Source: Pseudanabaena biceps PCC 7429
Lineage (GTDB): Bacteria; Cyanobacteriota; Cyanobacteriia; Pseudanabaenales; Pseudanabaenaceae
Length of the DNA stretch: 53,140 bases
Direction of reading: 5' to 3'
Assembly (NCBI RefSeq): GCF_000332215.1
Contig: NZ_ALWB01000005.1
Span: 1-53,140 of the forward strand
Positions 1 to 53,140 of this stretch are shown piece after piece. The position numbers and the translations under genes were made by a program. Below the pieces are notes generated by a model. It saw nothing but the letters and a program-made list of their open reading frames with translations, searched no databases and had not been told where the DNA came from. Each line of letters starts with the position of its first letter. The stretch's first letter is position 1.

Positions 1-60
1 GGCGCACGCTGTGCGTGCGCCGCAGGTTTTAGGATTTTATATTTAATTAAGCTCACTTAG
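1..60. repeat. Truncated palindromic element, probably family B
   Basis: A perfect 9-bp stem (1-9 with 13-21, loop TGT) starts at the first base. It is followed by an AT-rich stretch ending in TTAATTAAGCTCACTTAG, which resembles the right end of the family B elements near 30170 and 39390. The left half lies outside the window. The 150 bases that follow, up to smc, hold no clear feature. Confidence 0.55.
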
Positions 61-212
61 CTTATAGGCTTATCCACAAAAATCCTCGGTGATACTTACG
101 CCATTTCGTCCAACTTGTGATAACGTATTGGCACTTTCGTGCTGTCAAAACTCGACCTCGCGCATAGTCTATTATTCAGATTGTTAAACCTCGGTCAGCC
201 CGCGATCGCCCT

Positions 213-3200
213 ATGTACATTAAAAATGTAGAACTCACCAGATTTAAGTCCTTTGGCTCTACTGTATCGATCCCACTGATGACGGGTTTTACAGTGGTTT
301 CTGGTCCCAATGGTTCGGGTAAATCGAATATTCTTGATGCCTTGCTATTTGCGCTGGGGCTAGCAGGTTCTAAGGGGATGCGCGCCGATCGCTTGCCCGA
401 CTTAGTCAACCAAGCCCATAGCAAGAAGGGACGGATGGTCGAAGCGATCGTTACCGTTACCTTTGCATTAGATGAAACTGAGGTGGCTGCTTTTCAAACC
501 GAAGGGATCGAAGTTCCTACGGCGGAGGGAAAGGAAATTGGTGAATGGACGGTGATGCGGAAGTTACGGGTTACTAGCCAAGGAACCTATACTTCGACTT
601 ACTATATTAATGGAACGCCTTGCAATTTAAGCGAACTGCACGAACAGTTAGCCAAATTCCGCATTTATCCTGAAGGCTATAACGTAGTTTTACAGGGTGA
701 CGTAACAGGCATTATTTCGATGAATTCGCGGGAAAGACGGGAAATTATTGATGAATTGGCAGGGGTGGGTGAGTTCGATCGCAAAATTTCCACCGCGAAA
801 GATAAGTTAGACGATGTTAAGACCCAAGAAGAGAGGTTTCGGATTGTCGAACAGGAACTCATTGCTAATAAGGATAAATTAAAAAGCGATCGCGTGAAGG
901 CGGAGAAATATAAAGCGCTGCGCTTGGAATATGAGCAGATGGAAGCGGCGGAATCCGTACTTAAACAGCGCGAGATTTTATATAACCAATCACTCCGTAA
1001 TGTTGAATTAGTCAATAATAAGGAGCAATGCGGCAATTTAGAGAAATCCTTAACTGAACTTTCGCAGGTAATTGAAGTCGGTACAGTTCACCTCAATGAA
1101 TTAAATGATCGCGTCCATACCCTTGGGGAAGAAGAATATCTATCTGTTTCGAGTAATTTGTCCTCACAACAGGCCGAACTTCGAGGCTTGCAACGCCAAC
1201 AGCAGTCTTTGACTAGTTCTTATCAAAACAATCAAACCCATATTGTCAAGACCCAAGAGGAAATTGATCGCCTCCTTCGCGAAGCTGAAGAACTAGAGTC
1301 GCAAAAGCAATTTAAGGAAGAGTCGGTCATTACGACGGAAAAGGCTCGCGATCAACAGGCTTCGATCGTTTCGCAATATCGGAAGGAAGTCCAAGCGATC
1401 GCCTCCGCCTCGTCGGATTGGGTACGCCAGCAAACTCAATTACGCCACGACATCGATAAGCTGCAAGGAGAACTCGATCCGCAAAAGCAAGAGCAAACTA
1501 GACTGAAAGAAGTCCTCAATCAGCGATCGTTACAATTGGAATCCCAAGATCGCGAACTGCAAGAAATTCTTGCAGGCGAAGGACGCTATGCTGTCGATAT
1601 GCTCTCTAATCAGTCCCTTGAGGATGCCTTGCGCTTGCAAGAGGCTGAGGTCAATGGAGCGGAAATCCTAGTACAGACCTTAGCCAAAAATCTTGCGGAA
1701 GCTCAGTTAGAAGTGCAACTCCAAAATGAAACGATCGAGCGCTTGACTCAAGAGCAGAGAGTTAAGACTCGCCAACTCGATAAATTGGAAGCACAGGTGC
1801 AGGCAAGTCGCGAAGTACAGGGAACTAGAGCCTCGCAAGTAGTCATTGAAGCCGATATGTCTGGCGTGTATGGTTTAGTTGCCCAATTGGGGCTGGTCGA
1901 GCCAAGATTTCAATTAGCCCTTGAGATCTGTGCGGGGGGGCGCTTAGGTAACCTTGTGGTGGAAAACGATGAAGTAGCTGCCGAAGCGATCTCCTTGCTC
2001 AAGCGCGAACGGGCTGGTCGAGCCACGTTTTTACCCCTCAATAAGTTGCAAGCGGCGAGATTTCCCTCCCGCATCGAAGCTCAAAAATTAGGGGCGATCG
2101 ACTATGCCTTTAATCTTGTTACCTACGAGGATCGCTACCAAGATGTCTTCTCCTTTGTTTTTGGCAATACGCTCGTATTTGAGACGCTAGATCAAGCGCG
2201 ATTTCACATTGGCAAATATCGCATGGTGACCCTTGAGGGCGAGATTCTCGAAACATCAGGAGCGATGACTGGCGGCAGTGTTATTCAGCAAAATAGTTTG
2301 CATTTTGGTAATGCCAAACCTGCGGAATCTTCCGAAACTAAGCAACTGCGCGATCGCCTCATGGAAATCGATCAGATGCTAACGCGACTCAACCAACGTT
2401 TGCGTGGAGCCTTAACGGGGATCGCCAAGTATGAGGAGCAATTACAATCCGCAAGAACTAATCATCGCGAAGCTCAACTCAAGCGCGATCGCATTTACGA
2501 ACAGATCGAGCGTAACAGCCGCGATCGCTCTCGTTTGCAAGATCGAATTCAACAAACCCGTGCGGCGATCGAAATCGGTCAAGCGCAATTAATTTCCCTA
2601 GATGGTAATGCTGCCGAACTCGAAGCTCAGTTAATGGTCAAACGCGCCGAGCTTACCGAGCTAGAGAAATCAAGTACCCATAGTCGCTGGTTGCAAGCGC
2701 AAGATGCGTTACAAGGGCAAGAAGCTTTATTAAATAGCGCCGAAATTGAACTGCGTACCGCCAAGCAACAGTTAGGAGAATTAGAAAACCAGCATAAGTT
2801 AGCCTTGGAGAAAATGGCGCAACGGCAAACGCGCCTTCAAGAACTGCGCAGTACTCAAGCGGAACTGATCAATAGCACATCACAAATTCAGCATCAACTC
2901 AAGCAGACTGAAACGGCGATCGCCTCCTATCAGTCCCGCTTGGAAGTTCTCGAACAGACAATTGGTGCGGCGAAACAGGAACGCGATGCCTGCGAGCGAT
3001 CGCTGCGCGCACAGCAACAACAACAGCAGCAGATGCAGTGGCAGATGCAAAAAAATCACGAACGGCAAGCCGAGCTTGAGTTGCAAATCGCTCAATTTGC
3101 CGAACAACTCAGTCAGATCGAACTTCCCGATCCGATCCCTGAAGTCCCTGAAACCATGACTCTAGAACAGTTGCAGCTAGAGCAGCGGCGCTTGCTCAAG

Positions 3201-3809
3201 CGGATTCAGTCCATGGAACCCGTAAATATGATGGCGATCGCGGAATACGAAGCCACATCTCAACGCCTAGACGAACTTAGCACTCGTCTCGAAACCCTCA
3301 ATCAAGAGCGGACCGAACTCTTAATCCGTATTGAGAACTTCACCACGCTGCGCCAGCGTGCCTTTATGCAAGCCTTTGATGCCGTTAACGGACATTTTAA
3401 AGAAATTTTTGCCGAGCTCTCCGATGGTGATGGTTATCTGCAACTAGAAAATCCTAATGCCCCCCTTAGTGGTGGGCTTACCCTAGTTGCGCATCCTAAA
3501 GGCAAGCAAGTCCAACATCTCGCATCCATGTCTGGGGGCGAAAAATCACTCACAGCTCTCAGTTTCATCTTTGCGCTTCAGCGCTATCGTCCTTCGCCCT
3601 TCTATGCCTTCGATGAAGTCGATATGTTTCTAGATGGTTCCAACGTCGAACGCTTGTCGAAAATGGTACGCAAGCAAGCTAACCTCGCGCAATTCATTGT
3701 GGTCAGTCTGCGTCGCCCCATGATCGAAGCCTCAGAACGCACGATCGGGGTAACGCAAGCACGCGGCGAACATACTCAGGTATTGGGCTTAGAACTGCGA
3801 TCGGGCTGA
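213..3809 (+). CDS. smc: Chromosome segregation protein SMC
   Basis: This is a full-length SMC ATPase (1198 aa, the usual size), which dimerises and entraps DNA for chromosome organisation and segregation in the nucleoid. Visible parts are an N-terminal head with Walker A GPNGSGKSN (residues 31-39), a first coiled coil rich in Glu, Gln and Arg, a globular hinge around residues 545-665 with glycine-rich sequence, a second coiled coil, and a C-terminal head with the signature MSGGEKS (about 1105-1112) and Walker B FYAFDEVD (about 1130). The ATG at 213 gives the canonical start MYIKNVELTRFKSFG. Many HIP1 octamers mark it as native. A hairpin follows at once; no ScpA or ScpB gene is adjacent. Confidence 0.97.
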   Translation: MYIKNVELTRFKSFGSTVSIPLMTGFTVVSGPNGSGKSNILDALLFALGLAGSKGMRADRLPDLVNQAHSKKGRMVEAIVTVTFALDETEVAAFQTEGIEVPTAEGKEIGEWTVMRKLRVTSQGTYTSTYYINGTPCNLSELHEQLAKFRIYPEGYNVVLQGDVTGIISMNSRERREIIDELAGVGEFDRKISTAKDKLDDVKTQEERFRIVEQELIANKDKLKSDRVKAEKYKALRLEYEQMEAAESVLKQREILYNQSLRNVELVNNKEQCGNLEKSLTELSQVIEVGTVHLNELNDRVHTLGEEEYLSVSSNLSSQQAELRGLQRQQQSLTSSYQNNQTHIVKTQEEIDRLLREAEELESQKQFKEESVITTEKARDQQASIVSQYRKEVQAIASASSDWVRQQTQLRHDIDKLQGELDPQKQEQTRLKEVLNQRSLQLESQDRELQEILAGEGRYAVDMLSNQSLEDALRLQEAEVNGAEILVQTLAKNLAEAQLEVQLQNETIERLTQEQRVKTRQLDKLEAQVQASREVQGTRASQVVIEADMSGVYGLVAQLGLVEPRFQLALEICAGGRLGNLVVENDEVAAEAISLLKRERAGRATFLPLNKLQAARFPSRIEAQKLGAIDYAFNLVTYEDRYQDVFSFVFGNTLVFETLDQARFHIGKYRMVTLEGEILETSGAMTGGSVIQQNSLHFGNAKPAESSETKQLRDRLMEIDQMLTRLNQRLRGALTGIAKYEEQLQSARTNHREAQLKRDRIYEQIERNSRDRSRLQDRIQQTRAAIEIGQAQLISLDGNAAELEAQLMVKRAELTELEKSSTHSRWLQAQDALQGQEALLNSAEIELRTAKQQLGELENQHKLALEKMAQRQTRLQELRSTQAELINSTSQIQHQLKQTETAIASYQSRLEVLEQTIGAAKQERDACERSLRAQQQQQQQMQWQMQKNHERQAELELQIAQFAEQLSQIELPDPIPEVPETMTLEQLQLEQRRLLKRIQSMEPVNMMAIAEYEATSQRLDELSTRLETLNQERTELLIRIENFTTLRQRAFMQAFDAVNGHFKEIFAELSDGDGYLQLENPNAPLSGGLTLVAHPKGKQVQHLASMSGGEKSLTALSFIFALQRYRPSPFYAFDEVDMFLDGSNVERLSKMVRKQANLAQFIVVSLRRPMIEASERTIGVTQARGEHTQVLGLELRSG

Positions 3810-3818
3810 TGCGAAAAC

Positions 3819-3847
3819 AAAAAGGCGGCGCGAAGCGCCCCCTTTTT
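3819..3847. terminator. Hairpin terminator after smc
   Basis: A 13-bp stem with one mismatch (AAAAAGG... paired with ...CCTTTTT) and loop GAA lies 10 bases after the smc stop. The A-run and T-run flanks would let it stop transcription from either side. The apex GCGC-GAA-GCGC is the one seen in many repeats of this window. Confidence 0.65.
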
Positions 3848-3913
3848 AGTTAATCGACCGCGATAGTAGTGACAAATTTGTTTCTGGAGAGGGGGCGCTT
3901 TTTGCTAGACTAG

Positions 3914-4999
<1,086 letters not shown>

Positions 5000-5012
5000 T
5001 CCAATTAACCAC

Positions 5013-5065
5013 TAGATAGCATAAAGATGGGCGGCGCTTTGCGTCGCCCATCTTTATGCTATCTA
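5013..5065. terminator. Long hairpin after ilvC
   Basis: A 25-bp stem with a single G/T pair and loop TTT begins 13 bases after the ilvC stop. The inner arm GGGCGGCGC is shared with other hairpins here. It probably ends ilvC transcription, although its length is more like a repeat element than a classical terminator. Confidence 0.7.
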
Positions 5066-5117
5066 TAGTTAAAGTCACAACAAGAGCAATGAAAGTTTTG
5101 CTTAAGCCATAGAACCT

Positions 5118-5190
5118 AAAAGACAAGTGACGCGTAGCACCGTCACTTATCTTTTGCATAGAGTAGTGGCGCGTAGCACCGCCATTCTAT
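5118..5190. repeat. Two adjacent imperfect hairpins
   Basis: Two stem-loops (5118-5155 and about 5158-5190) both contain GCGTAGCACCG at the apex and look like degraded copies of one unit. They fill the gap between convergent ilvC and the PBP2 gene and may serve as the terminator of the latter. Confidence 0.5.
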
Positions 5191-5195
5191 GGATT

Positions 5196-7025
5196 TTAAT
5201 TGGAATTCACCGCAGGGACTGGGGGATTAATGGGGGAATTGGGCATGGATTTAATTTTCATATAGGCTTCAATCGTCTGCACTGCCAAAGGTGCGGCAAC
5301 CGCACTACCACCACCACCACCTGCATTTTCCGCAAATACAGTCACCACAATTTCAGGATTTTCATAGGGTGCATAGACCGTAAACCAAGCATGGTTAAGG
5401 CGAGGAGGATCTTGGGCTGTCCCTGATTTTCCAGCCATGCTAATCTCTGAGGAATTGAGTGCTGCCGCCGTTCCAAAATCAAAAACCGATCGCAATGCCT
5501 TTTGCACCGCCGCTAAATTAGTTGGCGATATATTTAGAGATTGCCGCCATTCCTTAGCATCACTATCTTCTAGAAGAAAATGCGGTCTGATTTTGAATCC
5601 ACCATTAGCGATCGCCGCTGTCATCATGGAAACTTGGACGAGGTTTGCCTGTACGTCACCCTGACCGATTGACATATTTAAGGTATTGCCAACATACCAA
5701 GGCTCACCGATTACTCGTTTCTTCCATTCTTCGTCGGGAACCGTGCCTTTAGTTTCTTCCTCCTTGATTTCTAATCCAGAATATTCGCCATAGCCATACT
5801 TTCGCGCCCATGTCGCTAGATCCTTTTCCCCTACGCGCATACCTACTTGCCCAAAGAAAGTATTACTGCTATAAGCCATAGCCTCGGAAAACCCAATCGT
5901 ACCAAATCCCGCATGGTTGTGATCCCAAAACTGAAACCCACCAACATCCAGATAGGGATATGTGGGCAGAACATCATTAATGCCAAACTTATTAGTTTCT
6001 AAACCTGCCGTCATCGTTACAACTTTGAAAGTACTGGCTGGGGGATATACTTGGAGTACCCGATTGACAAAAGGATGATCTTTTTCTTGCAGGCGTTTCC
6101 ATGTTGCTTCGGAAATTTTGCCAGAAAAAAGATTGGGATCGAAGGCGGGATGGCTGACCATCGCCAATACCTCGCCATTATTAGGATTCATCGCCACAAT
6201 CCCACCCTGTTGCTCGCCTAAAATCTTTTCTACGGCTTTTTCTAAATCTAAGTCAATCGTCATTTTGACCGCATTACCTGATTTGGGTGGTTTCTGCCCC
6301 AAAATGCGTAATACCTTACCAAAAGCATCCACTTCTACTTGCTGTCCGCCCCATTCTCCCCGCAACTGATTTTCAAAGGCATATTCCACACCTGATTTGC
6401 CGATCACATCTCCAGGACGATAACCCTTTTCCCGTAGTTTGGGTAATTCTTCGGCGGTTAGCTCTCCTGTATAACCTAGTACGTGAGCTGCAACATCGCC
6501 ATTGGGGTAATAGCGTACAGCCTCTGGTTCAACCTTGACCCCTGGCAGCTCCAGACTATGCTCGGAGAGCACTGTTACGAGCTTGGGACTAATTGCCGTT
6601 GAGACGCGGACTAGATTGGGAGAGTTGTAGCCTTCTTGCTCCAATTTGTCCGTAATCGTTTGCGCCGAAACGCCAATCAACTCAGCTAAGCGCTTAATTG
6701 TGGGCTGCCATTTATCCTTGGGCTGGGCGATAGGCCAGAGATACACCACATGAGCTAAGCGACTTGAGGCAAGAATATTCCCCTTGCGATCGAAAAGTCG
6801 TCCTCTTTCGGGAGGCTTGGCAATTAGTCTGATCCGATTATTTTCGGCTAATTGTTGATTGCGATCGCCTTCGATCAGTTGTAAATAAAAAAGTCGTCCG
6901 CCTAAAATCCCGATCAGTACCAATACACTTAACAAAAATAAAACTGCTGCCCGCATCCCCTTTCCCATGGTGCGGGTATTTTCGGTAGGATTAAAGGGCG
7001 AAATTTGTCGTTGAGTAAAGGTCAT
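5196..7025 (-). CDS. mrdA: Penicillin-binding protein 2 (peptidoglycan transpeptidase)
   Basis: This class B penicillin-binding protein cross-links peptidoglycan during lateral wall growth and works with a RodA glycosyltransferase. It has 609 aa, normal for PBP2. After a short cytoplasmic start there is one membrane anchor (about residues 25-50, AAVLFLLSVLVLIGILGG). The PBP dimerisation region includes RGRLFDRKGNILA. The transpeptidase domain has the three catalytic motifs in order: STFK (serine near residue 330), SSN (near 385) and KSGTA (near 532). The C-terminal tail is Pro- and Asn-rich. The gene stands alone between hairpins and diverges from the ATPase gene at 7194; the 168 bases between them must hold both promoters. 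No rodA or mreBCD is adjacent. Confidence 0.94.
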   Translation of the reverse strand: MTFTQRQISPFNPTENTRTMGKGMRAAVLFLLSVLVLIGILGGRLFYLQLIEGDRNQQLAENNRIRLIAKPPERGRLFDRKGNILASSRLAHVVYLWPIAQPKDKWQPTIKRLAELIGVSAQTITDKLEQEGYNSPNLVRVSTAISPKLVTVLSEHSLELPGVKVEPEAVRYYPNGDVAAHVLGYTGELTAEELPKLREKGYRPGDVIGKSGVEYAFENQLRGEWGGQQVEVDAFGKVLRILGQKPPKSGNAVKMTIDLDLEKAVEKILGEQQGGIVAMNPNNGEVLAMVSHPAFDPNLFSGKISEATWKRLQEKDHPFVNRVLQVYPPASTFKVVTMTAGLETNKFGINDVLPTYPYLDVGGFQFWDHNHAGFGTIGFSEAMAYSSNTFFGQVGMRVGEKDLATWARKYGYGEYSGLEIKEEETKGTVPDEEWKKRVIGEPWYVGNTLNMSIGQGDVQANLVQVSMMTAAIANGGFKIRPHFLLEDSDAKEWRQSLNISPTNLAAVQKALRSVFDFGTAAALNSSEISMAGKSGTAQDPPRLNHAWFTVYAPYENPEIVVTVFAENAGGGGGSAVAAPLAVQTIEAYMKIKSMPNSPINPPVPAVNSN

Positions 7026-7193
7026 ATTGCTTAGAAACGATTTTAGGAAAGATTTTTTCGCTAGAATAAGATCTAGATCTATTGTATGGCGATCGTGAAT
7101 TTAATTAATTCCATTGCATGTTTAGTGAATGGCGTGGCTATTCAAAAAATATCAAGGCAGGCTATAGCAGTTTTTCAGAGGAGTTAAAAGTTC

Positions 7194-7631
7194 GTGATTG
7201 TGACACCTGTACGTCCAGTAGGACGAAAGTGGAGTAATCTCAGTTTTACTTCAACCCTCTATCTTGCCCCAGTACTGGATTTGTTGCTAGACGAAGTCCC
7301 TTCAGAATGGCAACCAGAGTTACGCTTGGGATTGCAAGAAGCGCTAGTCAACGCCGTTAAGCATGGTAATTCCTTCGATCCATGCAAACAAATTACTGTT
7401 AAATTCTCAATAGTTTCACAAATGTACTGGTGGATTATCACCGATCAAGGTGATGATCTTCAATCTTCGGGTGGAGGCAAAGACGATCCGACTCCTTGCC
7501 ATGACTTGGAATGTGGTAGGGGTTTCTATATACTACGCAAAATTTTTGAGCATGTGCATTGGGATTGCGATACCCACCGCTTGACTCTATGCAAAAAAAT
7601 TGATCGTTCGAGCAAACCAATGATTGTTTAA
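7194..7631 (+). CDS. Anti-sigma-factor-type ATP-binding protein (RsbW-like)
   Basis: A single GHKL/HATPase_c domain of 145 aa, the size of stand-alone RsbW/SpoIIAB-type serine kinases that bind sigma factors or phosphorylate antagonists. The N-box is EALVNAVKHGN (about residues 49-59), and DQGDD with GRGFYILRKIFEHV gives the two glycine boxes. The start is GTG at 7194, supported by AGAGGAG ten bases upstream. No STAS antagonist, PP2C phosphatase or sigma factor is adjacent, so the partner is unknown. Its TAA stop overlaps the first bases of a family B palindromic element. Confidence 0.8.
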   Translation: MIVTPVRPVGRKWSNLSFTSTLYLAPVLDLLLDEVPSEWQPELRLGLQEALVNAVKHGNSFDPCKQITVKFSIVSQMYWWIITDQGDDLQSSGGGKDDPTPCHDLECGRGFYILRKIFEHVHWDCDTHRLTLCKKIDRSSKPMIV

Positions 7632-7706
7632 GTAGCTAGGCATAATTAAAAACCAAACCCAGAAGAGCATACTGCCCGCGCAGCGGGCAGTATGCTCTTC
7701 TGGGTT
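7630..7706. repeat. Palindromic element, family B
   Basis: The element opens with AAGTAGCTAGGCATAATT, the family B end, and carries a perfect 24-bp stem (7656-7679 with 7683-7706, loop GCA). The opening AA is part of the stop codon of the preceding gene. No right-hand copy of the end sequence was found. Confidence 0.75.
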
Positions 7707-7723
7707 ATCTGTAAAACAGCTAA

Positions 7724-7770
7724 AAAAACATGATAATTGCCTTACTTTACAAAGCAATTATCATGTTTTT
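7724..7770. terminator. Hairpin with A/T-run flanks
   Basis: A perfect 17-bp stem with a 13-base loop, an A-run on the left and a T-run on the right, suits a rho-independent terminator on either strand. The rest of this 435-base gap (7771-7997) contains a short direct repeat TTAGGCTAAAAC and nothing else recognisable. Confidence 0.55.
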
Positions 7771-7997
7771 AAATATTGAACACAAAGATCGAGTAGAGAT
7801 TCGGATTTAGTTCGAGATAATGCCTTTTATCTGGTGGCGATCGCTATAATAGTGACAAATACTTAGGCTAAAACTTTAGGCTAAAACTAGCTGTCATAGC
7901 TAGATCGATAATTTAACTTTACTCATGCATTGGCTTATGGCTAGCTGATGCATAAAAAAGTACAAAAGTTTGTTTCCCTAGAGACAAAACGACGTAT

Positions 7998-8026
7998 TTG
8001 ACATAAAGTTTAAAATAAGGTTATGA
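7998..8026 (+). promoter_or_regulatory. Possible sigma-70-type promoter of the RelA/SpoT gene
   Basis: TTGACA at 7998-8003 is a perfect -35 box, 17 bases before TTATGA, a weak -10 box. The spacing is ideal and the site is 41 bases before the start codon. This rests on sequence match alone. Confidence 0.4.
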
Positions 8027-8066
8027 AAATCTTAACAACTATCTTTGCCAAGGCGAAATTAAAAGT

Positions 8067-10352
8067 ATGACTCCGATGACATTATTAGCTGAAGCTCCAG
8101 TAGAACGTCTAGGTCGGCCGGTAGATGTTGAAATAGATAGCGGAAAGTCGCGGGAATGTATTGCGGTAGTAGATGCATCGATCCCTGACTGGCTAAGAAG
8201 TGGATGGGAGAAATCGCAAAGGGGGGAGATTTTAGAGAATGAAGATGTTGTTTGTCGTGCCTTAGATTTTGCCTATCGCCTCCATGATGGTCAATGCCGA
8301 GCTTCGGGAGAGCCCTATATATTGCATCCCATTTCGGTGGCAGCAATTTTGAAGGATCTTGGTGGTAGTAATGCCATGATTGCCGCAGGTTTTTTGCATG
8401 ATGTGGTTGAAGATACGGATGTATCCTGCGATCAAATTGAAGAGAAATTTGGGAAAGAAATTCGTCAATTGGTGGAAGGAGTAACTAAGTTATCGAAACT
8501 TAGTTTTGAGAGTAAAACAGAAAGTCAAGCCGAAAATTTTCGCCGCATGTTTCTGGCTATGGCTCAGGACATTCGGGTAATTATCGTCAAGCTGGCCGAT
8601 CGCTTGCACAATATGCGAACGCTGCAACATCTCCGCTCCGAAAAGCAAGTCTTGATTTCCAGAGAAACCCGCGAGATTTTTGCGCCTTTAGCAAACCGTT
8701 TGGGTTTAGGGCAGATCAAGTGGGAGCTCGAAGATATTGCGTTTAAATATATTGAGCCAGAGCAGTATCAAATGATGGAATCTCTGGTCGCTGAGACCCA
8801 TGAGAGCCGTCAGGAGCAACTAACGGAAGTGACTAAGGTGTTAGGCGATCGCCTCGCATCTATGGGGATTGATGATTTTGAGATTAGCGGCAGACCGAAA
8901 CATTTGTATGGCATCTTCCGTAAAATGGAACGCCAAAAGAAACAGTACAACGAGATTTACGACATCCAAGCCGTGAGGGTGATCGTCAATACCAAAGAGG
9001 AATGCTACCGCGTCCTTGCCGTCGTGCACGACCATTTTTGTCCGATTCCTGGACGCTTTAAAGACTATATTGGTTTGCCCAAACCCAATCGCTACCAATC
9101 GCTACATACGGCAGTGATTGGACCTAAGGGACAACCTGTGGAGGTGCAGATTCGGACATGGGAAATGCATCACATCGCTGACTATGGAATTGCCGCGCAT
9201 TGGAAATATAAAGAGAGTAATTCGGTCAGCAAACCACTCAAGGGGGATGATCAAAAGTTTACTTGGCTGCGTCAATTAGTAGAATGGCAAAGGGAATTGA
9301 AAGATCCCCAAGAATATCTTGATAGTGTCAAGGAAGATTTATTTGATAGTGAAGTATATGTGTTTAGTCCGAAAGGAGATGTGTACTGTTTGCCTCGCGG
9401 AGCGACACCCGTAGACTTTGCCTATCGAGTGCATACGGAAGTAGGTAATCATTGTTCGGGGGCATTGGTCAATAATGTGATGGTTCCTTTGCAGCGTCCG
9501 CTCAAGCATGGTGATATTGTTACTATCCTCACTCAAAATAATGCCCATCCCAGTACGGACTGGATTAATTTTGTTGCTACAAATTCGGCAAAAAGCAGGA
9601 TTCGTCAGTGGTTTAAGCGATCGCGTCGTGAAGAAAATCTTGCTTTAGGGCGCAATGCTTTAGAACGCGAACTAGGTAAAAATGGATTGGATGCATTGCT
9701 CAAATCCGATCAAATGCAGAAGTTAGCAGAGCGATGTAACTATCATAATGTCGAGGATCTGATCGCAGGTATTGGCTATGGCGAAACCTCTGTTAATGCG
9801 GTAGTTAATAAGCTGCGGGAAAATCAACATAATGAGCGCTACTTTAATCCTCAAAAGTTTGAATCGCGTCACGAACCAGCCCATAACCACAATTCTAAAT
9901 CGCCTATTTTGGGCATAGAGGGGATGGTCTATTCGATCGCAGGTTGTTGCGCTCCATTACCAGGAGAACCGATTTCAGGAGTTGTCGCGCTAGGAAGCAA
10001 TCGCGGGATCACGATCCACCGTAACGATTGTAATAATCTTGCCAGTATTCCTAGCGATCGCCTTCTCCATGTGGGTTGGAATTACCAGAAAGAAAGCGAT
10101 CGCGATCAAACCTATCCCATTGATATTCGAGTGGAAACGATTGATCGCGTTGGCGTATTACGGGACATCTTAACCCGCCTATCGGACAATAAAATTAACG
10201 TCCGTAGGGCGAATGTACAGACCAAAAAAGGCAAAGCAGCAATTATTGATCTAAGTATCGATATCAGCGATCGCCACCAATTCGATCGCGTTTGCAATCA
10301 AATTAAGAAAATGTGTGATACCCTTTCTGTTTCTCGACTTGTTGGAGAATAA
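8067..10352 (+). CDS. spoT: Bifunctional (p)ppGpp synthetase/hydrolase
   Basis: This 761-aa long RSH protein makes and degrades the alarmone (p)ppGpp in the stringent response. Order of parts: an HD hydrolase domain with FLHDVVEDT (about residues 108-117), the synthetase domain with the G-loop YQSLHTAVIGPKGQPVEVQIRT (split here: YQSLHTAVIG, then PVEVQIRT, about 343-365), a TGS domain around 405-465 (VYVFSPKGDVYCLPRGATPVD region), a middle region with IAGCCAPLPGEPI typical of RelA/SpoT, and a C-terminal ACT domain (about 680-755). Both catalytic domains look intact, as expected when one RSH enzyme does both jobs. The start is ATG 8067; ATG 8076 is also possible. A small stem (AAAGGAG/CTCTCCCTTT) follows the stop. 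Confidence 0.94.
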   Translation: MTPMTLLAEAPVERLGRPVDVEIDSGKSRECIAVVDASIPDWLRSGWEKSQRGEILENEDVVCRALDFAYRLHDGQCRASGEPYILHPISVAAILKDLGGSNAMIAAGFLHDVVEDTDVSCDQIEEKFGKEIRQLVEGVTKLSKLSFESKTESQAENFRRMFLAMAQDIRVIIVKLADRLHNMRTLQHLRSEKQVLISRETREIFAPLANRLGLGQIKWELEDIAFKYIEPEQYQMMESLVAETHESRQEQLTEVTKVLGDRLASMGIDDFEISGRPKHLYGIFRKMERQKKQYNEIYDIQAVRVIVNTKEECYRVLAVVHDHFCPIPGRFKDYIGLPKPNRYQSLHTAVIGPKGQPVEVQIRTWEMHHIADYGIAAHWKYKESNSVSKPLKGDDQKFTWLRQLVEWQRELKDPQEYLDSVKEDLFDSEVYVFSPKGDVYCLPRGATPVDFAYRVHTEVGNHCSGALVNNVMVPLQRPLKHGDIVTILTQNNAHPSTDWINFVATNSAKSRIRQWFKRSRREENLALGRNALERELGKNGLDALLKSDQMQKLAERCNYHNVEDLIAGIGYGETSVNAVVNKLRENQHNERYFNPQKFESRHEPAHNHNSKSPILGIEGMVYSIAGCCAPLPGEPISGVVALGSNRGITIHRNDCNNLASIPSDRLLHVGWNYQKESDRDQTYPIDIRVETIDRVGVLRDILTRLSDNKINVRRANVQTKKGKAAIIDLSIDISDRHQFDRVCNQIKKMCDTLSVSRLVGE

Positions 10353-10415
10353 AGTTAAAGGAGCCGTTTCGCTCTCCCTTTAGGATCTCTCTTTAGGATT
10401 TCATGGGAAAAAATT

Positions 10416-11000
10416 ATGAACTTTCAAACCATCGATCTTAGTCCAGTGATCTCACTGACTCGCGAAGAGTTCATCAAGCTCTGCGCGGCAAATCCTGAAA
10501 TGAAACTAGAGCGTACTGCTAAAGGAGAATTAATCGTTATGTCCCCAACGGGTGGTGAGACTGGTAGTTTTAATTCTGACCTCAACGGTGAACTCTATGT
10601 ATGGAATCACTCATGCAAACGAGGTAAAACCTTTGATTCATCGACTGGGTTTAGTTTGCCGAAGGGTAGCGATCGCTCTCCCGATGCAGCATGGATCTCT
10701 TTAGCAAAATGGGAATCGCTTACTCCTGATCAACGCCAAGGTTTTTTGCCACTCTGTCCTGAATTCCTAGTTGAACTTTTGTCACCTAGTGATTCATGGA
10801 AGCAGGGACAAGCCAAGATGGAGGAATATATGGACAATGGCTGTTTGTTGGGATGGTTAATTGATCCGAAACACAGGCGCGTAGCTATTTATCGCCAAGG
10901 TCAGTCTGTTGAGATTTTAGATAATCCTAAAACTTTATCGGGTGAGAATGTATTGCCAAACTTTGTTTTAGAAGTTAGTCGTATAGTGAATTGGGGCTAA
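10416..11000 (+). CDS. Uma2 family protein (putative PD-(D/E)XK endonuclease)
   Basis: A 194-aa Uma2/DUF820 protein, a family expanded in cyanobacteria and predicted to have a restriction-endonuclease-like fold; its cell function is unknown. The segments expected for the family are present: LERTAKGELIVMSPTGGETG near the N-terminus, SPDAAWI carrying the first acidic residue, FLVELLSPSD with the Glu, then the helix KMEEYMDNGCLLGWLIDP. The length is normal. It may be a bystander downstream of the RelA/SpoT gene, 63 bases away. It ends before a family C-like repeat. Confidence 0.85.
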   Translation: MNFQTIDLSPVISLTREEFIKLCAANPEMKLERTAKGELIVMSPTGGETGSFNSDLNGELYVWNHSCKRGKTFDSSTGFSLPKGSDRSPDAAWISLAKWESLTPDQRQGFLPLCPEFLVELLSPSDSWKQGQAKMEEYMDNGCLLGWLIDPKHRRVAIYRQGQSVEILDNPKTLSGENVLPNFVLEVSRIVNWG

Positions 11001-11019
11001 AGCATTTTATCGCTATTAA

Positions 11020-11124
11020 GGATCTAGTTTTTAATTCCTGAAAGTGTTGTCACACTTTCAGGAATTAAAAACTAGATCCAGTAAGGGTTTTAAAACTAAG
11101 AATGGCTACGCCATTTTTAGTTTT
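11020..11124. repeat. Two-hairpin palindromic element, family C
   Basis: The first stem is a perfect 27 bp (11020-11046 with 11053-11079). A CAGTAAGGG linker follows, then a second stem (11092-11106 with 11110-11124, loop TAC, one mismatch) containing AATGGC-TAC-GCCATT. The layout matches the elements at 12126 and 13023, but here the outer TAATACCA end is replaced by GGATCTAG. Confidence 0.75.
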
Positions 11125-11208
11125 GGGATTTATTCAATTGTCTCCAGCTACTTACAGCAAGCTAAAAATTGATGTTAAGATCGAACCAACGTATCTCCTA
11201 GAGTTACT

Positions 11209-12033
11209 ATGCAAACCACGCAAGCGCCAATCAAAACTACTGGTTCACCACCTTCTAATATTCCCTCCGCACCAATTAGCCTCCCCGATCATAAGCAACT
11301 GCCAGATTCAGACGGAACCTTTGTGAAAAATTTTCAGGAACATCCACAAAGTATTGTTTTAACTAGTTCGATCAGCCCTATTTTAGAAAAATTACATCCC
11401 GATGGACGCTACTGCATTGGGCAAGATAGCGGCATTTACTGGCGGCTAATGGAACCACCCGAAAAAGGAGCTGAAGCGCCTGACTGGTTTTACGTTCCTA
11501 ATGTATCGCCGCTTCTCGATGGTGAATATCGCCGTTCCTATGTATTGTGGAAAGAATTTGTTGCCCCCTTAATTGCAATTGAATTTGTTTCTGGTAATGG
11601 GAGTGAAGAAAGAGACACAACGCCGCCTAGTGAAACCGAAAAAGCTGGTAAATTCTGGGTTTACGAACAGGCCATTCGGATTCCTTTTTATGTGATTTTT
11701 GATGCATGGAAAGATGAGCTTGAGGCTTATCACTTGGTTGATGGTCGCTATGTCAAAATGCAGCCCAATGATCGCGGACATTTTGCGATCGCGCCGATGG
11801 GTGTAGAACTGGGATTGATATTAGAGAATGGTGTATCTTGGTTGCGCTGGTGGGATGAGTCTGGAAATTTGTTGTTAACGGGTGATGAACGGGCTTTACA
11901 AGCTGAGGCGATCGCCGATCAACAACGAGCGATCGCCGATCAACAAATGGCGATCGCTGATCAAGAACGTCAACAAAAAGAGAAATTAGCGAATTATTTG
12001 CGGTCTATCGGCGTTGACCCTGAAGCAATTTAG
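11209..12033 (+). CDS. Uma2 family protein with HIP1-coded C-terminal repeats
   Basis: A 274-aa protein of the second common cyanobacterial Uma2 type. The core carries PDWFYVPNV, LIAIEFVSGNGSEERD and GKFWVYEQAIRIPFYVIFD, which bear the predicted nuclease acidic residues. It ends with a charged helical tail in which AIADQQ is repeated three times (about residues 234-253), then the conserved-looking finish LANYLRSIGVDPEAI. The tail repeats are coded by DNA that contains HIP1 octamers in phase. I start at ATG 11209; a different-frame ORF upstream is not supported. It follows a family C repeat and shares no operon with clear partners. Confidence 0.82.
   Translation: MQTTQAPIKTTGSPPSNIPSAPISLPDHKQLPDSDGTFVKNFQEHPQSIVLTSSISPILEKLHPDGRYCIGQDSGIYWRLMEPPEKGAEAPDWFYVPNVSPLLDGEYRRSYVLWKEFVAPLIAIEFVSGNGSEERDTTPPSETEKAGKFWVYEQAIRIPFYVIFDAWKDELEAYHLVDGRYVKMQPNDRGHFAIAPMGVELGLILENGVSWLRWWDESGNLLLTGDERALQAEAIADQQRAIADQQMAIADQERQQKEKLANYLRSIGVDPEAI
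11908..11967 (+). repeat. Three tandem 21-base units, each starting with HIP1
   Basis: Units start at 11908, 11929 and 11950, each with GCGATCGC(C/T)GATCAA(C/G)AA plus a variable triplet. The period is a multiple of three, so the frame is kept and each unit codes for AIADQ(Q/E)x. Confidence 0.85.
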
Positions 12034-12125
12034 TCTTGTGTTAGCCCAAAAGCCTAACTTCACAAACACGAAACCCACCTAATTTTGCAGTCCTCAAAAA
12101 ATTGCGATAAATTCAGATTTTTCAG

Positions 12126-12232
12126 TAATACCAATTCACGAAAGTGTGACAACACTTTTGTGAATTAAAAACCAAACCTAGTAAGGGTTTTCAAAGCTCA
12201 AAATGGCTATGCCATTTTGAGCTTTGGTATAA
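12126..12232. repeat. Two-hairpin palindromic element, family C
   Basis: A 107-base element from TAATACCA to TTGGTATAAG. The first hairpin contains ATTCACgAAAGTG/CACTTTTGTGAAT, followed by the linker ACCTAGTAAGGGTTTT and a second hairpin with AAAGCTCAAAATGGC-TAT-GCCATTTTGAGCTTT. It is closely related to the copies at 13023 and, inverted, 36044. Confidence 0.85.
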
Positions 12233-12280
12233 GTTGTTGACCTTGGGGCGATCGCCCAAATTAATTTATTATGATTTCCA

Positions 12281-12985
12281 CTATGATTTCCACAAATATA
12301 GTCCGCCAATTAGCCCTAAATCATTGGAGACGATCGCTACTTTAGTTAATAAATGGGGGGGTAAACTAAGGTTAACTAAGCGAGAATTGCCACCACCGAG
12401 ATATATTTTGTCAAAATTAAATAATTTATAGAGCGTAGCGATCGCCTCTGATAATCGGCTATTCCACATTTCTACGCCAACTTGATCGAGAGCCGCTTGT
12501 CCTAAGAGATCTTCGTAGGTGTGGCGATCGCGCCAAATATGCTGACCGATTTCAAGGTTGGGTAATAATTTGCCATTCAGAAAGAGGGACGAGCCAAAGC
12601 CAGTGCCTAGCGTGATTACCAACTCCACCCCATAACCCGCGATCGCGCCACAACCCTGTACATCGGCATCGTTGGCGATCCTAAAGGGTTTGCCTAACTT
12701 CTGACTCAATACTTCGGCTAAAGGAAATCCATCCCAATCGGGATGTAAGTTAATGGCTCCTCTTGTAATGCCATTTTCGACAACACTTGGAAATCCGATA
12801 GAAAGGCGATCAAATTCTCCCTGCGTCCAAATCAGATCGATTAATGTCGCTACAATCACATCTGGCGTTGCGGGGTGTGGTGTATGAATAAGTGACCGAT
12901 CAGAGATTGCCGTACCATCATCTTTTAAGATGATCGCCTTGATGGTACTACCACCTACATCGATTGCTAATGTTAATAAACTCAC
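12281..12985 (-). CDS. ROK family sugar kinase, polyphosphate-glucokinase-like
   Basis: A 234-aa ASKHA-fold kinase that phosphorylates a sugar, probably glucose. The N-terminal phosphate loop is AIDVGGSTIKAIIL (about residues 7-20). The catalytic region is IANDADVQGCGA (about 100-111), followed by a second phosphate-binding segment LVITLGTGFGSSLFLNG. Short length and sequence resemble polyphosphate glucokinases (PpgK), which take phosphate from polyphosphate or ATP; the donor cannot be read with confidence. It lacks the CxCGxxGCxE zinc motif of regulatory ROK proteins. The gene lies alone between two family C repeats, 12126-12232 and 13023-13130. Confidence 0.75.
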   Translation of the reverse strand: MSLLTLAIDVGGSTIKAIILKDDGTAISDRSLIHTPHPATPDVIVATLIDLIWTQGEFDRLSIGFPSVVENGITRGAINLHPDWDGFPLAEVLSQKLGKPFRIANDADVQGCGAIAGYGVELVITLGTGFGSSLFLNGKLLPNLEIGQHIWRDRHTYEDLLGQAALDQVGVEMWNSRLSEAIATLYKLFNFDKIYLGGGNSRLVNLSLPPHLLTKVAIVSNDLGLIGGLYLWKS

Positions 12986-13022
12986 TGGAATAGACTTCTT
13001 GTATTAGATAATAGAACTAAGT

Positions 13023-13130
13023 TAATACCAGTTCACAAAAGTGTAATAACACTTTTGTGAATTGAAAACCAAACCTAGTAAGGTTTTTAAAAACACAAAA
13101 TGGCGTAGCCATTTTGTGTTTTGGTATAAG
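13023..13130. repeat. Two-hairpin palindromic element, family C
   Basis: The 108-base element from TAATACCA to TTGGTATAAG has the same layout as 12126-12232. The second stem here is AAAACACAAAATGGC-GTA-GCCATTTTGTGTTTT, so the arms changed but pairing is kept. The remaining 150 bases before the NACHT gene are AT-rich and must hold its promoter; nothing clear was seen. Confidence 0.85.
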
Positions 13131-13286
13131 TTAGTTTGCGATCGCACTATACAGTGCTTTGCATTGTAAGAAAACCAATATTTTCACTAGCAGTGTTAAA
13201 TTGACTGTATTAATAAATGACACCTTAAATGAAAATATTAAGGTTTATTATATTTTAATGAAATCGGCGATAGAGGCATAAGAACT

Positions 13287-15728
13287 ATGGTTGCATCCTT
13301 AATGCTAAGAGCTCCAGCAGATATCCTTAGTAAAGCAAGAGATGAAATTTCCCGTCAGGGTTTTACGCCATTAGATCTGGCAAGTGAACTTAGTATTGCC
13401 GTTCAACTAGTTGACAATTTTTTGAATGGAGAAATCGTTGATCGCCATACCTACAATCTGGTTTGTGAAAAATTAGGTATTTCATTAACAACTTTGCAGG
13501 AAGAAGGGGAATTGTCAGGCGAGAATTTGTCCGAGCCTAGCGATGATGCAAATATGGAAACTCCCACGATATTTACGAATGCGAGTAGAAGTAATCGCCA
13601 TGTCGCGAATGTGAGCGAGTTGTTATCTGACGGTGATAGTAAGGATCGTATTTCGCAAAACGTTAATCAAAACCCCAGTGATAATATCGCTCTAAATTTG
13701 CTGGAAAATATTGACCTATCAGTACATAGCCTACGGCAAAGAATCTCAGCTGCTCTAATCCGTCAATGCGATCGCCTCAAAATAATTGATGTGAGTGTAC
13801 CAGTCTGTCTGCATGATTTATATACCGAGCTGAGTGTTTTTACTAATTTGCCCAGCAGTCAATATCTGGATCTCAATGAGACCTTTGCAAATATCCCTCC
13901 CGAACAATACGATCGCTTTTATTTAGATAAGCTACATCCGCCGATAATTCCTGCTAGTAGAGCTTTAGAAGAATTTAAGCTAATTTTACTCGTTGGCGGA
14001 CTGGGCTCTGGCAAGACGACCCTACTCAAATATTTGGCAATGGCTTGCGTTGCGGGCAAAATATTACCGAAATATCTACCTGTATTTTTGCCATTGCGAT
14101 CGCTCGTGTCACCTAATGACAGTAATCCTTTTACATGGTTAAAGAAACAAATCACGATCTATGGATTGCTAGATGAATCCTCTGATAACCAATTATTAGA
14201 ACAGTTACTTATTAAAGGTCGTCTATTACTGTTTTGGGATGGGATTGATGACTTGCCAGAAGCCAACCGTGGGGAAATCGTACAACAAATTACAAACTTT
14301 AGCGATCGCTATCCCAAAAATCGGATGGTCTTCTCTTCTCGTAACCCAATCTACGGGCATATCCTCGAATCATTTTCCGCCTTTGCGATCGCCCCTTTCC
14401 AAGATTTACAAATTAGCACCTTTGCCAGTAAATGGTTTCAAGTTACTTGCTCGGAAAAGCCGAAAAAAAATGAAAAATTTCAACAGCTTTTAGCAACCAA
14501 TAAACCCCTAGCAGAAATTGCCCGCAATCCCCTACTACTAACCTATCTCTGTAATGTATTCAACAGTTGCGAATATCTTAAGCCCAACTTCTACCAAGAA
14601 ATTCTCGATCTGCTACTAACGAAATGGAATCAGACTAAATGCTTTCCCATCCAAAGCGATCGCGAACTATCAACTTCACAAAAACAAGATTTACTTTCCC
14701 ATATAGCCATTGTCTCCCTCGATCGTCATGGTTATGTATGGCAAAATAACGAACTTGAGGATGATTTTCAAGCCTGTATTAGTACCAGTCGCAGCCTAGC
14801 TGTTCCCATTGATCGCGATCGGCTCTTGCAGTCCTTTAAGTGGCAACATAGTTTATTGATTGAATGTGCGAAAGGTTTTCATTCCTTAAACTACACCACC
14901 TTGCACGATTACCTCGCGGCCTATCGACTCGCCAATAGTGCCCCCAGTGCCGCGCAAAACTACCTGCTAGAACGGATATACCTCAGACGCTGGCATGGTG
15001 TGATCGTGATGACCATTAGCATCTCCCAACAAGCCGATCACATCCTACAGATGATGAAGCGAAAAATTGACGAGATAGTGAGTAAAGACCCACACTTGCA
15101 GTCATTTCTAACATGGGTTAATCAACAGTCGATTCAAATTCAAACTCCATACAAGCCAGTAACGATTCGAGCCTTGTATTTGGATGTCGATCTAGAAAAT
15201 GCACGTTCCCTCGATCGCGCTCGGGCCTTAGATATTGCCCATTCCCGATCCTTAGAACGGGCTTTAGCAAAAGCAATGGGGGCTGACAATAGCATTACAG
15301 AGACGCAGGTTGATATCGATTACACCATTAATCTCGCGCTCAATCTTGACTTAGCCTTATACTTTGCCAATCACCCCATTTTAGAGCTAGCCTGCGTTCT
15401 CGAACCCGATCTATCTAGAGCCCTACAATTTTTGCGCCAGAAGTTTCCCGATCCTTACAAAAACCGAGATGTTTTTGCAAAGTGGTGGCAAGCTAAGGGT
15501 TTAGATTGGTCGAAAAAGCTCCGTAATTTAATCGTTCAGCATCGGAAAAGTTCTCAGGAGTGGCAATTTAGCGATACTCAGTTGAAGGTATTGCGAACCT
15601 ATCACGATGCGAACAAGTTATTGATCGAATGTTTAAATAATGCCGAATACGTCAGTCCCTTAATCAAAAACCAAATTGAGTCCACTTTGCTACTGCCGCA
15701 GGGTGAGTACAACCTGTTGCATTACTAA
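13287..15728 (+). CDS. NACHT-domain STAND NTPase, possible conflict/defence protein
   Basis: An 813-aa protein. Residues 1-80 look like a small helical DNA-binding or adaptor domain (FTPLDLASELSIAVQLVDNF then LVCEKLGISLTTLQE, HTH-like). A linker follows, then the NACHT NTPase: Walker A LLVGGLGSGKTTLLKYLA (about residues 233-250), Walker B RLLLFWDGIDDLPE (about 312-325), sensor-like FSSRNP and a winged-helix region. The C-terminal third is helical and contains a stretch rich in repeated AR/LDRA (about 635-665). The end, LKVLRTYHDANKLLIECLN, resembles the C-terminal helical domain of NACHT conflict proteins. Such proteins can act as intracellular phage sensors; a role here is inference. It is a stand-alone gene flanked by hairpins and contains HIP1 sites. 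Confidence 0.8.
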   Translation: MVASLMLRAPADILSKARDEISRQGFTPLDLASELSIAVQLVDNFLNGEIVDRHTYNLVCEKLGISLTTLQEEGELSGENLSEPSDDANMETPTIFTNASRSNRHVANVSELLSDGDSKDRISQNVNQNPSDNIALNLLENIDLSVHSLRQRISAALIRQCDRLKIIDVSVPVCLHDLYTELSVFTNLPSSQYLDLNETFANIPPEQYDRFYLDKLHPPIIPASRALEEFKLILLVGGLGSGKTTLLKYLAMACVAGKILPKYLPVFLPLRSLVSPNDSNPFTWLKKQITIYGLLDESSDNQLLEQLLIKGRLLLFWDGIDDLPEANRGEIVQQITNFSDRYPKNRMVFSSRNPIYGHILESFSAFAIAPFQDLQISTFASKWFQVTCSEKPKKNEKFQQLLATNKPLAEIARNPLLLTYLCNVFNSCEYLKPNFYQEILDLLLTKWNQTKCFPIQSDRELSTSQKQDLLSHIAIVSLDRHGYVWQNNELEDDFQACISTSRSLAVPIDRDRLLQSFKWQHSLLIECAKGFHSLNYTTLHDYLAAYRLANSAPSAAQNYLLERIYLRRWHGVIVMTISISQQADHILQMMKRKIDEIVSKDPHLQSFLTWVNQQSIQIQTPYKPVTIRALYLDVDLENARSLDRARALDIAHSRSLERALAKAMGADNSITETQVDIDYTINLALNLDLALYFANHPILELACVLEPDLSRALQFLRQKFPDPYKNRDVFAKWWQAKGLDWSKKLRNLIVQHRKSSQEWQFSDTQLKVLRTYHDANKLLIECLNNAEYVSPLIKNQIESTLLLPQGEYNLLHY

Positions 15729-15757
15729 TTTCAACGTGAGTTCGGGTTAATTTGAAA

Positions 15758-15903
15758 CTGGCTGAGCGTAAAGAGTTTGCTACGCAAACCCTTCACGCTC
15801 AGCCAGCGGGATACTTTATCTGAGCAAAGTCGAAGCCTCTCTCAAATTATTTAGTTGATTAAGGAATTGCCAGTGCAAAGCACTGGCAATTCCTTAATCA
15901 ACT
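15758..15903. repeat. Two long hairpins after the NACHT gene
   Basis: The first stem has 23 bp with two mismatches (15758-15780 with 15784-15806, loop TAC). The second is a perfect 24-bp stem (15853-15876 with 15880-15903, loop AAA). Either could terminate transcription of the NACHT gene. The remaining 105 bases before the ABC gene show nothing clear. Confidence 0.75.
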
Positions 15904-16008
15904 TTGGCAATAGTCTACAGACAATGACTTTTAGTTTGTAAGTTTACTGATACTTATCAATGCCGATTGCTATACTTTTAGGCATTACTTTAAAGAGATC
16001 GATATTCC

Positions 16009-16923
16009 GTGCTAGAAGTTCGCAAAATCTGTAAATCTTATGGAAAGAAGCAAGTTTTGCATGACTTAAGCTTTGCTATTCAGTCGGGGGAAGTCTATGG
16101 TTTGCTGGGACCCAATGGAGCTGGCAAAACTACTATGATTAGTATTTTATGTGGGCTGATCGCCGCCGATCGCGGATTGGTAACGATGAATGGTCAAAAA
16201 CCATCGGTATCGACTCGATCGCTCATCGGAGTCGCCCCACAGGATAATATTTTTTATAAGAGCTTAACCTGTGAAGAAAATCTGCGTTTTTTTGGGCAGC
16301 TTTACGGATTGAATAACCAAGCCTGTCAGAAACAAGCTCATTATTGTTTGGAATTAGTGGGATTAAGCGATCGCGCTCAAAGTATTGCGGAGACACTCAG
16401 CGGAGGGATGCAGCGTCGATTAAGTATGGCTCTTGCGCTCGTCCATCAGCCGCAATTAGTCGTACTAGATGAGCCAACCACAGGACTGGATATCGAAGCC
16501 CGTTATGAAGTTTGGGAATTAATTCGCAAACTGAGTAGTCAGGATACTGCCATTTTACTGACTACTCATATGCTAGAAGAAGCTGAACGCCTCTGTCAGC
16601 GGATTGGTATTATCAAGAAGGGGAATTTATTGGCTGAAGGGAGTCTTGATGAACTCCGCAAATATATTCCTGCACAGGAAATTGCCATTATCTGTACGCC
16701 AACCGAGAATTTGGCGATCGCTAGAGCGATCGAACTCGGCTTTGATTATCGCCACTATGGGCGAGATCTTGCTTTTTGGCTACCTAGGGCGATGGAGCTA
16801 AAAGAAATTTTGGAATGTTTTGAAGGGATCAAAATTGACTCAATTATGCGTCAGCCAGTCCGCCTTGAAAATATCTATGTCGAAGTCACCCAAAATATTA
16901 CTTCCTTCCCAGTGAATAATTAG
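16009..16923 (+). CDS. ABC transporter ATP-binding protein (ABC-2/drug-export type)
   Basis: A 304-aa ATPase subunit of the DrrA/NodI/CcmA class, which energises ABC-2 type exporters. Walker A is GPNGAGKTT (about residues 34-42), the signature LSGGMQRR about 129-136, and Walker B LVVLDEPTTGLD about 149-160; a C-terminal regulatory extension of about 90 aa is typical of the class. The start is GTG 16009, giving VLEVRKICKSYGKKQVL. No permease is adjacent, so its membrane partner lies elsewhere. The last residues, SFPVNN, and the TAG stop are coded by the arm of a palindromic element. Confidence 0.88.
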   Translation: MLEVRKICKSYGKKQVLHDLSFAIQSGEVYGLLGPNGAGKTTMISILCGLIAADRGLVTMNGQKPSVSTRSLIGVAPQDNIFYKSLTCEENLRFFGQLYGLNNQACQKQAHYCLELVGLSDRAQSIAETLSGGMQRRLSMALALVHQPQLVVLDEPTTGLDIEARYEVWELIRKLSSQDTAILLTTHMLEEAERLCQRIGIIKKGNLLAEGSLDELRKYIPAQEIAIICTPTENLAIARAIELGFDYRHYGRDLAFWLPRAMELKEILECFEGIKIDSIMRQPVRLENIYVEVTQNITSFPVNN

Positions 16924-17008
16924 CGTTGCGGCGCGAAGCACCGCAACGTCTAATTATTGGTTCCAGAGAAGAATTAGACGTTGTGGCGCTTTGCGCCGCA
17001 ACGTCTAA
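16899..17008. repeat. Paired hairpin elements carrying the stops of two convergent genes
   Basis: Hairpin one spans 16918-16953 (apex GCGC-GAA-GCAC) and hairpin two 16974-17008 (apex GGCGC-TTT-GCGCC); both share the arm TTAG(A)CGTTG(C/T)GG. The left flank CCTTCCCAGTGAATAATTAG is also an arm of the large hairpin at 47560. The TAG of the ABC gene (16921-16923) and the TAG of the reverse gene (17005-17007) both lie inside. Confidence 0.8.
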
Positions 17009-18054
17009 ACTGAACTACTTACGATACTTTTTACATGGGCAAATACTGCCTTGGTAAAAGCTAACAGATTGGCTTGAACTTGGGGAATATCTTTAGATAC
17101 AAGGCGATCAAGTGAGGTGTAGTAGGTGGCAGCTAACTTCGGACGGCTATCAGCTTTCATTATCCATAGACCATCGGCAACACTGGCGCGGACTTCGACA
17201 ATAAGATCGTTATTTTCAGGTATGGCAAAGCTCTGATTGATGCCCTGAAAAGCGCGAATTTGCTTCCGAGCATCCCCCTTGAGCCAAACCGTCGCGACTA
17301 GATAGGGGCTTACAGATTGAAGATCCTGATGAGGTACTGATCTCGCTGCATATACATAAAGCAATTGTAGCCAAGGCAGAGGATAAATAATCTCTAAAGC
17401 GCTATAACCACTCTGTTTGGCGATCGCTATTCCTTCAAAATAATCTATAGTTTGCCCCCATTGTTCGCTAAAGGATTTTGCCACATCGGGATTGAGGAAT
17501 AGATCCCCCCACATGCGATGTTGCCAAGGTTGCATGTCCATGAAATGCATGTATTCCACAAACTCATGGGCGAGATGATGTTCCTTTTGGGCTACTAAAG
17601 CATAGATATCCTGCCAGCAGAAATAGGGCATTGAGGAATTAATATCACCGTGAGGTTGCAGATAGTAAAGCTTGGCTTCCTCACTATCTAAAATTTCGGG
17701 CTCGAACAAGCAGTAACTATTGCTAATCACCGCTACATAGGTTGGTTTGGCTTGAAGCTTAGCGATCGCCAAAAAGCTCGCGAGCGAGTACTCACTCAAC
17801 TCGCTTTCGATACGATGGTCACAGATGATATCAAAATCTTGGCATTCTAAAAGAATATCGGGCTGGATGTCCGACGAGAAAAAAGGATAGCTAACCGCTT
17901 TAATAAATGTTGAACGGGGCTTTCCCGATCGCTGAGTCAGAAAACTAACGAAATCTTGACCTAAACTATGAACATTTTTCAGCAAATATTCCCAAGAAGC
18001 AGCAAAACGCTCTCTCTTGTCTAGGTTTGGTGGCAGCAAGAAAATATTACTCAT
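17005..18054 (-). CDS. Unrecognised protein, possible degenerate PD-(D/E)XK nuclease fold
   Basis: I do not recognise this 349-aa protein. It has no signal peptide or membrane segment and contains many aromatic residues. One region (about residues 65-115: PDILLECQDFDIICDHRIES, then SLASFLAIAKLQAKPTYVAVISN) has the rhythm of a PD-(D/E)XK nuclease core, with an acidic residue, a beta strand, E-x-E and a helix, but the usual lysine is not obvious. HHLAHEFVEYMHFMDM near residue 165 is histidine-rich. It lies between two orphan ABC ATPase genes in reverse orientation, so it is not in their operon. HIP1 sites indicate long residence in the genome. Confidence 0.6.
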   Translation of the reverse strand: MSNIFLLPPNLDKRERFAASWEYLLKNVHSLGQDFVSFLTQRSGKPRSTFIKAVSYPFFSSDIQPDILLECQDFDIICDHRIESELSEYSLASFLAIAKLQAKPTYVAVISNSYCLFEPEILDSEEAKLYYLQPHGDINSSMPYFCWQDIYALVAQKEHHLAHEFVEYMHFMDMQPWQHRMWGDLFLNPDVAKSFSEQWGQTIDYFEGIAIAKQSGYSALEIIYPLPWLQLLYVYAARSVPHQDLQSVSPYLVATVWLKGDARKQIRAFQGINQSFAIPENNDLIVEVRASVADGLWIMKADSRPKLAATYYTSLDRLVSKDIPQVQANLLAFTKAVFAHVKSIVSSSV

Positions 18055-18153
18055 AGCTGGGCGCTATCTAGCCTCATTTCGCTACATTGTCGCTACATTG
18101 TATAGTTTATCTGGGTATAGTTTATCTGGCAAAGAATATCTAGTCGAAAAGTC

Positions 18154-18306
18154 ACAAAAACAATAGAGAGTTGCGGCGCTAAGCGCCGCAACTCTCTATT
18201 GTTTTTGTTTTCCTGACTTGATAAATTGCCAAAAGCCGTAAAGTTGCACCCCTTAGGGGCGCAACTTTACGGCTTTTGGTTTGTAATTAATTATGCCTAG
18301 CTACTT
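18154..18306. repeat. Two long hairpins (family D type, then family B type)
   Basis: The first is a perfect 26-bp stem (18154-18179 with 18183-18208, loop TAA) followed by TTTTCCTGACTTG, the family D end. The second is a 24-bp stem with one mismatch (18229-18252 with 18256-18279, loop TTA) followed by TTAATTATGCCTAGCTACTT, the family B right end. These fill most of the 313-base gap upstream of the ABC gene. A direct repeat TTTGCTTGAGTATG (two copies, 18307-18334) follows. Confidence 0.75.
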
Positions 18307-18367
18307 ATTTGCTTGAGTATGTTTGCTTGAGTATGGTAGCGAGTGCTTTAAAATATTGTTTTAAAGA

Positions 18368-19366
18368 ATGAATTTTGCAACTTCGATCGCAACTATGGTA
18401 GAAGTCTTGACTAGCGAACCCCAGCAACAGATTATTGCCAGCAACGCTATTGTGGCGAGTGGCTTGAGCAAAACCTATCGTACTGGCTTTTGGTTAAATC
18501 AAAAAATTAGTTCTTTACAGGATTTTTCGTTAACCATTCGCAAGGGTGAAACCTTTGGTGTGTTAGGACCTAATGGAGCTGGTAAAACGACTCTATTAAA
18601 AATCTTGCTCGGTATTGTCCAGCCAACCTCTGGTACGGGTGAGATCTTAGGTTACCCTCTTGGCGATCGCACGGCGAAACAGTCCATTGGGTACTTACCT
18701 GAAAATGCTTATTATTATGACTACTTGACGGGATGGGAATTGCTGGATTTTATCGGTAGTTTATTTGGTGTTGCCCCATCACTGCGCCGCCAGCGTATTG
18801 CGGATTTATTGGATCTGGTCGGACTGTCCCAATCTGTAGCGAGGAAAAAGCAACTGCGCCAATATTCTAAGGGAATGGTGCAGAGAATTGGTGTTGCTCA
18901 AGCCTTGATCAACGATCCCGAAGTGGTATTTCTCGATGAGCCGATGTCAGGACTAGATCCCGTGGGTCGCTATCAAGTCCGCGAAATTATTTTAATGCTC
19001 AAAAATCAAGGCAAAACGGTATTTTTTAACAGTCATATTTTGTCGGATGTAGAGCTAATCTGCGATCGCATTGGCATTCTCAATAAAGGGGAATTGGTCG
19101 CGATGGGGACTCTCAATGAGTTACTAGGTACGGAACAGTCCTATCAAGTCAGCGGGCATGGTGGTACTGAGCTAGAATTACAGCCTTGGCTCCAACATCT
19201 CATTTTCCAAAATGATACTTGGCATGGTCAACTAGCCAAGGATCTACCTGAATTCTTGACCTATATTGCTAGTATTGGGGCAAAGGCGATCGCAATCGAG
19301 TTAGCACGCCAGACCCTTGAGGAATTTTTTATCGATCAAATCAAAGCTTCGCGGCACAAGGACTAA
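18368..19366 (+). CDS. ABC transporter ATP-binding protein (ABC-2 type)
   Basis: A 332-aa ATPase of the CcmA/NatA class. Walker A is GPNGAGKTT (about residues 67-75), the signature is the divergent YSKGMVQR (about 165-172), and Walker B is VVFLDEPMSGLDP (about 185-197), followed by the switch histidine in FNSHILSD. The C-terminal regulatory segment is normal. ATG 18368 is taken as the start, but ATG 18398 (MVEVLTSEP) is equally possible. As with the ABC gene at 16009, no permease is next to it. A strong hairpin separates it from the convergent DUF1517 gene. Confidence 0.87.
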   Translation: MNFATSIATMVEVLTSEPQQQIIASNAIVASGLSKTYRTGFWLNQKISSLQDFSLTIRKGETFGVLGPNGAGKTTLLKILLGIVQPTSGTGEILGYPLGDRTAKQSIGYLPENAYYYDYLTGWELLDFIGSLFGVAPSLRRQRIADLLDLVGLSQSVARKKQLRQYSKGMVQRIGVAQALINDPEVVFLDEPMSGLDPVGRYQVREIILMLKNQGKTVFFNSHILSDVELICDRIGILNKGELVAMGTLNELLGTEQSYQVSGHGGTELELQPWLQHLIFQNDTWHGQLAKDLPEFLTYIASIGAKAIAIELARQTLEEFFIDQIKASRHKD

Positions 19367-19373
19367 TCGCGAT

Positions 19374-19416
19374 GCCAAAGAGAGGGTTAGAGCTTTGCTC
19401 TAACCCTCTCTTTGGC
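19374..19416. terminator. Bidirectional hairpin terminator
   Basis: A perfect 20-bp stem (19374-19393 with 19397-19416, loop TTT) sits exactly between the ends of two convergent genes, touching the stop codon of the reverse one. It has no long T-run. Confidence 0.7.
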
Positions 19417-20513
19417 TAGATCTGAGTCATGTGGGTATACTCCGTCAGTAGCTCGTCATAGGTGAGGCTATCGGTGTCTGCCTGCGGACTCCACAGCAGT
19501 TCAAACACTAATAAATGGCTAGATGGAATTGCGGCGATCGCCTTTAAGGCTGTCTGTAATTGCTCGGTATTGTGGATTTCGCCAAATATTGGCTTGTCAT
19601 GCTCGGTGCCAATTAAGAGTGTTACGACAATATAGGCTGAAGGATCCTTGTCAGGAGAAGCGATCGCCGTTGAACGTTGAACAACTCGCCCTTTGACATT
19701 TACTAAGGTTTCTTCACTAAACTTAGTGCGTTCTTCTAGGGATAGTTCGTTAAAAAGGGACTCAGCGCGATCGCGATTTACTGATTGCGAACTAGATGAA
19801 ACATGGGTCCAGTTTTCGGGGGTACGCATCAAAGCTAATGCAGACTCTTGCATCAGCGTCATTAAACCTTCTGACGTATCCGTATCCACTTCAAGGCTTA
19901 ATTCTGTTAATTGGGCTTGCACCTGACGCGCTTCAGCAAGCAGGGCAACCTGTAACTTGGTGACGGTAAAGGTTTCATTCCCAAGCTCTCCAGCTTTTCC
20001 CCCTGATTTGCTAGGAATCATAATTGAGCGAATGATGAAATAGACAATCGTTCCACCGATTAGCAAAATTATCAACCAAACCAGCCACGACATGTCCGAA
20101 GAACCTCTATTCGCGTCGCTGCTGCGGAAAGAATTTGACGGAGAATTGGGATAATTCGACGAATTATTGATAATAATCGGTACTGGGACAATGGCTGGAT
20201 TCTTTTGCGTTTGACTGGGGCTAGTTAAGGAGTCGCGATCGTTGCTAGAAGGGCTAGATGTGCTTGTGGGTGTAGATTTTGATGGCGATTTGGTAGAAGA
20301 GCTACTAGAGCTGCTAGAACTGCTAGAACCCGATGATGGTGATGATTTAAAGGAGCCACCCCCGCTTCGAGCTCCGCTACTTTTGGCATAGGCTTGCCGA
20401 TCTTGCAAAATCGCTAGATTGTATTGCCGATCGCTAAAGCTCAAAGCGATCGCTTGAATCATGGAGAAGGTCAGTAATGTGGTTGTAAAGAACTGAAGTT
20501 TTTTCTTGTACAT
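19416..20513 (-). CDS. DUF1517 family membrane protein
   Basis: A 365-aa protein of the DUF1517 family found in cyanobacteria and plastids, with no settled function. It starts with a signal-like hydrophobic segment (about residues 8-27). A low-complexity Ser/Gly/Pro region (about 45-135) follows, including a run of consecutive serines and SGGGSFKSS, the sort of motif seen at the start of this family. One transmembrane helix is at about 143-166 (WLVWLIILLIGGTIVYFII), then a soluble C-terminal domain with LQVALLAEARQVQAQLTEL and YIVVTLLIGTEHDKP. The region just before the start codon is a 14-bp tandem repeat and shows no ribosome binding site. Confidence 0.8.
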   Translation of the reverse strand: MYKKKLQFFTTTLLTFSMIQAIALSFSDRQYNLAILQDRQAYAKSSGARSGGGSFKSSPSSGSSSSSSSSSSSTKSPSKSTPTSTSSPSSNDRDSLTSPSQTQKNPAIVPVPIIINNSSNYPNSPSNSFRSSDANRGSSDMSWLVWLIILLIGGTIVYFIIRSIMIPSKSGGKAGELGNETFTVTKLQVALLAEARQVQAQLTELSLEVDTDTSEGLMTLMQESALALMRTPENWTHVSSSSQSVNRDRAESLFNELSLEERTKFSEETLVNVKGRVVQRSTAIASPDKDPSAYIVVTLLIGTEHDKPIFGEIHNTEQLQTALKAIAAIPSSHLLVFELLWSPQADTDSLTYDELLTEYTHMTQI

Positions 20514-20578
20514 ATTACAAATATCAAATTACAAATATCAAATTACAAATATCAAATTACAGATATCAAATTACAAAT
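20514..20578. repeat. 14-bp tandem repeat touching a start codon
   Basis: About four and a half copies of ATTACAAATATCAA, with one change (ACAG), lie directly upstream of the ATG of the DUF1517 gene (which reads leftwards). Copy number could vary by slippage and would alter the 5' leader. Confidence 0.85.
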
Positions 20579-20776
20579 ATCGGATGGCTGCTAATGCTTG
20601 TCAGTAAATTTTGAGAGAGTTGTTTGCCACTTGCAGCATCATTATGGAGCGTAATGCAAGCAAACTCATCTAAACCATAACGATAAATTAAACTGTTAGC
20701 CTCACAGTTATGGCTCAAATATTGCTCAAACACACGACGATCGCCTTAAGCTCAAGAAACTATAACTTTTATAAGT
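20579..20776 (-). pseudogene. Partial, internally deleted copy of the adjacent GGDEF gene
   Basis: Bases 20579-20720 match 20973-21115 inside the neighbouring REC-GGDEF gene with only a handful of differences. After CGATCGCCTTAAG the copy jumps to CTCAAGAAACTATAACTTTT, which matches 21208 onward, so about 84 bases are missing. Both break points contain AAG, which suggests a microhomology deletion. It has no open frame of its own. Confidence 0.85.
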
Positions 20777-20785
20777 GCCATCACG

Positions 20786-21799
20786 TTAGATAAGTTCTTT
20801 GATATAGTCCTGATTGCCACCCGCACATTGAGCTTGATGTAGTGAGTGTTCTGCTAAAGCTACAAGTTTGCCAAAACTCCGATCAAGATTTTGTTGGCTT
20901 AGGCTTGCTAAAGTTGTTACCACTCCACCGACACTAATCGTCAGTGGGAATAACAATGCCGAAGAGACAGAAATCGGATGGCTGCTAATGCTTGCCAGTA
21001 AATTTTGAGAGAGTTGTTTGCCACTTGCGGCATCATTATGGGGCGTAATGCAAGCAAACTCATCTAAACCATAACGATAAATTAAACTGTTAGCCTCACA
21101 GTTATTGCTCAAACGCCCGACGATCGCCTTAAGCGTCTCATTGCCAACCTGCTCGCCATAGGACTCGACAATCGGTTGAAAGCGATCGATATTAATGATC
21201 AACAAGCTCAAAAAACTATAACTTTTATAAGGGCCATAGCCCTTAAACAGTTGCATCATTTTTGGCACGATCTCAACAAAAGCCTGCTCGCTTAAAGCCT
21301 TTGTCAAAGGATCGACTAAGTTCAATGTATCCAGCAAGTCATTTTGAGCGAGTAATTTCTGGTTAGTCCAGATCAAAGACTGCGTTAACGCACTGACCTT
21401 TAGCCCCGTCCGCAATCTTACCCTTAGCTCAGAACTATCAATGGAGTTGCTGAGAAATTCATCAACACCCGCATCTAAACCAATTTGACGTTGTTGATTG
21501 TTCAAATCATCGACAATCAAGACAAAATACGTCGTCATGAGGTCGGGATGTTCGAGATTTACCTTGACCCGATGGCAAAGTGCTACACCAGAGACATCGG
21601 GGATATGCCAATCAGCTAAAACGATCGCAGGTTTTTTGTGAAGAATGATTTCCCAAGCTTTTTCGCCACTGGTTTCCGTGATGAAACTGTAACGTTCTGA
21701 GCCTAAATATTGGGTAATTGTCGTCAAAATATGCTGATCGGCACTAACGATCAGCATGAGCGCATTATGGCGGTAATACTTTAGTCTGCGGAAATCCAA
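20786..21799 (-). CDS. Response regulator with REC and degenerate GGDEF domain
   Basis: A 337-aa protein. An N-terminal receiver domain (about residues 14-130) has the phosphoacceptor Asp in VLADWHIPD (near 63). After a coiled linker there is a GGDEF domain (about 165-330) of the family that makes cyclic-di-GMP. The A-site reads GLDEF instead of GGDEF, and no RxxD inhibitory site precedes it, so activity is doubtful; it may bind rather than make the nucleotide. The start is uncertain: TTG 21799 follows a 17-base repeat of the same start sequence (LDFRRLK is coded twice, in different contexts), and an internal ATG at residue 14 is an alternative. A broken partial copy lies directly downstream. 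Confidence 0.8.
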   Translation of the reverse strand: MDFRRLKYYRHNALMLIVSADQHILTTITQYLGSERYSFITETSGEKAWEIILHKKPAIVLADWHIPDVSGVALCHRVKVNLEHPDLMTTYFVLIVDDLNNQQRQIGLDAGVDEFLSNSIDSSELRVRLRTGLKVSALTQSLIWTNQKLLAQNDLLDTLNLVDPLTKALSEQAFVEIVPKMMQLFKGYGPYKSYSFLSLLIINIDRFQPIVESYGEQVGNETLKAIVGRLSNNCEANSLIYRYGLDEFACITPHNDAASGKQLSQNLLASISSHPISVSSALLFPLTISVGGVVTTLASLSQQNLDRSFGKLVALAEHSLHQAQCAGGNQDYIKELI

Positions 21800-21862
21800 G
21801 ATGGTTGCCTCGCCATATTTTTGAGTCTGCGGAAATCCAGTCCTAGCGAGAAATATACGAGA

Positions 21863-22753
21863 TTACTTTTTGCCCCAGCCAAATAACCCGCCTTTTTTTT
21901 CTGGCGTTTTTTCTGGTGGTTTGCTAGCAGTAGTCACCTGATTGATATATTTGAGGGCTATAGGCTCTTTCGGATCGAGCTTGAGAGCTTTTTGAAAGCT
22001 TGCCTTCGCGATCACGGCCGCATTTTGATTCATTTGCACTAACCCCTTAAGCGCATAGACTTTAGCGTTATTAGGATCGAGTTTCTCCGCTCCTAGTAAC
22101 TCCTTAAGAGCGTCAGTCCATTGCTTTTTACTGATAAATAACTCCGCCATATTGAGATTTCGCAGTGCGGGAGACTGGGCTAGTTTGGCAGCTACAGGTT
22201 CAGGGTTATTGGTTTGACTGGGAGCAGGAGCGTAAGCATTGCTGCTGCTGGTAAAACTCAAGGTCTGCTGAGTCAAGACATATACCAAATTTAACTCGCT
22301 GAGAGTTGTGGTGTATTCCAAGATGGCATCTAAGCTTTCATATTGTTTTGGAGCAATTTGTTCTACATATTGCTGATAGGTGATTTCGTGGGGCATCCGA
22401 TAGAGTTTTTGGGCAATTTCGGAACTGATCGTCGGTATCTGTTCTTTTTGCTTGGTGTTCTGGGCAAAAATTCTTAAGGTGGCTAAATACTCTCCCCGTT
22501 CGCGATCGCTATTGAGAATTTGGTAGGCTGGGCTGACCATTTTTGAGAAATATTTAGTGGCTAACTCTTTTTCTTCGGGAGTTCGACCAAATACATCAGG
22601 ATGCAAAATCTTTGCAAGCTTGAGAAATTTTTTGCGAATTTGGAGCGCATCACTGGTTATTGGTAAACCGAGTACGGCGTAATGATCGCTAATACCGTAA
22701 CTGGCAAGACCGTTGTTGATTTTAAAGTTTTCTGGCTTTCCCACAGGTTCCAC
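21863..22753 (-). CDS. J-domain protein with C-terminal TPRs
   Basis: A 296-aa Hsp70 co-chaperone-like protein. The J domain spans about residues 22-92 (DHYAVLGLPI to AYQILNSDRER) and contains the essential HPD (51-53), so it could stimulate a DnaK ATPase. The middle segment is helical. The C-terminal part has two TPR-like units (LFISKKQWTDALKELLGAEK and AKVYALKGLVQMNQNAAVIA). The end is basic (KKGGLFGWGKK). The only start compatible with the J domain is GTG 22753, which makes the gene overlap the upstream solute-binding-protein gene by 97 bases in another frame, so the two are probably translationally coupled. Confidence 0.82.
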   Translation of the reverse strand: MEPVGKPENFKINNGLASYGISDHYAVLGLPITSDALQIRKKFLKLAKILHPDVFGRTPEEKELATKYFSKMVSPAYQILNSDRERGEYLATLRIFAQNTKQKEQIPTISSEIAQKLYRMPHEITYQQYVEQIAPKQYESLDAILEYTTTLSELNLVYVLTQQTLSFTSSSNAYAPAPSQTNNPEPVAAKLAQSPALRNLNMAELFISKKQWTDALKELLGAEKLDPNNAKVYALKGLVQMNQNAAVIAKASFQKALKLDPKEPIALKYINQVTTASKPPEKTPEKKGGLFGWGKK

Positions 22754-23553
22754 CTCTTAAGTATCTGTTCGAGTTTACCCTCTTGACGCATCTCTGTTAA
22801 AGCCCGATCTACGGCATTTTTCAGGGATACATCGTCCTTATTGACGATCGCCACTAGACGAATCGGAATTAAGGGTTCCCCAACAATTATAAAGTTGGGA
22901 TTGTTGCGTGCTTGCCATACGGCTACTGGTTCATCAAGGATCATCGCATCAAGCTGGCGATCGCGCAGTTGGATGACCATCCGATCGAGATCCCGTGAGG
23001 AGAACAGGCGGATAGCATTACCCCTATTTTTATTATAGGTTTCTGCGATCGCTGCGCCTCCGCTATTTGCCACAACCCCAACTCGCTTGCCGATCATATC
23101 GCGGAGGGATTTGATTTGGGTACCATCGGCACGGATTAGCAGCCTTTGAGCGCTACGGTAATAGGGAATGGTTTCAATGAATTTGCCCTTGGTATCGCCC
23201 GTTTCTAGGGCTCCCTCTTCCCGCGCACTTAGAAGTACATCGACCTGTCGCGAAGCTAAATTGTCAGGCTGGGTAGACCAAGGAATATTAATGGGACGGG
23301 GTTCAATGTTTAATTTTGCGGCAATTTCTTGAATGATTTCTAGCTCAAACCCATCATAAAACTGCGTCTTGGCATTCCAAAACATATAGGGACCACCGAT
23401 CGCGGCATCAATTCCCACTCGTAATTGCCCGCGACGCATGACGATGCCAAGGCTGCTGTCTTCAGCAAATACTGGCGATATTGTGCTAGCTATACCTAGA
23501 CTTAGCCCTGTATAAATTGCTAAACAAGCAAGTTTGTTGACAAACTTAAACAT
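22657..23553 (-). CDS. Periplasmic amino-acid-type solute-binding protein (SBP family 3)
   Basis: A 298-aa protein with a clear signal peptide (MFKFVNKLACLAIYTGLSLG, cleavage after PVFA near residue 30) and a family 3 binding fold: LRVGIDAAIGGPYMFW, FYDGFELEIIQEIAAKLNIEP, RDMIGKRVGVVANSGGAAIAE, LRDRQLDAMILDEPVA. Such proteins deliver polar amino acids or similar solutes to ABC importers, or sense them; no permease or ATPase is adjacent. I start at ATG 23553; a TTG at 23568 would add five residues. The frame runs about 30 residues past the usual end (near WNLWESQ), over the start of the J-domain gene. Its first 60 bases and upstream region are duplicated at 26160. Confidence 0.82.
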   Translation of the reverse strand: MFKFVNKLACLAIYTGLSLGIASTISPVFAEDSSLGIVMRRGQLRVGIDAAIGGPYMFWNAKTQFYDGFELEIIQEIAAKLNIEPRPINIPWSTQPDNLASRQVDVLLSAREEGALETGDTKGKFIETIPYYRSAQRLLIRADGTQIKSLRDMIGKRVGVVANSGGAAIAETYNKNRGNAIRLFSSRDLDRMVIQLRDRQLDAMILDEPVAVWQARNNPNFIIVGEPLIPIRLVAIVNKDDVSLKNAVDRALTEMRQEGKLEQILKRWNLWESQKTLKSTTVLPVTVLAIITPYSVYQ

Positions 23554-23608
23554 TAATTTTTTAATCAAGCGATCGCTATAAATATAGCAATATCTCCATC
23601 ATTCTTGG
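23495..23608. repeat. 114-bp direct repeat, copy 1 (intact SBP gene start)
   Basis: This copy covers the start, signal-peptide codons and promoter side of the solute-binding-protein gene. The other copy is at 26160-26273 in the same orientation, about 88% identical by eye with no gaps, including the shared stretch AAGCGATCGCTATAAATATA. Confidence 0.85.
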
Positions 23609-23855
23609 ATCTTGATCAATAATTGCAGTCCATTGTTAAAGACTTTCGACTATGAGTAAGGGTAAATAAAGGCGAAAAAATCGAAATGGTTGTGATTCAA
23701 AGCCTTATGCTCTTTGCACGAGTTAGTGACCTATCCCTTTATACAACCTCATAAACATTACTTTTTTGCTACACAAAAACTGAAAAGTATCTGATATAGT
23801 TCATGTGTAGGGCTGATGGCTAATGAAATGAAGATTATTTAGAGGAGATTAAATT
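23609..23855. other. Leader of the accessory island, no gene seen
   Basis: This AT-rich stretch contains a 22-codon open frame (23686-23754) that cannot be told from chance, and no palindromic element. AGAGGAG at 23841-23847, eight bases before the ATG at 23856, is a good ribosome binding site. Confidence 0.5.
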
Positions 23856-24719
23856 ATGGATAACAGGAAGAATTTTCAAGCTGTGACTAATTTACAGCCA
23901 TTAAAGAAGAATGCTACTCAAGTCTGCGGACAAGAATTTATAGACACTCTAACGGCTCGTCATATTTATGCTAAAGATGATATTTTTTGGCTAGAGGTTA
24001 ACTGTTATCTGAACATCCCAAATAATGCATATGAGCAAATGTTGATCGCAAAGCAAGAAGAACTAAAAATACACGAAGCCAACCTAGCAACTGAAAGACA
24101 ATCAGAAATAGTGAGGCTCTTAGAGAATAAAAGGTTGCTGTATGAAAAAACTAGGCAGTCTTGGACTATCAAGTTATTTGAATCTCCCGAATCAAAGATG
24201 TTTGGCAAATATTTCGCAGAGGCAACTAGCTTAGATAACACACCACTTACTTCATCTTTCTTTGATACGGTGCATAAAGCAGAACAAAATATATTTTCTT
24301 TAATCGATCAATTTGATAACAAAAATGAAAAAGAAGTTCTTTTTACGAAATATTATCGAGTTCTTAAACCTATTTATTTAATGTTTCTTTATCTATCAGG
24401 TTCGGATGAATATTTTGAGAAAGAGAGATGTAAAGAAACATTTACAGGAGTTCGTAGTTGGATCAGTTTGCAATGGGACATATTAGATCGACTAGAAAAA
24501 GAAGGACTGCTAGAACAACCCCAAAGAAAATCTCCTAACCCCAAAAAAGTAACATATGTAGAACTAACTAAAAATGGCATAAAAGAAGCTAGGAAAAATC
24601 TACAGAATATTAATTTAGATGGAGTTGATGCATTGCTTTTAGAAAGAACTTATCACGAAGAATATATAAAACATAAAACAAATCTCGATCTTAATAGAGA
24701 AATAGACAATGATCAGTAA
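23856..24719 (+). CDS. Unrecognised protein with C-terminal winged-helix-like domain
   Basis: I do not recognise the family of this 287-aa protein. Residues about 60-110 are charged and helical (KQEELKIHEANLATERQSE). The middle is rich in Phe and Tyr (VLFTKYYRVLKPIYLMFLYL). Residues about 195-255 look like a winged helix: WISLQWDILDRLEKEGLLEQ as helix and turn, then VTYVELTKNGIKEARKNL as a beta wing plus helix ('LT-x-x-G' is common in MarR/PadR-like folds). It may therefore bind DNA, perhaps as repressor of its own unit. It overlaps the next gene by 11 bases. The pair is AT-rich, has no HIP1 octamer and stands out from its neighbours, suggesting horizontal transfer. Confidence 0.7.
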   Translation: MDNRKNFQAVTNLQPLKKNATQVCGQEFIDTLTARHIYAKDDIFWLEVNCYLNIPNNAYEQMLIAKQEELKIHEANLATERQSEIVRLLENKRLLYEKTRQSWTIKLFESPESKMFGKYFAEATSLDNTPLTSSFFDTVHKAEQNIFSLIDQFDNKNEKEVLFTKYYRVLKPIYLMFLYLSGSDEYFEKERCKETFTGVRSWISLQWDILDRLEKEGLLEQPQRKSPNPKKVTYVELTKNGIKEARKNLQNINLDGVDALLLERTYHEEYIKHKTNLDLNREIDNDQ

Positions 24720-25314
24720 TTTGCATATTCAACAAAATCATAAGTACATGAAAGATTTAGAACTTGAGTTTACAGCACAGTATTCAGATAGTAATAATTT
24801 AATGATTACGCCATTTTCAGGATCGATAAAAATATATCTAGAACAAGACGATCTTGAAGAATATAAAAGCTTAGAAATTGGACATATCAAAGCATATAGA
24901 TTTGACTTGTCTTACAACTACTTAGATTTAACCCTTGCAGCCGATCACATAACGCAAGACGTATATTATTTTGCTAATTTCTTCTTGCAAGAAAATCCAC
25001 ATTTGATAGAGTTTTCTTTTTATTTATTCTATCTAGATAGAGCTTTTATTCAACCTGAATACCGAGGTAAAGACTATGGATTAAAGGCTTTGTCAATATT
25101 TCTAAAACTATTTGCAGCAGGAGAAACAGTTGGTTGTTTTCCTTCACCTATTGAAGATTTAAAAGACAAATATACTGATAATAGAGGTAAGTTAATTATG
25201 AAAAAGTACTGGTCAAAGTTAGGTTTAAACAAATATGAAAGTGAGCAAAATATTCTTTGGACAGAACAATGGAATTCACCAAATTGGTTAGAAGAACAAA
25301 TATCTAAATCGTAA
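24709..25314 (+). CDS. GNAT-fold protein, partner of the upstream gene
   Basis: A 201-aa protein with signs of a GCN5-related N-acetyltransferase fold. AFIQPEYRGKDYGLKALSIF (about residues 111-130) fits the acetyl-CoA pyrophosphate-binding motif (R/Q-x-x-G-x-G/A region, here R-G-K-D-Y-G) after a beta strand, and MKKYWSKLGLNKYESEQ near 165 fits the usual late Tyr-containing segment. The substrate is unknown. ATG 24709 overlaps the upstream stop by 11 bases, so translation is likely coupled; ATG 24748 is an alternative. Like its partner it is AT-rich and free of HIP1. GNAT toxins exist in type II toxin-antitoxin systems, but the partner here is much larger than the usual RHH antitoxin. Confidence 0.65.
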   Translation: MISNLHIQQNHKYMKDLELEFTAQYSDSNNLMITPFSGSIKIYLEQDDLEEYKSLEIGHIKAYRFDLSYNYLDLTLAADHITQDVYYFANFFLQENPHLIEFSFYLFYLDRAFIQPEYRGKDYGLKALSIFLKLFAAGETVGCFPSPIEDLKDKYTDNRGKLIMKKYWSKLGLNKYESEQNILWTEQWNSPNWLEEQISKS

Positions 25315-25371
25315 ATATATCGAAAAATAATTAAGACCATGCCACTTCATCGGAAGCGCCCCCACGGTTGA

Positions 25372-25539
25372 GATCGCTTAGTCAAAGGGATAGCCGAGTT
25401 GAATGCGATCGCCGAATGTTTGGATGAGAGATAAAGCGATCAATGTTTAGCAATTTCTAAGAGACTTGCTGATGAACTAAATGTGGAAGTTTTGACCTAT
25501 CACAGTAATCTTCGCTGGTGTTGCTTAGTGACAAGGTAA
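25372..25539 (+). pseudogene. Possible gene remnant
   Basis: A reading frame of 56 codons is broken by one TAA (25432-25434) and has a protein-like composition (VKGIAELNAIAECLDE, then AISKRLADELNVEVLTY). It contains a GCGATCGC site, unlike the pair before it. No family was recognised. The rest of 25315-25565 shows nothing else. Confidence 0.35.
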
Positions 25540-25565
25540 TTATGATATGCGATCGGGATTTTCCA

Positions 25566-26142
<577 letters not shown>

Positions 26143-26159
26143 TTATTGTGGTAAAGAAT

Positions 26160-26273
26160 CCTAGACATAGTCATGTATAAATTGCTAAGCCAGCAAGCCT
26201 GTGAGCAAACTTAAACATTTATTCTTTAATCAAGCGATCGCTATAAATATAGCAATATCTCCATCACTCATGG
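26160..26273. repeat. 114-bp direct repeat, copy 2 (degenerate)
   Basis: This copy of the solute-binding-protein gene start (see 23495-23608) has lost the frame: translated leftwards it meets stop codons. It brackets the accessory island on the right. The last bases include the TGA stop of the Uma2 gene (26264-26266). Confidence 0.85.
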
Positions 26274-26857
26274 TGTAGTCCATGCCGAAAAGCTCTCATT
26301 GCTTCTAATCTTGATGGCATCTGCACACAACGTACTAACAGATCAATATCGAGATCAGGTAAAAGTTGGCTACGGGGGACAAGATGGTATTCCGAAGAAA
26401 TGAAAGCATACACTTGCAGTTGGTTATTTTCCCAAAGCCAGACCTCAGGAATCTCAAAGCGACGATATTTCTCTAGTTTTTTCAAGCTGCCGCTAGTCAA
26501 GATCACCTCGATCGCTAGATCAGGATTAGCTTTCTTTTCCCCCAAATAATAAGACTCATCAGGCTCAAAGGATGTCCCCTTTTCTTCACCACGACGAGTT
26601 GCGCTGCCCACAGGTATAAACTCAATTCCTTGAATAATGAAATAGGCTTCCAACAAAATCGCTAGAGATTTCTTAATCAATTCGTGGGGTTCACCAACAG
26701 TCATTAGCTCAATCCAGCCATCAAGATAAGTAATGCGAAAGCCACCTGTGGCTAACAGGTTTTCTAACACCTCGAATTCTTGCCAACTATAGATCCTTGG
26801 CAATAGTAATTTTTGCTCTAGCTCAATATGAGTTGATTTAGATAAAGTGATGCTCAT
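26264..26857 (-). CDS. Uma2 family protein (putative PD-(D/E)XK endonuclease)
   Basis: A 197-aa Uma2 protein, the third in the window and of another subtype than those at 10416 and 11209. The pattern is: YSWQEFEVLENLLATGGFRI, the strand ITYLDGWIELMTVGEPHE, then SFEPDESYYLGEK carrying the first acid, PDLAIEVILTSG with D and E, and LKKLEKYRRFEIPEVWLWEN. The length is normal. ATG 26857 starts it. The stop codon lies inside the degenerate repeat copy, so the end of the gene may have been set by the event that made the duplication. Confidence 0.85.
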   Translation of the reverse strand: MSITLSKSTHIELEQKLLLPRIYSWQEFEVLENLLATGGFRITYLDGWIELMTVGEPHELIKKSLAILLEAYFIIQGIEFIPVGSATRRGEEKGTSFEPDESYYLGEKKANPDLAIEVILTSGSLKKLEKYRRFEIPEVWLWENNQLQVYAFISSEYHLVPRSQLLPDLDIDLLVRCVQMPSRLEAMRAFRHGLHHE

Positions 26858-26923
26858 ATGCTATGACTGCTATTACTTAGCAAATACTTACTAGCCATTT
26901 TACGCGCATGGCTCTGAAAATTT

Positions 26924-27940
26924 ATGAGATGTAAAGAATCTATTCCTCAAAGTAATTCTTTGACTGCTGTAACTAACAAGCTAACTTTTCATACTTGTCT
27001 CAGTAGTGCCTTTACAATCTTGATCTGTTCTTTGTCGAGTTTGGTAGTACCTAGCGACTTACTGCAATTAGATGCGATCGCTCAAACTTGGTTATTGGCG
27101 CAGTTTAGCGGAAGTAATTATGGATTGGGACTACCAAAAACGGCAAGTACGGGCGGCGGCACGCGCCTGTTCGATGCCACCACGATCAAAAATGGCTCCT
27201 TCTCCCATCCTAGCCGTGGACTTCCCTCTGTGCATAGTGGTGGAGGTAAACGCCCTTGCAATCCCAACGCGATTAGAGATGGAAACTCTCCAAAGCCGAG
27301 CGAAACGAGTCCGTCTTCAAAATTACCTTTCATCATCTTGATTACGCCAGAAGATGGGGCAAAAACCGCAAGTCCTCAACCGACGCTGTATTGGTATTTA
27401 AATGATGGGAATATTTCTGAAGATCCCAGTGAAGCCAAGGATTCGCCAAATTCGCCTAATAAAGCTGATTTGAACGGGCAGCTTACCTTATTTACGGACG
27501 ATTCCGAACCGATCGCAGTTTTTCAAATTGAGATAGAAATGCATGGTGGTTTGTCTAGCTTTAAATTACCGCAATCTGCTTCTTTAAAGCCAGATCAGCC
27601 CTATAATTGGCAGATTGTAGTGGAAGATCGCCTTTGCCAAAAAGTTACTGTCAGCGGTTGGATTATGTATACACCAACCGAAGAAAACCTCAAGCGATCC
27701 TTGAATCTGGCTTTAACCGATCGCGATCGCGCCAAGGTTTACGCTCGGTCAGGATATTGGTTTGAGGCGATCGATGGCTATGCCCGTTGGTTAAAATTTA
27801 AGCCCAATGATATTCAAGCTCTAAGAGAAGCAGGTGAACTTTTAAAGGCAGGGCTGGCTAATAATCAAAATTTGGACTTTGAGTCTTTTAGTAAGCAACT
27901 TGAGATCGATGAGACTTCCTTGCCTAGCAATAACCCATGA
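26924..27940 (+). CDS. DUF928 domain protein
   Basis: A 338-aa protein with a DUF928 domain, a cyanobacterial family of unknown function. A hydrophobic segment (about residues 28-48) suggests export or anchoring. The family features are visible: GLPKTASTGGGTR and RGLPSVHSGGG early, then ILITPEDGAKTASPQPTLYW, IEMHGGLSSFKLP, LKPDQPYNWQIVV, and a helical end that looks like one TPR-like unit (ARSGYWFEAIDGYARWLKFK). Its TGA overlaps the ATG of the glycosyltransferase gene (ATGA), so the two form an operon with coupled translation. Confidence 0.82.
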   Translation: MRCKESIPQSNSLTAVTNKLTFHTCLSSAFTILICSLSSLVVPSDLLQLDAIAQTWLLAQFSGSNYGLGLPKTASTGGGTRLFDATTIKNGSFSHPSRGLPSVHSGGGKRPCNPNAIRDGNSPKPSETSPSSKLPFIILITPEDGAKTASPQPTLYWYLNDGNISEDPSEAKDSPNSPNKADLNGQLTLFTDDSEPIAVFQIEIEMHGGLSSFKLPQSASLKPDQPYNWQIVVEDRLCQKVTVSGWIMYTPTEENLKRSLNLALTDRDRAKVYARSGYWFEAIDGYARWLKFKPNDIQALREAGELLKAGLANNQNLDFESFSKQLEIDETSLPSNNP

Positions 27941-29085
27941 TAGAAAAACGGATTTTATTTGTAAGCTATACCGCAGTTTTGGGTGGTGGAGAGCTTTGCT
28001 TACTCGATTTTGCCCATGCCTATCGCGATAGTAGTGAGGTAGTACTGCTAACTGACGGTGTTTTAAAAACGCGGCTGGAAGAGTTAGGCGTGAAGGTTGA
28101 AGTCTTACCATCTTCGCGATCGCTGGCAGATGTAAAAGTATCAAGCGGGCTAGCCTCTTGGAAATCCATCGGCGATCTATGGCGATTGGGCAGGCAAATA
28201 GCTCAAAAAAGTCAAGATTTTGATTTGATTCATGCCAATAACCAAAAGGGATTTGTGGTGTCAGCGATCGCAAGATTATTCGGTGGTGCGCCCGTCGTTT
28301 GGCACTTACACGATATTTTGACCGCGAATATTTTTAGTCCGACCAATCGCAAAATTGCCGTTACGTTAGCGAATTGGTTTGCTAGCAGAGTAATTGTTAA
28401 TTCCCAAGCTACGGGCGACGCATTTATCGCCTGTGGTGGTAAGCGGCAACTGCTCCGTACGGTTTATAACGGTTTTGATTGCGCAAAATTCGATCGCATT
28501 AATGATCGGCAAGCAACGCTCCGTGAAGAATTGGGCATTCCGCGCGATCGACCTTTAGTGGGGATGTTTAGCCGTCTGTCCTATTGGAAAGGACAACATA
28601 TTTTGCTGGAAGCTGTCCGTGAATTGCCTGATGTCCATGTTTTATTGGTGGGTGACGCGCTCTTCGGTGAAGCAGAATATACGGAGAAGCTGAAGAATAT
28701 TGCTGCCCAACCAAGTCTAAAAGGGCGCGTCCATTGGCTCGGCTTTCGCCAAGATATTCCTGCCTTAATGAAGGCATGTGATGCGATCGCCCATTGCTCG
28801 ACCGCCCCCGAACCCTTTGGAAGAGTAATCGTCGAGGCTCAGTTAGCCAAAAGACCAGCGATCGCTACTATGGGTGGTGGCACGGGAGAAATTATTGATG
28901 ATGGTGTGACAGGGCTATTGATCCCTCCGAACGATCCCCATCTACTTACCAAGGCGATGCAAAAAATTTTTAGCGATCGCGAATTTACGAAGGCGATGGT
29001 TGAGGCAGCCTATATCCAAGCCCAAACTAAGTTTTCGATTCCCTCCGTATGCCAAGCTTTTGAAATGGCGATCACAGGCATATAA
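27937..29085 (+). CDS. Glycosyltransferase, GT4-like GT-B fold
   Basis: A 382-aa GT-B glycosyltransferase that likely moves a sugar from a nucleotide donor to a glycan or lipid. The N-terminal acceptor domain opens with ILFVSYTAVLGGGELCLLDF. The donor domain contains VGMFSRLSYWKGQHILLEAV and the E-x7-E motif in EPFGRVIVEAQ with the flanking GGGTGEIIDDGVTGLLIPP. No membrane segment is present. Its acceptor cannot be read; no other polysaccharide genes are near. It overlaps the DUF928 gene by four bases. Confidence 0.88.
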   Translation: MIEKRILFVSYTAVLGGGELCLLDFAHAYRDSSEVVLLTDGVLKTRLEELGVKVEVLPSSRSLADVKVSSGLASWKSIGDLWRLGRQIAQKSQDFDLIHANNQKGFVVSAIARLFGGAPVVWHLHDILTANIFSPTNRKIAVTLANWFASRVIVNSQATGDAFIACGGKRQLLRTVYNGFDCAKFDRINDRQATLREELGIPRDRPLVGMFSRLSYWKGQHILLEAVRELPDVHVLLVGDALFGEAEYTEKLKNIAAQPSLKGRVHWLGFRQDIPALMKACDAIAHCSTAPEPFGRVIVEAQLAKRPAIATMGGGTGEIIDDGVTGLLIPPNDPHLLTKAMQKIFSDREFTKAMVEAAYIQAQTKFSIPSVCQAFEMAITGI

Positions 29086-29235
29086 GTAGCGACAGCCCGT
29101 AATCAGCTTTGGGGTTTACGGAGAGTTTCGTAAAAGTTGTCAAATATTAATAAATACCTAGATTCGCTTATCTATTGGTGTAATTGAGGTTGTAAGGTTA
29201 ATCAAAGTATTTTTTAAGAATAGTCGAGGCGTTAA

Positions 29236-30105
29236 ATGATCACAGACAGCGATCGCGTTCAGATTCTCAGTGAAGCACTGCCTTACATGCAGCAATTTGC
29301 AGGACGCACTATTGTCGTTAAATATGGTGGTGCAGCCATGAAAGAAGAAAATCTGCGACAGGATGTGATTCGTGATGTCGTTACGATGTCATTCATGGGA
29401 CTGCGCCCAGTGCTAGTGCATGGGGGGGGACCTGAAATCAATACATGGCTGACTAAGCTCAATATTGAACCACAGTTTATTAATGGGTTGCGCGTTACCG
29501 ATGCCGCCACGATGGAAGTTGTGGAAATGGTACTAGTAGGACGTGTTAACAAGCAAATTGTGGAAATGATCAACCTTGCTGGCGGTTCTGGCGTGGGACT
29601 ATGCGGTAAGGATGGCAACCTGATCCGCGCCCGTCCCCAAGGCAATGATGCGATCGGCTTTGTCGGCGAAGTCAGTGGCATTAATATTGGGCTACTCTCC
29701 ACATTACTAGAGGCAGGACATATTCCCGTTGTATCCAGCGTTGCCACCGATGAAACAGGTCAATCCTACAATATTAATGCGGATACCGTCGCAGGTGAAC
29801 TCGCGGCGGCGCTAGGAGCTGAAAAATTGATTCTACTCACTGATATTGCGGGCATTTTGCATAATTACAAGGATCCCAGTACTCTCTATCGCAGTTTAAC
29901 TATCCAAAAAGCAAGAGAGCTCATGAATAGTAATGTGGTTAGTGGTGGCATGATTCCCAAAGTACAGTGCTGCGTGCGATCGCTAGCTCAAGGGGTAAGA
30001 GCAGCTCATATCGTTGATGGTAGAGTACCGCACTCACTTCTATTGGAAATCTTTACAAACAGTGGCGTTGGCTCGATGATCGTTGCTTCGGAAACATTGC
30101 TTTAA
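29236..30105 (+). CDS. argB: Acetylglutamate kinase
   Basis: The enzyme phosphorylates N-acetylglutamate in arginine synthesis and in cyanobacteria is the target of PII control. The 289-aa length is normal. An amino-acid-kinase fold is shown by [11 protein letters not shown] (about residues 27-37), [13 protein letters not shown] (about 60-72), [22 protein letters not shown] and [21 protein letters not shown] near residue 240 lies in the effector region. The ATG at 29236 is a good start. It follows the glycosyltransferase by 150 bases and appears to be its own unit. Confidence 0.95.
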
Positions 30106-30188
30106 AATCTAGATATAAAACCTGCGGCGCACGCGCAGCGTGCGCTACAGCTTTTGATTCTGGGTTTTAATTATGCCCAGCCACTTAA
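30106..30188. repeat. Palindromic element, family B
   Basis: Immediately after argB, an element runs to TTAATTATGCCCAGCCACTTA, the family B right end. The core stem is 8 bp with loop GCA (30127-30134 with 30138-30145), shorter than in other copies, and the left end is degraded. Confidence 0.6.
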
Positions 30189-30229
30189 TACCAAAAATTA
30201 AAACTGGTATAGCCATAGTCAGTAATGTT

Positions 30230-30300
30230 AGGACAAAAATCAAACCCAATAGAGAGTTGCGGCGCGAAGCGCCGCAACTCTCTATGGGGTTTGATGTCCT
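30230..30300. repeat. Long palindromic element, family D
   Basis: AGGACA and TGTCCT close a 71-base palindrome whose inner stem ATAGAGAGTTGCGGCGC is perfect (loop GAA). The flank CTGACTTAAGTG continues the outer arm. The inner stem is the same as at 18154, while the outer arms resemble those at 34712. Confidence 0.8.
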
Positions 30301-30358
30301 GACTTAAGTGAATATAGCTATAAAATAAAAACGAGCGGACAAAAATGAGCAGATAAAA

Positions 30359-31093
30359 ATGAGCGGAGCTATGGAAGATCGCACGGAAATATTACGTCAA
30401 TTCATGAAGTTAGCGAATATATCGAGCTTTCAAATCCTCAGCGATCGCGCGGGGGTATCTCGGAGAGCGATCGATACTCTACGTAAAGGCAATGCCGCGA
30501 CCTTGAAGTATAGCAATTTAGCTAAGTTAGCAGAGATTTTAAACATTGAAGTAACTGAATTGATTGCCCAGTTTATTCCGTCAGATCTAAGTTCAGATCC
30601 AGATCGAAATCCAGATCTAAATCTAAATCTAGATCTACAAGCTCCCAATGATAATGCCGATGCATCTAGTTCCACAATTGCTAATTTACGGACTGAATAT
30701 CAGCGGCTACAGCAAAAATTAGAGCATCAAACCCAAGAATTGCGATCGCAGTTTGAGAGGGAAACTTTTTACCAATTGGAATCGTTACTGTTACAACTGC
30801 CATCAGCAGCTTATGCCGCTCAAAACAATCCCAATATGCTTGCTAAAAATATTTTGCCTCTCTGGCGACCTCTAGAGCAGCTATTGCAGAAATGGGGGAT
30901 TACGGCAATTGGTGCTGTTGGGGCAGAGGTTGCCTACGATCCTCAAAACCATCAATTAATGGAAGGAAGCGAGCGTATTGAGGAAGGGGATCTGGCGATC
31001 GTTCGTTATGTGGGCTATCGGAAAGGTGAGAAATTGCTATATCGAGCTAGGGTTGCAATCATCACAGAATTGTCTCCAAGGGGTGAGATATAG
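30359..31093 (+). CDS. HTH protein with GrpE-like C-terminal domain
   Basis: A 244-aa protein of a type common in cyanobacteria. Residues 5-65 form an XRE-like helix-turn-helix (FQILSDRAGVSRRAIDTLRK). An Asp/Asn/Leu-rich linker coded by a GATCTAAAT-like repeat follows, then a coiled coil (TEYQRLQQKLEHQTQELRSQ). The C-terminal part resembles the beta domain of GrpE (YDPQNHQLMEGSERIEEGD, then VGYRKGEKLLYRARV). A role linking DnaK to gene regulation is inference. The start could be ATG 30359 or the second ATG (MEDRTEIL). Confidence 0.75.
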   Translation: MSGAMEDRTEILRQFMKLANISSFQILSDRAGVSRRAIDTLRKGNAATLKYSNLAKLAEILNIEVTELIAQFIPSDLSSDPDRNPDLNLNLDLQAPNDNADASSSTIANLRTEYQRLQQKLEHQTQELRSQFERETFYQLESLLLQLPSAAYAAQNNPNMLAKNILPLWRPLEQLLQKWGITAIGAVGAEVAYDPQNHQLMEGSERIEEGDLAIVRYVGYRKGEKLLYRARVAIITELSPRGEI

Positions 31094-31165
31094 AAATAAT
31101 GCATGAGTTGTGAATAAATCTAGACTTTTGACTCGATTCTCAAGAATTTTAAATATCATAAAACA

Positions 31166-32509
31166 ATGCCAACTTCCATTGCTCTCATCGCTCATGACTC
31201 CCAAAAAGCTGACATGATGGCGTTAGCCCAAAAGTACCAAACGACCTTATCGCGTTATCACACCATTGCTACCGCCAATACTGGTAAACAGGTTCAAGCC
31301 GCAACTGGACTACCGATAGAACTAATAAAATCGCAGCGGGATGGTGGAGATATTCAAATTACGGCTCGCGTGATTGCGGGGGAGATTGCTTGTGTTCTTT
31401 GGCTCTGCGATCCCGATCAACTGCAAACGATCGCTGCTAGTCTTCTTAATCTATTGCGGATATGCCAAATCTATAACGTTCCGCTCGCTACAAATCTCTC
31501 GACCGCTAACGCTTTGTTGCAATCTCTCCAAAAAAGTCGCGTCGCGCATCTGATATTTAATCCCGTGGCTGGACAGGGGAATCCTGATGCAGATTTGGCT
31601 CTGATTCGGCAGATATTGGAGCCGCAGATCCAATTGAACGTTATTTTTACAAAACCTGATTTGAATCCGACCGATCAGGCAAAAGCGGCGATCGCTTCGA
31701 TTCAAAGGCGGCGATCGCTAATTTCCGACACTAATTTTGTCATTGCCTCTGGTGGCGATGGGACGATCTCCGCCGTTGCCAATGCTCTAATTGGGACGGG
31801 GATTCCCCTTGGGATTATTCCTAGAGGTACTGCTAATGCTTTTTCCGTCGCTTTGGGCATTCCCACAGGGGTAAAGCAGGCTTGCGAAACGATCCTTACG
31901 GGCAATACTTGCATTGTGGATGCGGCTCGTTGCAATAGTTTTCCCATGATTCTGCTGGCTGGTATTGGCTTTGAAGCAGAAACGGTCGAACGTGCTGATC
32001 GAGAGATGAAGAATCTCTTAGGGCCTCTTGCCTATCTCATTGCGGGAGCGCAACAACTGTTGGAACAAAAACTCTTTGCAGTTGAGGTGGAAATTGATGG
32101 TTCCGTTACTGAGTTTCATTGCGGCGCGATGACTATTGCCAATGCTGCCCCGCCGACCTCAGTATTGGCTCAAGGTTTGGGAGAAGTGATTCCCAATGAT
32201 GGATTATTGGATGTGACGATCGCAGTTTCCAAAAACGAAAGTCTCACCCTTTCCGATCGCCTATTAGCGATCGATGTTATTGGTAAGCTATTTACTTCTG
32301 CATTAGTGAAAACGCCGATTGAGAATGAAGTTCTAGCCTGTTTTAGAACGAACAAAATCAAGGTAACGGCGACTCCACCTCAAAAAGTGGTAGTTGATGG
32401 CGAGATAATTGGCACAACTCCAGTGGAAATAGTATGTATTCCCGATGGATTAACTCTTTTTGCTCCATTGCTTAACAGCCTAGTAATACCAAATCACAAA
32501 ATGGCGTAG
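31166..32509 (+). CDS. Fusion of methylglyoxal-synthase-like domain and lipid kinase
   Basis: A 447-aa fusion. Residues 1-125 follow methylglyoxal synthase: IALIAHDSQK keeps the phosphate-binding region, DGGD keeps the catalytic Asp (residue 62, E. coli D71 by alignment from memory), and VPLATNLSTA keeps the final motif; but the position of E. coli His98 holds Ile (residue 89). Residues 127-440 are a diacylglycerol/sphingosine-type lipid kinase (YegS-like): LIFNPVAGQGNPD, SGGDGTISAVANAL (about 193-206), GTANAFSVALGIP and late VDGEIIGTTPVEI. The last residues (IPNHKMA) and the TAG are coded by a family C repeat. The kinase probably phosphorylates a lipid; the MGS part may be regulatory. Confidence 0.85.
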   Translation: MPTSIALIAHDSQKADMMALAQKYQTTLSRYHTIATANTGKQVQAATGLPIELIKSQRDGGDIQITARVIAGEIACVLWLCDPDQLQTIAASLLNLLRICQIYNVPLATNLSTANALLQSLQKSRVAHLIFNPVAGQGNPDADLALIRQILEPQIQLNVIFTKPDLNPTDQAKAAIASIQRRRSLISDTNFVIASGGDGTISAVANALIGTGIPLGIIPRGTANAFSVALGIPTGVKQACETILTGNTCIVDAARCNSFPMILLAGIGFEAETVERADREMKNLLGPLAYLIAGAQQLLEQKLFAVEVEIDGSVTEFHCGAMTIANAAPPTSVLAQGLGEVIPNDGLLDVTIAVSKNESLTLSDRLLAIDVIGKLFTSALVKTPIENEVLACFRTNKIKVTATPPQKVVVDGEIIGTTPVEIVCIPDGLTLFAPLLNSLVIPNHKMA

Positions 32510-32561
32510 CCATTTTGTGATTTGGTATAAGAAATGGCATAGCCATTTCTTAATTTGGTAT
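32484..32561. repeat. Palindromic element, family C, overlapping a gene end
   Basis: A perfect 20-bp stem (32486-32505 with 32509-32528, loop GTA) opens with TAATACCA, and a second stem AAGAAATGGC-ATA-GCCATTTCTT follows. The TAG at 32507-32509 of the lipid kinase gene lies at the apex. The element ends with TTTGGTATTA. Confidence 0.85.
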
Positions 32562-32567
32562 TAGTTC

Positions 32568-34001
32568 TTGAATCAAAATCCCTTGAATCAAAATTCTGTT
32601 CCATTACTAGAGGCAGCGCGACGATATTTATCCATCGATCACGCTGCTTTTTATACCCCAGGACATAAACGCAGTCGGGGGATTAACCACGAATTGCTCG
32701 AACTATTCGGTAAGTCTGTTTTTCAATTGGATTTACCCGAGCTGCCAGAGATAGAAGAGGCGATCGCTGATGCCGAAATATTGGCTGCCACAGCCTACGG
32801 GAGCGATCGCACTTGGTTCTTGACCAATGGCTCTACCTGTGGTGTGCAAGCGATGCTGTTAGCGACTTGTCAGGAGGGAGACAAGGTGTTAATTGGGCGT
32901 AACTGTCATAAATCAGCGATCGCCGCCTTAGTTTTAACGGGAGCTGAGCCTATTTATTTGCCGACGGAATATTTGCCAGAATTCGATCTGGACTTGGGTG
33001 TGAGTCCTACAACCCTAGATCTATTCTTACAAAAGCATCCCGATACCAAAGCGGTGCTATTGGTCAGTCCCAACTATTTTGGGGTCTGTGGCGAATTGGC
33101 AAAAATGGCGGCGATTGTCCATGCTAAGAATATTCCCCTCTTAGTCGATGCTGCCCATGGAGCGCATTTAGGATTTCATGGCGATCTGCCGATTTCAGCC
33201 CTGCAAGCAGGAGCCGATCTGGTGGTGCAATCCACCCATAAGGTTGCTGGCAGTCTTACCCAATCTTCGATGTTGCATGTCAAAGGCGATCGCATTGCCA
33301 TTGATCGCATCGATCGCGCTTTACAAATATTACGATCTAGCAGTCCCAATCTATTCCTGATGATTTCCCTCGATGTAGCGCGGCGACAGATGGCGATCGA
33401 GGGACGAGAATTGCTAACAGAAACCTTGCGCTTATCTAACGAAGCACGATCGCAACTAAGTAAACTGCCTAGCCTACGTACCCTCAGTCAAGCCGAAGTA
33501 TCAACCCTCGATCCGACGCGATTAACCGTGATGGTCGATCGCCTTGGTATTACGGGTTTTGAAGCTGATGCACTTTTCCATTCTCAGCTAGGGGTGATGG
33601 CGGAAATGCCGACCCTAAGCCAACTAGTTTTTATTCTCAGTTTAGGCAATCATCAAGCCGATGTCGATCGCCTTGTACTTGCTTTTCAGCAACTGCCCAG
33701 TCACATCAAGGAGCCTTCCTTCAGAACCGATCGCCAATTTTCGCCAATTTCTATGCCAATCCCAAGACTCACCCCTCGCGTCGCCTATTTTGCTCAAAGT
33801 GAACGCCTTGATCTCCCGCAAGCGATCGGGCGAATTAGTGCGGAATCTCTCTGCCCTTATCCTCCTGGAATTCCCTTGATTTGCATTGGCGAAGAAATCA
33901 CGGCGGAGACGGTAAATCTTTTGCAAGCGATCGCGCGATCGGGCGGGATAGTTAATGGAGCAAGTGATGCCAGTCTTGCCACAATTAGAGTTGTTAAGTA
34001 A
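32568..34001 (+). CDS. Orn/Lys/Arg decarboxylase family PLP enzyme
   Basis: A 477-aa fold-type I PLP enzyme of the Orn/Lys/Arg decarboxylase family, which makes polyamine precursors from basic amino acids. FYTPGHKRSRGI near residue 27 is the family start. FLTNGSTCGVQAML binds PLP phosphate, LLVDAAHGAHLGFH has the PLP-stacking His and Asp, and QSTHKVAGSLTQ carries the Schiff-base lysine (near residue 225). The C-terminal domain is of the short bacterial type. Substrate cannot be read from motifs. No ATG fits; TTG 32568 or TTG 32583 (a 15-base repeat of the same start) must be used. It is followed by a hairpin with a T-rich tail. Confidence 0.82.
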   Translation: MNQNPLNQNSVPLLEAARRYLSIDHAAFYTPGHKRSRGINHELLELFGKSVFQLDLPELPEIEEAIADAEILAATAYGSDRTWFLTNGSTCGVQAMLLATCQEGDKVLIGRNCHKSAIAALVLTGAEPIYLPTEYLPEFDLDLGVSPTTLDLFLQKHPDTKAVLLVSPNYFGVCGELAKMAAIVHAKNIPLLVDAAHGAHLGFHGDLPISALQAGADLVVQSTHKVAGSLTQSSMLHVKGDRIAIDRIDRALQILRSSSPNLFLMISLDVARRQMAIEGRELLTETLRLSNEARSQLSKLPSLRTLSQAEVSTLDPTRLTVMVDRLGITGFEADALFHSQLGVMAEMPTLSQLVFILSLGNHQADVDRLVLAFQQLPSHIKEPSFRTDRQFSPISMPIPRLTPRVAYFAQSERLDLPQAIGRISAESLCPYPPGIPLICIGEEITAETVNLLQAIARSGGIVNGASDASLATIRVVK

Positions 34002-34018
34002 GTGGCTATCGCTATTTT

Positions 34019-34055
34019 AAAGAGAGATGCGGCGAGAAGCGCCGCATCTCTCTTT
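34019..34055. terminator. Hairpin terminator
   Basis: A perfect 16-bp stem (AAAGAGAGATGCGGCG) with loop AGAAG and a T-rich right flank lies 17 bases after the decarboxylase stop. A degraded family C hairpin (about 34066-34105) follows it. Confidence 0.7.
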
Positions 34056-34138
34056 TGAGCTTTAAGACCCACAAAATAGCCATGACATTTTGTGAATTGG
34101 TATAAAATGAGTTGTGATTTTAGATTACAAAAAATTTC

Positions 34139-34705
34139 ATGTCATCTACCCCAGCCCAAATCCTGCAAAACCGTCTCAGTTACCAAGGCAGTAAGTTTTC
34201 CTTCCATGTCGATCGCCTTAAACTACCCAATGGTGTAACGGGGGAATATTCCTATATCAAGCACCCTGGGGCTGGTTTGGCAGTACCAATCACTGCCGAT
34301 GGCAAATTTGTCTTAGTCAAGCAATATCGATTTGCGATTCAACGCTATCTATTAGAATTTCCTGCGGGAACCTTGGAAATTGGCGAAGATAGTGATATCA
34401 CGATCGCACGCGAAATAGAAGAGGAAACAGGATATAAAGCTAATCAATGGCAATATCTTGGCGGTTTTTACATCTGTCCAGGTTATTCCGATGAGATCAT
34501 TCATGCCTATCTAGCCCAAGATTTAGAGAAGCTAGAGCATCCTCCCGCGCAAGATGAAGATGAAGAAATAGAAGTGGTCTTACTCAGTCGCGAAGAAATC
34601 GAGGCTCTATTGCGATCGCCCAGTGCTGACGCAAGACTTGATGCCAAGTCCATCACGGCTTTTTATCTAGCCCTACAAGCAATTTATAGCTGTCGCCAAA
34701 TGTAA
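34139..34705 (+). CDS. NUDIX hydrolase, ADP-ribose pyrophosphatase-like
   Basis: A 188-aa NUDIX enzyme that hydrolyses a nucleoside diphosphate linked to another group, most likely ADP-ribose. The Nudix box is complete from GTLEIGEDSD to REIEEETGY (about residues 75-98), with the Glu ladder that binds Mg. The preceding LLEFPAGT and following CPGYSDEIIHAYLA are typical of the ADP-ribose group. The ATG at 34139 fits. It stands alone. Confidence 0.88.
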   Translation: MSSTPAQILQNRLSYQGSKFSFHVDRLKLPNGVTGEYSYIKHPGAGLAVPITADGKFVLVKQYRFAIQRYLLEFPAGTLEIGEDSDITIAREIEEETGYKANQWQYLGGFYICPGYSDEIIHAYLAQDLEKLEHPPAQDEDEEIEVVLLSREEIEALLRSPSADARLDAKSITAFYLALQAIYSCRQM

Positions 34706-34711
34706 TAGGAA

Positions 34712-34781
34712 GGACATAAACCCCAAGAATTGATTGGCGGCGCTCCGCGCCGCCAATCAATTCTTGGGGTTTGATTTGTCC
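34712..34781. repeat. Long palindromic element, family D
   Basis: GGACA(T)AAACCCCAAG and CTTGGGGTTTgatTTGTCC enclose a 70-base near-perfect palindrome with loop TCC. The inner stem GATTGGCGGCGC differs from the copy at 30230 but pairing is kept. Confidence 0.82.
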
Positions 34782-34809
34782 TAGGTCAAGTGACTGTAAC
34801 TATAGGTTT

Positions 34810-34839
34810 AGAAAAAACAGCATTTTGCGCTGTTTTTCT
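34810..34839. terminator. Hairpin terminator between convergent genes
   Basis: AGAAAAAACAGC pairs with GCTGTTTTTCT. T-rich and A-rich flanks fit bidirectional termination between the NUDIX gene and the M23 gene. AACGCTGTTTTTTCT repeats the right arm just after it. Confidence 0.65.
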
Positions 34840-34853
34840 AAACGCTGTTTTTT

Positions 34854-35777
34854 CTAATCCTTGAAACTGTTAGAAGCTAGATCTAACGTCACTTGACGAA
34901 GTTGTAGATAGTCCATCGGATCGACTGCGGTTTTACCGTCGGGCTGTACTTCAAAGTGTAAATGCGGTCCCGTGCTAAATCCTGTCGAGCCTACTTCCGC
35001 GATCGCTTGTCCCTTGCGGACTACTTGCCCTTTGGCGACATAAACCCGATTGGTGTGAGCATAAAGGGTTACCGCCCCATTGTTATGCTGCAACTCGACA
35101 ATATTGCCATAGCCGCCATCCGTCCATCCCGCATCACTAACTACGCCATCGGCAGCAGCAAAAATAGGTGTGCCCGATGGCGCGGCAAAATCAACTCCTT
35201 TATGGAGCTTTCTTTCGCCAGTAATCGGATGTACGCGCCAACCAAACCCAGAACTAATGGCAGCCCCAGTGATAGGTAGAGTGAAATTAGCAACACTGTT
35301 AAGATCGATCGCCGCAATATTTTGAGGAAGTTGCATTGTCCATCGACCAGGCTGTGAGGATTTTAGGCGTAAATCCTGAGGATTGAGCGTAATTTCAGGC
35401 GACAGTTCGACTACCATTCTGGTGGTATTGGCATCAACCTGTCCGACTCTAACCGCCTGTACTCCACGACCTACGCGCCGCCTAACCGTGGGTCCTTGAT
35501 AGATAATGCCTGGAAGATCGATGACGATGCGAGTGGGATTGCTAATTACCGTTCCCTTGGGCTCAATGTCATTTTTGAGTGAAAATTCGATCTTGCTGTC
35601 GTTCAGATCGTATACAAAAGTTTCCAACCGATTTGCCTGAGCAATGGGAGCAGCGATCGCCAAACTACTAGTCAATCCACATAGAGTAAGCCCTAATAGA
35701 CGAAAATTTAAGGCTCTCGATTTGTTGAATAATCGACGATGACTAAACAAATTAAATAACTGGTGGGAGCGAGACAT
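34854..35777 (-). CDS. M23 family peptidase with AMIN domain
   Basis: A 307-aa exported cell-wall protein. It has a basic N-terminus, a signal segment (about residues 24-48, LGLTLCGLTSSLAIAAPIAQA), an AMIN domain (about 50-155, LETFVYDLNDSKIEF) that binds peptidoglycan or septal material, and a LytM/M23 metallopeptidase domain (about 185-285). The zinc ligands are visible in HKGVDFAAPSGTPIFAAADG and GPHLHFEV. It would cut peptide bonds in peptidoglycan or activate an amidase, as EnvC/NlpD-type proteins do. The start ATG 35777 gives the long N-terminus; a later start could be used. The promoter should lie in the following gap. Confidence 0.88.
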   Translation of the reverse strand: MSRSHQLFNLFSHRRLFNKSRALNFRLLGLTLCGLTSSLAIAAPIAQANRLETFVYDLNDSKIEFSLKNDIEPKGTVISNPTRIVIDLPGIIYQGPTVRRRVGRGVQAVRVGQVDANTTRMVVELSPEITLNPQDLRLKSSQPGRWTMQLPQNIAAIDLNSVANFTLPITGAAISSGFGWRVHPITGERKLHKGVDFAAPSGTPIFAAADGVVSDAGWTDGGYGNIVELQHNNGAVTLYAHTNRVYVAKGQVVRKGQAIAEVGSTGFSTGPHLHFEVQPDGKTAVDPMDYLQLRQVTLDLASNSFKD

Positions 35778-35991
35778 AAAGTTTGTATGCGCTGTAGGAC
35801 GGTTGAGAGCAAGCTACAAGCCGTACATAAATGCACAAGAAGCCCTGTAAGAAGACTTGTAGAAGGCTGGGATGATGCTCTGAAAATTTCCGTAACGAGA
35901 ACGAGTGAGATTCTACATCAATTTTGATGAAATGTGACAACTAGCGACGATTAATCTGCTAAAAAATTGTTTTTGCTAGCAATTAATACCC

Positions 35992-36150
35992 GTTCAGAAA
36001 ATAGCAAAGCTATTTTCTGAACCTATAAGCAAACCCCAAAAGATAATACCAAAGCTCAAAATGGCTACGCCATTTTGAGCTTTGAAAACCCTTACTGGGT
36101 TTAGTTTTTAATTCACAAAAGTGTTGTCACACTTTCGTGAATTGGTATTA
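35992..36150. repeat. Single hairpin plus inverted family C element
   Basis: A 14-bp stem (35992-36022, loop AAA) is followed by a 107-base family C element (36044-36150) in opposite orientation to the copies at 12126 and 13023: here the AAATGGC hairpin comes first, then CCCTTACTGGGTTTAG, then the TTCACAAAAGTG hairpin and TTGGTATTA. With the region upstream this fills the 481-base gap between the M23 and fasciclin genes; nothing else was seen. Confidence 0.82.
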
Positions 36151-36258
36151 ACCTTAATTGTTAACCTTTTGGGCAGTCCTAAAGAGTTCAGGGAGTGTCG
36201 CTCAGCACACGGCACTTCATCCCCATTCAAGCAACATCCACACCGCCACAAGACAACC

Positions 36259-36717
36259 ATGACCACAATTGTTGATATTGCCGTTAGTAATGAAGGATTT
36301 TCGACCCTTGTCACCGCCGTATCAGTGGCAAACTTAGTCGAAGCCCTACAAAGCCCAGGACCTTTTACGGTTTTTGCTCCCAATGATGCAGCCTTTGCCA
36401 AGCTTCCCGATGGTACGATTAAAACGCTAGTCCAGAATATTCCTCAACTCTCCCGTATTCTGACCTACCATGTTGTGTCAGGCAAATATAAAAGAGAAGA
36501 TCTAATTGGCGTTAAGTCTCTCATTTCGTTAGAGGGTTCTCAAATCGATCTGGATATTTCCCATGAGAGCTTTGAGGCAAATAATGCGACGGTCATTGCC
36601 GCAGACATCGAAGCCGATAATGGAATCATCCACGTAATCGATACCGTCATGCTGATGCGTCCCCATTGGGTATATCCAATTATGGAATCTGGCAAAACGG
36701 GTATAGTAAGTGGCTAA
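36259..36717 (+). CDS. Fasciclin (FAS1) domain protein
   Basis: A single FAS1 domain of 152 aa, a fold linked to adhesion. [20 protein letters not shown] opens it, followed by [19 protein letters not shown] and, near the end, [12 protein letters not shown], the three parts that define the family. No signal peptide is present from the ATG at 36259, the start that fits other cytosolic-looking bacterial FAS1 proteins; an upstream GTG at 36121 lies inside a repeat and is unlikely. The last codons (GTAAGTGGCTAA) resemble the family B end. Confidence 0.85.
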
Positions 36718-36725
36718 TCTAAAAG

Positions 36726-36806
36726 CCTGTGCCGATTGCTACGCGATCGGCACAGGTAACCCAAGAAGATAATGGCGGCGCTTTGCGCCGCCATTATCTT
36801 CTTGGG
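36726..36806. repeat. Two hairpins between convergent genes
   Basis: The first is a 14-bp stem (36726-36756, loop TAC); the second is a perfect 22-bp stem (36760-36781 with 36785-36806, loop TTT). They lie between the fasciclin gene and the end of the nitrate-type ATPase gene and may stop both transcripts. Confidence 0.75.
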
Positions 36807-36813
36807 CTTTGAG

Positions 36814-37629
36814 TTATTCATCATGGGTAAAGTAGCGATCTAAAAAGCCAAGGATATGATTGCGGAGCTCAAAATATTCGGTACTTTCGCGAATCGCAAG
36901 GCGATCGCGTGGATGCGGAAAAGGTATAGATAGAATTTCACCGATATTAGCAGCGGGACCATTGGTCATCATCACTATGCGATCGGACATAAAAATAGCT
37001 TCATCCACATCATGGGTAATCATAATCACCGCCTGCCTTTGTAATTCCCAAATATTAAGTACTTGCTGCTGTAACTTGTAACGAGTTAAGGCATCTAACG
37101 CGCCAAAGGGTTCATCCATCAGTAACATTTTCGGACGAATTGATAAAGCTCTGGCAATTCCTACCCGTTGTTTCATCCCGCCCGATAATTCATCGGGATA
37201 TTTGTCCGCCGCCGCCGTAAGGTTAACCATACCTAAATGTTCGCTTACAATATTCTTTTTCTCTTGTGCAGATGCGGTTTTCATGACTTCATCGACAGCA
37301 AGTTGAATATTTTCGCGTACCGTGAGCCAAGGCAGTAAAGAATATTGCTGAAAAACCATCATTCTCTCAGCGCTCGGTTTGCGAATTTCTCGACCATCTA
37401 GACATACGGAACCATTGGTTAGTCTCTCTAAACCTGCCACAATTCGCAAGAGCGTAGATTTACCACAGCCAGAATGTCCAATGATGGATATATACTCCCT
37501 TGCCCTCACGGATAAGTTAATCCCATTCAAAGCCACATATTCTTCTCCGTTAGATTTGCGATAGGATTTGTATAGATCCTTAATTTCGAGGAAGTTAGTT
37601 ATCGATGGATCGGTTTCGGGATGCATCAT
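36814..37629 (-). CDS. ABC importer ATPase, NrtD/SsuB/TauB-like
   Basis: The ATPase of an importer for small anions of the nitrate/sulfonate/taurine group, 271 aa. Walker A is GHSGCGKSTLLRIVAG, Q-loop VFQQYSLLPWLTV, signature LSGGMKQRVGIARAL, Walker B LLMDEPFGALDALTR and the switch His in MITHDVDEAIF. I start at ATG 37629 (MMHPETDPS); a TTG at 37641 would add four residues. It lies 42 bases after the binding-protein gene and belongs to the same unit as the two genes upstream (permease, binding protein). It has no NrtA-like C-terminal extension, so it is NrtD- and not NrtC-like. Confidence 0.88.
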   Translation of the reverse strand: MMHPETDPSITNFLEIKDLYKSYRKSNGEEYVALNGINLSVRAREYISIIGHSGCGKSTLLRIVAGLERLTNGSVCLDGREIRKPSAERMMVFQQYSLLPWLTVRENIQLAVDEVMKTASAQEKKNIVSEHLGMVNLTAAADKYPDELSGGMKQRVGIARALSIRPKMLLMDEPFGALDALTRYKLQQQVLNIWELQRQAVIMITHDVDEAIFMSDRIVMMTNGPAANIGEILSIPFPHPRDRLAIRESTEYFELRNHILGFLDRYFTHDE

Positions 37630-37670
37630 AGGATTAATCAATAATATGAGTAGGAAAAAGGTGATAGTTC

Positions 37671-39092
37671 TTAACGGAAAGCAAACGAACGGGGGCGATT
37701 TGAGCGAATTTCAAAACTATTGAGGTATCCCACGGGATCGCTAGGATCAAAGGCTTTGCGATCGATAAACATCTCCGCAGGTTCTAGCTTGTAATCTTCT
37801 TTGGGGCAACTAATATTCATCTCCGCCGCAATCTGTCGATACAAATCCGTTTTCCATGCTTGTCGAGCAATCTGTTCGGCATTTTGGGGGATTTCCTTAA
37901 TTTGTCCCCAACGAGCTGCTTGCGTCATCAGCCATAGACATTCCGACTGCCATAGGAAAGTGGAATGGTCGTTGGCTTGGCTTTGTAATTCTGATGGAAG
38001 ATCGAAAAATAGAGTCGTTTCTAAACTCTTAACGATGCGTTGCTGCCGATCAAAACCACCGTAGTTATATTCTCCCACAATGCCTGGACGGGTATACTTA
38101 TCAATGGCTCCTTGTTTTGGTTTTGCCCCCGTAAAAGCGCGATCGGTAATTAGTTTAGCTACTTCTTCCCGATTATTAGGATTGCTACAATATTGGCAGG
38201 CTTCAATCATCGCTTTCACGAGAGAACGGTATGTTTTAGGATTTGATTCAATAAAGGATTCCATCACTCCTAGCAAGCGATCGGGATGTCCACGCCAAAT
38301 CTCTCGTCCTTGTGCAAAGGTAAACCCAATATTTTCATTGCCCGTAATTGCTCTCGTATTCCAAGGCTCCGCAACCATGTAAGCCTGCATTGCCCCAATT
38401 CGCATATTATTAACCATCTGCGGTGGTGGGATGACAATTAATCGAAAATCTTCATCGGGGCTAATCCCCGCTGCTGCCGTCAGGTAACGCACGAAGTATT
38501 CGTAAATTGACGAGCTAAGCACAACTGCCCAAACTCTTTGCTCCAGTGGTAAATTTTCAAAAAAGCGGCGCAGATCCTTTCCCAATGCGGATAGATTGCC
38601 ATTATATTCTTGCCAAGGGCGTATACCCGATTCCCACATGGCTCGGCTCATTGTGATCGCATTACCATGACGATGGATAGTCATCGCCGCACATAAGGGA
38701 GCGTGCCTCGCTCCTTCTGCCCCAGTACGCGCATTGACTACGGCTCCAGAAACGACGGGAGAAGCATCCAAGCGACCAAAAATTACACCGTCGCGAGAGG
38801 TTGCCCAACTGGCTTCACGGTTGAGGGAAACATTAAGTCCATATTTGCGAAAGAATCCTTTTTGCCATGCGATCGCAAAAGGAGCGCAGTCGTTAACGGG
38901 AACAAAACCAACTGTTAAGTTAGGCTTCTCAAGGGTCTTAGAATCAACCACAGGTTCCATCGCTAAAGCCTCAGCCGAGAGTTGGCGGGGTTGACGATCA
39001 GCGATCGCGCAACCAGAAACCACAGTACCCAATATGCTAGTACCTGTAGTTTGCAAAAATTTTCGCCGACTCCAGTCTTGAGGTAAATTCAT
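37671..39092 (-). CDS. Substrate-binding protein, NrtA/CmpA-like
   Basis: A 473-aa periplasmic binding protein of the nitrate/bicarbonate/cyanate group. The twin-arginine signal SRRKFLQTTGTSILGTVVSG ends in a lipobox-like VSGC (Cys near 28), so it is probably a Tat-exported lipoprotein. The domain opens with LTVGFVPVNDCAPFAIAWQKGFF, typical of NrtA/CmpA. The usual features KYGLNVSLNREASWATSRDG and MAEPWNTRA-like (MVAEPWNTRAI) follow. It is longer at the C-terminus than simple SsuA proteins. The substrate (nitrate, nitrite, cyanate or bicarbonate) cannot be read. Gene order permease, binding protein, ATPase is unlike nrtABCD. Confidence 0.86.
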   Translation of the reverse strand: MNLPQDWSRRKFLQTTGTSILGTVVSGCAIADRQPRQLSAEALAMEPVVDSKTLEKPNLTVGFVPVNDCAPFAIAWQKGFFRKYGLNVSLNREASWATSRDGVIFGRLDASPVVSGAVVNARTGAEGARHAPLCAAMTIHRHGNAITMSRAMWESGIRPWQEYNGNLSALGKDLRRFFENLPLEQRVWAVVLSSSIYEYFVRYLTAAAGISPDEDFRLIVIPPPQMVNNMRIGAMQAYMVAEPWNTRAITGNENIGFTFAQGREIWRGHPDRLLGVMESFIESNPKTYRSLVKAMIEACQYCSNPNNREEVAKLITDRAFTGAKPKQGAIDKYTRPGIVGEYNYGGFDRQQRIVKSLETTLFFDLPSELQSQANDHSTFLWQSECLWLMTQAARWGQIKEIPQNAEQIARQAWKTDLYRQIAAEMNISCPKEDYKLEPAEMFIDRKAFDPSDPVGYLNSFEIRSNRPRSFAFR

Positions 39093-39187
39093 AGCTAATA
39101 ATTTTTCAAATTATTGTAATAAGTAGTTAGAAGTTCCAATCTCTCTATTCTAACAATGACAAGCCAAACATTTCTAAACCATAGAGG

Positions 39188-39268
39188 GTAGTGCTAAACA
39201 GTTAAGGATGGGCGGCGCGAAGCGCCGCCCATCCTTACCTGTTTAAATCCTTTCCTTTTTAGGACTAC
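39188..39268. mobile_element. 81-bp palindromic mobile element, family A
   Basis: GTAGTGCTAAA and TTTAGGACTAC are imperfect terminal inverted repeats around a perfect hairpin (AAGGATGGGCGGCGC, loop GAA). It differs from the copy at 44246 at only two positions. It lies between the permease and the binding-protein genes; no target duplication is seen here. Confidence 0.85.
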
Positions 39269-39299
39269 AGTAACTTTTTCAATTATGTAATTCTCAACA

Positions 39300-39402
39300 A
39301 AGTAGCTAGGCATAAGTAAACTTAAAATCTAGAAGAGCGTAACGCCCGTGTAGCGTGCGTTACGCTCTCTGGTTTTGTTTTTTAATTATGCTTAACTGCT
39401 TA
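39300..39402. repeat. Palindromic element, family B
   Basis: A near-complete family B copy: AAGTAGCTAGGCATAAGT at the left, TTAATTATGCTTAACTGCTTA at the right and a core hairpin (GAGCGTAACGC.../...GCGTTACGCTC). The stop codon of the permease gene (39400-39402, read leftwards) is formed by the right end. Confidence 0.82.
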
Positions 39403-40281
39403 TAGATTTCTTGTTGCTGGACGACGAGTTATCCAAACTTGCACCAAACCTAATCCATAATCGAGCAGTAAACCAGTTACGCCAATTACCAACACTGCCA
39501 AAAACACCGAACTCAAGTTTAGTCGATTCCATTCATCCCAGACAAAGAAACCAATCCCCACTCCTCCTGTCAACATCTCCACCGCCACAATTACTAACCA
39601 AGCAATACCCAAGCTAATCCTTAATCCCGTAAAAATATAGGGTAAACTCGCTGGCAAAATAATCTTCGTAATCCTTCGCCAATTCGACATTTCCAAGACT
39701 CTTGCAACTTCTAAATAATCTTTGGGAACGCTGGATACACCCAGCGCCGTATTGATAATTGTCGGCCATAGCGAAGTAATAAAAATCACGAAAATTGCAG
39801 AGGGATCGGCTAAGTTAAAAATCGCCAACGCAATTGGGAGCCAAGCTAAAGGAGAAACTGGTTTGAAAATCTGAATGAGCGGATTCAACGCTAGCATTGC
39901 GGGGCGAGACATCCCGATTAAAAATCCTGTGGGAATTGCCACCAAAGCACCTAGTCCAAAGCCAATCAAAACTCTTCGCAAACTAGCTAATAATAGCCAT
40001 CCTATGCCTAAATTCCCCGCTCCCCGTTGAAAAAATGGATTAAGAATATAGTCTAAATTGGCGGTTAAGGCTTCGATAGGGGTAGGCATTAATTCCTTCC
40101 GCCAAAGGGCAACTAACCACCAGAGGAGGATAATGCCTACAAAACCCAAGGCGGGTAATAGCACCACATCCCTGAAGATTGTCGCTTTGATAATTTGCCA
40201 AGCGGACTTGGCGATCGCCTTTAGATTAATTTTGAGCAAGATAGATTCCTCCCTACGCCTATGGGATATAGCGGTTTGCAC
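39400..40281 (-). CDS. ABC importer permease, NrtB/CmpB-like
   Basis: A 293-aa inner-membrane permease of the nitrate/sulfonate group with about six hydrophobic segments, for example VVLLPALGFVGIILLWWLVA near the start. The coupling loop EAA-like motif is visible in the segment around LEVARVLEMSNWRRI, followed by ILPASLPYIFTGLRISLGIA. The start is GTG 40281; the first 25 residues are hydrophilic and basic. It begins the unit whose next genes are the binding protein and the ATPase. The 307 bases between permease and binding protein hold two repeat elements (39188 and 39300), so downstream expression may be reduced or independent. Confidence 0.87.
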   Translation of the reverse strand: MQTAISHRRREESILLKINLKAIAKSAWQIIKATIFRDVVLLPALGFVGIILLWWLVALWRKELMPTPIEALTANLDYILNPFFQRGAGNLGIGWLLLASLRRVLIGFGLGALVAIPTGFLIGMSRPAMLALNPLIQIFKPVSPLAWLPIALAIFNLADPSAIFVIFITSLWPTIINTALGVSSVPKDYLEVARVLEMSNWRRITKIILPASLPYIFTGLRISLGIAWLVIVAVEMLTGGVGIGFFVWDEWNRLNLSSVFLAVLVIGVTGLLLDYGLGLVQVWITRRPATRNL

Positions 40282-40307
40282 CTAGCACTTTTTAGCGAAA
40301 CAACTAA

Positions 40308-40395
40308 AGCTGTCGCCAATTGTACTAGAACATAAAACCCAAGAATTGAGTGGCGGCGCTTCGCGCCGCCACTCAATATACACTTGGCGACAGCT
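40308..40395. repeat. Nested palindrome
   Basis: Outer arms AGCTGTCGCCAA and TTGGCGACAGCT (40308-40319, 40384-40395) enclose an inner 14-bp stem (40346-40359 with 40363-40376, loop TTC). The inner stem belongs to the GGCGGCGC group; the outer arms are found only here. Confidence 0.75.
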
Positions 40396-40423
40396 ATATG
40401 TGGGCAGTATGCTCTTTGTTAAT

Positions 40424-41863
40424 CTATGTTTTTTTGGGTTTGAGTTTGGGATTGGTTGACAGCAAGGCATCACGAAATTGTTTTGCCATAGGTGAATTAG
40501 GTCTTAATTCGATGGTTTTATCAAAAGCGGCGATCGCTTCCTCATCACGATGCAATCTACTAAGGACTCGCCCTTTTGCCTCCCAAGCATTGGGATTTTT
40601 GGGATCTAACTTGATAGCTGCTTCGGTCTTACTGAGAGCTTCGGAGAATTTACCGAGGGTAGCGAGAATTCTCGATTCTTGAATCAGCTTTTCATCGGGT
40701 GAGTTACGAGTAGGACTTTCTGAGGCGCTAGGCGATGGTGGTGCTGGGATTAAAGGTATTGAAGGCTTTGGTGGAATCAGAGATTCGGGAGAAGTTGGGG
40801 GCTTGGGTAAGCCACTAGTCAATGGGTCTGGACTGGGCTGATGTAACTGGGAAAATACCACAAAAGCGATCGCTAAAATACTAATTACGCTTCCAGCAAT
40901 AATGAAGGGATTTGTCCAAGGTGAGGGTGGAGGATTGCTTAAAGGATCGCCTGAAGGATTGCTTTGCAGGGTTGCTATTGGTTGCTGTTGCGTGGCATTG
41001 CTTACTACAGTATTTAACTCATGATTGGTGATGCTGGGTATTTGGGCGATCGCCTCAAGCACTTGCGATGCTGACTGATAGCGCTGGCGGAAATCGTAAC
41101 GTACCATTTGATCGAGAAGGTCGAGAAACTCACTAGAATAAACACCTTCGGGCAAGCGATCTCGCCATTGCAGTTCGGCAGTATCAGGATTTTCAGGAAA
41201 TAGTCTGGGTTCGCCCCCCGTGATGGCTTGGATGCCCATCATCCCGACTGCATAAATATCGCTACAAAATCGAGGTTTGCCATTGAGCTGCTCGGTGGGC
41301 ATATAGCCTGGGGAGCCGATGGAGATCGTTAAATTCGTGTTACCTTGCGAATCAACCACAAGACCACCAATTTCTTTAACTGCCCCAAAATCGATGAGTA
41401 TAATTTTGCGATCGGACTTCCGCCTAATCAGATTAGCTGGTTTGATATCCCGATGAACCACACCATGACCGTGAACGAAAACTAAGATTTCTAAAACCTC
41501 TTTAAGTAAAGCGATCGCCATCGATTCTGGCAGTCTGATCCCCTTACCCAGTTCTTGAGTAAGATCTTTGCCATCAGCAAATTCTTGGACTAAATAAAAT
41601 TCTTCACCTTCTTGAAAGTGGGCAAGCAAACGTGGAATGCGATCGTGAGTACCCAAGGAATAAAGAACCTCTGCCTCTTGATCGAAGAGGCGTTTGGATG
41701 TTTCCAGAAGAAACGGCTCTTTTGAGGTGGGTTTGAGTTGCTTGACCACACAGATAGGATGTTTAGGTAAATCAATGTCTTCAGCCAAGTAGGTTTGCCC
41801 AAAACCGCCGCCACCAAGGTGACTAATGATTTTGTAATGTCCTCTAAGTATGGTGTTTAGCAC
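40424..41863 (-). CDS. Ser/Thr protein kinase with TPR tail
   Basis: A 479-aa eukaryotic-type kinase that phosphorylates proteins on Ser or Thr. GGGGFGQTYLAE (about residues 16-27) is the glycine loop; the Lys in VVKQL follows; HRDIKPANL is the catalytic loop and IDFGAVKE the metal-binding motif; SPGYMPTEQL fits the activation segment. The kinase is followed by a Pro-rich linker with one transmembrane segment (about residues 312-333, FIIAGSVISILAIAFVVFSQ) and two TPR-like units (EALSKTEAAIKLDPKNPNAW). The start is GTG 41863. No partner gene is adjacent. Confidence 0.9.
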   Translation of the reverse strand: MLNTILRGHYKIISHLGGGGFGQTYLAEDIDLPKHPICVVKQLKPTSKEPFLLETSKRLFDQEAEVLYSLGTHDRIPRLLAHFQEGEEFYLVQEFADGKDLTQELGKGIRLPESMAIALLKEVLEILVFVHGHGVVHRDIKPANLIRRKSDRKIILIDFGAVKEIGGLVVDSQGNTNLTISIGSPGYMPTEQLNGKPRFCSDIYAVGMMGIQAITGGEPRLFPENPDTAELQWRDRLPEGVYSSEFLDLLDQMVRYDFRQRYQSASQVLEAIAQIPSITNHELNTVVSNATQQQPIATLQSNPSGDPLSNPPPSPWTNPFIIAGSVISILAIAFVVFSQLHQPSPDPLTSGLPKPPTSPESLIPPKPSIPLIPAPPSPSASESPTRNSPDEKLIQESRILATLGKFSEALSKTEAAIKLDPKNPNAWEAKGRVLSRLHRDEEAIAAFDKTIELRPNSPMAKQFRDALLSTNPKLKPKKT

Positions 41864-41937
41864 ATTGGCTCAAGGGGTAATTTATCGAAATTCTCTAGGG
41901 CTATTATCGCAAAAACTAACCAATTTCAACGATATTT

Positions 41938-42054
41938 CAAAGCTCAAAATGGCGTAGCCATTTTGAGCTTTGGTATTACAGCAATTATCGATCAAACGAA
42001 CCACAAAGAAATTTTTGAAAGCGTTGCGAAGCAACGCTTTCAAAAATTTCTTTG
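41938..42054. repeat. Two hairpins upstream of the response regulator gene
   Basis: AAAGCTCAAAATGGC-GTA-GCC... (41938-41971) is a lone second hairpin of family C. A perfect 24-bp stem (42004-42027 with 42031-42054, loop GAA) follows. The rest of this 439-base gap (42055-42302) holds a direct repeat of TTTTAGGTGCATA and the probable promoter of the regulator gene; AGAGGAG precedes TTG 42303. Confidence 0.8.
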
Positions 42055-42302
42055 GTTTGGGTTTGAGCGCAATGCGTTGTAAGACTATTATTTGTGGGTA
42101 TTTGTGGGAACGATATTGTGATTGAAAGATTCGTTTCCTCATTATTTCCTCATTATGTTTTTGGATAGTAAGGTGCAAAGCGATAAACTAAAATAAAAAT
42201 CTGAGTTTTAGGTGCATAATTTTAGGTGCATAAGTGGATCGATATAGCTAAATTTACTTAGATATTTATCTCTAGCTAATCGGTATCTTAGAGGAGAAAG
42301 AT

Positions 42303-44249
42303 TTGAAGATTCTAATAGTCGAGGATGATGGCTTTTCGGCAGCAAGACTAGTGCAACTACTCGCTGAATTTCCCTACACCATTGATATTGCTCCTGATGC
42401 AAAAGCTGCATGGCAATATATCGAAACCTATACCTATGACTTGATGGTTCTCGATATCATGCTACCCGATAGCAATGGAATAGATTTATGTGCCAAGTTA
42501 AGAACCTCAGGCTACATGATTCCAGTATTGCTGCTTACCGCTAAGGATAGTATGAGCGATCGCGTGATGGGACTCGAAGCTGGAGCCGATGACTATGTGG
42601 TGAAACCCTACGAATTTCAAGAACTAATTGCCCGAATTCGGGCGTTATTGCGCCGCGCTCACAACCGCGATTCACTGCGACAAACATTGACTTGGGAGAA
42701 TCTGTGTTTAGATTTCGGTAATAATACGATTAGCTATAACCAGAAACCCTTGCATTTAACCCAAAAAGAATATGGAATATTAGAACTACTTCTCAGGCAT
42801 CCGCAACAGATCTTTAGTCGTAGCTCTATACTAGACTTGGTATGGGCGGCAGGAGATTTCCCCAGTGAGGAGTCAGTAACTACCCATATTAAGGGATTGC
42901 GTCAAAAATTAAAGACAGCGGGCATGAGCGCTGATCCCATTGAGACTTTATATGGTTTGGGCTATCGCCTTAGACATGAGCCTTCTCCAGATCGATCTCC
43001 AGATCGGCATCTAGATTGGCATAGTCCAGTAAAGTCAGTATCTGAGCAAATTGCTGAAGCCAAATTAAAAGCTGCGATCGCCGAAATTACCGAAAAACTT
43101 CGAGAGAGTCTCGCTAAATTAATTCCTTTTTTTCGGCAAGTGGCGATCGCTTTGGAGGCAGGAAGTTTGGATCCGAAAATGCGTGATCGGGGTTGTATGG
43201 AAGCGCATCGACTGGTAGGTTCCCTTGGAACCCTAGGATTTCCCCAAGGATCAGCGATCGCTCTTCAGATCGAGCAGCTTTTACAGCATGATTTTTCTCC
43301 ATCTCATAACGATGTTGGACAGTTCCATACATTGATCGATGATTTAGAAACTAGTGCTAACGAACCTCTCAAGATATCCAAGAACTACATTACTAAGGTA
43401 CAGAAACCCATAGACTTTGCTCGTTTCCCTAAGCTGCTGATTGTGGATAGCGATGTGGAGTTCGTCCAAGAGATGCAGCGGGATGCCGAAGCTTGGGGCA
43501 TAGTTGTAGAAACAGCTCATAGTCTTGCTACTGCCAAAGCAAAACTCGAACAAGAAGCTCCTGACATAATTCTATTGGATATCTTACTCGCTGAAAGTAA
43601 CGCTGAAAGTCGCGCTGATAGTAGCGATGGCTTGCGGCTCTTAGATGAACTGTCGCGGAGACAGATGGATATTCCGACATTGATTACCACTGCTAAAGGT
43701 AACTTGAGCGATCGCGTTATGACAGCAAAGAAAGGAGGACATATCTTTATCGAAAAGCCTGCCTTGACCGAGGAAATCCTAGGTGTGATTTCGCAATTAA
43801 TCCATCGCCAGAGGCACGATCGCCCTAGAGTCATGATTGTTGATGATGATCCCCATATATTAGAAGTCTTGAAAATTTTGTTGGCTCAATGGGATTTAGA
43901 AGTGACGCTGCTCCAAGATTGCAAGCAATTTTGGCAAGTTTTAGAATCGACTGCTCCCGATCTGCTGCTGCTGGATTTGAGTATGCCCGACTATAACGGT
44001 ATTGACCTATGCCGTGCGGTCAGAACTGATTCTCTATGGCAATATTTACCGATCGTCTTTCTCTCATCTTCTAGCGATCGCGATACTATTCACCAAGTAT
44101 TTGCGGCTGGCGCAGATGACTATCTCAGCAAACCTATTGTGGAGGAAGATTTACAAACAAGGATTCTCAGTCGTTTAGAACGCAGTCTGGTATCTCGTCA
44201 GGCGGCAGATTTTGACGGGCTCACGGGCTTATATACCCATCGTCGGTAG
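42303..44249 (+). CDS. Response regulator REC-HTH-HPt-REC-REC, truncated before its GGDEF domain
   Basis: A 648-aa protein. REC1 (about 1-118) has the acceptor Asp in LMVLDIMLPD; an OmpR-type winged helix (about 125-222, YLRHE end) follows; an HPt domain (about 260-345) has the His in EAHRLVGSLGTLGF near 302; REC2 (about 378-497) has DIILLDILLAES with a Ser/Ala/Glu insert coded by short repeats; REC3 (about 510-625) has LLLLDLSMPDYNG. The frame ends early in DGLTGLYTHRR, the start of a GGDEF domain, because an 81-bp element is inserted at 44246. The start is TTG 42303 after AGAGGAG. The truncated protein may still signal, but its output domain is cut off. Confidence 0.88.
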   Translation: MKILIVEDDGFSAARLVQLLAEFPYTIDIAPDAKAAWQYIETYTYDLMVLDIMLPDSNGIDLCAKLRTSGYMIPVLLLTAKDSMSDRVMGLEAGADDYVVKPYEFQELIARIRALLRRAHNRDSLRQTLTWENLCLDFGNNTISYNQKPLHLTQKEYGILELLLRHPQQIFSRSSILDLVWAAGDFPSEESVTTHIKGLRQKLKTAGMSADPIETLYGLGYRLRHEPSPDRSPDRHLDWHSPVKSVSEQIAEAKLKAAIAEITEKLRESLAKLIPFFRQVAIALEAGSLDPKMRDRGCMEAHRLVGSLGTLGFPQGSAIALQIEQLLQHDFSPSHNDVGQFHTLIDDLETSANEPLKISKNYITKVQKPIDFARFPKLLIVDSDVEFVQEMQRDAEAWGIVVETAHSLATAKAKLEQEAPDIILLDILLAESNAESRADSSDGLRLLDELSRRQMDIPTLITTAKGNLSDRVMTAKKGGHIFIEKPALTEEILGVISQLIHRQRHDRPRVMIVDDDPHILEVLKILLAQWDLEVTLLQDCKQFWQVLESTAPDLLLLDLSMPDYNGIDLCRAVRTDSLWQYLPIVFLSSSSDRDTIHQVFAAGADDYLSKPIVEEDLQTRILSRLERSLVSRQAADFDGLTGLYTHRR

Positions 44250-44327
44250 TGCTAAACAGGTAAGGATGGGCGGCGCAAAGCGCCGCCCATCCTTACCTGT
44301 TTAAATCCTTTCCTTTTTAGGACTACC
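44245..44327. mobile_element. 81-83-bp palindromic mobile element, family A, inserted in a gene
   Basis: GGTAGT and ACTACC close the element. The 9-10-base sequence CCCATCGTC(G) is present on both sides (44236-44245 and 44328-44337) as a target duplication. Removing the element and one copy restores an open frame through the GGDEF domain. It is nearly identical to the copy at 39188. No transposase is present in the window. Confidence 0.9.
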
Positions 44328-44350
44328 CCCATCGTCGTGGCATTCACAGC

Positions 44351-44818
44351 TTGAACCAACTCATCCATTTGTCGATGCGCAATCACCAAACCTTCTGTTT
44401 GGCAATTTTAGATCTGGACTTATTTAAACAGGTCAATGATCGCTATGGTCACATTGTGGGTGACTTCGTTCTCAAGCAATTTGGGAAGCTCTTACGGCAG
44501 CATTTTCGGAGTGAGGATATAACTATGCGTTGGGGTGGTGAAGAATTTGTGGTGGGATTATATGGAGCTGATTGTCAGCAAGGTATTGACCGCCTCAATA
44601 ATTTACTGACCATCTGGAGACAACAAGAATTTGTATCGTCAGCAAGCGAGGCTTTTAATGTAACCTTTAGTGGCGGATTAGTGGAATGGCCGAAGCATGG
44701 CAATAGTATAAATTTGCTATATGAGGGTATGGATGCAGCTCTATATCAAGCCAAAACAATGGGTAGAAATCGGATAGTTGCGGCTGGAGAAGTTAATGCA
44801 CACAAATTTGTTAAGTAG
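44351..44818 (+). pseudogene. GGDEF domain, downstream part of the split regulator gene
   Basis: This 155-aa piece continues the gene broken at 44245. It holds a diguanylate cyclase core: FCLAILDLDLFKQVNDRYGH binds Mg and the base, RWGGEEF is a functional A-site and RSED before it is an RxxD inhibitory site. The catalytic parts look intact, so it could still be made from TTG 44351, but there is no good ribosome binding site. It is more likely silent or weakly expressed. The stop TAG is formed by the family B element that follows. Confidence 0.8.
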
Positions 44819-44899
44819 CTAAACATAAGTAAACTTAAAACCTAGACGAGCGCACCGCTCACGTAGCGAGCGGTACGCTCTCTGGTTTTGGTTTTAGCT
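44812..44899. repeat. Palindromic element, family B
   Basis: TTAAGTAGCTAAACATAAGT opens it; the core is an imperfect hairpin around GAGCG.ACCGCTC/GAGCGGTACGCTC. The right end is lost. The first bases include the TAG stop of the GGDEF fragment (44816-44818). Confidence 0.72.
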
Positions 44900-44962
44900 A
44901 AAACAAGCCCTCTCAAATCCGCTCTAAAATGGACTTAAATAACTTACGGGAAGGACAAAACA

Positions 44963-47422
44963 TTGGTTACTTGGAACTCATCTTCATTCAATATTAATAT
45001 TTTGCTTGTAGATGATTCGGAAAGCGATCGCCATACCTATATTCGGTATCTACAATCAGACTCTACCCATACCTATAACATTATGGAGGCCGAAACCTTA
45101 GCAGAGGGTTTGGAATTGTGGAAGACCTATCAACCTGATATTGTCCTTGCTGATTATTTCTTGCCTGATGGCGAGGGTTGGGAACTACTTGCCGAGATGG
45201 GGAAAGACGGTCTCCTCCCCAAATTAGATGCGATCGTTTTGACGGGAAAGGCGGGTGACGAAAGGGTTATCTTAAAGCTAATGCGTCTAGGTGTGGCGGA
45301 CTATATCGAGAAGGGAGAGGTTACCCCCTTATCATTATGTAATCGCGTTGGGCAATTAGGCGATCGCATTTTATTAAATCGTCAATTGCAGCGATCGCAG
45401 CAACAGGAGCTATTAATTGCCAGAATCTCGCTCCATATTCGCCAATATCTTGATTTAGAAGAAGTATCTCAAGCGATCGTCCGAGAAGTCCGCCTCTTTT
45501 TAAATGCTGATCGCACCGTAATTTATAAGTTCAATCCCGACTTTAGTGGGGGAGTAGTGGCGGAGTCAGTGTTACCACCTTGGGAAAGCTGTATGCACCG
45601 ACAGCTTAGCGATGAATACTTCCCTGAAACTATGGGCGGAGAATATCGCAAGGGGAGGATTTTTATCGCTCCTGATGTGTATGCCGCAAATCTCAGTGAA
45701 TGCCACCTGCAAATGCTGGAAAGTTTCCCGACAAGGGCTAGCCTGATCGTACCGATTCTCCGCTCCAATAACCAAGATAATCCGCTATGGGGATTGCTAT
45801 GCACCTATCAATGTTTTGAATCGCGCCCTTGGGAAGAGCCTGATATTCGGTTACTTCAGCAGTTGTCAGTCCAATTTGCGATCGCTCTTCAGCAAGCCGA
45901 GCTCTACCGTGATCTCCAGATCAGCAATACCGAATTAGAAAATCGCGTCAACGAGCGCACTGCCGAACTGTTTAAACGCCAGCAGGAATTTATCGCCCTC
46001 GTCGAGAATTCTCCCAATGTAATTGTGCGCCTCGATCGACAATCGCGCATTCTTTACATCAATTCAGCTACTGAAGCTGCATCTGGTATCCCGCCTTCGG
46101 AATTTTTAGGCAAAACTTTTCGCGAAATGAAAATGCCTGAAAAGAATGTTCTCATGGCTGAAGAGCGCGTCAGCAAATTACTGGCGACAGGAGAGCAGCA
46201 AGAGTACGAAATAGACTTCCCTTCGCCCAAGGGAGGGCTAGCCTATTACAAAATCAATATCATTCCTGAGTATGGCGCTAATGGAGCGATCACCACGATG
46301 CTCATGGTTTTTAGCGATATTACTTCCAACGTGCTTAGTGGAAATGCTCTGAGAGAAGCAAACCGTCGTTGGCAATCTTTGCTTGATAACGTCCGCTTAA
46401 TTGTGGTGGGACTCAATACTGAGGGGAGCGTAGAATATGCTAATTCCTTCTTTTTAGAGACAGCAGGTTACAAACTTGAAGAGGTAATTGGGAAAAATTG
46501 GTTTAGTAATTTTTTGCCTGAATATATCCAAGAAGAACTCGATCAGATTTTTGACAAAGCTTTGGTTGAAGAAAATTTCTTAGAGGATTTTCGTCCCCAT
46601 TATCAAAATCCCATTATTACCAAATCAGGAGAAGAACGAGACATCGCTTGGAATAATACAGTTTTGCGAGATCCCGATAATAAAATCGTAGGAACGATCA
46701 GTATTGGCGAAGATATCACGGACAAATTAAAAGTAGACAAAATTAAAAGCGAGTTTATTTCCATTGTCAGTCATGAGTTGCGGACTCCCTTAGCCTCAAT
46801 TCGTGGAGCCTTGGGATTGCTTGCGTCGGGAGTATTAGATACTAAGCCTGACACTGCTAAGCATATGCTTGATATTGCAGTTTCGGATACAGAGAGATTA
46901 GTACGGTTAGTAAATGATATTCTCGACTTAGAAAGGTTAAGCTCTAGCCGCGTCACCCTCGATCGCCATTGGCATGATGTTGCCGATTTGTGCCGACAGG
47001 CGATCGCTACTATGGAAGCTCTCTCCGATCAAAGTCAAATCTCGGTATTATGCGATTTGTCATCGATCCAGATTTGGACTGATGGCGATCGCCTAGTCCA
47101 AACCTTAGTGAATTTGCTTAGTAATGCCATTAAGTTCTCACCGCCCCATAGCGAAGTACACCTTACTGTGGAATCCCAATTTGAAGAAATTCTATTTAAA
47201 ATCATCGATCATGGTCGTGGCATCCCTGAAGAATATTTAGAAAATATTTTTGAGCGATTTAATCAGGTGGATGCTTCTGATGCTCGTCAAAAAGGAGGTA
47301 CAGGCTTAGGTTTAGCCATTTGCCGTAGTATCGTGCAACAGCACGGAGGCAAAATCTGGGTGGAAAGTGTGTTATCCGAGGGAAGTACATTTCTATTTAC
47401 AATTCCCCATCGCCTTGGTTAG
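44963..47422 (+). CDS. Hybrid sensor histidine kinase, REC-GAF-PAS-PAS-HK
   Basis: An 819-aa kinase without membrane segments. An N-terminal receiver domain (about residues 10-125; ILLVDDSESDR, DIVLADYFLPD) is followed by a phytochrome-like GAF domain (about 150-310, with ADRTVIYKFNPDFSGGVVAE), two PAS domains (about 342-455, 472-590), a HisKA domain with the phosphoacceptor His in FISIVSHELRTPLASIRGAL (near 610), and an ATPase domain with N-box LVNLLSNAIKFS and G-boxes DHGRGIP and GGTGLGLAIC. The GAF domain shows no obvious chromophore Cys. The start is TTG 44963. It may act with the split regulator upstream. Confidence 0.88.
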   Translation: MVTWNSSSFNINILLVDDSESDRHTYIRYLQSDSTHTYNIMEAETLAEGLELWKTYQPDIVLADYFLPDGEGWELLAEMGKDGLLPKLDAIVLTGKAGDERVILKLMRLGVADYIEKGEVTPLSLCNRVGQLGDRILLNRQLQRSQQQELLIARISLHIRQYLDLEEVSQAIVREVRLFLNADRTVIYKFNPDFSGGVVAESVLPPWESCMHRQLSDEYFPETMGGEYRKGRIFIAPDVYAANLSECHLQMLESFPTRASLIVPILRSNNQDNPLWGLLCTYQCFESRPWEEPDIRLLQQLSVQFAIALQQAELYRDLQISNTELENRVNERTAELFKRQQEFIALVENSPNVIVRLDRQSRILYINSATEAASGIPPSEFLGKTFREMKMPEKNVLMAEERVSKLLATGEQQEYEIDFPSPKGGLAYYKINIIPEYGANGAITTMLMVFSDITSNVLSGNALREANRRWQSLLDNVRLIVVGLNTEGSVEYANSFFLETAGYKLEEVIGKNWFSNFLPEYIQEELDQIFDKALVEENFLEDFRPHYQNPIITKSGEERDIAWNNTVLRDPDNKIVGTISIGEDITDKLKVDKIKSEFISIVSHELRTPLASIRGALGLLASGVLDTKPDTAKHMLDIAVSDTERLVRLVNDILDLERLSSSRVTLDRHWHDVADLCRQAIATMEALSDQSQISVLCDLSSIQIWTDGDRLVQTLVNLLSNAIKFSPPHSEVHLTVESQFEEILFKIIDHGRGIPEEYLENIFERFNQVDASDARQKGGTGLGLAICRSIVQQHGGKIWVESVLSEGSTFLFTIPHRLG

Positions 47423-47425
47423 GAG

Positions 47426-47480
47426 CAGTCTATACCAAGTTAAGAAATGGCGTAGCCATTTCTTAACTTGGTATAGACTG
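47426..47480. repeat. Long perfect hairpin, family C type
   Basis: A perfect 26-bp stem (47426-47451 with 47455-47480, loop GTA) with TATACCAA in the arms follows the histidine kinase stop by four bases; it may terminate it. Confidence 0.8.
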
Positions 47481-47522
47481 ACTCGGTTTGGTTTTTAATT
47501 CACAGTTAAAAACTAAAACCAG

Positions 47523-47639
47523 AGAGCATACCGCCCGCGCAGCGGGCGGTATGCTCTTCCTTACTCCCTTCCCAGTGAAGAATTAGACGTTGCGGCGCTT
47601 CGCGCCGCAACGCTAATTATTCACTGGGAAGGGAGTAAG
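47523..47639. repeat. Family B-type hairpin and a large nested palindrome
   Basis: A 15-bp stem (47523-47557, loop GCA) is followed by an 80-base palindrome (47560-47639). Its outer arms CTTACTCCCTTCCCAGTGAA are perfect and its inner stem GTTGCGGCGC has loop TTC. The arm also occurs at the 3' end of the ABC gene at 16009. These hairpins fill most of the gap before the FHA gene. Confidence 0.85.
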
Positions 47640-47716
47640 AATATTTTGTAATGGCTCAAGAGTTTAATGGCTGCTTGAAAAATGCCTAAACATGCTTAAA
47701 AATTTAAGGTGCTTCT

Positions 47717-48991
47717 ATGATTAAACTTAGAATTTTTAATATTCAAATTCCCCAAGAACTGAAACCGATTGAATTATCCATAGAAAAAAGTCAAAAAAAT
47801 GATTTTCTTTTTGGTCGCGCACCTCAATGCGATGTTTTCCTTGACAACAGCACCGTTAGCAGACACCACGGTAAGATCTTCTTTGAAGACGAACAATATC
47901 ATTACCTTGATTTGGGAAGTACTAATGGTTCCCAAATTAATAACCTCGTACTTACACAATTTAGACCATTTCGCCTTTCTGTGAACGATACGATTCAATT
48001 AGGTGACTTTGCTATCTTAGTTGAGGAGATTAAGCTTCCTACCCGACCCATAAGCATCTTAGAAGAGGAAGAAGATCCGACTGAGCCATCGGTTTCCCAC
48101 TTAGAGGAACCCATTGTAACAATTCAGAAGTCCAGCGATCGCTCTGTAGCGATCGAGCATCAACATGAGTTGCAGCCGATTGAATATTGGAATGAGGGTT
48201 CGATCGCCCTTGAATGCACCAGAATTGTTGACGAAACCGAAGATGTGAAAACCTTCTCCTTTGTCGCTAATCCAATGCGACTATTTCGATACCAATCGGG
48301 ACAGTTTCTCAATCTCTCCTTAGAAATAAATGGAGTGGAACTCATGGGTTCCTATCCGATCGCTTCCTCCCCATCCCGTCCCTACGACCTCGAAATTACT
48401 GTTAAGCGTCCTCCTACCACTAATAATAATCAGGCTACAGAAGCAACAATGTCTGAGAGATTGATTTCCAATTGGTTACATTACAATCTGACGGTGGGTA
48501 GTCGAATTCGCTCCTATGGATTTTTGGGGAGTTTTAACTGTACGGACAATCCCTCTCAAAAATTATTACTGCTATCGGCGGGCATCGGAAGCGCTCCCAT
48601 GCTATCGATATCCCGTTGGCTTTATGACACCCATGCTGACTGCGATATTACCTTCTTGCACTGCGCCCGTAGTCCACAGGAAATAATCTTTCGCCAAGAA
48701 TTAGAAATTATGGCAACGCGATCGCCAAAGTTTCGCCTAGCCATCAACATCACTCACCTGAAGTCCCGCTCGGCTTGGCTCGGATTACGCGGCAAACTTA
48801 CATCCGAAATGCTCACCATGATCGCGCCCGATTGGCGCGATCGCCCAGCCTTTGTGTGTGGTTCCGATAGCTTTATACAAAGCACAAAGTCCTTGTTAGA
48901 AACTATGGGATTTGACATGGCGCAATACCACGCCGAAAGCTTGCAGGAAGTCATCTATAAAAATCAAGCTCGCGCCCTAGTATCGTCATAG
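47717..48991 (+). CDS. FHA domain fused to a flavoreductase-type domain
   Basis: A 424-aa fusion. Residues 1-110 are an FHA phosphothreonine-binding domain: LFGRAPQCDVFLDNSTVSRH and LDLGSTNGSQIN contain the expected Gly-Arg, Ser-Arg-His and Thr-Asn-Gly. After an acidic linker, residues 165-420 resemble ferredoxin-NADP reductase/oxidoreductase modules: FRYQSGQFLNLSLE and MGSYPIASSP (FAD side), LLLLSAGIGSAPMLSISRWL (NADP phosphate-binding GxGxxP-like), FLHCARSPQEIIFRQELE and AFVCGSDSFIQSTKSLLE. No [2Fe-2S] cysteine motif is seen at the end. Phosphorylation by a Ser/Thr kinase such as the one at 40424 could control its redox partner; that is inference. Confidence 0.82.
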   Translation: MIKLRIFNIQIPQELKPIELSIEKSQKNDFLFGRAPQCDVFLDNSTVSRHHGKIFFEDEQYHYLDLGSTNGSQINNLVLTQFRPFRLSVNDTIQLGDFAILVEEIKLPTRPISILEEEEDPTEPSVSHLEEPIVTIQKSSDRSVAIEHQHELQPIEYWNEGSIALECTRIVDETEDVKTFSFVANPMRLFRYQSGQFLNLSLEINGVELMGSYPIASSPSRPYDLEITVKRPPTTNNNQATEATMSERLISNWLHYNLTVGSRIRSYGFLGSFNCTDNPSQKLLLLSAGIGSAPMLSISRWLYDTHADCDITFLHCARSPQEIIFRQELEIMATRSPKFRLAINITHLKSRSAWLGLRGKLTSEMLTMIAPDWRDRPAFVCGSDSFIQSTKSLLETMGFDMAQYHAESLQEVIYKNQARALVSS

Positions 48992-49027
48992 CTCGTAAAA
49001 ATAGCTCGTAAAAATAGCTCGTAAAAA

Positions 49028-49894
49028 TTAACCTAGATGTTGAATGAGAGCCTGTCGCATGATGTCGATCGGTACTTCTTCCTCTAACCAAAATTCCAGA
49101 GCGATCGCCCCTTGATGAATGAGCATCTCCAACCCATCAATTGTCTTTAGCCCTCTTGCGGCAGCAATTTGTAAAAATTTGGTGGGTCGGGGAGTATAAA
49201 TTAGGTCATAGACGATCGCCCGATCACTTAGGAGCGCCATTTCAGCTTCGCTAATTGGGGTTTGCGGATCGCTTGCCATACCGATTGGGGTGGCATTGAT
49301 CACGATCCCCGCCACTTCTAATAAAGAGGGAATAGATGTCCAAGGATGGACGCGCAGGTTGTAATCATGTAACTGGCTGGTCATTGCCCCGTGGAACTTC
49401 TTAATTTTTTTTGGGTCGCGCCCTACTACATGAATTACGGGACAACCCAGATCTAGACAAGCCGCAACTACAGCCTTTGCTGCTCCCCCACTGCCTAGAA
49501 CTACGGCTGGCATATTTTTCCAATCACAATCAAGTTGCTTGAGGGGCTCCAAAAAACCTGCCACATCAGTGTTTGTGCCAAACCAGCGATCGCCAATCCG
49601 TTTAACCGTATTAACTGCGCCGACAGATTGGGCAATGGGGGTAATTTCGTCTAATAGGGGGAGTATTTCGATTTTATGGGGAATCGTTAGATTAAATCCT
49701 TGTACCGATTGAATCTTCTTGATCCCTGCGATCGCTGTTGGCAAATCATCTACAGGGATTGGAAATGGTAGATAGACATAGTCCATAGCCATAGCTGCGA
49801 TCGCCGCATTATGCATCACAGGTGAAAGACTGTGACTGACAGGAAAACCCATCACACCTAAAATTTTGGTTGTCCCGAGGACTCTCCCACTCAT
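49028..49894 (-). CDS. aroE: Shikimate dehydrogenase
   Basis: The enzyme reduces 3-dehydroshikimate with NADPH in aromatic amino acid synthesis. The 288-aa length is normal. Shikimate-binding residues are in GFPVSHSLSPVMHNAAI (about residues 16-32), the catalytic Lys is in NLTIPHK (about 62-68), Asn and Asp in GTNTDVAGF, the NADP-binding loop is VVLGSGGAAKAVV, and the basic selector is VVGRDPKK. The start ATG 49894 is clear. It ends 37 bases from the convergent FHA gene, with a short tandem repeat of AGCTCGTAAAAAT between them (48992-49027). Confidence 0.95.
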   Translation of the reverse strand: MSGRVLGTTKILGVMGFPVSHSLSPVMHNAAIAAMAMDYVYLPFPIPVDDLPTAIAGIKKIQSVQGFNLTIPHKIEILPLLDEITPIAQSVGAVNTVKRIGDRWFGTNTDVAGFLEPLKQLDCDWKNMPAVVLGSGGAAKAVVAACLDLGCPVIHVVGRDPKKIKKFHGAMTSQLHDYNLRVHPWTSIPSLLEVAGIVINATPIGMASDPQTPISEAEMALLSDRAIVYDLIYTPRPTKFLQIAAARGLKTIDGLEMLIHQGAIALEFWLEEEVPIDIMRQALIQHLG

Positions 49895-50006
49895 AGTTAC
49901 TTACCTTAAAGTAGTTAGAAAACTATGACACAAATGTTTCGCCTAAAGAGTAAGCAATATCGCGATCCCTAATATATTTTGCCGATCTAACCCATATCAA
50001 GACAAT

Positions 50007-50098
50007 TAAGTAGTCTTAAAACCTAGAAGGGCATACCGCCCGCGTAGCGGGCGGTATGCCCTTCTAGGTTTTGGTTTTTAATTATGCGGAACTACTTA
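50007..50098. repeat. Palindromic element, family B, complete
   Basis: TAAGTAG at the left, CTACTTA at the right and a perfect 26-bp core stem (50018-50043 with 50047-50072, loop GTA). The 402-base gap also has two small stems (AGAGAAG/CTTCTCT near 50182, ATAGTTC/GAACTAT near 50219) before the GH57 start; the promoter was not identified. Confidence 0.85.
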
Positions 50099-50296
50099 CT
50101 TGGGGATCTGGAATTTTTGCGAAAGTGCCTATAAACCTTTTACTTAATGCTAGTCTAGCTGATAAATCAAGGGAATTAGCAGAGAAGTTAAGCCTTCTCT
50201 AATTTCTAAAACTTTTCTATAGTTCCTTGCGAACTATTAGAAAAATCTGCCAAGATGGATGACATATTTCGTTTGCCTTATTAAGGGAAGATTTGC

Positions 50297-52966
50297 GTGA
50301 CTGTTGCTGCTTCTGTCTCCTCGTCTGATGTCCAGAGTCAAACTGATTCGGGAATTTATATTACAATTCACGGTCACTTTTATCAGCCTCCTCGTGAAAA
50401 TCCTTACCTGAACGCCATTGAGCGGCAAGAAAGTGCTGCTCCTTTTCATGACTGGAATGCGCGGATTCACCATGAATGCTATCGTCCCAACGCATTCTCA
50501 AGGATTGAGCGTCATGATGGCAAAATCGTTAAGATTGTCAATAACTACGAGTACATGAGTTTCAACATGGGGCCAACGTTGCTCTCATGGATGGAATTTC
50601 ACGATCGCGATACCTATCAAGCAATAATTGATGCCGATAAACGCAGTGCCGAACGCCTCAATGGTCACGGCAATGCGATCGCACAGGTGTATAACCACAT
50701 CATCATGCCCTTGGCAAATTGGCGCGACAAATTGACGCAGATTCGCTGGGGTAAGGAGGATTTCAAATCGCGGTTTGGGCGCGAACCTGAGGGCATGTGG
50801 TTGGCGGAGACGGCGGTTGACTATGAAACTCTAGAAGCCTTGGCTTTAGAGGGGATCAAATTTATCGTCCTTGCGCCATCGCAGGCTCAGCGCTGTCGAC
50901 CAATGCCGACGGATGAGAATCCCAATCCCGCATGGCAAGAAGTGGGTGGCGCACAGATCGATCCCAACCGCGCCTATCGTTGCCACCTGCGTCGCCACAA
51001 TGCCAGCAGCAGCAATGTTTCTGAACTCGGTCAGTTCCATTTACCTGCGAATACTGACGCTTATATTGACGTATTTTTCTACGATGGTCCCATTTCTCGC
51101 GACATGGGCTTTGGTGATCTCCTCGGTAGTTCGCACAACTTTTCTAAACGACTGAGTCAAGCTGTGCGCAGCGATCACCGTACGCATCAAATTGTGTCCG
51201 TGGCAACCGATGGCGAAACCTTCGGACATCACAAGCACTTTACCGAAAAAACCCTCTCCTATGCCTTCGTTGAGGAATTTCCCCGTCGGGGTTGGCATGT
51301 CACCAATTACGCCCATTATTTAAGCTTGTTTCCCCCGACATGGGAGACCGAGCTAAAATCGGTAACGGCTTGGAGTTGTGCCCACGGAGTCGATCGCTGG
51401 CAGGGTGGTTGCACCTGCGGCGGCGAAGGTTCGGGCTATCAGCAACTATGGCGGCGACCATTGCGCGATAGTTTAAATTGGTTGCGCGATCGCCTTGCGG
51501 CTGTATATGTGGACATTGGGCGTAAATACTTTAACGATCCTTGGGAAGCCCGCGATCGCTACATTGATGTCCTCAAATATTCGCTACGCGATGGTCTTAC
51601 CGAATCTTCCTTGGTGCTAGAGAAATTTTTCGAGCAGCAATCGGGCAACAAAGTATCTACATCTGCCCAAAGAGTTGATGCCCTGCGACTATTAGAAATG
51701 CAGCGCCATGCTTTGCTGATGTTTACCAGTTGCGGCTGGTTCTTTGAGGAATTATCGCGCCCTGAAACCGTGCAGATCCTGCGCTATGCGGCTAGAGCGC
51801 TCGAACTTGCCGCCGATGTGGCAGGAGTATTGCTAGAGGAGGAATTTATCCAACGCATGTCTGGTGCGCCTAGCAATCTAGCTGAGTTTAAAGATGGCAA
51901 AGGTGTGTATCGCAAACAGGTGGTTACCAATCGCATTACCCTCGCCCAAGTTGCGGCTCAGTATGCTCTGAGTTCAACCTTAGGCAATTACGCGCGATCG
52001 CAACAGATCTATTGCTATCAGATCCAGCAGCAGGATTATCAACTCCAACGTATTGGCTCGATGTCCTTGGCGATCGGGCAGATTCAACTGGTTTCTGGCA
52101 TCACTCAAGAATCCGTAAATTATATTTTTGCTGTCTTGCATCTGGGCGGCGATGACTTTCATTGCTGCATTCAACCCTTTACGGGCAGGCGCGAATATGA
52201 GGAAATCAAAGCCACCCTGTTTAAAGTTCTCAAACAAGCGAATACGGCGGCGGTAATTCTCGCCATGGCGAGCAATTTTAGTGGCGAGCAGTTTAATTTG
52301 CATCACCTCTTTGCTGAGGAACGCCATCGCATTTTACAAATGCTTGCCGATGAAACCCTGACTCGGCTCGATCAGCTATACGAGCAGGTTTATCGCGATA
52401 ATTACGGAATTCTTATTTCTTTCCGTCGCGATGATTTGCCAGTACCGCCCGAGCTACAGGTAGCAGCCGATATTGTCTTAAATAATCGACTCTCTGAGGA
52501 ACTGAAGGCATTAGAAACGGGCGCGTCTTTGCCGAATATTGGACTTGATGCCGTGGCGATCGAAGCTATCAATCTTGGTTGCAAGTTCACCCATGTTGAG
52601 AATGCGAAGATTATTGAGAACTATATTCTGAAACAGATTCAGGAGCTAGGTCAATTGCCAGATATGGATGAAAAGTCCTTATTTAGTTATCTCAATCAAA
52701 TCGAGCAGGCTTTAATCATCAGCGATCGCCTCAACCTCAAACTCAATCTTAACCTCGCTCAAGAGGCTTTTCTCAACTACCTATTCAAACGGATTGCGCC
52801 CCAATGCGTTCTGGCTAGACAAATTCTCGATTTGGAATCGGTTGCCAAACAGCCTATTCACATTGAGGTAAATCTATGCGAAGGTATTTCCAATCTAGAA
52901 TTGCATCAGTTGATTGATACAGCTGGTAAGTTAGGAATTGCTACGGAAGCTTGGCTTCATGCCTAA
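50297..52966 (+). CDS. GH57 family glycoside hydrolase (DUF3536 type)
   Basis: An 889-aa protein of the GH57 alpha-glucan-active superfamily with a C-terminal DUF3536 domain, a combination common in cyanobacteria. The GH57 start GIYITIHGHFYQPPRENPYL (His-rich strand 1) opens it at about residue 19; GMWLAETAVDYETLEALALEG follows the catalytic region (Glu near residue 176), and VSVATDGETFGHHKHFTEK carries the second acidic residue. The C-terminal half is helical. It probably acts on glycogen or another alpha-glucan as hydrolase or branching-like enzyme; the exact reaction is not known to me. The start is GTG 50297. The gene ends 14 bases before a family B element. Confidence 0.88.
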   Translation: MTVAASVSSSDVQSQTDSGIYITIHGHFYQPPRENPYLNAIERQESAAPFHDWNARIHHECYRPNAFSRIERHDGKIVKIVNNYEYMSFNMGPTLLSWMEFHDRDTYQAIIDADKRSAERLNGHGNAIAQVYNHIIMPLANWRDKLTQIRWGKEDFKSRFGREPEGMWLAETAVDYETLEALALEGIKFIVLAPSQAQRCRPMPTDENPNPAWQEVGGAQIDPNRAYRCHLRRHNASSSNVSELGQFHLPANTDAYIDVFFYDGPISRDMGFGDLLGSSHNFSKRLSQAVRSDHRTHQIVSVATDGETFGHHKHFTEKTLSYAFVEEFPRRGWHVTNYAHYLSLFPPTWETELKSVTAWSCAHGVDRWQGGCTCGGEGSGYQQLWRRPLRDSLNWLRDRLAAVYVDIGRKYFNDPWEARDRYIDVLKYSLRDGLTESSLVLEKFFEQQSGNKVSTSAQRVDALRLLEMQRHALLMFTSCGWFFEELSRPETVQILRYAARALELAADVAGVLLEEEFIQRMSGAPSNLAEFKDGKGVYRKQVVTNRITLAQVAAQYALSSTLGNYARSQQIYCYQIQQQDYQLQRIGSMSLAIGQIQLVSGITQESVNYIFAVLHLGGDDFHCCIQPFTGRREYEEIKATLFKVLKQANTAAVILAMASNFSGEQFNLHHLFAEERHRILQMLADETLTRLDQLYEQVYRDNYGILISFRRDDLPVPPELQVAADIVLNNRLSEELKALETGASLPNIGLDAVAIEAINLGCKFTHVENAKIIENYILKQIQELGQLPDMDEKSLFSYLNQIEQALIISDRLNLKLNLNLAQEAFLNYLFKRIAPQCVLARQILDLESVAKQPIHIEVNLCEGISNLELHQLIDTAGKLGIATEAWLHA

Positions 52967-52980
52967 TTTAGGTAACAGCT

Positions 52981-53081
52981 AAGTAGCTAGGCATAAGTAA
53001 ACTTAAAACCAGAGAGCATACCGTCCGCGTAGCGGGCGGTATGCTCTCTGGTTTTGTTTTTTAATGATGCCAAACTACTTA
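52981..53081. repeat. Palindromic element, family B, complete
   Basis: The best-preserved family B copy: AAGTAGCTAGGCATAAGTAA at the left, CAAACTACTT at the right and a 24-bp core stem with one mismatch. It starts 14 bases after the GH57 stop. Most of its left half is identical to the copies at 39300 and 44812. Confidence 0.85.
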
Positions 53082-53140
53082 TAATACCAATTCCCAAAAG
53101 TGTGGCTACACTTTTGGGAATTGAAAACCAAACCCAGTAA
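53082..53140. repeat. Family C element, cut by the window end
   Basis: TAATACCAATTCCC, a hairpin (AATTCCCAAAAGTGT/ACACTTTTGGGAATT) and AACCCAGTAA reproduce the first half of family C. The second hairpin lies beyond the window. It directly abuts the family B element. Confidence 0.8.

Follow-up and report, generated by a model that had tools for sequence, protein, structure and literature searches.

An IS1-type MITE in a multi-domain response regulator gene of Pseudanabaena biceps PCC 7429 and the probable loss of its diguanylate-cyclase output

In Pseudanabaena biceps PCC 7429, an 83-bp non-autonomous IS1-type MITE has very probably jumped into a gene for a REC-wHTH-HPt-REC-REC-GGDEF response regulator and thereby cut off its cyclase output. 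The window, i.e. the whole stretch of DNA that was analyzed, comprises 53,140 nucleotides of this genome (G000), a draft of 464 contigs with repeats; the features of the window described below lie on the + strand. Insertion of the MITE duplicated 9 bp of target DNA, and the resulting net gain of 92 bp brings a frameshift together with a TAG stop codon at the left boundary of the element, ending translation after the residues DGLTGLYTHRR. The phosphorelay and DNA-binding part stays whole. The diguanylate-cyclase output is probably lost because the downstream piece lacks the DxLT turn, offers no good start codon, and has been separated from the receiver domains that controlled it.

As a mobile-element event, such a knock-out by a MITE is of a known, ordinary type. 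The case represents a clean and datable MITE-driven domain loss with an empty site in a sister species, and the IS1-type MITE family is documented here across a whole cyanobacterial genus. A regulator whose c-di-GMP output seems to have been lost several times may offer a natural setting in which to ask under what conditions a diguanylate cyclase can be dispensed with.

The interrupted gene and its GGDEF remainder

The first open reading frame (ORF1, 42303-44249, 648 aa) encodes the domains REC-wHTH-HPt-REC-REC followed by DGLTGLYTHRR, and its TAG stop (44247-44249) lies inside the left edge of the MITE. A preliminary description of this DNA had proposed that an element of 81 bp splits the regulator gene; the insertion and the TAG at 44247 stand, whereas the length has to be corrected to 83 bp. 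Its statement that the codons read on from LYTHR once the element and one flanking copy are taken out is borne out as well: removal of the MITE and one 9-mer joins LYTHR to RGIHSLNQLIHL in one open span of 816 codons, with the insertion site at codon 656. The GGDEF domain, in contrast, is not intact as had been assumed. The cut falls inside the domain, and the 3’ piece (44337-44818) aligns with the 161-position Pfam GGDEF model starting only at position 17, so that a complete domain including DxLT is not present there, because the first 11 residues, DGLTGLYTHRR, remain on ORF1. The I-site RSED, the GGEEF sequence and the active-site motifs are kept. The GGDEF fold is entered through the DxLT turn and the helix that follows, and a role in activation is attributed to them (PMC8041772, PMC6733907). 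The downstream open reading frame harboring the remainder (44351-44818) shows TTG 44351 as the sole in-frame start candidate seen, and the fragment 44337-44818 is probably inactive. Since the genome contains 23 other GGDEF matches, a loss at this gene may be buffered.

An alternative in which selection has fixed the fission, leaving two working genes, a transcriptional response regulator and a free GGDEF protein translated from TTG 44351, is unlikely, although the fragment has features that would fit it. Besides the retained GGEEF and I-site, its dN/dS between P. biceps and the closest relative (G004) amounts to 0.17 and looks constrained, and the sequence past the lesions of G004 and of a further relative (G002) is also clean. 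On the other hand, the fragment has neither an ATG nor a clear start, the DxLT motif sits on ORF1, and no promoter-like site was found in 44000-45000. Several relatives are devoid of the whole GGDEF domain. Moreover, relatively more amino-acid changes fall into the fragment on the window’s own branch (6 in 149 codons vs 11 in 645 codons of the rest, p ~0.08), so that selection on it may or may not be relaxed. Loss of the cyclase output through the MITE is preferred over fission.

Receiver-controlled diguanylate cyclases are known from PleD, WspR, DgcR, and the REC-GGDEF protein CdgS of Anabaena, which the ancestral protein resembles in this respect; it differs from all four by its three REC domains, the winged helix, and the HPt domain. 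CdgS, whose published architecture comprises an N-terminal REC domain plus GGDEF (PMC9927289), was set aside as a candidate orthologue on account of this domain make-up.

The inserted element and its IS1 parentage

The MITE (44245-44327, 83 bp) begins with GGTAGTGCTAAA and ends with TTTAGGACTACC; in full it reads GGTAGTGCTAAACAGGTAAGGATGGGCGGCGC AAA GCGCCGCCCATCCTTACCTGTTTAAATCCTTTCCTTTTTAGGACTACC. Its 24-nt terminal repeats (left, 44245-44268; right, 44304-44327) are inverted with respect to each other and differ at 4 positions. A hairpin at 44253-44303 is formed by a perfect inverted repeat of 24 bp around a 3-nt loop, with an RNA fold z of -11, far beyond chance. The element is bordered by a 9-bp target duplication, CCCATCGTC, at 44236-44244 and 44328-44336, which is present as a single copy at the empty site of G004. 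It is non-coding and carries no transposase gene; Rfam revealed no known RNA at the insertion site, and no terminator-like site was found in 44245-44327. More short palindromes, GAAAGCGTTGCGAAGCAACGCTTTC and GCGCACCGCTCACGTAGCGAGCGGTACGC, occur at 42000-42060 and 44845-44885; their ends are unlike those of the MITE, and they probably belong to other repeat families.

Both ends of the MITE are, judged by sequence identity, IS1 ends, but they match two lineages. P. biceps harbors IS1 elements that measure 826-831 bp and encode an IS1 transposase domain (C1:47073-47903, C131:106-932, and C144:9023-9848), whose ends are GGTAGTCCTAAAAAGGAAAGGAT and whose outer 23 nt are identical to the right end of the MITE. 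The left 24 nt correspond letter for letter to the end of IS1-type elements of 776-781 bp in two genomes of other cyanobacterial genera (G130 and G142), the one in G142 bearing an 8-bp duplication. Those IS1 copies of P. biceps that are readable in full are frameshifted, no target duplications are visible there, and many contigs of the draft end within IS1 copies. A whole copy of 818 bp is found in another Pseudanabaena genome (G022), flanked by an 8-bp duplication and with one intact transposase frame of 261 codons, in which the IS1 DDE domain (PF03400, E 1e-20) and the InsA zinc ribbon (PF03811, E 1e-6) are recognized. The Pseudanabaena IS thus shares with the IS1 family the InsA-type zinc ribbon, the IS1 DDE domain, ends starting with GG, and duplications of 8-9 bp. 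It differs from IS1 of Escherichia coli, which has an insA/insB’ frameshift pair, in its single open frame, without the programmed frameshift; the latter is not required of all IS1 members. The MITE itself differs from the family in having no gene, and an IS1-family transposase presumably moved it.

Given that it is short, bordered by terminal repeats, dispersed in duplicated copies, and shares its ends with an IS, the element can be classified by sequence as an IS1-type MITE. IS-derived MITEs are known from bacteria, e.g. Nezha in cyanobacteria, the 187-nt ISL3-type MITE of Microcystis PCC 7806, and MITEAba12 (PMC10969869, PMC11448079). Like these, the Pseudanabaena element is short, non-coding, hairpin-forming, and multicopy, with the ends of an autonomous IS, target duplications, and the occasional splitting of a gene (PMC10969869, PMC11448079). 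The difference lies in its ends, which are of the IS1 family and match two different IS1 lineages on the left and right.

The GTAG near the 5’ end and the strong hairpin after it would also suit a REP palindrome of the GTAG type, mobilized by an IS200/IS605-like transposase (RAYT). This origin is very improbable and was rejected on account of the inverted repeats at both ends, which are IS1-family ends, and of the copies with target duplications of 8-9 bp, since the IS200/IS605 mechanism makes none, even if GTAG REPs as such are known from cyanobacteria. The latter were described elsewhere (PMC3733652).

Copies in the genome and the genus

A BLAST search of the P. biceps genome with the MITE yielded 78 pieces on both strands, which reduce to ~40 places after merging the strands of the palindrome. 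Perfect duplications flank 16 of the 38 full-length copies (14 of 8 bp, 2 of 9 bp), while ~0.4 are expected by chance when the left and right flanks of these 38 copies are shuffled. Matches are present in 26/26 Pseudanabaena genomes, the comparison collections holding one genome per species. Among 145 genomes of the class, only end matches to IS1-type elements and weak hairpin matches were obtained outside the genus. Literature searches retrieved neither a description of this MITE in Pseudanabaena nor a paper naming the family.

A second copy in the window (39187-39269) lies in non-coding DNA and is 98% identical; one base is changed in its right end, and no target duplication is visible. Elsewhere in the genome, a copy at G000:C12:4775-4855 with an 8-bp duplication is situated ~22 codons from where an open frame ends; this frame resembles a sterol-desaturase-type membrane protein. 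At G000:C127:13220-13469, a copy abuts an internal IS1-element fragment at the contig end, reflecting either a nested insertion or recombination. A fully palindromic relative of 55 bp with GTAGTGCTAAA at both ends (G000:C17:33724-33778) is possibly an even smaller derivative of the MITE.

Ancestral fusion and empty site

Fused proteins of the order REC-wHTH-HPt-REC-REC-GGDEF and ~770-830 aa are found in five genomes of the genus (G020, G010, G017, G014, and G013) and in other families; the Pfam domain order was determined for those of G020, G010, and G056. These sequences show that the two present genes go back to one ancestral protein, in agreement with the preliminary description, and the comparison with homologues it had proposed indeed returned a GGDEF domain in the fused relatives. 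The empty site it had suggested looking for in close relatives also exists. The closest relative, G004 (92% identical; locus of Pseudanabaena sp. ‘Roaring Creek’), carries no MITE at the site and only one target copy. In the alignment, its DNA covers 42099-44245 and 44328-44785, the two segments overlapping at the target 9-mer, and the same histidine-kinase gene follows downstream of the response-regulator locus. With this orthologous empty site, the many copies, the target duplications, and the IS1 ends, the view that the element is or once was mobile is well supported. The empty syntenic site implies that the insertion is later than the split of P. biceps and G004 (dS ~0.2). A recent insertion had been claimed before; it holds in the sense of this split, but the argument that an undamaged GGDEF domain by itself dates the event is not supported.

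Misassembly at a repeat, as might be feared in a draft of so many contigs, is an extremely improbable cause of the split and was rejected on synteny: gene order on both sides is the same as in G004, and the element does not reach the length of an ordinary read, lies within a 53-kb contig, and has its own 9-bp duplication.

Recurrent loss of the GGDEF part

G004, despite its empty site, bears a lesion of its own that had not been foreseen: a deletion of 1 nt located a few bases past the target site, after which the frame ends with HRRGIIA and a stop. In G002, a TGA follows HRRGIQVLTQLL in the GGDEF part. In its sister G021, the whole GGDEF domain is deleted, and SRQ runs straight to the gene end, out of frame. 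The orthologues of G022, G005, and G012 end before the GGDEF domain. The regulator half is without a stop in all lineages with a broken or lost GGDEF domain, and beyond the lesions the sequence of G004 and G002 reads clean. In a tree of the retained part, P. biceps with G004, G002 with G021, and the trio G022/G012/G005 next to the intact G017 occupy separate places.

At least five GGDEF losses would follow if each lesion is real; the single-base ones, i.e. the 1-nt deletion of G004 and the TGA of G002, could be assembly errors. For three independent lesions all to strike the fifth of the gene that encodes GGDEF, the chance is ~0.009, and for three to fall within 17 codons in GGDEF it is ~0.03; both are after-the-fact figures that leave out genomes which lost the whole gene. 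These findings suggest a recurrent loss of c-di-GMP output in Pseudanabaena. The most economical interpretation is a dispensable C-terminal cyclase that is easily broken; selection may have favored its removal. A more far-reaching proposal, doubtful at present, is that Pseudanabaena discards the cyclase output repeatedly and selectively while keeping the receiver/HPt/DNA-binding part, a parallel conversion into a plain regulator in which GGDEF would perhaps act as a switchable module.
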